Of a DNA stretch of 36,322 bases, positions 1 to 36,322 are shown one piece after another (position 1 is the first letter of the stretch; every line of letters starts with the position of its first letter). This DNA is from Streptomyces solincola (lineage in GTDB: Bacteria > Actinomycetota > Actinomycetes > Streptomycetales > Streptomycetaceae). Both the position numbers and the translations under genes were made by a program. Location: assembly GCF_002982015.1 (NCBI RefSeq), contig NZ_PVLV01000287.1, positions 1-36,322 on the forward strand. The letters run 5' to 3'. Under the pieces are notes generated by a model. It was given only the letters and a program-made list of their open reading frames with translations, was not told the DNA's origin and did no database searches.

Positions 1-105
1 GAGCGCCCAGCCCGAAGCGCCCTCACCCCCGCTCCCGGGCGCGCCCAGGTGGCGGCGTTCAACGCCTGGGTCGAGGACCGGGAGCGCGCCCGGGAGCGGG
101 GGTGA
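1..105 (+). CDS. 3' end of an unidentified gene (partial; first 14 codons doubtful)
   Basis: Frame 1 is open from the first base to a TGA at 103-105. Its last residues read QVAAFNAWVEDRERARERG, a charged helical tail that looks like a genuine protein C-terminus. The codons before position 45 lie in the suspect left arm of the terminal inverted repeat and may not belong to the gene. No family can be recognised from so short a tail. It would converge on chpE. Confidence 0.4.
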   Translation, partial: ERPARSALTPAPGRAQVAAFNAWVEDRERARERG

Positions 106-127
106 GGGCGCTTCGGGCTGGGCGCTC
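1..127. repeat. 44-bp perfect inverted repeat flush with the left edge
   Basis: Bases 1-44 are the exact reverse complement of 84-127, separated by 39 nt (45-83). The pairing stops exactly at position 44/84. The right edge of the window ends in another perfect 44-bp inverted repeat. Equal arm length and placement flush with both edges suggest an assembly fold-back rather than a natural terminator. If so, the inner arm (84-127) is genuine and 1-44 is the spurious copy. Confidence 0.9.
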
Positions 128-154
128 GGAGCTCTGGTGACGGCCTGCGGGCGC

Positions 155-170
155 TCCCCATATATGGGGA
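155..170. promoter_or_regulatory. 16-bp perfect palindrome between convergent genes
   Basis: TCCCCATATATGGGGA is a perfect 16-bp palindrome with an AT core, unusual in a GC-rich background. It lies just beyond the chpE terminator. It could be a protein-binding site, or an additional terminator stem if transcribed. No function is assigned. Confidence 0.4.
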
Positions 171-198
171 CGGCCCCCGGGTGGTGTCCCGGGGGCCG
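171..198 (-). terminator. Hairpin terminator of chpE
   Basis: An 11-bp GC-only stem (171-181 with 188-198) closes on a six-base loop, 17 nt past the chpE stop codon. As is common in Streptomyces there is no clear U-run. Being symmetrical it could also stop transcription from the left. Confidence 0.7.
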
Positions 199-214
199 GC
201 GCAGGCGGGGGCGG

Positions 215-463
215 TCAGTGGTTGACGGCCAGGTTGCCGAAGGCGGGGTTGAGCAGGCCGATGACGTTGACGCTGTTGCCGCTGACGTTGACCGGGACGT
301 GGACCGGGGCCTGAACGAGGTTGCCGGAGCCGACGCCCGGGGAGTTCACGGCCTTGCCGTGGGCGTGGGCGCCGCCGTCGGTGGCGGACGCGGCGCCGGT
401 GGCGGCGGCGACCAGGCCGCCCGCGAGCAGGGTGACGGCGGCGGCCTTCTTCAGGTTCTTCAC
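215..463 (-). CDS. chpE: Short chaplin, ChpE type (cysteine-free)
   Basis: This 82-residue secreted protein belongs to the chaplin family of amphipathic, amyloid-forming proteins that coat aerial hyphae and lower surface tension. Residues 1 to about 28 form a Sec signal peptide: the start MKNLKKAA, a hydrophobic core, and a likely cut after ASA. The rest is one chaplin domain (GGAHAHGKAVNSPG, GNLVQAPVHVPVNVSGNSVNVIG, LNPAFGN). It has no cysteine, whereas other short chaplins have two; this and the VNH ending match ChpE of S. coelicolor. The GTG start at 463 has a GGAGG Shine-Dalgarno six bases upstream; the open frame extends further 5' but without a better start. It is co-directional with the two-component genes, 127 bp downstream of them, so it may have its own promoter. 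Confidence 0.93.
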   Translation of the reverse strand: MKNLKKAAAVTLLAGGLVAAATGAASATDGGAHAHGKAVNSPGVGSGNLVQAPVHVPVNVSGNSVNVIGLLNPAFGNLAVNH

Positions 464-547
464 TGCGGTTCCTCCGTGGGTACCGCCGCGGCGGATCACC
501 GCGGCTGCACGGGACAACGGAGAAGCAGCCCCCTGGTTGCGCCGTGT

Positions 548-562
548 GGGTGACATACACCC
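548..562. promoter_or_regulatory. Operator-like inverted repeat upstream of chpE
   Basis: GGGTG-ACATA-CACCC is a 5-5-5 inverted repeat about 85 bp upstream of the chpE start, in the only AT-containing part of the gap between the response regulator and chpE. A TACCGT-like -10 hexamer on the minus strand (564-569) lies beside it. This is a candidate regulator site for chpE; the regulator is not known. Confidence 0.3.
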
Positions 563-590
563 GACGGTATGAATTTCGGGCCGGGTCGGT

Positions 591-1238
591 TCAGCCGGCC
601 AGGTCGTGGCGTACGGCCCACAGCGCGGCCTGGGTGCGGTCGGCGAGGTCCAGCTTCATCAGGATGTTGGAGACGTGCGTCTTGACCGTCTTCTCGGAGA
701 GGACCAGGGCGCGGGCGATCTCCCGGTTGGAGCGGCCGTCGGCGATCAGGCCGAGCACCTCCCGCTCACGCTCGGTGAGGGTGGAGCCGCGCCCGGTGCC
801 GCCGCCGCCCGCCTCGTCGTGGGAGAGGAGGGCTCCGGCCACCTCCGGCTGGAGCAGCACGTGCCCGGCGTGCACCGAGCGGATGGCGCCGGCCAGCGCG
901 TCGGGGTCCACGTCCTTGTAGACGTACCCGGAGGCGCCGGCGCGCAGGGCGGGCACGACGGTGCGCTGCTCGGTGAAGCTGGTGACGATGAGGACGCGGG
1001 CCGGGTTGTCCCGCTCGCGCAGGGCGCGCAGGGCCTCCACACCGTCCATGCCGGGCATCTTCACGTCCATCAGCACGACGTCGGGCCGCAGCTCCTCGGT
1101 GAGGGCGACGCCCTCGGCGCCGTCCCCGGCCTCGCCGACGACCTCGATGTCGTCCTGGACCTCCAGGAAGGTGCGCAGGCCGCGACGGACTACCTGGTGG
1201 TCGTCGACCAGCAGGACGCGGATCGTCTTGTCAGCCAC
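591..1238 (-). CDS. NarL/FixJ-family response regulator
   Basis: This 215-residue cytoplasmic transcription factor is controlled by phosphorylation. The receiver domain (about 6-125) has the acidic pair D12/D13, the phospho-acceptor D58 in LMDVKMPGMDG, a Thr/Ser switch (IVTS) and the conserved Lys (VYKD). A glycine-rich linker leads to a LuxR-type helix-turn-helix (about 150-212, LTEREREVLGLIADGRSNREIA). The GTG start at 1238 overlaps the end of the histidine kinase gene by 8 bp, so the two are translationally coupled and are probably cognate. The genes regulated are unknown; chpE lies directly downstream on the same strand. Confidence 0.92.
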   Translation of the reverse strand: MADKTIRVLLVDDHQVVRRGLRTFLEVQDDIEVVGEAGDGAEGVALTEELRPDVVLMDVKMPGMDGVEALRALRERDNPARVLIVTSFTEQRTVVPALRAGASGYVYKDVDPDALAGAIRSVHAGHVLLQPEVAGALLSHDEAGGGGTGRGSTLTEREREVLGLIADGRSNREIARALVLSEKTVKTHVSNILMKLDLADRTQAALWAVRHDLAG

Positions 1239-2382
1239 CGGGGACCTCCATCTCGATCGTGGTGCCCTTGCCGGGCCTGGACTGCACGGTGAGCCGGCCG
1301 CCGACGCCGCCGGCCCGGTCCCGCATGGAGACCAGCCCGAGGTGGCGGCCGGCCCGCCGGACCGTTCGGGGGTCGAAACCGCTGCCGTCGTCGGTGACGC
1401 TGAGCACCGCGCCCTGGCCGCGGCGGGCCAGTGAGACGGCGACCCGGCCGGCCCCGGAGTGGCGCAGGGCGTTGTGCAGGGCCTCCTGGGCGACCCGCAG
1501 CAGGGCTTCTTCCTGGGCGGCGGGCAGGGCCCGGATGCCGCAGCTGTCGAAGGTGACCCGCGCGGTGTGGGCGCGGTCGAGGACCTGTATCTGGGTGCGC
1601 AGGGTGTGCACCAGGCCGTCCTCGTCCAGGGCGGCCGGGCGCAGCTCTACGACGGCGGCGCGCAGCTCGTCGGCGGCTTCGGCGGCGAGGACGGCGACCT
1701 GCTGGAGCTCGTCCTTGGCGCGCACCGGGTCGCGGTCGACCAGTGCGGCGGCGGCCTGGGCGGTGAGCCGGAGCGAGAAGAGCTTCTGGCTGACGGCGTC
1801 GTGCAGCTCGTGGGCGAGGCGGGAGCGCTCCTCGGCGATGGTCAGCTCGCGGCTGCGCTCGTGCAGGCGGGCGTTGGCCAGGGCGATGGCGGCGTGCTGG
1901 GCGAGGATGCCGAGCAGCTCCTCGTCCTCGGCGGTGAAGCCGCAGCCGCTGCGCTCGGGGGCGGTGCAGCGCTTGTTGGCGAGGAAGAGGGCGCCGATGG
2001 TCTCGTCGCCGTCCCGGATCGGCATGCCGAGGAAGTCCGACAGCTCGGGATGGGCGGCGGGCCAGCCCCCGAAGCGGGGGTCGGTGCGGACGTCGGCCAG
2101 CCGCTGGGGGCGGGCGTCCTGGAGCATCGCGGCGAGGACGCCGTGCTGGCGCGGCAGGGGGCCGATCGCCTTCCACTGGTCCTCGCCGACGCCGTCCACC
2201 ACGAACTGGGCGAAGCCGCCGTGGTCGTCGGGGACGCCCAGGGCCGCGTACTCGGCGTCCAGCAGCTCGCGCGCGGAGGCGGTGATGGTCTTGAGGACGT
2301 CGCGGACCTCCAGGTGCCGGCTCATCGCGAGCAGGGCGGTGCTGACGGCGGCGAGGCCGGAGCGGGGCGGTCGGTCGGTCAT
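1231..2382 (-). CDS. GAF-domain sensor histidine kinase (HisKA_3 type)
   Basis: This 383-residue kinase partners the overlapping response regulator. An N-terminal GAF domain (about 25-175) probably senses a small molecule or redox signal. A NarX/DesK-type dimerisation helix follows, with the motif RLAHELHDAVSQKLF, where H194 (ELHD) is the expected phosphorylated histidine. The C-terminal HATPase has an N-box (EALHNALRHS) and G-boxes (DDGSGFD, GLVSMRDRA). There is no signal peptide or clear membrane helix, so it is predicted cytosolic. The ATG at 2382 lacks a Shine-Dalgarno, but TACGGT sits six bases upstream, suggesting a leaderless mRNA. Confidence 0.92.
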   Translation of the reverse strand: MTDRPPRSGLAAVSTALLAMSRHLEVRDVLKTITASARELLDAEYAALGVPDDHGGFAQFVVDGVGEDQWKAIGPLPRQHGVLAAMLQDARPQRLADVRTDPRFGGWPAAHPELSDFLGMPIRDGDETIGALFLANKRCTAPERSGCGFTAEDEELLGILAQHAAIALANARLHERSRELTIAEERSRLAHELHDAVSQKLFSLRLTAQAAAALVDRDPVRAKDELQQVAVLAAEAADELRAAVVELRPAALDEDGLVHTLRTQIQVLDRAHTARVTFDSCGIRALPAAQEEALLRVAQEALHNALRHSGAGRVAVSLARRGQGAVLSVTDDGSGFDPRTVRRAGRHLGLVSMRDRAGGVGGRLTVQSRPGKGTTIEMEVPGG

Positions 2383-2388
2383 GCGTTC

Positions 2389-2394
2389 ACCGTA
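2389..2394 (-). promoter_or_regulatory. -10 hexamer positioned for a leaderless histidine kinase mRNA
   Basis: On the minus strand the sequence reads TACGGT-GAACGC-ATG. A TANNNT -10 element six bases before the start codon is the usual arrangement of actinobacterial leaderless transcripts. No convincing -35 is visible. Confidence 0.45.
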
Positions 2395-2519
2395 CCCGGG
2401 GGTGGTGACCGTGCGTATCGGACCGCGGACGGCCCCGGCGTACGCCCGAGGGCCTAGGCCGTCCGGGGGCGGGGCGGTCGGTCGCTCGGAGGAGGACGGC
2501 GACGTGCGCCTCGTCCGCA

Positions 2520-2730
2520 GGGAGGAAATACCTTACACAGAGCATTGCTGGTGCAACAATCGGTGAAATCGGAATGCGCCCGATGTGAGCCCGCACATAG
2601 GGCGCAGATCACTTACGAAAGGGAGTAGTGGACGGATAAGTCCGAAATGAGCGCTGGTCGAACGAGCATATTGCGGGTTCTGGGGCACTTCTCCTCCCCC
2701 ACTGATCCACTACGCGGCTTCGTACGTCAC
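2520..2730 (+). other. AT-richer, possibly structured intergenic segment
   Basis: The 462-bp gap 2383-2844 carries no convincing gene. From about 2520 it is clearly less GC-rich than its surroundings. An outer 8-bp helix pairs GTAGTGGA (2625-2632) with TCCACTAC (2706-2713). Inside lie a small hairpin CGGA-TAAG-TCCG (2633-2644) and a second one, TGGGG (2681-2685) with CCCCA (2697-2701). This multibranched layout could be a 5'-leader element or small RNA upstream of the transglycosylase gene. I did not find the conserved cores of the ydaO (c-di-AMP), cobalamin or TPP riboswitches. Confidence 0.3.
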
Positions 2731-2733
2731 ACC

Positions 2734-2764
2734 TTTGCCATGCGTTTTTGCGGCCGCTAACAAT
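2734..2764 (+). promoter_or_regulatory. Candidate promoter of the transglycosylase gene
   Basis: TTTGCC (2734-2739) and TAACAAT (2758-2764) are separated by 18 bp, resembling a housekeeping sigma promoter. They lie 81 bp before the start codon. This is based on hexamer likeness only. Confidence 0.35.
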
Positions 2765-2844
2765 TGCAGCCGTCGCCCGCCGAGCAGGCGTAGCGCCGCT
2801 CCCGGCCGAAGCGACATTCCGCGAACTCGAAGAGGTACGACTGC

Positions 2845-3579
2845 ATGTCCGCCAGCACCCGCAACGGCTTCAGCCGTCTCAAGAAGAACCACAAGATCTC
2901 CCTCGCCGGCGTCGCCACGCTCAGCGCCGCCGCGATCGGCTTCACCGTCATCCCCGGCACCGCCGCCTCCGCGCAGACCGAGCCGCAGAGCGCCGCCGCC
3001 GCCGCGCCCGCCCCCGCTTCGGTGGCCTCCCTGAGCAACAAGACCGAGGGCACCCCCCTCCACCTGGGCCTGTCCCAGCAGCAGACCGCCATCGAGCTGA
3101 AGGCCCAGGCGGACGCCGCCGCGGCCAAGGCCAAGGCACAGGCCGCCGCCAAGGTGAAGGCCGCCGCCGCCGCGAAGGCCAAGGCCGAGGCCGCCGCCAA
3201 GGAGCGCGCCGCCGTGAAGGCCGCCGCCAGCCGCGCCGCCGCCCGCAAGCCGGTCTTCGCGAACAACCTGGACGGCTGGATCAAGGAGTCGCTCTCCATC
3301 ATGAAGAAGGAGGGCATCCCGGGCACCTACGAGGGCATCCACCGCAACATCATGCGGGAGTCCAGCGGTAACCCGAAGGCGATCAACAACTGGGACATCA
3401 ACGCCCAGAACGGCGTGCCGTCCATCGGCCTGCTGCAGATCATCAAGCCGACCTTCGACGCCTACCACGTCGACGGCACCAAGAAGAGCCAGTGGGACCC
3501 GGTGGCCAACATCGTGGCGTCCTGCAACTACGCGGCCGACCGCTACGGCTCCATGGACAACGTCGACAGCGCGTACTGA
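2845..3579 (+). CDS. Secreted transglycosylase-like (SLT/lysozyme-fold) protein
   Basis: This 244-residue protein is predicted to be exported and to cleave peptidoglycan. A long signal sequence (about 1-43, cut near ASA-QTE) has a twin-basic start and hydrophobic core. Residues about 90-140 form an Ala/Lys/Glu-rich helix, a probable coiled-coil spacer in the wall. The C-terminal 105 residues form an SLT-type lysozyme fold: the expected catalytic Glu lies in MRESSGNPKAINNWD, followed by SIGLLQIIKPTFDAYH and the NIVASCNYAADRYGS signature. AGAGG lies about 11 bases before the ATG. It is monocistronic, with a long upstream region and a strong terminator. Its actual wall substrate is inferred. Confidence 0.85.
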   Translation: MSASTRNGFSRLKKNHKISLAGVATLSAAAIGFTVIPGTAASAQTEPQSAAAAAPAPASVASLSNKTEGTPLHLGLSQQQTAIELKAQADAAAAKAKAQAAAKVKAAAAAKAKAEAAAKERAAVKAAASRAAARKPVFANNLDGWIKESLSIMKKEGIPGTYEGIHRNIMRESSGNPKAINNWDINAQNGVPSIGLLQIIKPTFDAYHVDGTKKSQWDPVANIVASCNYAADRYGSMDNVDSAY

Positions 3580-3648
3580 TCCGCGTACGCGACGTCCAGG
3601 TGACGCGCGCCGCGTGACCGACGTCCGGTGTGGGACCGCCGGAACGGT

Positions 3649-3680
3649 GAAGGGCGGCACCCTCGTGGGTGCCGCCCTTC
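3649..3680. terminator. Bidirectional terminator between convergent genes
   Basis: A 14-bp stem (3649-3662 with 3667-3680) closes on a TCGT loop, between the transglycosylase stop and the end of the leftward FHA-ABC gene. Both genes can use it. Confidence 0.85.
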
Positions 3681-3704
3681 CCGTGTCCCGCCGCCGTCAG
3701 CGCC

Positions 3705-6377
3705 TCACTTGCGCATGACCTCCGGCTCGTGGCGGCGCAGCAGGCGCGCCACGACCAGTCCGCACAGCACGCCGAGGGCGAGCAGGATGCCCATGTCGAA
3801 CACCCACACCCCCAGCTCGTGGTCCCACAGCGGGTCGGTGTCGGTGGGGTCGTCCTGGTTGGGGAAGAGGACGTTGAGCTGCGCGGTGGCCCCGGCGGCG
3901 GCGACCGCCCAGCGGGACGGCATCAGGTAGGACAGCTCGTTGACGCCGGTCTGGCCGTGCAGGAAGAACAGGCAGCCGGTGAAGACGACCTGGATGATCG
4001 CGAACATCACCAGCAGCGGCATGGTCTTCTCGGCGGTCTTCACCAGCGAGGAGATGATCAGGCCGAACATCATGGCGGTGAAGCCCAGGCCCATGATCGG
4101 CAGGGTCAGCTCCAGCAGGACCAGCGAGGAGCCGAAGACCAGGCCCTCCTCCGGGAGGTCCCGCATCCCGAAGCCGATCCCGCCGATGATCGCGCCCTGG
4201 AGCACGGTGATCAGTCCGAGGACGATCACCTTGGACATCAGATAGGCCGAACGCGACAGGCCGGTGGCCCGCTCCCGCTCGTAGATGACCCGTTCCTTGA
4301 TCAGTTCTCGTACGGAGTTGGCCGCGCCGGCGAAGCAGGCGCCCACCGCCAGGATCAGCAGGATCACCGCCGCGCTGCCGTTGGGGCCGCGCGTCCCCGG
4401 GCGCAGCCCGAAGTCGGAGCTGACCAGGGTGGAGACCACGCCGAGCACGGCCGGCAGGATCACCATCAGGGCCATGAAGCCCTTGTCGGAGGCGATCACC
4501 GACAGATAGCGCCGGATCAGCGTGAGGAGCTGCGCGCCCCAGCCCTGCGGCTTGGGCTGGCGGACCGGCTGGACCGGCGCGGCCTGGGCCGGCTGAGGGG
4601 CCTGGGCGTCGAGGTCGGCGGCGTACATCTGGTAGTGCTGCGAGCCCTTCCAGCGGCCCGCCCAGTCGTAGTCGCGGTAGTTCTCGAACGCCGAGAAGAC
4701 GTCCGCCCAGGACTCGTAGCCGAAGAAGTTGAGCGCCTCCTCCGGCGGGCCGAAGTAGGCCACCGCGCCGCCGGGCGCCATCACCAGCAGCTTGTCGCAG
4801 AGCGCCAGCTCGGCGACGGAGTGGGTGACCACCAGGACCGTGCGGCCGTCGTCGGCGAGGCCGCGCAGCAACTGCATGACGTCGCGGTCCATGCCCGGGT
4901 CCAGACCCGAGGTCGGCTCGTCCAGGAAGATCAGCGACGGCTTGGTCAGCAGCTCCAGCGCGACCGAGACGCGCTTGCGCTGGCCGCCGGAGAGCGCGGT
5001 GATCTTCTTGTCCTTGTGGATGTCGAGCTTCAGCTCGCGCAGCACCTCGTCGATCCGCGCCTCGCGCTCCTGCGCGGTGGTGTCGGCGGGGAAGCGCAGC
5101 TTGGCCGCGTACTTCAGCGCCGTGCGGACCGTCAGCTCCTTGTGCAGGATGTCGTCCTGCGGCACCAGGCCGATGCGCTGGCGCAGCTCGGCGAACTGCT
5201 TGTAGAGGTTGCGGTTGTCGTAGAGGACGTCGCCCTGGTTGGCCGGGCGGTAGCCGGTGAGCGCCTTCAGCAGGGTGGACTTGCCCGAGCCGGACGGGCC
5301 GATGACCGCGACCAGGGACTTCTCCGGGACGCCGAAGGAGACGTCCCGCAGGATCTGCTTGCCGCCGTCGACCGTGACGGTCAGGTGGCGGGCGGAGAAG
5401 GACACCTCGCCGGTGTCGACGAACTCCTCCAGCCGGTCGCCGACCAGCCGGAACGTCGAGTGGCCGACGCCGACGATGTCGCCCGCGCCGATCAGCGCGG
5501 TGCCGGACTTGGCGAGCGGCTGGCCGTTGACGTAGGTGCCGTTGTGCGAGCCGAGGTCGCGGATCTCGAAGCGGCCGTCGGGGGTGGCGTGGAACTCGGC
5601 GTGGTGCCGCGAGACCTGGAGGTCGGAGACGACCAGCTCGTTCTCCAGGGCACGGCCGATCCGCATCACCCGGCCGAGGGCCACCTGGTGGAACGTGGTG
5701 GGGCTGCGATCGCCGTACGCGGGGCCCGGTGCGCCGCCGCCCGGGGACCCGGGTCCGTGCCCCGGGCCCTGCGGACCACCGGATCCGCCCGGGCCGGGCT
5801 GCTCGCCGTACGGCGCGGCCTGCGCCGGAGGCTGCTGGTGCGGGACCCGGCCCTGCGGCGCGGCGGGCTGCTGCCACTGGCCCGACTGCCGGTCGGACGG
5901 GGCGGGCGGCTGCGCCGGTACGGGCTGGGCGGCCGGCGCCGCGGCGGGGGCGGCCTGGGCCGGGGCGGCGGACTGCGCCGCGCCCTGCTGCCAGGCGCCC
6001 TGCGCGCCGTGGGCGGGCGGCTGCGGCTGGGGGGCGGCGGTCCCGGCGTAGGCCCCGGTGTCCGCCGCGGTCGCGCCCGCGGCCACGGTGAGCCGGGGGC
6101 CGTCGGTGGCGTTGCCCAGGTGCACGGGCTCGCCCGGCGCGAGGTCGGCTTGCTGGACCCGCAGGCCGCGCGCGTAGGTGCCGTTGGTGGAGCCGTGGTC
6201 GGTGACGACCCAACTCCGTCCGTTCCAGGTGAGGGTGGCGTGCCGCCACGAGACCCGGGCGTCGTCGATCACCACGTCGCCCTGCGGGTCGCGGCCCAGG
6301 GTGTACGACCTGGACGGATCGAGGGCCCAGGTCCTTCCGTTCAGTTCCAGTACGAGTTCCGGCACACCTTGCCCCAC
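3705..6377 (-). CDS. Double-FHA ABC transporter (ATPase-permease fusion)
   Basis: This protein of about 890 residues combines phosphopeptide recognition with export. FHA domain 1 (about 10-98) has GRDPQGDVVIDDARVSWRHA and STNGTY. A long Pro/Gln/Ala/Gly linker follows. FHA domain 2 (about 230-310) has RIGRALENELVVSDLQVSRHHA and SHNGTYVNG. The ABCG-type ATPase (about 327-560) shows Walker A GPSGSGKST, signature LSGGQRKRVS, Walker B LIFLDEPTSGLD and the H-loop VTHS. An ABC-2 permease with about six membrane helices fills the C-terminus. FHA domains bind phospho-threonine, so control by Ser/Thr kinases is likely; the substrate is unknown. I place the start at GTG 6377 because GGGGGA lies at good distance. 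ATG 6428 lacks a ribosome site, and GTG 6365 is another option. Confidence 0.9.
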   Translation of the reverse strand: MGQGVPELVLELNGRTWALDPSRSYTLGRDPQGDVVIDDARVSWRHATLTWNGRSWVVTDHGSTNGTYARGLRVQQADLAPGEPVHLGNATDGPRLTVAAGATAADTGAYAGTAAPQPQPPAHGAQGAWQQGAAQSAAPAQAAPAAAPAAQPVPAQPPAPSDRQSGQWQQPAAPQGRVPHQQPPAQAAPYGEQPGPGGSGGPQGPGHGPGSPGGGAPGPAYGDRSPTTFHQVALGRVMRIGRALENELVVSDLQVSRHHAEFHATPDGRFEIRDLGSHNGTYVNGQPLAKSGTALIGAGDIVGVGHSTFRLVGDRLEEFVDTGEVSFSARHLTVTVDGGKQILRDVSFGVPEKSLVAVIGPSGSGKSTLLKALTGYRPANQGDVLYDNRNLYKQFAELRQRIGLVPQDDILHKELTVRTALKYAAKLRFPADTTAQEREARIDEVLRELKLDIHKDKKITALSGGQRKRVSVALELLTKPSLIFLDEPTSGLDPGMDRDVMQLLRGLADDGRTVLVVTHSVAELALCDKLLVMAPGGAVAYFGPPEEALNFFGYESWADVFSAFENYRDYDWAGRWKGSQHYQMYAADLDAQAPQPAQAAPVQPVRQPKPQGWGAQLLTLIRRYLSVIASDKGFMALMVILPAVLGVVSTLVSSDFGLRPGTRGPNGSAAVILLILAVGACFAGAANSVRELIKERVIYERERATGLSRSAYLMSKVIVLGLITVLQGAIIGGIGFGMRDLPEEGLVFGSSLVLLELTLPIMGLGFTAMMFGLIISSLVKTAEKTMPLLVMFAIIQVVFTGCLFFLHGQTGVNELSYLMPSRWAVAAAGATAQLNVLFPNQDDPTDTDPLWDHELGVWVFDMGILLALGVLCGLVVARLLRRHEPEVMRK

Positions 6378-6459
6378 TAGTCGTCCCCCGAGTGCCTCCT
6401 CTCCCGGGAGGCTGGGGATGGTGAACATCCGGGGGAACTATTTCAGGCCGGGTCCCCTC

Positions 6460-6493
6460 TTCGAAAGTCGGGCCGCCCCTTCGAATGCCGGGC
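6460..6493. promoter_or_regulatory. Direct repeat of TTCGAA sites in a divergent promoter region
   Basis: TTCGAAAGTCGGGC starts at 6460 and TTCGAATGCCGGGC at 6480, so two near-identical 14-mers are spaced exactly 20 bp (about two helical turns) apart. They lie between the divergent FHA-ABC and serB genes. This is a candidate operator; no regulator is known. Confidence 0.35.
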
Positions 6494-6553
6494 TGTCCGG
6501 GAAGCGGGACGCGGACTCGCCCGGGCGCGGGGGGCGGATACGGTGGGAGGACC

Positions 6554-7795
6554 ATGAGCGCTTCGCAGACCCCCGAGGTCACCGCCGACATCCCCACCCT
6601 TCTCGTCAAGATCTTCGGGAAGGACCGGCCCGGCATCACCGCCGGCCTCTTCGACACCCTGGCCGCCTACGCCCTCGACGTGGTCGACATCGAGCAGGTC
6701 GTCACGCGGGGCCGCATCGTGCTCTGCGCGCTGGTCACGGCCCCGGCCGTGAGCACCGAGGGCGAGCTGCGGGCCACCGTGCACAGTTGGGCCGAGTCGC
6801 TGAAGCTCCAGGCCGAGATCATCTCCGGCACCGGCGACAACCGGCCCCGGGGCGTGGGCCGGTCGCATGTGACGGTCCTCGGCAACCCGCTGACGTCGGA
6901 GGAGACCGCGGCCATAGCGTCCGCGATCACCTCCACCGGCGGCAACATCGACCGGATCTTCCGGCTCGCGAAGTACCCGGTGACCGCGGTGGAGTTCGCG
7001 GTGTCGGGGGCGGAGCCGGCTGCGCTGCGGACGGTGCTCGCCACCCAGGCGCACGAGATCGGGGTGGACGTGGCCGTGGTGGCGGCCGGGCTGCACCGCC
7101 GGGCGCAGCGGCTGGTGGTGATGGACGTGGACTCGACCCTCATCCAGGACGAGGTGATCGAGCTGTTCGCGGCGCACGCGGGCTGTGAGGCGGAGGTCGC
7201 GGAGGTGACCGCGCGGGCGATGCGCGGGGAGCTGGACTTCGAGCAGTCGCTGCACGCGCGGGTGGCGCTGCTGGCGGGCCTGGACGCGTCGGTGGTGGAG
7301 AAGGTGCGGGCCGAGGTCCGGCTCACGCCGGGCGCGCGGACGCTGATCCGCACCCTGAAGCGGCTGGGCTACCAGGTGGGGGTGGTCTCCGGTGGGTTCA
7401 CCCAGGTCACCGACGATCTGAAGGGGCGGCTGGGGCTGGACTTCGCCTCGGCCAACACGCTGGAGATCGTGGACGGGAAGCTGACCGGGCGGGTGGTCGG
7501 CGAGGTGGTGGACCGGGCGGGCAAGGCCCGGCTGCTGCGGAGGTTCGCCGCCGAGGCGGGGGTGCCGCTGGCGCAGACCGTGGCGATCGGGGACGGCGCC
7601 AACGACCTGGACATGCTCAACACGGCGGGCCTGGGGGTGGCGTTCAACGCCAAGCCGGTGGTCCGCCGCGCCGCGCACACCGCGGTCAACGTGCCGTTCC
7701 TCGACACCGTCCTGTACCTGCTGGGCGTCACCCGCGAGGAGGTCGAGGCCGCGGACGAGGAGACCGGGTACGTCGAGGACGAGGACGGGGAGTAG
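6554..7795 (+). CDS. serB: Phosphoserine phosphatase SerB
   Basis: This 413-residue cytosolic enzyme carries out the last step of L-serine synthesis: O-phosphoserine to serine plus phosphate. The N-terminal half (about 8-170) has two ACT-like regulatory domains, beginning LLVKIFGKDRPGITAGLFDTL; the family uses these for amino-acid control. The HAD phosphatase domain starts with motif I VVMDVDSTL (nucleophile D191, general acid D193). It continues with VGVVSGGFT (motif II Ser) and a final GDGANDLDML (motif IV). ATG 6554 follows GGGAGG. A TACGGT hexamer at 6539-6544 is so close that the transcript could have a very short leader. The length matches the ACT-containing actinobacterial SerB type. 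Confidence 0.95.
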   Translation: MSASQTPEVTADIPTLLVKIFGKDRPGITAGLFDTLAAYALDVVDIEQVVTRGRIVLCALVTAPAVSTEGELRATVHSWAESLKLQAEIISGTGDNRPRGVGRSHVTVLGNPLTSEETAAIASAITSTGGNIDRIFRLAKYPVTAVEFAVSGAEPAALRTVLATQAHEIGVDVAVVAAGLHRRAQRLVVMDVDSTLIQDEVIELFAAHAGCEAEVAEVTARAMRGELDFEQSLHARVALLAGLDASVVEKVRAEVRLTPGARTLIRTLKRLGYQVGVVSGGFTQVTDDLKGRLGLDFASANTLEIVDGKLTGRVVGEVVDRAGKARLLRRFAAEAGVPLAQTVAIGDGANDLDMLNTAGLGVAFNAKPVVRRAAHTAVNVPFLDTVLYLLGVTREEVEAADEETGYVEDEDGE

Positions 7796-7798
7796 GAC

Positions 7799-8050
7799 CC
7801 GGGGCGAGGAGTAGGACCCGGCGGGACGGAAGCAAGGCCCGGGGGGACGGAAGCAAGGCCCGGGGGACGGAAGCAAGGCCCGGCGGCGGCATGGCGCGGG
7901 CCGGGGGCGACCCGGGAGCGGCCTGGGGGCGGCCCGGGGGCGACCCGGCCGCCTTGGGAGCGGCCCAAGGCGCCTTGGGAGCGGCCCGGCGGCGGCATGG
8001 CGCGAGCCGGGGGCGACCCGGGGCGCCTTGCTAGCGGCCCGGCGCCTTGC
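7799..8050. repeat. Patch of short GC-rich repeats between serB and the SixA-like gene
   Basis: The 371-bp gap 7796-8166 is built largely of degenerate repeats. (a) A 20-bp unit, GGGACGGAAGCAAGGCCCGG, occurs three times in tandem (7823-7842, 7844-7863, 7864-7883). (b) A 38-bp unit occurs at 7879-7916 and 7985-8022 with one mismatch (G7899/A8005). (c) The core GCCTTGGGAGCGGCCC occurs at 7951-7966 and 7972-7987, with a decayed copy near 8024-8040. (d) GAGTAGGACCCGG is doubled around the serB stop. No gene is supported here. The patch probably grew by slippage or unequal recombination. Confidence 0.85.
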
Positions 8051-8166
8051 GGGCCGCCCGGGGGCTTCGGCCCAGCCCGCCGGGGCCGCCCTCCGGCCGC
8101 TTGGGGCTGGGCCTCGGGCCGCCCGGGCGGGCGGACGAGAGGTAGGCCCAGGGTCGGTCGGCCGGG

Positions 8167-8685
8167 TCAGTCGCGGGGGGTCCAGTAGTCGGTGAGGGTG
8201 CCGACGCCGATCTCCACGGACTTCCAGGGGCCGGTGAAGGTGATGACGGCGAAGGCCGAGGTGGGGAAGCCGCCGCGGTTCATCCTGGCGCGGGCGTCAC
8301 CCTCCGCCGTGCCGGAGAGCGCCTCGGCGACCGCGTGCATGCCGGGGTTGTGGCCGATGACCAGCAGGTCGTCGACGTCCTCGGGGGTCTGGTCGATCAG
8401 CGCGATGATCTCGCCGGGGGACGCCTCGTAGAGCCGCTCCTCGTAGACGGTCCGGGGGCGGTCGGTCAGCTCCTGGACGGCCAGCTTCCAGGTCTCGCGG
8501 GTCCTGGTGGCGGTGGAGCACAGGACCAGGCCGAAGGGGATGCCGGTCTCGGCGAGCCGGCGGCCGGCGACCGGGGCGTCCTTGCGGCCGCGCTCGGCGA
8601 GCGGCCGCTCGTGGTCGGACACCTGGGGCCAGTCGGCTTTGGCATGCCGGAGGAGCACGATCCTGCGGGGTGTGTCGGCGCTCAT
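8167..8685 (-). CDS. SixA-like histidine phosphatase
   Basis: This 172-residue cytosolic protein belongs to the histidine (phosphoglycerate-mutase-like) phosphatase superfamily, SixA subgroup. The catalytic motif is LLRHAKADW (phospho-histidine H14, preceding Arg). Further conserved residues are the Arg in STATRTRETW, the Glu of EERLYE and the second His in VIGHNPGMH. SixA of E. coli removes phosphate from phospho-histidine proteins; the substrate here is not known. The ATG at 8685 is preceded by GGGAG. It is the only gene on its transcript as far as can be seen, ending beside the repeat patch. Confidence 0.88.
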   Translation of the reverse strand: MSADTPRRIVLLRHAKADWPQVSDHERPLAERGRKDAPVAGRRLAETGIPFGLVLCSTATRTRETWKLAVQELTDRPRTVYEERLYEASPGEIIALIDQTPEDVDDLLVIGHNPGMHAVAEALSGTAEGDARARMNRGGFPTSAFAVITFTGPWKSVEIGVGTLTDYWTPRD

Positions 8686-8746
8686 GTCTCCCAGCTTCGC
8701 ACGGAAAGGACCACCGACGAGGGGAGTCGGCGGCGACGGGCAGCCG

Positions 8747-8962
8747 CTATCCGGCGAGGGTCTGCCGCAGGTGCTGGAGCACCTGGCCCACCTCGGGCCG
8801 GCCGTCCGCGGCGGAGCCGCCGCCGGTGGTCGCCAGGGTGAGCAGGACCCCGAAGACCAGCACCGGGAGCAGGGCGGCCCACCAGGGCAGCCGGACGGTG
8901 GGAGCCGCGGCGGCTCGGGGCGCGGGGGCGGTGGGTATGCCGTGGTGGGTACGGGCCGTCAT
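8747..8962 (-). CDS. Small single-pass membrane protein, unknown function
   Basis: This 71-residue protein starts at ATG 8962, with GGAGG five bases upstream; a longer in-frame extension lacks a ribosome site. It has a Thr/Pro/Ala-rich N-terminus, one membrane helix (about 26-42, LPWWAALLPVLVFGVLLTLA) and a polar C-terminal tail of about 28 residues ending in a short helix (VGQVLQHLRQTLAG). It belongs to no family I recognise. It lies between the SixA-like gene and the microprotein gene, all on the minus strand. Confidence 0.65.
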   Translation of the reverse strand: MTARTHHGIPTAPAPRAAAAPTVRLPWWAALLPVLVFGVLLTLATTGGGSAADGRPEVGQVLQHLRQTLAG

Positions 8963-9095
8963 GGCCGCCTCCGTCGTCCGGTCCGGGTGGGCGCGCCGGG
9001 CGGATCCCACCCGGTGATCACCACGCTACGGAGCCCGCGGCGCGGTTCCCATCCGGGGAACCCCCTACTTCACCCTGAGGTCCGCCCCAGGGTGG

Positions 9096-9117
9096 GGGGT
9101 GGGGACAGCCCCACCCC
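9096..9117 (-). terminator. Hairpin downstream of the MFS/microprotein unit
   Basis: GGGGTGGGG (9096-9104) pairs perfectly with CCCCACCCC (9109-9117) over an ACAG tetraloop, 9 nt past the microprotein stop. A weaker 7-bp stem (CACCCTG/CAGGGTG) follows at 9071-9094. Confidence 0.65.
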
Positions 9118-9125
9118 GGAGGGCG

Positions 9126-9245
9126 TCACGGGGAGATGATGGTGGCGATGACGCCGATGACGGCGCCGATCGCGAGCATCGTGCCGAAGACGAGGAGGAG
9201 CTTCTTCTGGCCGTTCTGCGGGTTCGGGTCGAGTACAGGCTGCAT
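9126..9245 (-). CDS. 39-residue membrane microprotein, SGM_5486-type transporter-associated
   Basis: This tiny gene encodes MQPVLDPNPQNGQKKLLLVF followed by one hydrophobic helix and ends IIATIISP-like (IGVIATIISP). The N-terminal VLDPNPQNGQKK followed by a single membrane span is typical of the small actinomycete proteins annotated as SGM_5486-family transporter-associated; that name is from memory. It lies 99 bp downstream of, and co-directional with, the MFS transporter, so it is likely a small partner or stabiliser of that transporter. There is no strong Shine-Dalgarno: a GAGACT hexamer ends seven bases before the ATG, so leaderless expression from its own promoter is possible. Confidence 0.75.
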   Translation of the reverse strand: MQPVLDPNPQNGQKKLLLVFGTMLAIGAVIGVIATIISP

Positions 9246-9307
9246 GGGCCCCAGTCTCGCACCCCGGCCCTCGCCCTCGACCGTCACCCCTTCGTCCTCG
9301 ACCGGCA

Positions 9308-9347
9308 GCCCGCGCCCTCGGCGGTCGGCCCGCGCCCTCGGTGGTCA
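9308..9347. repeat. 20-bp tandem duplication at the end of the MFS gene
   Basis: GCCCGCGCCCTCGGCGGTCG (9308-9327) is repeated as GCCCGCGCCCTCGGTGGTCA (9328-9347), with two differences. The second copy contains the MFS stop codon (9345-9347). The upstream copy is thus a leftover of a local duplication in the 3' end. Confidence 0.7.
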
Positions 9348-10664
9348 GCCCTCGTCCTCGATCGTGCGGTCCCGTCCGGCCAGCACGCCCGCGATCATCT
9401 GCGGTACCATCAGCGCGCCCATCAGCGTCAGCGGCATGTCCCAGCCGCCGCTGTGCTCGTAGAGCGTGCCGACCAGGATCGGCCCGGGGATGGAGATGAG
9501 GTAGCCGACGCTCTGCGCGAAGGCGGACAGCCGCACCACGCCCGCGCCGGTCCGCGACCGCATCCCGATCATGGTCAGGGCCAGCGGGAAGGCGCAGTTG
9601 GAGACGCCCAGCAGCAGCGCCCAGGCCCAAGCGCCGCCGGCCGGGGCCAGGTACAGCCCGGCGTAACCGATCAGTCCGCATGCGCCCAGCGCCAGTGCGA
9701 TGGGGCCCTGGGTGCGCATCCGGGTGGCCAGCCGGGGGATGACGAAGGCCAGCGGCACACCCATGACCATGGTGACGGCCAGCAGCACCCCGGCGGTGCC
9801 CGCGGAGACGCCGGCGTCCCGGAAGATCTGCGGCATCCAGCCCATGGTGATGTACGCGCCGGTGGCCTGGAGGCCGAAGAAGCAGGCCAGCGCCCAGGCG
9901 GTGCGGCTGCGGGTGATCGGGAGGGCGGGCGCGGCCGGAGCGGTCCTACCGGCGTCCGCGTCCGCGGCCGGGTCCGCGGTCGACGCGGCCGAGCCGCCGC
10001 CGCGGGCCAGGGGCAGCCAGACGGCGACGGCCAGGACGCCGAGGGCGGCCCACACGGCCAGTCCGTAGCGCCAGTCGCCGCCGAGCGCGTCGGTCACCGG
10101 GACGGTGGCGGCGGCCGCGAGGGAGGTGCCGAGGGCCAGCGCCATGGAGTACAGCCCGGTCATGGTGCCGACGCGGTCGGGGAAGTAGCGCTTGACGATC
10201 ACCGGCATCAGCACGTTGCTGAGGGCGATGCCCATCAGGGCCAGCGCGCTGGCGGCGAGGAAGGCGGCCGTCCCGCCGGCGAACGGGCGCAGCAGCAGTC
10301 CGGCGGTGATGGCGGCCATACCGGCCAGGACCACCGCGCCGGGGCCGAGCCGGCGGGAGAGCCGGGGGGCGGCCGAGCCGAAGACGGCGAAGCAGAGTGG
10401 GGGCACCGAGGTGAGCAGGCCGGCCAGTCCGCCGCTCATGTGCAGCCCGTCGCGGACCTCCTCCAGGAGGGCGCCCAGACTGGTGATGGCGGGGCGCAGG
10501 TTGAGGGCGGCGAGGACGATGCCGACCATGAGCAGCCGGGTCAGCCATACGGAGCGCGCCGAGGGCGCGGCCGGGCCGGGTTCCGGGCGGGCCGGAGTCG
10601 GTTCGGCGGCGGGGCGGCTCGGTCCGGGGATGGTGGCCGTTTCGGTCTGGGTGCGGTCGGACAT
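9345..10664 (-). CDS. MFS transporter, CynX/NimT-like
   Basis: This 439-residue inner-membrane transporter has a Pro/Ala-rich cytosolic N-terminus of about 38 residues and then twelve predicted helices. A charged central loop of about 30 residues separates the halves. The motif LNLRPAITSLGALL in helix 1 and FPDRVGTMTGLYSMALALG are characteristic of the cyanate/nitroimidazole (CynX/NimT) branch; the true substrate is unknown. It is divergent from a FadR-type regulator 84 bp away, the usual layout of a repressor-controlled transporter. TATGAT lies six bases upstream of the ATG and no Shine-Dalgarno is visible, so the mRNA is probably leaderless. Confidence 0.9.
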   Translation of the reverse strand: MSDRTQTETATIPGPSRPAAEPTPARPEPGPAAPSARSVWLTRLLMVGIVLAALNLRPAITSLGALLEEVRDGLHMSGGLAGLLTSVPPLCFAVFGSAAPRLSRRLGPGAVVLAGMAAITAGLLLRPFAGGTAAFLAASALALMGIALSNVLMPVIVKRYFPDRVGTMTGLYSMALALGTSLAAAATVPVTDALGGDWRYGLAVWAALGVLAVAVWLPLARGGGSAASTADPAADADAGRTAPAAPALPITRSRTAWALACFFGLQATGAYITMGWMPQIFRDAGVSAGTAGVLLAVTMVMGVPLAFVIPRLATRMRTQGPIALALGACGLIGYAGLYLAPAGGAWAWALLLGVSNCAFPLALTMIGMRSRTGAGVVRLSAFAQSVGYLISIPGPILVGTLYEHSGGWDMPLTLMGALMVPQMIAGVLAGRDRTIEDEG

Positions 10665-10748
10665 GAGTCCATCATAGAATCATGGGATGATTGGTCGTCC
10701 AGCTCGTCCCATCCGCCTTGATCACAGGACCCTGACCACAGGAGCACC
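10665..10748. promoter_or_regulatory. Divergent promoter/operator region, MFS and GntR genes
   Basis: On the minus strand TATGAT (10671-10676) precedes the MFS start by six bases. GGGATGA (10684-10690) faces TCGTCCC (10704-10710), an imperfect inverted repeat around TTGGTCGTCC that could be a FadR-type operator. On the plus strand GATCACAGGA and GACCACAGGA (10720-10729, 10734-10743) form a direct repeat, the second including the GntR ribosome site. Roles are inferred. Confidence 0.4.
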
Positions 10749-11453
10749 ATGGCTCTGAGTTCGCCCCGCCGGTCGGCCCTCTCCGGCCAGGTGATCGCCG
10801 AGCTGCGCAACCAGATCACCTCCGGTGAGTGGCCGGTGGGCTCGCGCATCCCGACCGAGCCCGAGCTGGTGGAGCAGCTCGGGGTGGCCCGCAACACGGT
10901 CCGCGAGGCGGTCCGGGCGCTGGCCCACAACGGGCTGCTGGACATCCGGCAGGGCTCGGGCACCTATGTGGTCGCCACCAGCGAGCTGGCCGGGGTGATG
11001 CACCGGCGGTTCGCGGGCGCCGATCCGTGCCACATCGCCGAGCTGCGCTCCACGCTGGAGTCCTCGGCGGCCAGGCTGGCGGCCGAGCGGCGCACCGAGC
11101 GGGACCTGCGCCTGCTGGACGCGCTGCTGGAGCGCCGGGAGGACGCCTGGCGGACCGGGTACGCGGAGGTGTTCGTGCAGGTCGACGCGGCCTTCCACCT
11201 GGCCGTGGTGGCGGCATCGCACAACGAGGTGATGTCGGAGGTCTACGCCGACCTCGGGCATCTGCTGCGCGACTGGCTGCGGGACGACGTGGGCGAGGAA
11301 CTGCGCCCGGAGTACCACATGGACCACGCGCGGCTGGTGGAGGCGATCCGGGCCGGGGACGCGGACACGGCCGGCGCCGAGGCGGCCGGCTATCCGTTCC
11401 TGTGCCTGCGGGCGTCCGCGCCGTCCGCTCCCCCGGCTCCGTCGGCTACCTGA
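10749..11453 (+). CDS. FadR-type GntR transcriptional regulator (FCD domain)
   Basis: This 234-residue cytosolic DNA-binding regulator has a winged helix-turn-helix (about 8-78) with the GntR signature VGSRIPTEPELVEQLGVARNTVREAVRAL and the wing GLLDIRQGSGTYV. An all-helical FCD effector domain (about 90-225) carries the usual metal/ligand residues (D in FVQVDAAFHLAVV, two His in the set FHLAVV, HNEV and MDHARL). ATG 10749 has GGAG at good distance. It presumably represses the divergent MFS transporter and itself. The ligand is not predictable from sequence. Confidence 0.92.
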   Translation: MALSSPRRSALSGQVIAELRNQITSGEWPVGSRIPTEPELVEQLGVARNTVREAVRALAHNGLLDIRQGSGTYVVATSELAGVMHRRFAGADPCHIAELRSTLESSAARLAAERRTERDLRLLDALLERREDAWRTGYAEVFVQVDAAFHLAVVAASHNEVMSEVYADLGHLLRDWLRDDVGEELRPEYHMDHARLVEAIRAGDADTAGAEAAGYPFLCLRASAPSAPPAPSAT

Positions 11454-11457
11454 CCAG

Positions 11458-11832
11458 TCAGCCGGTGGCCGGCTGGTGGCTGAGCCAGGCGCTGCCGACT
11501 TCCTTCCAGCAGCGTCCGCCGAGCGCGGCGTAGCCGGCCGGGTCGATGTCGACGGGGGCGCTGTCGGAGTCGACGTCCCACCAGCGCGCGCACTCCACAT
11601 GGAGCCGGACGCGGTCGGTGCGCGGGTAGGGGTTGTGGCAGTGGGCGGTGACCGTGGAGCCCTGGACGTCGGTGCGGCAGACCGACTCCTGGGCGGCGCG
11701 CTCGCCGCCGTACGCCGTGGTGCCGAGCGCCCAGCCCGCAAGGACGGCCGCGAGCGCCGACAGCGCCGCCGCCCGGCGTCCCCGGTGGTGCCGTACCCGG
11801 CGGCGGACGGCCGGGTGGTGCCTCGTACGCAC
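11458..11832 (-). CDS. Membrane-anchored or secreted protein with four cysteines, unknown
   Basis: This protein of about 124 residues starts at GTG 11832, with GGAGG seven bases upstream; ATG 11865 is a longer alternative without a ribosome site. A very Arg/His-rich N-terminus precedes one hydrophobic helix (about residues 22-40, LSALAAVLAGWALGTTA), giving a positive-inside anchor or signal peptide. The outer part of about 80 residues has four Cys (SVCRTD, TAHCHN, VECARWW, GRCWKE) that could form two disulfides, in a compact beta-rich domain. It is convergent with the GntR gene, 4 bp from its stop. No family is recognised. Confidence 0.65.
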   Translation of the reverse strand: MRTRHHPAVRRRVRHHRGRRAAALSALAAVLAGWALGTTAYGGERAAQESVCRTDVQGSTVTAHCHNPYPRTDRVRLHVECARWWDVDSDSAPVDIDPAGYAALGGRCWKEVGSAWLSHQPATG

Positions 11833-11935
11833 AGCCACACCTCCCCACGCGACGGACCGGTGCATTCCGTTCCGCCCATTGTGGCCCGGGAGCGGGGACT
11901 CTACGACTCGGAGGCGTCACGCCCCGTGCACGCGC

Positions 11936-11975
11936 CGAAGGCCGCGCGCCGTCCGGGGACGGTGCGCGGCCTTCG
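11936..11975. terminator. Terminator downstream of fabI
   Basis: CGAAGGCCGCGC (11936-11947) pairs with GCGCGGCCTTCG (11964-11975), continued by CCGTC/GACGG inside. It lies 25 nt past the fabI stop and is the end of the fabG-fabI transcript. Confidence 0.85.
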
Positions 11976-11999
11976 CTTGCGGCCGTCGGCGGGGGGCGG

Positions 12000-12767
12000 T
12001 CAGGCGCCCATGATGTGCACGCCGCCGTCGACGTGCACGATCTCGCCGGTGGTCTTGGGGAAAAAGTCCGACAGCAGGGCGACGACGCCGCGGCCGGCCG
12101 GCTCCGGGTCGCTCATGTCCCAGGCCAGCGGGGAGCGCTCGTCCCAGACCTTGGCCAGGTCGCCGAAGCCGGGGATGGACTTGGCGGCCATCGAGCCCAG
12201 CGGGCCGGCGGAGATGAGGTTGCAGCGGATGTCGCGCTCGCCCAGGTCGCGGGCGAGGTAGCGGCTGGTGGCCTCCAGCGCGGCCTTGGCCGGGCCCATC
12301 CAGTCGTACTGCGGCCAGGCGAACTGCGCGTCGAAGGTGAGGCCGACGACCGAGCCGCCGTTGCCCATCAGCGGCAGGCAGGCCATGGTGAGCGACTTCA
12401 GCGAGAACGCCGAGACGTGCATCGCGGTGGACACCGACTCGAAGGGCGTGTGCAGGAAGTTGCCGCCGAGGGCGTCCTGCGGGGCGAAGCCGATGGAGTG
12501 CACGACGCCGTCCAGGCCGCCGAGCTCCTCCCGGACGATCCCCTCGACGCGGGCCAGGTGCTCGTCGTCGGTGACGTCGAGCTCGATGACCTTGGCGGGC
12601 TTGGGGAGCTTCTTGGCGATGCGCTCGGTCAGGGTCGGGCGGGGGAAGGCGGTGAGGATGACCTCCGCGCCCTGCTCCTGGGCGACCTTCGCGGTGTGGA
12701 AGGCGATGGAGGACTCCATCAGCACACCGGTGATCAGGACGCGCTTGCCGTCGAGGATTCCGCTCAT
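12000..12767 (-). CDS. fabI: NADH-dependent enoyl-ACP reductase (FabI/InhA)
   Basis: This 255-residue cytosolic enzyme reduces trans-2-enoyl-ACP to acyl-ACP in type II fatty-acid elongation, the step inhibited by triclosan and activated isoniazid in related enzymes. It has a Rossmann fold with the divergent nucleotide motif LITGVLMESSIAF, which replaces the classic GxxxGxG. The active site YDWMGPAK gives Y154 and K161 (Y-x6-K) with F145 before it, as in mycobacterial InhA. The end HVDGGVHIMG is typical. It starts 5 bp after the fabG stop, the same mabA-inhA order as in mycobacteria, so the pair is one operon. Confidence 0.96.
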   Translation of the reverse strand: MSGILDGKRVLITGVLMESSIAFHTAKVAQEQGAEVILTAFPRPTLTERIAKKLPKPAKVIELDVTDDEHLARVEGIVREELGGLDGVVHSIGFAPQDALGGNFLHTPFESVSTAMHVSAFSLKSLTMACLPLMGNGGSVVGLTFDAQFAWPQYDWMGPAKAALEATSRYLARDLGERDIRCNLISAGPLGSMAAKSIPGFGDLAKVWDERSPLAWDMSDPEPAGRGVVALLSDFFPKTTGEIVHVDGGVHIMGA

Positions 12768-12772
12768 GTGAC

Positions 12773-13492
12773 TCAGTGACCCATGCCCAATCCGCCGTCA
12801 ACGGGGATGACGGCTCCAGTGATGTACGAGGCGTCCTCGGAGGCGAGGAAGCGGACCGCGGCGGCGACCTCGTCCGGCTGCGCGTAGCGGCCGAGCGGGA
12901 CCTGCGCGACGATGCCGGCGCGGTGCTCGTCGCTGAGCGACTTGGTCATGTCGGTGTCGACGAAACCGGGCGCGACGACGTTGAACGTGATGTTGCGCGA
13001 GCCGAGTTCGCGGGCCAGCGAGCGGGCGAAGCCGACCAGCGCGGCCTTGGAGGCGGCGTAGTTGGCCTGGCCGGCCGAGCCGAGGAGCCCGACCACCGAG
13101 GAGATGAGGACGACGCGGCCCTTCTTGGCGCGCAGCATGCCGCGGTTGGCGCGCTTGACGACGCGGAAGGTGCCGGTGAGGTTGGTGTCGAGGACGGAGG
13201 TGAAGTCCTCCTCCGTCATGCGCATCAGCAACTGGTCCTTGGTGACGCCGGCGTTGGCCACCAGCACCTCCACCGGACCGTGCTTCTCCTCGATCTCCTT
13301 GTAGGCCTGCTCCACCTGCTCGGTGTCGGTGATGTCGCACCGCACGGCCAGGCAGCCGGCCTCGGTCAGCTCGGCCGGCGGCTCGCCGGACCGGTAGGTG
13401 ATCGCGACCTTGTCGCCTGCGTCGGCGAAGACCCGGGCGATGGCGAGGCCGATCCCCCGGTTACCTCCGGTGATGAGAACCGAGCGGCTCAA
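12773..13492 (-). CDS. fabG: 3-oxoacyl-ACP reductase FabG
   Basis: This 239-residue cytosolic SDR reduces 3-ketoacyl-ACP with NADPH in fatty-acid synthesis. It shows the cofactor motif TGGNRGIG, NAG (80-82), N104, S132, and Y145/K149 in YAASK; the C-terminus is PVDGGLGMGH. I place the start at TTG 13492 (MSRSVLITGG), which has AAAGGGTGA just upstream and agrees with the length of the family. The frame stays open 92 codons further 5', but that part has no FabG homology. It is the first gene of the fabG-fabI operon. Confidence 0.95.
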   Translation of the reverse strand: MSRSVLITGGNRGIGLAIARVFADAGDKVAITYRSGEPPAELTEAGCLAVRCDITDTEQVEQAYKEIEEKHGPVEVLVANAGVTKDQLLMRMTEEDFTSVLDTNLTGTFRVVKRANRGMLRAKKGRVVLISSVVGLLGSAGQANYAASKAALVGFARSLARELGSRNITFNVVAPGFVDTDMTKSLSDEHRAGIVAQVPLGRYAQPDEVAAAVRFLASEDASYITGAVIPVDGGLGMGH

Positions 13493-13754
13493 CGGATCAC
13501 CCTTTCGTTCTGCGGTCTGGTACGCCTGCAAACTATCGGTCGCCGGTGCCGGACGGGGAATCGGGCCCTGACAGTGGCGTACCGGGCTGGCTGTCGGGTC
13601 CCTACAGAAGCGGGGCCCCGGCCGCCCGCGCCCTGTCCGGGCGGCCGGATATCCCGTGTGGGCGTGCGGGCCCGCGTGCTTGACTTCGCCTGCTTGACTT
13701 CGCGTGGTGATCCACCGACAGCACAGCGAGCCTCTCGGGAAGGAAGGGCTGCCC
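13493..13754. promoter_or_regulatory. Divergent fabG/tldD intergenic region with tandem repeat and hairpin
   Basis: TGCTTGACTTCGCC (13677-13690) is followed directly by TGCTTGACTTCGCG (13691-13704), a 14-bp tandem repeat that doubles a TTGACT -35-like hexamer before tldD. An 11-bp GC stem (13618-13628 with 13638-13648, 9-nt loop) separates this from the fabG side. On the fabG side a GATAGT-like -10 (minus strand, about 13533-13538) is possible. No gene is seen here. Confidence 0.4.
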
Positions 13755-15278
13755 GTGCCCCACGACATCGATCAGACGTTCCTGGCGCTGCCCCTGCGGG
13801 CGTTGGCGGACGCCGCGCTCGCGCGGGCCCGCGCGCTGGGCGCCGAGCACGCCGACTTCCGGCTGGAGCGGGTGCGCGGCGCCTCCTGGCGGCTGCGGGA
13901 CGGCCGGCCGGCGGGATCGTCCGACTCCACCGACCTCGGGTACGCGGTGCGGGTGGTGCACGGCGGGGCATGGGGCTTCGCCTCGGGCGTCGACCTGACC
14001 ATGGGCGCGGCGGCCAAGGTGGCCTCGCAGGCGGTGGAGATGGCCAAGCTGTCGGCGCGGGTGATCGCGGCGGCCGGGTCGGACGAGAGGGTGGAGCTGG
14101 CCGAGGAGCCGGTGCACGCGGACCGGACCTGGGTCTCGTCGTACGAGATCGACCCCTTCGACGTACCGGACGCGGAGAAGGGCGCGCTGCTCGCGGAGTG
14201 GAGCGCGCGGCTGCTGCGAGCGGACGGGGTGGCGCATGTGGACGCCTCGCTGATGGCCGTGCACGAGAACAAGTTCTACGCGGACACCGCGGGCACGGTC
14301 ACCACCCAGCAGCGGGTGCGGGTGCATCCGCAGCTCACCGCGGTGGCGGTGGACGCGAGCACCGGCGAGTTCGACTCGATGCGGACCATCGCGCCGCCGG
14401 TGGGGCGCGGCTGGGAGTACCTGACCGGCACCGGCTGGGACTGGGACGCCGAGCTGGAGCGGATGCCGGAGCTGCTGGCGGAGAAGATGCGCGCGCCCAG
14501 CGTGCGGCCGGGCAGCTACGACCTGGTGGTCGACCCCTCCAATCTGTGGCTGACCATCCACGAGTCGATCGGGCACGCCACCGAGCTGGACCGGGCGCTG
14601 GGTTACGAGGCGGCGTACGCGGGCACCTCGTTCGCCACCTTCGACCAGCTGGGCAAGCTCGCCTACGGCTCGCCGATCATGAACGTGACCGGTGACCGCA
14701 CCGCCGAGCACGGGCTGGCGACGATCGGCTACGACGACGAGGGCGTGGCGGCGCAGAGCTGGGACCTGGTGAAGGACGGGAGGCTGGTCGGCTACCAACT
14801 GGACCGGCGGATCGCCAGGCTGACCGGGCTCGGCCGCTCCAACGGCTGCGCGTTCGCCGACTCCCCCGGGCACGTGCCGGTGCAGCGGATGGCGAACGTC
14901 TCGCTGGCGCCGGAGCCGGGCGGGTTGTCCACGGAGGACCTGATCGGCGGGGTGGAGCGCGGGATCTACGTGGTCGGCGACCGCTCCTGGTCGATCGACA
15001 TGCAGCGCTACAACTTCCAGTTCACCGGGCAGCGGTTCTTCCGGATCGAGAACGGCCGGCTGACCGGGCAGCTCCGGGACGTCGCCTACCAGGCGACCAC
15101 CACCGACTTCTGGGGCTCGATGGAGAAGGTCGGCGGCCCGCAGACGTACGTCCTGGGCGGCGCGTTCAACTGCGGCAAGGCCCAGCCGGGGCAGGTCGCG
15201 GCGGTGTCGCACGGCTGCCCGTCCGCGCTGTTCCACGGCGTCAACATCTTGAACACCACCCAGGAGGCCGGCCGATGA
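13755..15278 (+). CDS. tldD: TldD metalloprotease subunit
   Basis: This 507-residue protein is the catalytic partner of the TldD/TldE heterodimer. In E. coli that complex degrades unfolded peptides through a central channel, trims the microcin B17 leader and matures CcdA. The zinc motif HESIGH (H269, E270, H274) matches the HExxxH of TldD. The C-terminus has the expected CGKAQPGQ and SHGCPSALFHGVNI segments. GTG 13755 follows GGAAGG; an upstream in-frame GTG lacks a site. It overlaps the next gene by 4 bp (ATGA). No obvious precursor peptide gene lies nearby, so the native substrate is unknown. Confidence 0.93.
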   Translation: MPHDIDQTFLALPLRALADAALARARALGAEHADFRLERVRGASWRLRDGRPAGSSDSTDLGYAVRVVHGGAWGFASGVDLTMGAAAKVASQAVEMAKLSARVIAAAGSDERVELAEEPVHADRTWVSSYEIDPFDVPDAEKGALLAEWSARLLRADGVAHVDASLMAVHENKFYADTAGTVTTQQRVRVHPQLTAVAVDASTGEFDSMRTIAPPVGRGWEYLTGTGWDWDAELERMPELLAEKMRAPSVRPGSYDLVVDPSNLWLTIHESIGHATELDRALGYEAAYAGTSFATFDQLGKLAYGSPIMNVTGDRTAEHGLATIGYDDEGVAAQSWDLVKDGRLVGYQLDRRIARLTGLGRSNGCAFADSPGHVPVQRMANVSLAPEPGGLSTEDLIGGVERGIYVVGDRSWSIDMQRYNFQFTGQRFFRIENGRLTGQLRDVAYQATTTDFWGSMEKVGGPQTYVLGGAFNCGKAQPGQVAAVSHGCPSALFHGVNILNTTQEAGR

Positions 15279-16666
15279 GCCCCGCTGCCAAGCCGTACGA
15301 GATCGTCGAGCGCGCGCTGGAGCTGTCCCGGGCGGACGGCTGTGTGGTGATCGCGGACGAGCAGTCCTCCGCCAACCTGCGCTGGGCGGGCAACGCGCTG
15401 ACCACCAACGGCGTCACCCGGGGCCGCACCCTGACGGTGATCGCCACCGTGGACGGCTCGGAGGGCAGCGCCTCCGGGGTGGTGTCCCGGGCCGCGGTGA
15501 CCGCCGAGGAGCTGGAGCCGCTGGTACGGGCCGCGGAGGCGGCGGCCCGGGCGGCCGGGCCGGCCGAGGACGCCCAGCCGCTGGTCGCGGACGTGGAGGC
15601 GTCGGCGGGCTTCACCGACGCGCCGGCCGAGACGGGCTCGGAGGTGTTCGCCGCGTTCGCGCCGGCGCTCGGCGAGGCGTTCGGCCGGGCCCGGGCCGGC
15701 GGCCGGGAGCTGTACGGTTTCGCCAACCACGAGCTGACCTCGACCTATCTGGGCAGCTCCACCGGGCTGCGGCTGCGGCACGACCAGCCGTCCGGGACGC
15801 TGGAGCTGAACGCCAAGTCCCCCGACCGCACCCGCTCGGCCTGGGCCGGGCGGGCCACCCGGGACTTCCGGGACGTCGACCCGCTGGCCATGGACGCGGA
15901 CCTGGCGGTCCGGCTGGGCTGGGCCGAGCGCAAGGTGGAGCTGCCGGCCGGGCGGTACGAGACGCTGCTGCCGCCCACCGCGGTCGCCGACCTGCTGATC
16001 TACCTGATGTGGTCGGCCGCGGCCCGGGACGCGGCGGAGGGCCGCACGGTCTTCTCCCGCCCCGGCGGCGGTACGCGGGTGGGCGAGACGCTCTCGCCGC
16101 TGCCGCTGACGCTGCGCAGCGACCCGGCCGCGGCCGGGCTCCAGTCGGCGCCGTTCGTCATCGCGCACGCCTCCGGCGACGACTCCTCCGTCTTCGACAA
16201 CGGGCTGCCGGTCGCGCCGGTGGAGTGGCTGAGCGCCGGGAAGCTGGAGCGGCTGGTCACCACCCGGCACAGCGCCGGGCTGACCGGGCTGCCGGTCTCC
16301 CCGGGGGCGGGCAACCTCATCCTGGACGGCGGCGGCGAGCAGTCCGTCGAGGAGATGACCGCCTCCACCGGGCGCGGGCTGCTGCTGACCTGCCTGTGGT
16401 ACATCCGCGAGGTCGATCCGGCGACGCTGCTGCTGACCGGGCTGACCCGGGACGGGGTCTACCTGGTCGAGGACGGCGAGGTGGTCGGCGAGGTGAACAA
16501 CTTCCGGTTCAACGAGTCGCCGGTGGACCTGCTGTCGCGGGCCGTGGAGGCGGGCCGCACCGAGCGGACCCTGCCGCGCGAGTGGAGCGACTGGTTCACC
16601 CGGGCCGCGATGCCGCCGCTGCGGGTGCCGGACTTCAACATGAGCTCGGTCAGCAAGGGGGTGTGA
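15275..16666 (+). CDS. tldE: TldE/PmbA subunit (non-catalytic partner of TldD)
   Basis: This 463-residue protein has the TldD/PmbA fold but no HExxxH motif, as expected for TldE (PmbA), which completes the heterodimer and shapes the active-site chamber. Recognisable segments are RWAGNALTTNGVTRGRTLTV near the N-terminus, and GFANHELTSTYLGSSTGLRLRHDQ. The C-terminal ends are RFNESPVDLLSRA and PPLRVPDFNMSS. The ATG at 15275 overlaps the tldD stop (ATGA), so the two subunits are translationally coupled and made in equal amounts. Confidence 0.93.
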   Translation: MSPAAKPYEIVERALELSRADGCVVIADEQSSANLRWAGNALTTNGVTRGRTLTVIATVDGSEGSASGVVSRAAVTAEELEPLVRAAEAAARAAGPAEDAQPLVADVEASAGFTDAPAETGSEVFAAFAPALGEAFGRARAGGRELYGFANHELTSTYLGSSTGLRLRHDQPSGTLELNAKSPDRTRSAWAGRATRDFRDVDPLAMDADLAVRLGWAERKVELPAGRYETLLPPTAVADLLIYLMWSAAARDAAEGRTVFSRPGGGTRVGETLSPLPLTLRSDPAAAGLQSAPFVIAHASGDDSSVFDNGLPVAPVEWLSAGKLERLVTTRHSAGLTGLPVSPGAGNLILDGGGEQSVEEMTASTGRGLLLTCLWYIREVDPATLLLTGLTRDGVYLVEDGEVVGEVNNFRFNESPVDLLSRAVEAGRTERTLPREWSDWFTRAAMPPLRVPDFNMSSVSKGV

Positions 16667-16723
16667 CCCGCCTAGACTGACCCGGACATCCACCGACACG
16701 ACGGACCAAGGAGACGCGACACC

Positions 16724-17995
16724 GTGACGGACATCGTCGACGAACTGACGTGGCGCGGGCTGATCGCCCAGTCCACTGACGAGGACGCACTGCGCAAGGC
16801 GTTCGCGGACGGTCCCGTCACGTTCTATTGCGGCTTCGACCCGACCGCGCCCAGCCTGCACCTGGGGAACCTCGTCCAGATCCTGACCATGCGCCGCATC
16901 CAGCTCGCGGGCAACCGCCCGCTGGGCCTGGTCGGCGGGGCGACGGGCCTGATCGGCGACCCCAAGCCGAACTCCGAGCGCACCCTGAACGCGCCGGAGA
17001 CCGTCGCGGGCTGGGTGGAGCGGCTGCGGGCGCAGATCGAGCGGTTCCTGGACTTCGATGGCCCGTACGCGGCGACCATGGTCAACAACCTGGACTGGAC
17101 GTCGGGTCTCTCGGCGATCAGCTTCCTTCGGGACGTCGGCAAGTACTTCCGGGTCAACAAGATGATCGCCAAGGAGGCCGTCGCCCGGCGGCTGAACTCC
17201 GACGCGGGCATCAGCTACACCGAGTTCAGCTACCAGATCCTCCAGGGCATGGACTACCTGGAGCTGTACCGCCGGCACCACTGCGTGCTACAGACCGGCG
17301 GCAGCGACCAGTGGGGCAACCTCACGGCCGGCACCGACCTGATCCACCGGGTCGAGCCGGAGGCCGTGGTGCACGCCCTGGCCACCCCGCTGATCACCAA
17401 GGCGGACGGCACCAAGTTCGGCAAGACCGAGTCGGGCACCGTCTGGCTGGACGCCGAGCGGACCACCCCGTACGCCTTCTACCAGTTCTGGCTGAACGCG
17501 GACGACCGGGACGTCTCGAAGTTCCTGCGGATCTTCAGCTTCCGTTCCCGCGAGGAGATCGAGGAGCTGGAGCGGCAGACCGAGGAGAGGCCGCAGGCGC
17601 GCGCCGCCCAGCGGGCGCTGGCCGAGGAGCTGACCACCCTGGTGCACGGCGGCGACCAGTGCGCGGCCGTGGTCGCCGCCTCGAAGGCGCTGTTCGGCCA
17701 GGGTGAGCTGGCGGAGCTGGACGAGGCGACGCTGGCCGCCGCGCTCGCCGAACTGCCGCACGCGCGGGTGACCGGGCCGGGGGCCGTGGTGGACCTGTTC
17801 GCCGAGGTGGGTCTCGCGCCGAGCAAGTCCGCGGCCCGCCGTACGGTCAAGGAGGGCGGCGCCTACGTGAACAACGTGAAGGTCACCGCCGAGGACGCCG
17901 AGGTGTCCGCGGACGACCTGCTGCACGGCCGCTGGCTGGTGCTGCGGCGCGGCAAGCGGAACCTGGCCGCGATCGAGGTGGCGGCCGCGGGCTGA
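16724..17995 (+). CDS. tyrS: Tyrosyl-tRNA synthetase
   Basis: This 423-residue cytosolic class I synthetase charges tRNA-Tyr. The HIGH-type motif is HLGN (H46-N49) in [11 protein letters not shown]. The tyrosine-binding segment [13 protein letters not shown] and [11 protein letters not shown] are standard. The KMSKS loop is KFGKT (K231-T235). A C-terminal S4-like RNA-binding domain (about 355-420, [19 protein letters not shown]) completes it. GTG 16724 is preceded by AAGGAGA. There is no T-box in the 57-bp leader. It is followed by a strong terminator. Confidence 0.97.
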
Positions 17996-18017
17996 GCCCG
18001 GCGGCCCGGACGTGGCG

Positions 18018-18060
18018 GGCGGCGGCCCGGACGCCTCACGGCGTCCGGGCCGCCGCCTTT
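18018..18060. terminator. Strong bidirectional terminator, tyrS / GlsB-like gene
   Basis: An 18-bp perfect stem (18018-18035 with 18040-18057) with a TCAC loop and a TTT tail lies 22 nt past the tyrS stop. It faces the leftward gene ending at 18093. Confidence 0.92.
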
Positions 18061-18092
18061 CGTCGCTTCCCCCCTCCACGCGCTGCTGCCGT

Positions 18093-18377
18093 CTACACGC
18101 GCTGCTGCCGTTTGCCGCGGCCGCGGGTGGAGACGTACAGCATGTCGCCGAGGCCGACGATGACGACGGCGGCGACCACCTGGAGGATGTGGCGGCCCCA
18201 GTCGATGCCCGGGGTCGCCTCGATGCCGAACGCCCGGGCGAGGGCGTTGCCGACGATGCCACCGATGATGCCGAAGATGGTGATCAGCCACAGGGGGCTG
18301 TGCTGCTTGCCTGGCAGGATCGCCTTGGCCAGCAGGCCCAGCACGAAACCGACGATGATCGCCCACAACCAGCCCAT
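18093..18377 (-). CDS. GlsB/YeaQ/YmgE-family small membrane protein
   Basis: This 94-residue integral membrane protein of the transglycosylase-associated (GlsB/YeaQ/YmgE) family is usually stress-induced and of unknown biochemical role. Three hydrophobic segments are seen (about 2-18, 26-48 and 62-80), with the family glycines in MGWLWAIIVGFVLGLLAKAI and IFGIIGGIVGNALA. A basic tail (RGRGKRQQRV) faces the cytosol. ATG 18377 has GGAGG five bases upstream. The length is normal for the family. Confidence 0.9.
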   Translation of the reverse strand: MGWLWAIIVGFVLGLLAKAILPGKQHSPLWLITIFGIIGGIVGNALARAFGIEATPGIDWGRHILQVVAAVVIVGLGDMLYVSTRGRGKRQQRV

Positions 18378-18546
18378 GGCTGCCTCCTCTGACGGATCGA
18401 CGTGAGCAGTCCCGAACAGTCTGGGGCCGTTTCCCGGACCCCGCATGTCGGCCCGGACCCGCTCTCGTGACCGGCCGGGGGCGGGCGTACCGTGGAGGCA
18501 GGTCCGGTCCCGGGAAGCGGCCGGGCGCGGACGCGGGCGGTGGGAC

Positions 18547-18945
18547 ATGAAGCGCAGGCACGGCAGTGGCGAGGTCATCCGGATCACCGGGGCCCGGCAG
18601 AGCCTGGCCGACGACGTACGGGGCCGGCAGCGGCGCTATGTGATCTCCATGTCCATCCGTACGCTGTCGGTGATCGCCGCCGCCTCGCTGTGGAACGTCG
18701 AGCGCCATGTGGCGATCGTCGCGCTGGTGCTGGGCGCGGTGCTGCCGTACATCGCCGTGGTGATCGCCAACGCGGGCCGGGAGAGCGCCCCTTCGCTGCC
18801 GTCCAGCTTCCTGGGCGTGGCGCCGCAGGAGCGGCCGATGCTGGGGCCGGGCCCGTCGGTCGCACAGCCCGGTGACCGGCCGGGGGACCACCGGACCCCG
18901 GGCGGCGAGGAGCCGCCCGGTGGGGCCCGGCGGCCGGCGGCCTGA
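18547..18945 (+). CDS. DUF3099-family membrane protein
   Basis: This 132-residue protein has a short conserved N-terminal segment (VIRITGARQSLADDVRGRQRRYVISM), then two close membrane helices (about 33-50 and 55-75) and a long Pro/Gly-rich cytosolic tail. The segment before the helices and the helical pair fit the DUF3099 family of actinobacterial membrane proteins, whose function is unknown. ATG 18547 has only a weak ribosome site (GGTGGGAC). It is divergent from the GlsB-like gene, with a 169-bp gap. Confidence 0.8.
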   Translation: MKRRHGSGEVIRITGARQSLADDVRGRQRRYVISMSIRTLSVIAAASLWNVERHVAIVALVLGAVLPYIAVVIANAGRESAPSLPSSFLGVAPQERPMLGPGPSVAQPGDRPGDHRTPGGEEPPGGARRPAA

Positions 18946-19116
18946 CCGCCGCACGGGGCCTGCCGCGGCCCGGAGCGGAGGGTTCCCGGCGGACTGCTCC
19001 GTTCCGCAGGGAAGCTCAAGAAAAGCTCAGATCTGTTGGGCGTTTGCCTGCCCCGCGGAGCGGTCCCCGTGACATACTTCCTACGCGCTCCGCATCCCCC
19101 GTCGGAGCGACGGACC

Positions 19117-19152
19117 GACGCCGGGCAGCTCCCCCCGTGGCTGCCCGGCGTC
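19117..19152 (+). terminator. 13-bp hairpin in the gap before the small Cys/His protein
   Basis: GACGCCGGGCAGC (19117-19129) pairs with GCTGCCCGGCGTC (19140-19152) over a 10-nt loop. It may terminate the DUF3099 transcript or act as a leader structure of the next gene, which starts about 35 nt further on. The 241-bp gap 18946-19186 shows nothing else convincing. Confidence 0.6.
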
Positions 19153-19186
19153 GCCATGTTCCCCGCCGACCCCCGTCGGCTTCCCC

Positions 19187-19462
19187 GTGATCGTTGGACG
19201 TGTACGCGTGTTCCCCAGTGCCGGACCTGAGCCCGTCTCCCCCATCTGCTCCGCGAAGGGCTGCCGGGCGGCGGCGGTCTGGGTGCTGGCGTGGAACAAC
19301 CCGAAGCTGCACACCCCGGAGCGGCGCAAGACCTGGCTGGCGTGCGAGGAGCACCGGGAGCACCTGTCGCAGTTCCTCGGGGTGCGCGGCTTCCTCAAGG
19401 ACGTGGTGACGCTGGGTGAGTGGGAGCGGCGCGCGCAGGACGGTGCCGGCCCCGGCGCCTGA
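19187..19462 (+). CDS. Small protein with Cys/His metal-site pattern, unknown function
   Basis: This protein of 84-91 residues starts at GTG 19187 or GTG 19208 (neither has a good ribosome site; the second begins MFPSAGPEPVSP). Its core is ICSAKGCRAAAVWVLAWNNPKLHTPERRKTWLACEEH. The C-x4-C near residue 21 (longer numbering) plus C-x2-H about 30 residues later could bind one zinc ion, with Trp-rich strands between. Similar small proteins are widespread in Streptomyces beside moaA and are sometimes misnamed acetone carboxylase; no function is supported. It converges on moaA, with the stop inside the shared terminator. Confidence 0.72.
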   Translation: MIVGRVRVFPSAGPEPVSPICSAKGCRAAAVWVLAWNNPKLHTPERRKTWLACEEHREHLSQFLGVRGFLKDVVTLGEWERRAQDGAGPGA

Positions 19463-19476
19463 GCGGCGCCGGGGCC
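19448..19476. terminator. Bidirectional terminator with the stop codon in its loop
   Basis: GGCCCCGGCGCC (19448-19459) pairs with GGCGCCGGGGCC (19465-19476). The five-base loop TGAGC contains the TGA of the rightward gene (19460-19462). The leftward moaA ends 10 nt away at 19487. Confidence 0.82.
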
Positions 19477-19486
19477 GCCGGAGCGG

Positions 19487-20476
19487 TCAGCCGCCGATGG
19501 CGGACATCGGGCGGTCCGGCTGGAGGAAGGTGGGGTCGTCCAGGCCGGAACCGGCCTTCTTGCCCCACATCGCGGTGCGCCACAGCGCGGCGACCTCCGC
19601 GTCGGGCGCGCCGGAGCGCAGGGCGGCCCGCAGGTCGGTCTCCTCGCGGGCGAACAGGCAGGTGCGGACCTGGCCGTCGGCGGTGAGCCGGGTGCGGTCG
19701 CAGGCCCGGCAGAAGGGCCTGGTCACCGAGGCGATGACGCCGACCCGGTGCGGGCCGCCGTCCACCAGCCAGCGCTCGGCGGGAGCCGATCCGCGCTCCT
19801 CGTCGCCCTCGGGGGTGAGGGTGAAGCGGGTGCGGAGCGAGGCGAGGATGTCGCCGGCGGTGATCATGCCGTCGCGCTTCCAGCCGTGCTGGGCGTCCAG
19901 CGGCATCTGCTCGATGAAGCGCAGCTCGTAGTCGTGCTCGACGGCCCAGGCGAGCAGGTCGGGGGCCTCGTCCTCGTTGAGGCCGGGCATCAGCACGGAG
20001 TTGACCTTGACCGGGGTGAGGCCGGCGTCCCGGGCGGCGTGCAGGCCCTCGACGACGTCGCGGTGGCGGTCCCGGCGGGTGAGGGTCTTGAAGACGTCCG
20101 GCCGCAGGGTGTCCAGCGAGACGTTGACCCGGTCCAGGCCGGCGGCCTTCAGGGCGGGGGCGGTGCGCCTGAGCCCGATGCCGTTGGTGGTCAGGGAGAT
20201 GGTGGGGCGGGGCTCCAGGGCGGCACACCGCTCGACGATGCCGACGAGCCCGGGGCGCAGCAGCGGCTCGCCGCCGGTGAAGCGGACCTCGGTGACGCCC
20301 AGTTCGCGCACGGCCAGGGTGATCAGCCGGACGATCTCGTCGTCGGTGAGGAGGTCGGGCTTGGCCAGCCACTGCAAACCCTCCTCGGGCATGCAGTAGG
20401 TGCAGCGCAGGTTGCACTTGTCGGTGAGTGACACGCGCAGGTCGGTGGCCACGCGGCCGAAGGTGTCGATGAGCAC
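19487..20476 (-). CDS. moaA: GTP 3',8-cyclase MoaA
   Basis: This 329-residue radical-SAM enzyme makes the first committed step to molybdenum cofactor, converting GTP to 3',8-cyclo-GTP (with MoaC then giving cyclic pyranopterin). The N-terminal 4Fe-4S motif is CNLRCTYC (C21, C25, C28), followed by the SAM-binding GGEPLL. The second, C-terminal cluster uses PFCRACDRTRLTADGQVRTC. The chain ends in the essential Gly-Gly. GTG 20476 is preceded by AAGGGGG. No moaC or moeA lies next to it here. Confidence 0.96.
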   Translation of the reverse strand: MLIDTFGRVATDLRVSLTDKCNLRCTYCMPEEGLQWLAKPDLLTDDEIVRLITLAVRELGVTEVRFTGGEPLLRPGLVGIVERCAALEPRPTISLTTNGIGLRRTAPALKAAGLDRVNVSLDTLRPDVFKTLTRRDRHRDVVEGLHAARDAGLTPVKVNSVLMPGLNEDEAPDLLAWAVEHDYELRFIEQMPLDAQHGWKRDGMITAGDILASLRTRFTLTPEGDEERGSAPAERWLVDGGPHRVGVIASVTRPFCRACDRTRLTADGQVRTCLFAREETDLRAALRSGAPDAEVAALWRTAMWGKKAGSGLDDPTFLQPDRPMSAIGG

Positions 20477-20574
20477 CGTTGGGCCCCCTTCCCAGGCTCG
20501 TCCGGTTCACGTCTCCCTCCTGAGCGTACGTGAGGGGTAGGGCGGCGACACGGGCCATTGCCCACAACATGCGG

Positions 20575-20621
20575 CGCGGCCGTGTCGTAGGGATCTACGA
20601 GATCGCCACGACACGGCCGCG
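20575..20621 (-). terminator. Terminator of the symporter operon
   Basis: A 14-bp stem (20575-20588 with 20608-20621) closes on a 19-nt loop that itself contains GATC-TACGA-GATC. It lies 40 nt past the symporter stop, in the 184-bp gap before moaA. Confidence 0.8.
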
Positions 20622-20660
20622 GCCGGTCACCCGGGGTGGCCGGAACGGGTCGGCCCGGGG

Positions 20661-22283
20661 TCAGTGGGCGCCGACGCCGGTGAGGGACTTGACCTCAAGT
20701 TCGGCGTACTTGCCGGCGTCCGGCTCCTCCTTGGAGAGCAGCGAGCCGAGCCAGCCGAGGAGGAAGCCGAGCGGGATGGAGATCAGGCCCGGGTTCTCCA
20801 GCGGGAACCAGGCGAAGTCGGCGCTCGGGAACATCGAGGTCGGCTTGGATGAGACCACCGGTGAGAACAGCACCAGCAGCACCGAGGAGGCCAGACCGCC
20901 GTAGATGGACCAGAGCGCGCCCCGGGTGGTGAACCGCTTCCAGAACAGGCTGTAGAGGATGGTGGGCAGGTTGGCGGAGGCGGCGACCGCGAAGGCGAGC
21001 GCGACCAGGCCGGCCACGTTGAGGTCGCGGGCCATGGCGCCCAGGCCGATGGAGACGACGCCGATCAGCACGGTGGCGTAGCGGGCGGCGCGGACCTCCT
21101 CCTTCTCGGTGGCCTGGCCCTTGCGGATGACGTTGGCGTAGATGTCGTGGGCGAAGGACGAGGAGGACGCCAGGGTCAGGCCGGCGACGACGGCGAGGAT
21201 GGTGGCGAAGGCGACGGCGGAGATGACCGCGAGCAGGATGGCGCCGCCGGCCGAGTCCTGGCCGCCGATGTAGAGGGCGAGCAGCGGGGCGGCGGTGTTG
21301 CCGGCCTTGTTGGAGGCGGTGATCTCCTCGGGGCCGACGATGGCGGCGGCGCCGAAGCCGAGCGCGATGGTCATCAGGTAGAAGGCGCCGATGATGCCGA
21401 TGGCCCAGTTGACGGACTTCCGGGCGGCCCGGGCGGTGGGCACGGTGTAGAAGCGGATCAGGATGTGCGGCAGTCCGGCGGTGCCGAGGACCAGGGCGAT
21501 GCCGAGGGAGAGGAAGTCCAGCTTGGAGGTGGCGGTCGCGCCGTACTTCAGGCCGGGCTCCAGGAAGGCGGCGCCCTTGCCGCTGTTCTCGGCGGCCTTG
21601 CCGAGCAGTTCGGAGACGTTGAAGCCGTACTTGAGCAGGACCAGGAAGGTGATGAGGAGGGTGCCGGCGATGAGCAGCACGGCCTTGACCATCTGCACCC
21701 AGGTGGTGCCCTTCATGCCGCCGATGGTGACGTAGAGGATCATCAGCACGCCGACCAGGGCGACGATGCCGATCTTGCCGCCGTCGGAGGTGATGCCGAG
21801 CAGCAGCGAGACCAGCACGCCGGCGCCGGCCATCTGGGCCAGCAGGTAGAAGATCGACACCACGATGGTGGAGGCGCCGGCGGCGGTGCGGACCGGGCGC
21901 TGGCGCATCCGGTAGGCGAGGACGTCGCCCATGGTGAAGCGGCCGGAGTTGCGCAGCGGTTCGGCGACCAGCAGCAGGGCGACCAGCCAGGCGACCAGGA
22001 ATCCGATGGAGTAGAGGAAGCCGTCGTAGCCGAAGAGGGCGATGGCGCCGGCGATGCCGAGGAAGGACGCGGCGGACATGTAGTCGCCGGAGATGGCGAG
22101 GCCGTTCTGGAATCCGGTGAACTGCCGCCCGCCGGCGTAGAAGTCGGCCGCGGACTTGGTCTGGCGGCCGGCCCAGATGGTGATGGCGAGGGTGGCGACC
22201 ACGAAGACCGCGAAGAGCGTGATGATCAGCGGCCGGTGCTCGGAGGCGCTGTTGGCGGCGATCAGCGAGACGGGGCTGCTCAT
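20661..22283 (-). CDS. Sodium:solute symporter, ActP/MctC-like (monocarboxylate uptake)
   Basis: This 540-residue inner-membrane transporter of the SSS family has about 13 helices. Family segments include FYAGGRQFTGFQNGLAISGDYMSAASFLGI, GLPHILIRFYTVPTARAARKS and the sodium-site Ser/Thr of the fifth core helix. Closest named relatives are E. coli ActP (acetate) and corynebacterial MctC (acetate/propionate/pyruvate); which acid is carried here is inferred. The ATG overlaps the DUF485 stop (ATGA). That pairing of a DUF485 subunit with an ActP-like symporter is the standard yjcH-actP arrangement. Confidence 0.92.
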   Translation of the reverse strand: MSSPVSLIAANSASEHRPLIITLFAVFVVATLAITIWAGRQTKSAADFYAGGRQFTGFQNGLAISGDYMSAASFLGIAGAIALFGYDGFLYSIGFLVAWLVALLLVAEPLRNSGRFTMGDVLAYRMRQRPVRTAAGASTIVVSIFYLLAQMAGAGVLVSLLLGITSDGGKIGIVALVGVLMILYVTIGGMKGTTWVQMVKAVLLIAGTLLITFLVLLKYGFNVSELLGKAAENSGKGAAFLEPGLKYGATATSKLDFLSLGIALVLGTAGLPHILIRFYTVPTARAARKSVNWAIGIIGAFYLMTIALGFGAAAIVGPEEITASNKAGNTAAPLLALYIGGQDSAGGAILLAVISAVAFATILAVVAGLTLASSSSFAHDIYANVIRKGQATEKEEVRAARYATVLIGVVSIGLGAMARDLNVAGLVALAFAVAASANLPTILYSLFWKRFTTRGALWSIYGGLASSVLLVLFSPVVSSKPTSMFPSADFAWFPLENPGLISIPLGFLLGWLGSLLSKEEPDAGKYAELEVKSLTGVGAH

Positions 22284-22645
22284 GATCCGGCCTCCATGCG
22301 GGACTTGATGGCGTCGGCCTTGGGGTCGAGCTTCGCCGCGGCGTGGCGCGAGTAGAACCAGGCGATGAGGAAGGTGGTGAGGAACTGCGCGAGGCCCAGG
22401 ACCAGGGCCACGTTGACGTTGCCGAACAGCCGGGTGCCCATGAGGCCGCCGGCGTAGTTGGAGAGCAGGACGTACAGCAGGTACCAGGCGATGAAGGCGA
22501 TCGTCAGCGGGAAGGCGAAGGAGCGGTAGGTGCGGCGCAGTTCGCCGAACTCCGCGCTGTGCTGTACCTCGACGAACTCCTCGGTCGTGGGCTGGTCGGG
22601 ACGGCGGTCCGGTCCGCCCTCGGGCGGCGGGCTGGCGGTGGCCAC
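22280..22645 (-). CDS. DUF485-family membrane subunit (YjcH-like)
   Basis: This 121-residue protein has a Pro-rich N-terminus, the DUF485 entry segment SAEFGELRRTYRSFAFPLTIAFI, two membrane helices (about 44-65 and 80-104) and a charged C-terminus (YSRHAAAKLDPKADAIKSRM). GTG 22645 has AGGAGA six bases upstream. It is translationally coupled to the symporter gene and probably assists its assembly or activity, as proposed for YjcH with ActP. Confidence 0.88.
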   Translation of the reverse strand: MATASPPPEGGPDRRPDQPTTEEFVEVQHSAEFGELRRTYRSFAFPLTIAFIAWYLLYVLLSNYAGGLMGTRLFGNVNVALVLGLAQFLTTFLIAWFYSRHAAAKLDPKADAIKSRMEAGS

Positions 22646-22914
22646 GGAAGGTCTCCTCGCGACGCGGGTGCGCTGGGCAACGGGCAGGGCGGCCGTCGGG
22701 CCCGGTCCGGATCCCGCCCGGAGGGGCCTGCGGCCGCCGGGAGCGGGCACGGCGGCGGGCCGTGTCCGCTCCCCTGACACAACAACGGCACGGACGCCGC
22801 GGCGACGCGGTTCACCTGCGCCGATTTTCCGCCGAGCCGAGCGCCTCCAGTGGCGGCGGCAGGCGGCAGGCGGATGGGGAGGATTGCCTTCCGGTCCCAA
22901 CTGCCTTCCAGCCA

Positions 22915-22943
22915 TTGAAGGTCGGGGATGATCGGGATAGCTT
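22915..22943 (+). promoter_or_regulatory. Candidate housekeeping promoter of the subtilase gene
   Basis: TTGAAG (22915-22920) and TAGCTT (22938-22943) are 17 bp apart, a good spacing for sigma-HrdB. This is the best feature in the 365-bp gap 22646-23010, which otherwise holds only GC-rich sequence with a GGCGGCAGGCGGCAGGCGG run. Confidence 0.5.
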
Positions 22944-22957
22944 CGCTCGTCATGTAC

Positions 22958-22985
22958 CCGTCCACACGCAGCCGTGTGCGGACGG
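22958..22985 (+). other. Stem-loop in the subtilase leader
   Basis: CCGTC-CACACG (22958-22968) pairs with CGTGTG-(CG bulge)-GACGG (22973-22985) over a CAGC loop, 25 nt before the subtilase start. It may affect mRNA stability or initiation. Confidence 0.4.
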
Positions 22986-23010
22986 ACGTCACGGATGATG
23001 TGGAGAACCC

Positions 23011-24558
<1,548 letters not shown>

Positions 24559-24580
24559 GGCGGCCGGACCGAGTCGGAGC

Positions 24581-24620
24581 GGGGGGCTTCCCGGGTGCGA
24601 CGCACCGGGGAGGCCCCCTT
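24581..24620 (+). terminator. Terminator of the subtilase gene
   Basis: GGGGCTTCCCGGGTGC pairs with GCACCGGGGAGGCCCC around CGAC, with a few G-T or mismatched pairs, followed by TT. It lies about 22 nt past the stop codon. Confidence 0.75.
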
Positions 24621-24762
24621 CCCGTCGGGGGAGCCGACGAGCCGTCAGGCACCCCGTATCCCTACCAAACGGACATTCCTCCCGGTCAACGCGCCCCTGC
24701 CGGGCGGCCGTCGGGACCGCCCGGGGCGGCGTTGTCGGTGGCGGCCTCTATTCTCGGGAACC

Positions 24763-25761
24763 ATGCTCGACGATCCGACGACAGCAGGCACCTGGCCGGC
24801 CGCCTACCCGCAGGGGTACGCGGTCGTCGACGTGGAGACCACCGGGCTCGCCCGGGACGACCGGATAGTCTCCGCCGCCGTCTACCGGCTGGACGCGCGC
24901 GGCGAGGTGGAGGACCACTGGTACACGCTGGTGAACCCGGAGCGCGATCCGGGCCCGGTGTGGATCCACGGACTGACCAGCGACGTGCTGGCGGGCGCCC
25001 CCCTGTTCGCGGACATCGCCGCCGAGTTCTCCGCGCGCCTGGACGGCCGGGTGCTGGTCGCGCACAACGCGGTCTTCGACTGGTCGATGATCGCCCGCGA
25101 GTACGCCCGCGCCGAGCGGACCGCGCCGGTGCGCCAGCGGCTGTGCACCATCGCGCTCTCCAAGGAGCTGGGCCTGCCGCTGCCGAACTTCAAGCTGGAG
25201 GCGCTGGCCGGCCACTACGGCGTGGTCCAGCAGCGGGCGCACCACGCGCTGGACGACGCCCGGGTGCTGGCCGAGGCGTTCCGGCCGAGCCTGCACGCGG
25301 CCGCCGCGGGGAACATACGGCTGCCGCTGCTGGAGTGCCTGCCGCTGACCGAGTGGGCGGCGGCCCCCTCCCCCGGGCCGCGGATCGGCCGGCAGGCCTC
25401 GTACCGTCCGGGCGGGGGCGGTTGGCGACCGTCGAGGAAGCGGCCGGCCTGCCCGTATCCGAACCCGGGGCGCTACCAGGTGGGCGGGGCGCTGGTGCAG
25501 GGGATGCGGGTGGCGTTCTCCGGCGACACCTCGGTGGAGCGGGAGCTGCTGGAGGACCGGGCGGCGGAGGCCGGGCTGCACGTGGCCACCAGCGTCTCCC
25601 GGCTGACCAGCGTGCTGGTCACCAACGACCCGGACTCGGCCACCTCCAAGACGGTCAAGGCGAAGGCGTACGGCACGCCGGTGATCGACGAGGCGGCCTT
25701 CACCCAGTTGCTGCGGGACGTCGCCCCGGCGCCCGCAGGGGGCTCGGCGGCAGACGGGTGA
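24763..25761 (+). CDS. DEDDh 3'-5' exonuclease with BRCT domain (DnaQ-like)
   Basis: This 332-residue protein resembles the proofreading epsilon subunit of DNA polymerase III. The exonuclease domain (about 15-180) carries D23/E25 (VVDVETTGL), D106 (AHNAVFDW) and H160/D165 (HHALDDA), the full DEDDh set. A Pro/Arg-rich linker leads to a BRCT domain (about 245-320, GMRVAFSGD, VTNDPDSATSKTVKAKAYGTPVIDEAAF). BRCT fused to an exonuclease suggests a repair rather than replicative role. There is no Shine-Dalgarno at ATG 24763; TATTCT lies eight bases upstream, so the message may be nearly leaderless. Confidence 0.9.
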   Translation: MLDDPTTAGTWPAAYPQGYAVVDVETTGLARDDRIVSAAVYRLDARGEVEDHWYTLVNPERDPGPVWIHGLTSDVLAGAPLFADIAAEFSARLDGRVLVAHNAVFDWSMIAREYARAERTAPVRQRLCTIALSKELGLPLPNFKLEALAGHYGVVQQRAHHALDDARVLAEAFRPSLHAAAAGNIRLPLLECLPLTEWAAAPSPGPRIGRQASYRPGGGGWRPSRKRPACPYPNPGRYQVGGALVQGMRVAFSGDTSVERELLEDRAAEAGLHVATSVSRLTSVLVTNDPDSATSKTVKAKAYGTPVIDEAAFTQLLRDVAPAPAGGSAADG

Positions 25762-25815
25762 TCGGCCGGGCGTTGCTCCCCGGGCCCGGCCGCGCCGCGC
25801 CGCACCCTGTGGCGC

Positions 25816-26052
25816 ATGGCACGTTGTGAGGTCTGCGGAAACGACTACGGGATGTCCTTCGAGGTGCACGCGCAGGGCGCGGTGCACGTCTTCGACTGCT
25901 TCGCCTGCGCGATCCACCGCATGGCGCCGATCTGCGAGCACTGCCGGGTGCAGATCATCGGGCAGGGCGTCGAAGTGGAGGGGCACTGGTTCTGCGGGGC
26001 GCACTGCGCCCGCGCGGAGAGGGGGGCGGTCGGCATCGTCGACGCGGTCTGA
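25816..26052 (+). CDS. Small zinc-ribbon protein, unknown function
   Basis: This 78-residue protein has four closely spaced Cys pairs: CEVC (4-7), CFAC, CEHC, and a final CGAHC, enough for two structural zinc sites. The middle reads VFDCFACAIHRMAPICEHCRVQIIGQGVEV, a rubredoxin-like double-knuckle layout. ATG 25816 has no ribosome site or clear -10. It lies 54 bp after the exonuclease gene and may be co-transcribed with it. Function is unknown; a role in DNA or RNA binding would be guesswork. Confidence 0.8.
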   Translation: MARCEVCGNDYGMSFEVHAQGAVHVFDCFACAIHRMAPICEHCRVQIIGQGVEVEGHWFCGAHCARAERGAVGIVDAV

Positions 26053-26128
26053 GAGGCGCCCCGGGCGGCAGGCGGGCGCGGGGCCGCCGTCCGGCACCCC
26101 CGCGCCCGGCGGCCCGCGGCCCGAGTTG

Positions 26129-26134
26129 TACGGT
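26129..26134 (+). promoter_or_regulatory. -10 hexamer positioned for a leaderless SURF1 mRNA
   Basis: TACGGT-CATGGG-GTG has the same hexamer and six-base spacing as seen before the histidine kinase gene. There is no Shine-Dalgarno before the GTG. Confidence 0.5.
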
Positions 26135-26140
26135 CATGGG

Positions 26141-26965
26141 GTGTACCGCTTCCTGTTGTCCCGGCAGTGGGTGATCCTCACCCTGCTGGCCCTCGTGCTG
26201 ATGCCCGTGATGGTCGAGCTGGGCTTCTGGCAGTACCACCGCCACGAGCACCGGGTGGCGCAGAACGGGCTGATCGAGGAGAACCTGCGGGCCGAGCCGG
26301 TCGAGGTGACCGAGCTGACCTCGCCCGGTCACACCGTGCCCCGCTCGGACTACTGGCGGCGCACGACGGCGACCGGGACCTTCGACGCCGCGCACGAGGT
26401 GGTGGTGCGCCGGCGCACCTCCGCCGACGAGCGGATCGGCGTGCTGGTGCTCACCCCCCTCGTCCTGGCCGACGGGCGCGCGGTGCTGGTCAACCGCGGC
26501 TGGGCGCCGGCCGCCGCCGACCAGATGACCTACCCGGACGTGCCGCCCGCGCCGAAGGGGCGGGTGACGATCACCGGCCGGCTGAAGGCCGACGAGACGA
26601 CCGGGGCCAGCGGCATCAAGGACCTGAAGGGCCTGCCGCCGCGCCAGGTGATGCTGATCGACAGCCGCCAGGCGGCGAAGACCCTGGGCCGCGAGGTGCT
26701 CGGCGGCTATGTGGAGCAGACCGCGCCGGCGCCCGCCGGCGGCTCGCCCGAGCAGATCCCCGAGCCGGACCACGACTCGATCGGCCCCCACATGGCGTAC
26801 GCCGTGCAGTGGTGGCTGTTCGTCGCCGCGGTGCCGGTGGGCTGGGGGGTGCTGGTGCGGCGCGAGCGCCGCGACCGGCTGGCCGCCCGGACGGCGGCCG
26901 GGGCGGAGACGGAGGCGGGGGCGGCCGGGGACGGCGAGCGCCCGCAGGCGGTCGCGGCCCCGTAG
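26141..26965 (+). CDS. SURF1-family cytochrome oxidase assembly protein
   Basis: This 274-residue membrane protein has two helices: one near the N-terminus (about 7-28, WVILTLLALVLMPVMVELGFWQ, followed by the family YHRHEHR) and one near the C-terminus (about 219-240, WWLFVAAVPVGWGVLV). Between them is the extracytoplasmic SURF1 domain with GFWQY, VLTPLVLADGRAVLVNRGW and PHMAYAVQWW. SURF1 helps insert heme a into cytochrome c oxidase. GTG 26141 is the only start in the right frame at this position. The charged Ala/Glu tail is poorly conserved. Confidence 0.92.
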   Translation: MYRFLLSRQWVILTLLALVLMPVMVELGFWQYHRHEHRVAQNGLIEENLRAEPVEVTELTSPGHTVPRSDYWRRTTATGTFDAAHEVVVRRRTSADERIGVLVLTPLVLADGRAVLVNRGWAPAAADQMTYPDVPPAPKGRVTITGRLKADETTGASGIKDLKGLPPRQVMLIDSRQAAKTLGREVLGGYVEQTAPAPAGGSPEQIPEPDHDSIGPHMAYAVQWWLFVAAVPVGWGVLVRRERRDRLAARTAAGAETEAGAAGDGERPQAVAAP

Positions 26966-27032
26966 CGCGCGGCCCTCCTGGGTGGAGGTACGGCGGGCTT
27001 AGCGGCCGTACCAGGTGGGAAGACGCCAGAGC

Positions 27033-28835
27033 GTGACACAACGTATCGAGGACTACGCCCTCATCGGCGACCTTCAGACCGCCGCTCTGGTGGGCATGGA
27101 CGGCTCCATCGACTGGCTGTGCCTGCCCCGCTTCGACTCCGCGGCCTGCTTCGCCGCGCTGCTGGGCACCGAGGACAACGGGCACTGGCGGCTCGCGCCC
27201 AAGGGCGCCGGCCGGTGCTCGTCCCGCGGCTACCTGGGCGCCTCGCTGGTCCTGGAGACGGTGTGGGAGACCCGCACCGGCACCGTCAGGGTGCTCGACT
27301 TCATGCCCCAGCGCGACGAGGCGCCCGACGTGGTGCGGATCGTGGAGGGCGTCAGCGGCACGGTGGAGATGTCCTCGGTGCTGCGGCTGCGCTTCGACTA
27401 CGGGCACATCGTGCCGTGGGTGCGCCGGGTGGACGGGCACCGGGTGGCGGTCGCGGGCCCGGACTCGATATGGCTGCGCAGCGAGCCGGAGGTGCGCACC
27501 TGGGGCCAGCAGTTCTCCACCGCCTCCGCGTTCGACGTCGCCGAGGGCGAGAAGGTGGCCTTCGTGATGACCTGGCACCCCTCGCACGAGGAGCGGCCCG
27601 GCCAGATCGACCCGCACGAGGCGCTGCGGCACACCCTGGAGGACTGGGAGGAGTGGGCCTCGCGCTGCACCTACCAGGGCCCCTACCGGGACGCGGTGCT
27701 CCGCTCGCTGATCACCCTCAAGGCGATGACCTACGCCCCCACCGGCGGGATCGTCGCCGCGGTGACCACCTCGCTGCCGGAGGAGCTGGGCGGGGTGCGG
27801 AACTGGGACTACCGCTTCTGCTGGCTGCGGGACTCCACCCTCACCCTGGGCGCGCTGCTCTCGGCCGGCTATGTCGACGAGGCGGCCGAGTGGCGCGACT
27901 GGCTGCTGCGGGCGGTGGCCGGCGACCCGGCGGACCTCCAGATCATGTACGGGCTGGCGGGCGAGCGGCGGCTGCCGGAGGCGGAGCTGCCGTGGCTGCG
28001 CGGGTACGCCGGCTCAGCGCCGGTGCGCACCGGCAACGCCGCCGTGGACCAGCTCCAGATCGACGTGTACGGGGAGGTCATAGACTCCCTCTACCTGGCC
28101 CGCGAGGCCGGGCTGCCCGCCCAGCGGCACGCCTGGAACCTCCAGCTGAGCCTGCTGGGCTTCCTGGAGTCGACCTGGCGGCAGCCGGACGAGGGGCTGT
28201 GGGAGGTGCGCGGGCCGCGCCGGCACTTCACCCACTCCAAGGTGATGGCGTGGGTGGCCGCCGACCGGGCGGTGCGCACCATGGAGGACGACCCCTCGCT
28301 GCCGGGGGACGTCAACCGGTGGCGGCGGATGCGCGACGAGGTGCACCGGGACGTGTGCGAGAAGGGCTACGACCCGGTCCGCAACACCTTCACCCAGTCC
28401 TACGGCTCCAAGGAGCTGGACGCGGCGGTGCTGCTGATGCTGCGGTTCGGCTTCCTGCCGCCGGACGACCCGCGGGCGATCGGCACCGTGGACGCGATCC
28501 GCGAGGAGCTGTCGCACAACGGCTTCATCCGCCGCTACTCCACCGAGGGCGTCTCGGTGGACGGGCTGCCCGGCGACGAGGGCACCTTCCTGGTGTGCTC
28601 GTTCTGGATGGCGGACGCGCTGCTGATGACCGGCCGGGTGAAGGAGGCGCGGGAGCTGTTCGAGCGGCTGCTGACGCTCACCAACGACGTCGGCCTGCTG
28701 GCCGAGGAGTACGAGGCGAGCTCGGGCCGCCAGCTCGGCAACTACCCGCAGGCGTTCAGCCACATCGGCCTGGTCAACACCGCGATGCTGCTGGAACGCG
28801 AGCTGGAGCACGAGCAGGTGACCACGGCAGGATAG
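27033..28835 (+). CDS. GH15 glycoside hydrolase (glucoamylase/trehalase-like)
   Basis: This 600-residue cytosolic protein (no signal peptide) belongs to the GH15 family with an N-terminal beta-sandwich (about 1-230: RIEDYALIGDLQTAALVGMDGSIDWLCLPRFDS) and a catalytic (alpha/alpha)6 barrel. The first catalytic-acid region is GVRNWDYRFCWLRDSTLTLGAL, and the general-base Glu lies in LLAEEYEASSGRQLGNYPQAFSH. Mycobacterial members of this type are trehalases, while others are glucoamylase-like, so the sugar cannot be fixed by sequence. A GTG at 27015 is an alternative start. It lies 67 bp after SURF1 and 4 bp before the SDR gene. Confidence 0.9.
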   Translation: MTQRIEDYALIGDLQTAALVGMDGSIDWLCLPRFDSAACFAALLGTEDNGHWRLAPKGAGRCSSRGYLGASLVLETVWETRTGTVRVLDFMPQRDEAPDVVRIVEGVSGTVEMSSVLRLRFDYGHIVPWVRRVDGHRVAVAGPDSIWLRSEPEVRTWGQQFSTASAFDVAEGEKVAFVMTWHPSHEERPGQIDPHEALRHTLEDWEEWASRCTYQGPYRDAVLRSLITLKAMTYAPTGGIVAAVTTSLPEELGGVRNWDYRFCWLRDSTLTLGALLSAGYVDEAAEWRDWLLRAVAGDPADLQIMYGLAGERRLPEAELPWLRGYAGSAPVRTGNAAVDQLQIDVYGEVIDSLYLAREAGLPAQRHAWNLQLSLLGFLESTWRQPDEGLWEVRGPRRHFTHSKVMAWVAADRAVRTMEDDPSLPGDVNRWRRMRDEVHRDVCEKGYDPVRNTFTQSYGSKELDAAVLLMLRFGFLPPDDPRAIGTVDAIREELSHNGFIRRYSTEGVSVDGLPGDEGTFLVCSFWMADALLMTGRVKEARELFERLLTLTNDVGLLAEEYEASSGRQLGNYPQAFSHIGLVNTAMLLERELEHEQVTTAG

Positions 28836-28839
28836 GGCC

Positions 28840-29604
28840 ATGGACCTGGGACTGAAGGATCGGGTGTACGTGGTGACCGGCGCGTCGCGCGGGCTGGGCA
28901 ACGCCTCCGCGCGGGCGCTGGTGGCCGACGGCGCGAGGGTCGTCGTCTCCTCGCGGGACGAGAAGGGCATCGAGGCGGCGGCCGGTGAGCTGGGCCCGGA
29001 CGCGCTGGGGGTGGCCGCCGACAACGCCGACCCGGGCGCGGCCGAGCGGCTCGTCCAGGCGGCCCGGGAGCGCTTCGGCCGCTTCGACGGCATGCTGGTC
29101 AGCGTCGGCGGCCCGGCGCCCGGCTCGGCGCTGGAGAACACCGACGAGCAGTGGCGGGCCGCCTTCGACTCGGTCTTCCTGGGCGCGGTGCGTCTGGCGA
29201 GGACGGCGGCGGCCGCGCTGGCCGAGTCGGGGGACGGCGGGGTGGTGGGCCTGGTGCTCTCCGGCTCGGTGCACGAGCCGATCCCCGGGCTGACCATCTC
29301 CAACGGGCTGCGCCCGGGGCTGGCCGGCTTCGCCAAGTCGCTGGCCGACGAGGTGGGTCCGCGCGGGGTGCGGGTGGTGGGGCTGCTGCCGGGCCGGATC
29401 GACACCGACCGGGTGCGCGAGCTGGACGCGCTCTCCGGCGACCCGGCGGCCTCCCGCGCCGCCGCCGAGGCCCGGGTGCCGCTGCGCCGCTACGGCACGC
29501 CGGAGGAGTTCGGCCGGGCGGCGGCGTTCCTGCTGTCGCCGGCGGCCTCGTACGTCACCGGGGTGATGGTGCCGGTCGACGGCGGCGGCCGCCGCGGATT
29601 CTGA
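28840..29604 (+). CDS. SDR-like protein with altered catalytic residues
   Basis: This 254-residue Rossmann protein has an intact cofactor motif TGASRGLG (13-20) and an SDR C-terminus (PVDGGG). Where FabG has YAASK, this protein has SNGLR (S154-R158), so both catalytic Tyr and Lys are replaced. The NAG motif is VGG-like. The unusual set matches the SDR group described in CDD as BKR-like without a perfect catalytic tetrad (cd05344, from memory). It may bind a nucleotide but work by another mechanism or be regulatory. AGGA before ATG 28840 overlaps the GH15 end region; the genes are 4 bp apart and probably co-transcribed. Confidence 0.87.
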   Translation: MDLGLKDRVYVVTGASRGLGNASARALVADGARVVVSSRDEKGIEAAAGELGPDALGVAADNADPGAAERLVQAARERFGRFDGMLVSVGGPAPGSALENTDEQWRAAFDSVFLGAVRLARTAAAALAESGDGGVVGLVLSGSVHEPIPGLTISNGLRPGLAGFAKSLADEVGPRGVRVVGLLPGRIDTDRVRELDALSGDPAASRAAAEARVPLRRYGTPEEFGRAAAFLLSPAASYVTGVMVPVDGGGRRGF

Positions 29605-29628
29605 CGCCCCGCCCGTGCCGGTGACGCG

Positions 29629-30192
29629 TCAGGTGACGCGGCGGCCGGGGTGGCGTACGGCGCGCAGCCGGGCCTCGGCGGGCAGGGCGGCGAGGCCGGC
29701 CGACTCGCGGGCGTGCCGCACCGCGCCGCCGCCGAGCCGGGCCAGGGTCTCGCGGGGCGCGGCGTAGGGCTCCAGGAGCAGGGCGAGGTGGGCCGCCGGG
29801 GCGGTGCGGCGGCCGGTCAGCCGGACCCGGGCCCGGGACACCCCGTCCAGCGCCTCGGCCTCGGCGGCCATCGCACCCTCCAGGGCCCGGCCGCGCAGCA
29901 CCGCTGCGTCGCCGTCGCCGGTGTCGAGCAGCACCTCGGCCAGCCGCGGCCGCCGCAGCTGCGCGAAGAGCCAGATCAGGGCGAGCACCAACAGGGCCGC
30001 GGGCACCGCGACGGCCGCCGCCCAGGGGATCCGCTCGCGGGTCCGGTCGGTCAGCAGCACCGCATCGGGGTCGTGCCAGGGCCACCAGGACGGCACGTCC
30101 AGCCCGATGACGACGGCGAGCACCGCTCCGCCGAGGCAGAGCAGCACCAGCCCGGCCAGGCCCAGCAGCGCCCGGTTCACTCCTCGTAGCAT
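29629..30192 (-). CDS. amaP: AmaP-like alkaline-shock membrane anchor protein
   Basis: This 187-residue protein has two membrane helices (about 8-28 and 57-79) and a C-terminal soluble domain of about 100 residues. The pattern (EGAMAAEAEALDGVSRARVRLTG, HLALLLEPYA) resembles an Asp23-like fold. In Staphylococcus AmaP holds Asp23 at the membrane; that name is applied here on architecture and neighbourhood. ATG 30192 has AGGAG at good distance. It is the last gene of the five-gene leftward cluster, 30 bp after DUF6286. Confidence 0.8.
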   Translation of the reverse strand: MLRGVNRALLGLAGLVLLCLGGAVLAVVIGLDVPSWWPWHDPDAVLLTDRTRERIPWAAAVAVPAALLVLALIWLFAQLRRPRLAEVLLDTGDGDAAVLRGRALEGAMAAEAEALDGVSRARVRLTGRRTAPAAHLALLLEPYAAPRETLARLGGGAVRHARESAGLAALPAEARLRAVRHPGRRVT

Positions 30193-30222
30193 GCGATCTC
30201 CTGTGGGGCTCCGGTTGGGGCC

Positions 30223-30873
30223 TCAGCCCTTGCGGGGCGGGCGGACGACGTGCACCGAGACGGCCGGGGGGCGGGCCAGGCCCAGCTCCCGTACCCCGGC
30301 GGCCATCGCGGCCTCCACGTCGGCCCGGACCTCGGGCACTTCGCGGAAGTGGGCGACGGCGCGGACCGCGGCCTTGCCGCGCCCGGCGCGCACCCGGGCC
30401 GAGGCCACCCCGGCGACGCCCACGGCCCGGTCGTGCAGCACCCGTTCGACCGCGTCCCGGCCGAGTCCGGCACGCAGTCCGTGCGGGCCGGGCCGCATGG
30501 TCAGCACCGACCGCAGCCCCGGGGTGAGGGCGAGGGCCAGCAGCCACAGTCCGAGGGCCACGGCGACGCCCGCGCCGGCGACCGTCCACACGTCGTCCAG
30601 GGACCGGGTCGCCAGGTCCCCGGTGAGCACCTTGCGCCAGCTCATGCCGGGCCGCCCGGCGCGCACCGACACCAGGTCGTACAGGAGCAGTCCGGCCGCG
30701 CCGAGCACGACCAGGGCGAGCAGGGCGGCGGGCGCCCGCCGGACCGACCAGAAGCGGCCGGCGCGCCGGGCGCCGGACCGCCCGCGGGGCTCCGCGGGGT
30801 CGGCGCCGGTCGCCGCGTCCGGCGGGCCGTGGGCCGGCTCCGGCTCGGCCGGCCCGGGCTCGGCTCGGTTCAT
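30223..30873 (-). CDS. DUF6286 membrane protein of the Asp23 cluster
   Basis: This 216-residue protein has a long Pro/Ala/Gly N-terminus, two membrane helices (about 50-70 and 97-118) and a C-terminal domain (about 130-216). That domain follows the Asp23-like layout: DAVERVLHDRAVGVAGVASARVR, KAAVRAVAHF, EVRADVEAAMAAGVRELG, VSVHVV. Its plan is the same as AmaP: double anchor plus alkaline-shock-like domain. The ATG at 30873 overlaps the upstream stop (ATGA). It is probably a second membrane anchor of the complex; the name DUF6286 is from memory. Confidence 0.8.
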   Translation of the reverse strand: MNRAEPGPAEPEPAHGPPDAATGADPAEPRGRSGARRAGRFWSVRRAPAALLALVVLGAAGLLLYDLVSVRAGRPGMSWRKVLTGDLATRSLDDVWTVAGAGVAVALGLWLLALALTPGLRSVLTMRPGPHGLRAGLGRDAVERVLHDRAVGVAGVASARVRAGRGKAAVRAVAHFREVPEVRADVEAAMAAGVRELGLARPPAVSVHVVRPPRKG

Positions 30874-31328
30874 CGGACCCTCCCGCGGTCCTCGTCGGAC
30901 GTGTACGGCGAGTGCAGCTTCTCCACGTGCACCGCGACCTCCCGGACGGCGAGCCCGGCCAGCGTCTCCACCCGCCGGGTCACCTGGCGGCGGACCGCGC
31001 CGCACTGGGCGGCCAGGTCCGCGGGGTAGCCGAGCTCCAGGCTGACGTGCACCCGGGCCGTGTCCCGGTGGACGACGACCGTCGTCCGGGGCGGCTTGGC
31101 CGCGGCCGGCAGGACGCCCGGGGCGGGGCCGGGAGGGGCCTCGCCCAGTGCCTCCCGGGCGGCCCGGGCGGCGATCTTCGCCACCACCCGGTCGGCGACG
31201 CTGGTCGCGCCGCGCTCGGCCGCCCGCACCCGCCGGGCCGCCGGCCGTCCGCCGGGAGCGGTGTCCGCGGCCTCGTCCGGGCCGCCGTGCCCGTGCTCGG
31301 CGTCGGCCGCCGTCGCCCCCGCCATCAC
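30870..31328 (-). CDS. Asp23/Gls24-family protein (second copy)
   Basis: This protein of about 152 residues has a low-complexity N-terminus (1-42) and an alkaline-shock domain: TSVADRVVAKIAARAAREALGE, TTVVVHRDTARVHVSLELGYPADLAAQ, VRRQVTRRVETLAGLAVREVAVHVEKL. The beta-strands V-x-V and the helix with conserved Arg are typical. The start is GTG 31328 or ATG 31325, directly after the previous stop; both are plausible. Asp23/Gls24 proteins are abundant cytosolic proteins that gather at the membrane and are induced by cell-wall or alkaline stress in Firmicutes. Confidence 0.88.
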   Translation of the reverse strand: MMAGATAADAEHGHGGPDEAADTAPGGRPAARRVRAAERGATSVADRVVAKIAARAAREALGEAPPGPAPGVLPAAAKPPRTTVVVHRDTARVHVSLELGYPADLAAQCGAVRRQVTRRVETLAGLAVREVAVHVEKLHSPYTSDEDRGRVR

Positions 31329-31329
31329 G

Positions 31330-31521
31330 TCACCGCCGCCGGTCGTCGCGGTCGCGGCTCCGGAAGAACTCGCCGGGCTCCAGGTCGCCCTCCAGGAACC
31401 GGCCCGCCACGAAACCGATCGCGCCCAGGGCGGCGACCAGCACGAACGCGCCGAATCCGCCGAAGTAGCCGGCGAAGCCCAGCGCCATACCGGCCAGCAG
31501 GCCGACCACCGCCATGTTCAT
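31330..31521 (-). CDS. Small DUF2273-like membrane protein of the Asp23 cluster
   Basis: This 63-residue protein has two tightly packed hydrophobic helices (about 3-20 and 27-45; VVGLLAGMALGFAGYFGGFG, FVLVAALGAIGFVAGRFLEG) and a charged tail (FFRSRDRDDRRR). A tiny two-helix protein next to Asp23 and AmaP is the usual DUF2273 partner. ATG 31521 follows AGAGGAA by six bases; a longer frame to 31539 lacks a ribosome site. It lies between the two Asp23 genes. Confidence 0.82.
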   Translation of the reverse strand: MNMAVVGLLAGMALGFAGYFGGFGAFVLVAALGAIGFVAGRFLEGDLEPGEFFRSRDRDDRRR

Positions 31522-31558
31522 CGTGCGTTCCTCTCCCACGCTGCCGGGCCCTGGCGGG

Positions 31559-32053
31559 TCACCGGATCCGGGTCTCCTGCTCGTCCTCGTCCTCGTCCTC
31601 CTCGTCCGGCAGCTTCACGTCGCTGACGGCGATGTTGACCTCGACGACCTCCAGGCCCGTCATCCGCTCCACGGCGGAGACGACGTTCTCCCTGACGGCC
31701 CCGGCGACGTCCGCGATGGAGACGCCGTAGTCGATCACGATCTCCAGGTCGAGCGCGGTCTGCACCTCGCCGACCTCGGCCTTGACGCCCCGGGACACGT
31801 TGGACTTGCCACTGCCGGGGACCCGGTCGCGCACGGCGCCGAAGGTGCGGGAGAGCCCGCCGCCCATGGCGTGCACGCCCACGACGTCGCGGGCGGCCAT
31901 TCCGGCGATCTTCTCCACCACGCCGTCCGCGATGGTGGTGCGGCCCCGGGACGCGGGATCGCCGCTCCTGCGTGTGCCGGACCCGGCCGGCTCCTTGACC
32001 CGTGAGGCCCTGTCGGCCTGGGCCGCCTGTGCGGACTGCGACGTGTCGGTCAT
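31559..32053 (-). CDS. Asp23/Gls24-family protein (first copy)
   Basis: This 164-residue protein is the first gene of the leftward cluster. After a polar N-terminus (1-40) comes the alkaline-shock domain: TTIADGVVEKIAGMAARDVVGVHAMGGG, VQTALDLEIVIDYGVSIADVAGAVRENVVSAVERMTGLEVVEVNIAVSDVKL. It ends with an acidic tail DEEDEDEDEQETRIR, encoded by a short GTCCTC-type repeat (about 31574-31608) prone to length change. The start at ATG 32053 has a distant GGAAGGGA. It is presumably the main soluble component of the assembly. Confidence 0.9.
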   Translation of the reverse strand: MTDTSQSAQAAQADRASRVKEPAGSGTRRSGDPASRGRTTIADGVVEKIAGMAARDVVGVHAMGGGLSRTFGAVRDRVPGSGKSNVSRGVKAEVGEVQTALDLEIVIDYGVSIADVAGAVRENVVSAVERMTGLEVVEVNIAVSDVKLPDEEDEDEDEQETRIR

Positions 32054-32172
32054 CAGCGTCCATCCCTTCCACGTCTCACCGGGAGCCTCTCCCGGCGGAG
32101 CGGTGTGACCCTTTTCGCCCACATTACGGCTGGTTCGCGTGTTGCGCGCCGGGGATGCGGCAGGGTGGAGGA

Positions 32173-32898
32173 ATGAGCACCGGAGAGGGCAGGGCCGATC
32201 AGGGCGGCGGGACGGGGCACACCTGGGCGGCGGCGGTGCGCGGTGCGCTGGCGCCGGGCCTGCTGCTGCCGCTCGGCGGCCCGGACGACGGCGTCTGGAT
32301 CACCGAGCGGGCCGCCGCCGGCGTGCTGGGCGGCGCGATGGAGCGGGCGGCGCCGGACGCCGTGCCGGGCCGGGTGCGGGTGCGGTCCGCCGCCGGCGGG
32401 GCGGCCGGGGCGGCCTCCGGGACGCCCGCGCCGCCCGGGGCACTGCCGGCCGGACCGCTGCGGGTGGAGGCGGAGTTCGCCGCCCTGGCGGGGTCGGTGC
32501 TGCCCGAGGTGGCGGACCGGCTGCGCGCCGCGGTGCTGGCCGCGTCCGACGAACTGCTGGGCCTGCGGGTGGCGGCGGTGGACCTGCGGGTGACCGCGCT
32601 GCTGGACGCCCTGCCGGAGCGCCCGCCCGGCGACGACGGCCCGCCGGCGGCGGACACGCCGCCGGGCAGCCCCCCGGAACCGGGCTCACCCGAGGCGGTG
32701 GCCGCCGCCGTGCCCGGGGTGGCGCGGCTGACCGGCGCACTGGGCCGTCCGGCGCACCGGACCGCCGGCCGGCTGCGGGTGGAGCTGGCCACCGCCCCCG
32801 GCCGGCGGGCCCGGGACGTGGCCGCCGCGGCCCGCGCGGCGCTCGCCGCGGACGACCCGCACACCGCGGTGACCGTGGTGGTCACCGAGACGGGCTGA
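32173..32898 (+). CDS. Tandem degenerate Asp23-like protein (previously of obscure name)
   Basis: This 241-residue, Ala/Gly/Pro-rich cytosolic protein is read away from the Asp23 operon. Its middle (RVEAEFAALAGSVLPEVADRLRAAVLAASDELLGLRVAAVDLRV) lines up with the Asp23 strand-helix-strand region of the neighbour (ADVAGAVRENVVSAVERMTGLEVVEVNIAV). After a Pro linker a second copy follows (GVARLTG, RLRVELATAPGRRARDVAAAARAALAADDPHTAVTVVV). So it is probably two weak alkaline-shock domains in one chain. Homologues are, as I recall, labelled nucleopolyhedrovirus P10 family, which has no support here. GGAGG is only one base from ATG 32173, so the start is not certain. Confidence 0.7.
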   Translation: MSTGEGRADQGGGTGHTWAAAVRGALAPGLLLPLGGPDDGVWITERAAAGVLGGAMERAAPDAVPGRVRVRSAAGGAAGAASGTPAPPGALPAGPLRVEAEFAALAGSVLPEVADRLRAAVLAASDELLGLRVAAVDLRVTALLDALPERPPGDDGPPAADTPPGSPPEPGSPEAVAAAVPGVARLTGALGRPAHRTAGRLRVELATAPGRRARDVAAAARAALAADDPHTAVTVVVTETG

Positions 32899-32906
32899 CC
32901 CTCGGG

Positions 32907-32926
32907 CGCGGGCCGCGCGGCCCGCG
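32907..32926. terminator. Palindromic terminator between convergent genes
   Basis: CGCGGGCC (32907-32914) pairs with GGCCCGCG (32919-32926) over GCGC, in the 30-bp gap between the tandem Asp23-like gene and the crotonase gene. It is usable from both sides. Confidence 0.75.
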
Positions 32927-32928
32927 GG

Positions 32929-33747
32929 TCAGTCGGCCAGGCCGGCCAGGTCGCGCAGCCTGCGGGCCTGGGCGGCGCGCTCGGCGGCGCGCTGCTCCTC
33001 GTACGTGCGGTCGCCCGCCCCCCGCAGCAGCGCCTTGGTCTCCACCACCGCGTCGCGCGGGGCGGCCAGCAGCGCGGCGGCGAGGTCCTGCACCGCGCCG
33101 TCGAGTTCGTCGGCGGGCACCACGATGTTGGCCAGGCCGATGCGCTCGGCCTCGTCGGCGTGGACGAAGCGGCCGGTGGCGCAGATCTCCAGGGCGCGGG
33201 CGTAGCCGACCGCGCCGACCAGCGGGTGGGTGCCGGTCAGGTCGGGTACGAGGCCGAGGCTGGTCTCGCGCATGGCGAACTGCACGTCCTGCGCGGCGAC
33301 GCGCAGGTCGCAGGCGAGCGCGAGTTGGAAGCCGGCCCCGATGGCGTGGCCCTGCACGGCGGCGATGGAGACGACGTCGTTCCGCCGCCACCAGGTGAAC
33401 GCCTCCTGGTACTCGGCGATGACCGCGTCCAGTTCGGCGTCGGAGCCGCGGGCCAGGTCGAGGAAGGAGGGCTCGCCGTCGAAGCCCTCGGGGGTGAACG
33501 CCTGCCGGTCGAGGCCGGCGGAGAAGGACTTGCCCTCACCGCGCAGCACCACCACCCGCACGCTGCCGGGCAGCGCGCGCCCGGCCTCGGCCAGCGCCCG
33601 CCACAGGGCGGGCGACTGGGCGTTGCGCTTGGCCGGGTTGTCGAGCGTCACGGTGGCGATCGCGTCCCGCACGGTGAGCCGTACGCCGTCCTGGTCGAGC
33701 AGGTCGTGCGCGGCGGACGCGTCGGGGGCGGGGTCGGGCGAGGTCAT
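32929..33747 (-). CDS. Enoyl-CoA hydratase/isomerase family protein
   Basis: This 272-residue cytosolic crotonase-fold enzyme presumably hydrates or isomerises an enoyl-CoA. Oxyanion-hole residues lie in GKSFSAGLD and HAIGAGFQLALACD. The catalytic-acid region reads MRETSLGLVPDLTGTHPL, with E in RET and D in the second position where hydratases often have Glu, so the exact reaction is uncertain. The C-terminal helix (KALLRGAGDRTYEEQRAAERAAQ) is typical. ATG 33747 has GGAG six bases upstream. The 236-bp gap behind it (33748-33983) holds GC-rich inverted sequence and no clear gene. Confidence 0.9.
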   Translation of the reverse strand: MTSPDPAPDASAAHDLLDQDGVRLTVRDAIATVTLDNPAKRNAQSPALWRALAEAGRALPGSVRVVVLRGEGKSFSAGLDRQAFTPEGFDGEPSFLDLARGSDAELDAVIAEYQEAFTWWRRNDVVSIAAVQGHAIGAGFQLALACDLRVAAQDVQFAMRETSLGLVPDLTGTHPLVGAVGYARALEICATGRFVHADEAERIGLANIVVPADELDGAVQDLAAALLAAPRDAVVETKALLRGAGDRTYEEQRAAERAAQARRLRDLAGLAD

Positions 33748-33983
33748 GGGCTGCTCCGGTCCGGTGCGGCGGCCGCGGCACGGCCGCGTGTCACGGTGGC
33801 CCGGCGGCCGGCCGCGCACGGCCGACCGCCGGGTAGGTGACTGCACAGTAACCACCCGCTCGGCGGTGCGGCGAGACCGGGTGGACCGGAGAAGCTCACG
33901 GCGGCGCCGCCCGGCGGGACGGACCGAAGGCCGCACTCCGCGGGCACCAGGGCCCGAGGAGTACGGCGGTCACGCCGGGGGTG

Positions 33984-34208
33984 TCAGTCCGACGGCGTGG
34001 CCTTCTTGCCCCGGGTCGCGCCGCCGCGTCCCCGCAGTGTCACTCCGGATTCGCTGAGCATCCGGTGCACGAACCCGTACGACCGGCCGGTTTCCTCGGC
34101 CAGCGCACGGATGCTCGCACCGGAGTCGTACTTCTTCTTCAGGTCTGCCGCGAGCTTGTCGCGCGCGGGGCCGGTCACCCGGCTGCCCTTCTTCAGAGTC
34201 TCGGCCAC
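33984..34208 (-). CDS. gbn: Small helix-turn-helix nucleoid protein, Gbn type
   Basis: This 74-residue basic protein begins MAETLKKGSRVTGPARDKLAADLKKKYDSG and contains one helix-turn-helix (about 31-55, ASIRALAEETGRSYGFVHRMLSESG) followed by a basic Gly/Lys tail (RGRGGATRGKKATPSD). It matches the GATC-binding nucleoid-associated protein Gbn described in S. coelicolor (SCO1839), which influences the timing of development; identification is from memory of sequence and position. GTG 34208 has an ideal GAGGAGG five bases upstream. Being this small and basic, it is likely abundant. It lies between the crotonase and ABC-F genes. Confidence 0.88.
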   Translation of the reverse strand: MAETLKKGSRVTGPARDKLAADLKKKYDSGASIRALAEETGRSYGFVHRMLSESGVTLRGRGGATRGKKATPSD

Positions 34209-34459
34209 CCGTGCCTCCTCGTGGGAAGTGCGCTCTGGTCTTCTCATGATCACCCCTCCCGGCGCGTCTGGCCACCCATTCGACGAGGTCGGTACGGCCG
34301 GAACGGGACCCCAGCCGGCCGACGGGCGGCGGCCGCCCCGCCCGGGCAGGGCGAAACAGCAGGTCAGAGAGGTGTGGCGGAGGCCACACGGCGGCGGGAG
34401 CGGAATCCTCGATTCACCCCGCCGCCACGCCGGAGTACGAGACGCTCTCACTCAGATGA

Positions 34460-34486
34460 TGGATCACGCCTAGGCCGAATGATCCA
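34460..34486. promoter_or_regulatory. Inverted repeat carrying paired GATC sites
   Basis: TGGATCA (34460-34466) and TGATCCA (34480-34486) form a perfect 7-bp inverted repeat around CGCCTAGGCCGAA. Each arm contains GATC. It lies 24 bp past the ABC-F stop and 252 bp upstream of gbn. It could be a Gbn target or a weak ABC-F terminator. A third GATC is at 34248-34251, 40 bp before the gbn start. The 301-bp gap 34209-34509 holds no other gene that I can support. Confidence 0.4.
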
Positions 34487-34509
34487 GAGCGGGACGCCCC
34501 CGGCGGGTG

Positions 34510-36108
<1,599 letters not shown>

Positions 36109-36227
36109 GGACAGACTCCAGGGCAGCGGTGGGGCGGAAGGACGGCGGGGCGGGGCTTAGGGCTTCGACGCCTGCCGCTCTAATGCGCGAGGAGAATGGC
36201 CATACGGGCCAGTCTAACGGGCGCTTG

Positions 36228-36322
36228 CAACTGCTTTTCGGCCATGCTCGCGGGGAGAGATCGCCGGTCCCGGCGGCAGGGACCGGCGATCTCTCCCCGC
36301 GAGCATGGCCGAAAAGCAGTTG
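36228..36322. repeat. 44-bp perfect inverted repeat flush with the right edge
   Basis: Bases 36228-36271 are the exact reverse complement of 36279-36322, with a 7-nt loop GGCGGCA. Pairing stops exactly at 44 bp, as at the left edge. The outer arm is probably a fold-back artefact. The 214-bp stretch 36109-36322 shows no gene; a TAGACT hexamer on the minus strand (36211-36216) is a possible -10 for the ABC-F gene. Confidence 0.9.

Follow-up and report, generated by a model that had tools for sequence, protein, structure and literature searches.

The gene at 32173–32898 on the plus strand of the stretch of Streptomyces solincola DNA analysed here (36,322 nucleotides, hereafter the window) encodes two Asp23-like domains in a single chain of 241 amino acids plus stop, and it faces an envelope-stress operon for Asp23 and AmaP-like proteins. 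It is probably a fusion of an Asp23-type anti-sigma-like protein with its partner, now lacking both sigma factor and zinc finger, that would act as an adaptor or modulator on the Asp23 scaffold. What is new here is the origin of the fused gene, of which no description was found in the open-licence literature searched. That Asp23-family proteins are predicted anti-sigma factors, in groups ECF286 and ECF292, was already known from the available text of a review (PMC8999054). A conserved Streptomyces gene without a Pfam or NCBIfam family thereby obtains its first placement, and a protein whose tie to a sigma gene, present in sister loci, is missing in Streptomyces offers a testable route to what the Asp23 scaffold senses.

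The facing operon lies on the minus strand. Its first gene encodes Asp23 (31559–32053; PF03780, 3.3e-29) and is followed by genes for a small membrane protein that is weakly DUF2273-like (31330–31521; E 0.24, below the cut-off), a second Asp23 protein (30870–31328; PF03780, 2.4e-08), a DUF6286 protein with hydrophobic stretches visible by eye (30223–30873; 1.7e-28) and an AmaP-like membrane anchor (29629–30192; NF033218, 61.2 bits against a cut-off of 55). All five genes are present in 78 of the 80 named loci, which places the focal gene in a neighbourhood with an AmaP-type anchor. The initial annotation had described the focal gene as a divergent partner that shares a 119-bp promoter region with the operon. 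The layout and the distance hold, the minus-strand Asp23 gene beginning at 32053 and 119 bp separating the two start codons. The divergent layout, whose conservation had been suggested as a check, is kept in 30/30 and 80/80 loci, which makes 110 loci with the window included and not 110 independent species, a few being one genome fetched twice. The smaller set consists of the best matches and the larger of the best 80 of 447 confirmed stretches, so both are biased toward similarity, and some genomes occur in both. Relatives of the focal protein share 40–71% identity with it (sets of 28 and 78). Given these relatives and the divergent layout in all 110 loci, the open reading frame is not a chance one.

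Among 61 related genomes, 33 were matched by the focal protein, and 32 of these matches come from a genus-level set of 37 genomes, its own included. All 32 same-genus carriers also have Asp23 (PF03780). Five genus members lack the gene; Asp23 is missing from two of them and present in three (G012, G018 and G035). The genome of the window, a draft of 747 contigs with 99.77% completeness, has the fused gene in single copy, and no match was found in plasmid records. Some Streptomyces harbor a second, distinct fused-type locus (L028, L057, L071 and L076, a 100/100 group in the Asp23 tree described below), and S. coeruleorubidus has two copies, L066 and L076.

The AlphaFold2 model of the focal protein, built from 29 rows (mean pLDDT 87.4, pTM 0.82), consists of two alpha-beta units with a Pro-rich linker between them. 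The first Asp23-like domain comprises residues 41–147 (32293–32613, plus strand), including a Pro-rich loop at residues 73–95, and is delimited by the predicted fold, the structural match described below, profiles and split genes. The linker, residues 148–172 (32614–32688, plus strand), lies where two genes found apart in sister loci have been joined. The second Asp23-like domain, residues 173–240 (32689–32892, plus strand), is delimited by the predicted fold, profiles and split C-half genes. Both halves were found in 109/109 fused proteins by HMMs built on the same proteins, with L026, truncated at a contig end, omitted from the count. The predicted elements of the first half, with E for strand and H for helix, are E41-44, H45-59, E63-72, E96-105, H110-129 and E133-144, and those of the second half are H173-178, E183-186, E194-197, E200-207, H213-227 and E232-240. 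In the model of the Asp23 neighbour (38 rows, pLDDT 77.6, pTM 0.64) they are H43-55, E60-63, E90-94, E98-108, H113-132 and E135-147. The elements of the modelled second half thus follow the order seen in Asp23, and those of the first half nearly so, with one long strand in place of two short ones. The tandem repeat seen by the initial annotation is clear in the predicted structure. The sequence pattern on which it was based, a strand, a helix and a GLxV-type strand given twice, is present in the first half (LRVEAEF, helix, GLRVAAVDLRVTALL) and incomplete in the second, where LRVELAT and a DVA helix are followed by AVTVVVTE without GLxV. Direct comparison of the two halves by profile gave a weak score of 15%.

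The best solved match of both models is the cytosolic (C-terminal) domain of the CDF transporter MamM. Focal residues 44–144 superimpose on MamM 213–292 with a Z of 10.5 and an rmsd of 1.8, and residues 42–148 of the Asp23 neighbour on the same MamM residues with a Z of 12.1 and an rmsd of 1.6. This common match argues, indirectly and for the N-half only, that the modelled N-half and Asp23 are structurally equivalent. Best E-values in Foldseek were modest (8.8e-3 for the focal model and 1.7e-3 for the Asp23 neighbour), with no match for either at E 0.001. No chain named Asp23 was among the 50 matches listed per fold search, which is uninformative. A PDB sequence search with the Asp23 neighbour (P0002) returned no Asp23 structure (seven chains at chance level), and one with A1 returned nothing. 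The Asp23 neighbour at 31559–32053 itself resembles CDF cytosolic domains (MamM Z 12.1), and, judging by the models, the Asp23 and CDF cytosolic-domain folds may have a common origin.

Direct matching of the focal protein (P0001) to family models fails. Neither Pfam (hmmscan) nor NCBIfam assigned it a family. The intact protein and each of its halves were without an Asp23 match in hmmscan at E up to 10, and the curated Pfam cut-off for Asp23 (28 bits) was not reached. Neither half thus gives a direct match to PF03780, the family against which a check had been proposed. Matches among the fused relatives are all weak. With 29 proteins, Pfam gave DUF6286 for five (best 0.0018), ZT_dimer for three and Asp23 for one; with 79 proteins, it gave DUF6286 for six (best 0.0011), ZT_dimer for five and Asp23 for four, the best Asp23 E-value in these scans being 0.012. 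The commonest family in the larger scan was the phage family Tail_completion_gp17 (8/79, best 0.017). The initial annotation had called a viral-P10 label used for relatives misleading. Use of the label was not traced in the open-licence literature searched, and nothing found here supports the name. No P10 match was listed in scans with Pfam (29 and 79 members) or NCBIfam (79 members).

Profile evidence favors kinship with Asp23. When an HMM was built from 30 actinobacterial Asp23 domains, all from outside the fused family, 44/109 fused proteins matched it at an i-E of 0.1 or better, compared with 0/109 reversed and 0/545 shuffled sequences. Of the matched domains, 32 lie within the first 160 amino acids and 13 begin beyond residue 150. 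The HMM made from orthologs of the second Asp23 gene gave no separation at i-E 1 (3/109 fused, 2/109 reversed and 2/545 shuffled). The initial annotation had proposed profile-profile comparison with Asp23, and its outcome depended on the profiles. Profiles of same-genus orthologs of the two Asp23 neighbours reached a probability of at most 13% with either half (E 0.002 to 0.06) and are too shallow to decide; the same-genus DUF6286 profile matched the N-half as well as Asp23 did (0.0047). With profiles enlarged by diverse Asp23 sequences and split genes, hhalign matched the N-half to Asp23 at 80% (E 1.3e-5, 105 columns) and the C-half at 57% (E 1e-4). It matched the N-half to DUF6286 at E 8e-4, and the halves matched the AmaP profile at E 0.02 (N) and 0.08 (C).

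The evidence is clearest for genes in which the two halves are separate. Split N-half genes alone matched Pfam Asp23 at E 0.1 or better in 25/28 cases (best 2e-07) and DUF6286 in 23/28 (best 2.2e-06). Split C-half genes alone matched Asp23 in 19/28 (best 1.3e-08), and each non-Asp23 family was matched by only one of them. For both halves, Asp23 was thus matched by more split genes than any other family. The 28 genes are domains cut whole from 40 loci, with the two-piece N-half genes of L196, L221, L223 and L225 omitted. C-half genes of L187 and L201 exceed the Pfam cut-off (34.1 and 30.5 bits). A gene of L197 (3649–4074) reaches 45.6 bits for Asp23 and is a C-half by position only, the C-half HMM not listing it. 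The genes of seven split loci are tied to the fused family by N-half HMM matches of 3e-20 to 2e-28 (Z = 200). Homology to Asp23 rests on these intermediates, since direct Pfam matching of the focal protein fails. With the predicted fold, the profiles and the Pfam recognition of split sister genes, the description of the focal protein as a tandem, degenerate Asp23-like protein is upheld. Judged by these scores, DUF6286 may be no more distant from the N-half than Asp23 is. DUF6286, the family of the protein encoded at 30223–30873 of the window, matches the N-half family, and this protein may have another Asp23-like fold in the operon.

The split genes were found because a profile search showed N-half and C-half matches side by side in different frames in some genomes. 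Sister loci were fetched as 20 and later another 20, by family and class profile search, from partial matches or distant places. In the first set, L187–L191, L196, L201, L202, L204 and L205 have the halves as separate adjacent genes near an Asp23 operon. L190 exemplifies the order: a sigma factor of 239 amino acids (Sigma70_r2 4.3e-19, r4_2 3.9e-14), an N-half gene of 223 and a C-half gene of 116, with overlapping ends and facing Asp23. Homologs of the L190 sigma factor occur in 17/20 loci of the first set, all but L192, L194 and L200, and in 20/20 of the second. The second set contains a zinc segment in 17/20 loci (blastp) and a C-half gene in 16/20. Its sigma and Asp23 genes are divergent in 14/20 (in L213 with 2.8 kb between them) and on one strand in L215, L216, L219 and L224, and two loci have no Asp23 in the stretch fetched. 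L187/L189, L204/L205 and L225/L228 seem to be near-duplicates, so that counts among the sister loci, those of the promoter pattern below included, overstate independence. L215 has a sigma gene, a zinc-finger N-half, a C-half, Asp23, a second Asp23, DUF6286 and an AmaP-like gene on one strand at 3812–7999, an operon-like arrangement. L193, L194, L195, L198, L199 and L203, which come from actinobacteria of other families, carry a C-half-like gene immediately after the first Asp23 gene. The link to ECF sigma loci was missed by the initial annotation.

The L190 N-half protein starts with ...CGR...H..CPHC..., followed by the helix AERVMDVVRLELRPGRTLPLG and then the Asp23-like domain. An H..CxxC motif marks ZAS domains. 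It precedes the domain in 28/31 N-half genes over threshold, the exceptions being L196, L206 and L200. With the sigma gene first and then an N-half gene that usually starts with an H..CxxC segment, the sister arrangement is the layout of a sigma/anti-sigma pair. CxxC occurs in the first 80 amino acids of 0/79 fused proteins, so the H..CxxC signature of ZAS domains is absent from that region. The fused loci are also nearly devoid of the sigma gene. A homolog of the L190 sigma factor was found in 1/110 (L028, 33% identity), the searched flanks measuring 1.5 kb in the initial 30 loci and, for the most part, 4 kb in the other 80. The window has no sigma match better than E 0.28 and thus no adjacent cognate sigma gene. 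Its genome has generic ECF matches only (best 7e-25), and four genomes with a split locus, one being the query's own, have the sigma factor at 1e-63 or better. Two genomes, G161 and G263, contain both locus types.

The segment between the zinc finger and the Asp23-like domain of the sister protein, a helix and a turn, has a counterpart in the fused family, WTxAVRxxLGLGRLLPLG. In the focal protein it spans residues 15–35 (32215–32277, plus strand) and ends in ...GLLLPLG, the family consensus being W..AVR..LGLGRLLPLG. Conservation is 2.97 bits per column for residues 15–26 and 3.50 for residues 27–40, compared with 0.74 for the tail and 2.9–3.1 for the domains. The helix and turn are therefore conserved as much as the domains, with a helix placement that is not confident (pLDDT 50 for residues 11–20 and 58 for residues 21–30). 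Hydrophobic moments of 0.12–0.50 in four sequences, calculated as a check for an amphipathic membrane helix, are not decisive. No hydrophobic stretches were seen by eye in the focal protein.

A tree of 41 Asp23 sequences (22 chosen fused-family rows, 10 sigma-locus rows of the first set and nine other actinobacterial rows) bears on the direction of change. The 22 fused-family rows form a single group (94/98) and join eight of the 10 sigma-locus rows, with L187 and L189 outside (starred 97/94). The nine other rows lie outside, and seven of them also adjoin a sigma gene. The tree has a midpoint root and three long outgroup rows, and the branches of the eight sigma-locus rows are mostly weak. On its simplest reading, the sigma-bearing state is older, and the loss of sigma gene and zinc finger and the fusion occurred in the Streptomyces lineage, which would make the fused, sigma-less state of the window derived. 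L200 (3148–4043) is placed with the fused-family rows of this tree, where its label is therefore loose. It has no sigma gene, no zinc motif and halves in different frames, and could represent either an intermediate before fusion or a frameshift.

The shared intergenic region (32054–32172) contains a conserved core of fixed spacing. The core CGGCAG..TGG at the gene start was found in 76/110 loci; two of the other 34, L009 and L011, differ by one base. In 76/76 core-bearing loci the distance from the end of CAGNNT to the ATG is exactly 6 nt; in the window the hexamer is CAGGGT (32161–32166, plus strand), a putative -10 of the focal gene. CACnnTA on the plus strand, TAnnGTG on the other, is present in 74/76, in 71 with the same spacing, and TAATGT (32121–32126, minus strand; TAnnGT in relatives) is the putative -10 of the Asp23 operon. 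The -10 of S. coelicolor promoters is TANNNT, and 21% of primary start sites yield leaderless mRNAs, according to the available text of PMC4895711. With a putative -10 only 6 nt before its ATG, the focal gene may be leaderless; this -10 departs from TANNNT in its first base, C rather than T. An in-frame ATG 18 nt upstream (MRQGGGM...) was rejected as a general start, since the core-bearing relatives have ATG in 53/76, ATA in 22 and GGA in one.

In sister loci, an ECF-like signature of the TGACG-N16-GTCC(AA) type precedes Asp23 (e.g., L190:5201–5372). Because the relaxed pattern TGA[CTG][GA]-N15-17-GTC[CG] had been derived from nine sister regions, its 9/9 matches there in the Asp23 direction are circular. 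Among 14 new regions, it precedes Asp23 in 8/14 (mean of 300 shuffles 1.6, maximum 5) and the strict pattern in 4/14 (mean 0.32, maximum 3). Among the 14 new regions, that of L213 is 2.8 kb long and thus separates genes that are not adjacent. A self-regulated ECF promoter in sister loci was considered and rejected, as matches in the sigma direction in 4/9 of the first regions (shuffle mean 0.96, maximum 3) were not replicated in the new ones (2/14, mean 1.8). The fused-family loci, with about 170 nt scanned compared with about 320–480 in the nine sister regions, gave strict 0/110 and relaxed 5/110 in the Asp23 direction and strict 1/110 and relaxed 3/110 in the other, and outgroup regions gave relaxed 2/5 and strict 0/5. 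The signature was not found in the window. These patterns suggest, short of showing it, that the operon may have passed from ECF sigma control to a housekeeping-type promoter.

It seems likely, then, that the gene goes back to a neighbouring pair, one gene for an anti-sigma-like protein of Asp23 type and one for a small Asp23-like partner, which in other actinobacterial loci accompanies an ECF sigma gene close to Asp23 operons. In the focal lineage this pair would have been fused, with loss of both the sigma gene and the zinc-finger segment. The fused protein would have retained the helix that once joined the zinc finger to the Asp23-like domain. It is predicted to be soluble, with both domains docking on the membrane-held Asp23/AmaP scaffold of the facing operon, where it would serve as an adaptor or assembly modulator, its conserved N-terminal helix presenting a contact surface. 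The original sigma factor is probably no longer sequestered by the fused protein. The initial annotation had suggested that the protein could act as a pseudo-dimer, capping or regulating the scaffold; its observation is confirmed and its interpretation is partly supported. A pseudo-dimer cap that enters the end of a filament and so keeps Asp23 polymers from growing, or shortens them, is an unlikely though realistic reading. It would accord with two Asp23-like domains per chain, with the pTM of 0.82, which is compatible with packed domains, with the conserved facing position, and with S. aureus Asp23, which is attached through AmaP and forms filaments in vitro (available text of PMC6954212). 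The model supplies no interface evidence for such a cap, however, and some genomes have Asp23 without the focal gene.

It is distinctly improbable that the protein is still a working anti-sigma factor that has become zinc-free, with the helix at residues 15–35 binding an ECF sigma factor encoded elsewhere or, in genomes with both, competing with the sister-locus protein for the scaffold. Conservation of helix and turn at the level of the domains despite the uncertain placement of the helix, the two genomes with both locus types and the anti-sigma prediction for the Asp23 family (available text of PMC8999054) are consistent with this role. However, 79/79 fused proteins lack CxxC in their first 80 amino acids, 109/110 loci lack a sigma homolog in the fetched flanks, the sister sigma factor is absent from the genome of the window, and the strict ECF-like signature is absent from the Asp23 direction in all 110. 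It is very improbable indeed that the gene is an unrelated neighbour whose product converged with Asp23 on a common alpha-beta fold. The direct sequence scores are weak and the fold recurs in the C-terminal domains of CDF transporters, but the split relatives match Pfam Asp23 (25/28 and 19/28), which lowers a probability that was already very small; they are tied to the fused family by the N-half HMM at 3e-20 to 2e-28, and the Asp23 HMM separates real from reversed and shuffled sequences. A further reading, rather unlikely to be right as a whole, makes the Asp23 membrane scaffold a gauge of stress that Asp23-like proteins read. A sister anti-sigma factor would dock on the scaffold and free its ECF sigma factor when the scaffold changes, and the freed sigma factor would drive the Asp23 operon. 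The Streptomyces fused protein would be a reader uncoupled from sigma, with a helix now serving another partner or competition with the sigma-linked version.

Several known systems invite comparison. As with the anti-sigma factors of ECF286 and ECF292, the sister loci encode a soluble-looking Asp23-like protein near a sigma gene, and the focal protein has the homologous domain and helix; we infer that the sister loci belong to these groups. That the anti-sigma factors bind and inhibit an ECF sigma factor is a prediction there too (PMC8999054). Unlike them, the window gene has no zinc-finger segment and no sigma gene and is fused to a second Asp23-like protein. DUF6286 (PF19803) has profile matches to the N-half family (5/29 fused and 23/28 split), whereas the DUF6286 protein itself lies inside the operon and has hydrophobic stretches that the focal protein lacks. 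The cytosolic domains of CDF proteins (MamM, MamB, YiiP and ZnT) have the fold predicted for the focal protein (Z about 10.6, with an rmsd of about 2 over 75–80 residues); the likeness is one of fold only, as the focal protein has no transporter part and shows no sign of a common function. A further comparison is with Asp23/Gls24 proteins (PF03780; S. aureus Asp23, B. subtilis YqhY and YloU), whose molecular function is called still unclear in the available text of PMC6954212. In S. venezuelae, an Asp23 gene is downregulated after ethanol shock (available text of PMC9769785). The focal protein shares the fold and order of elements of Asp23 in the models, and its gene is likewise a neighbour of Asp23 and AmaP-like genes. 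In contrast to Asp23/Gls24 proteins, it has two domains per chain, scores below the Pfam level and faces the operon rather than lying inside it.
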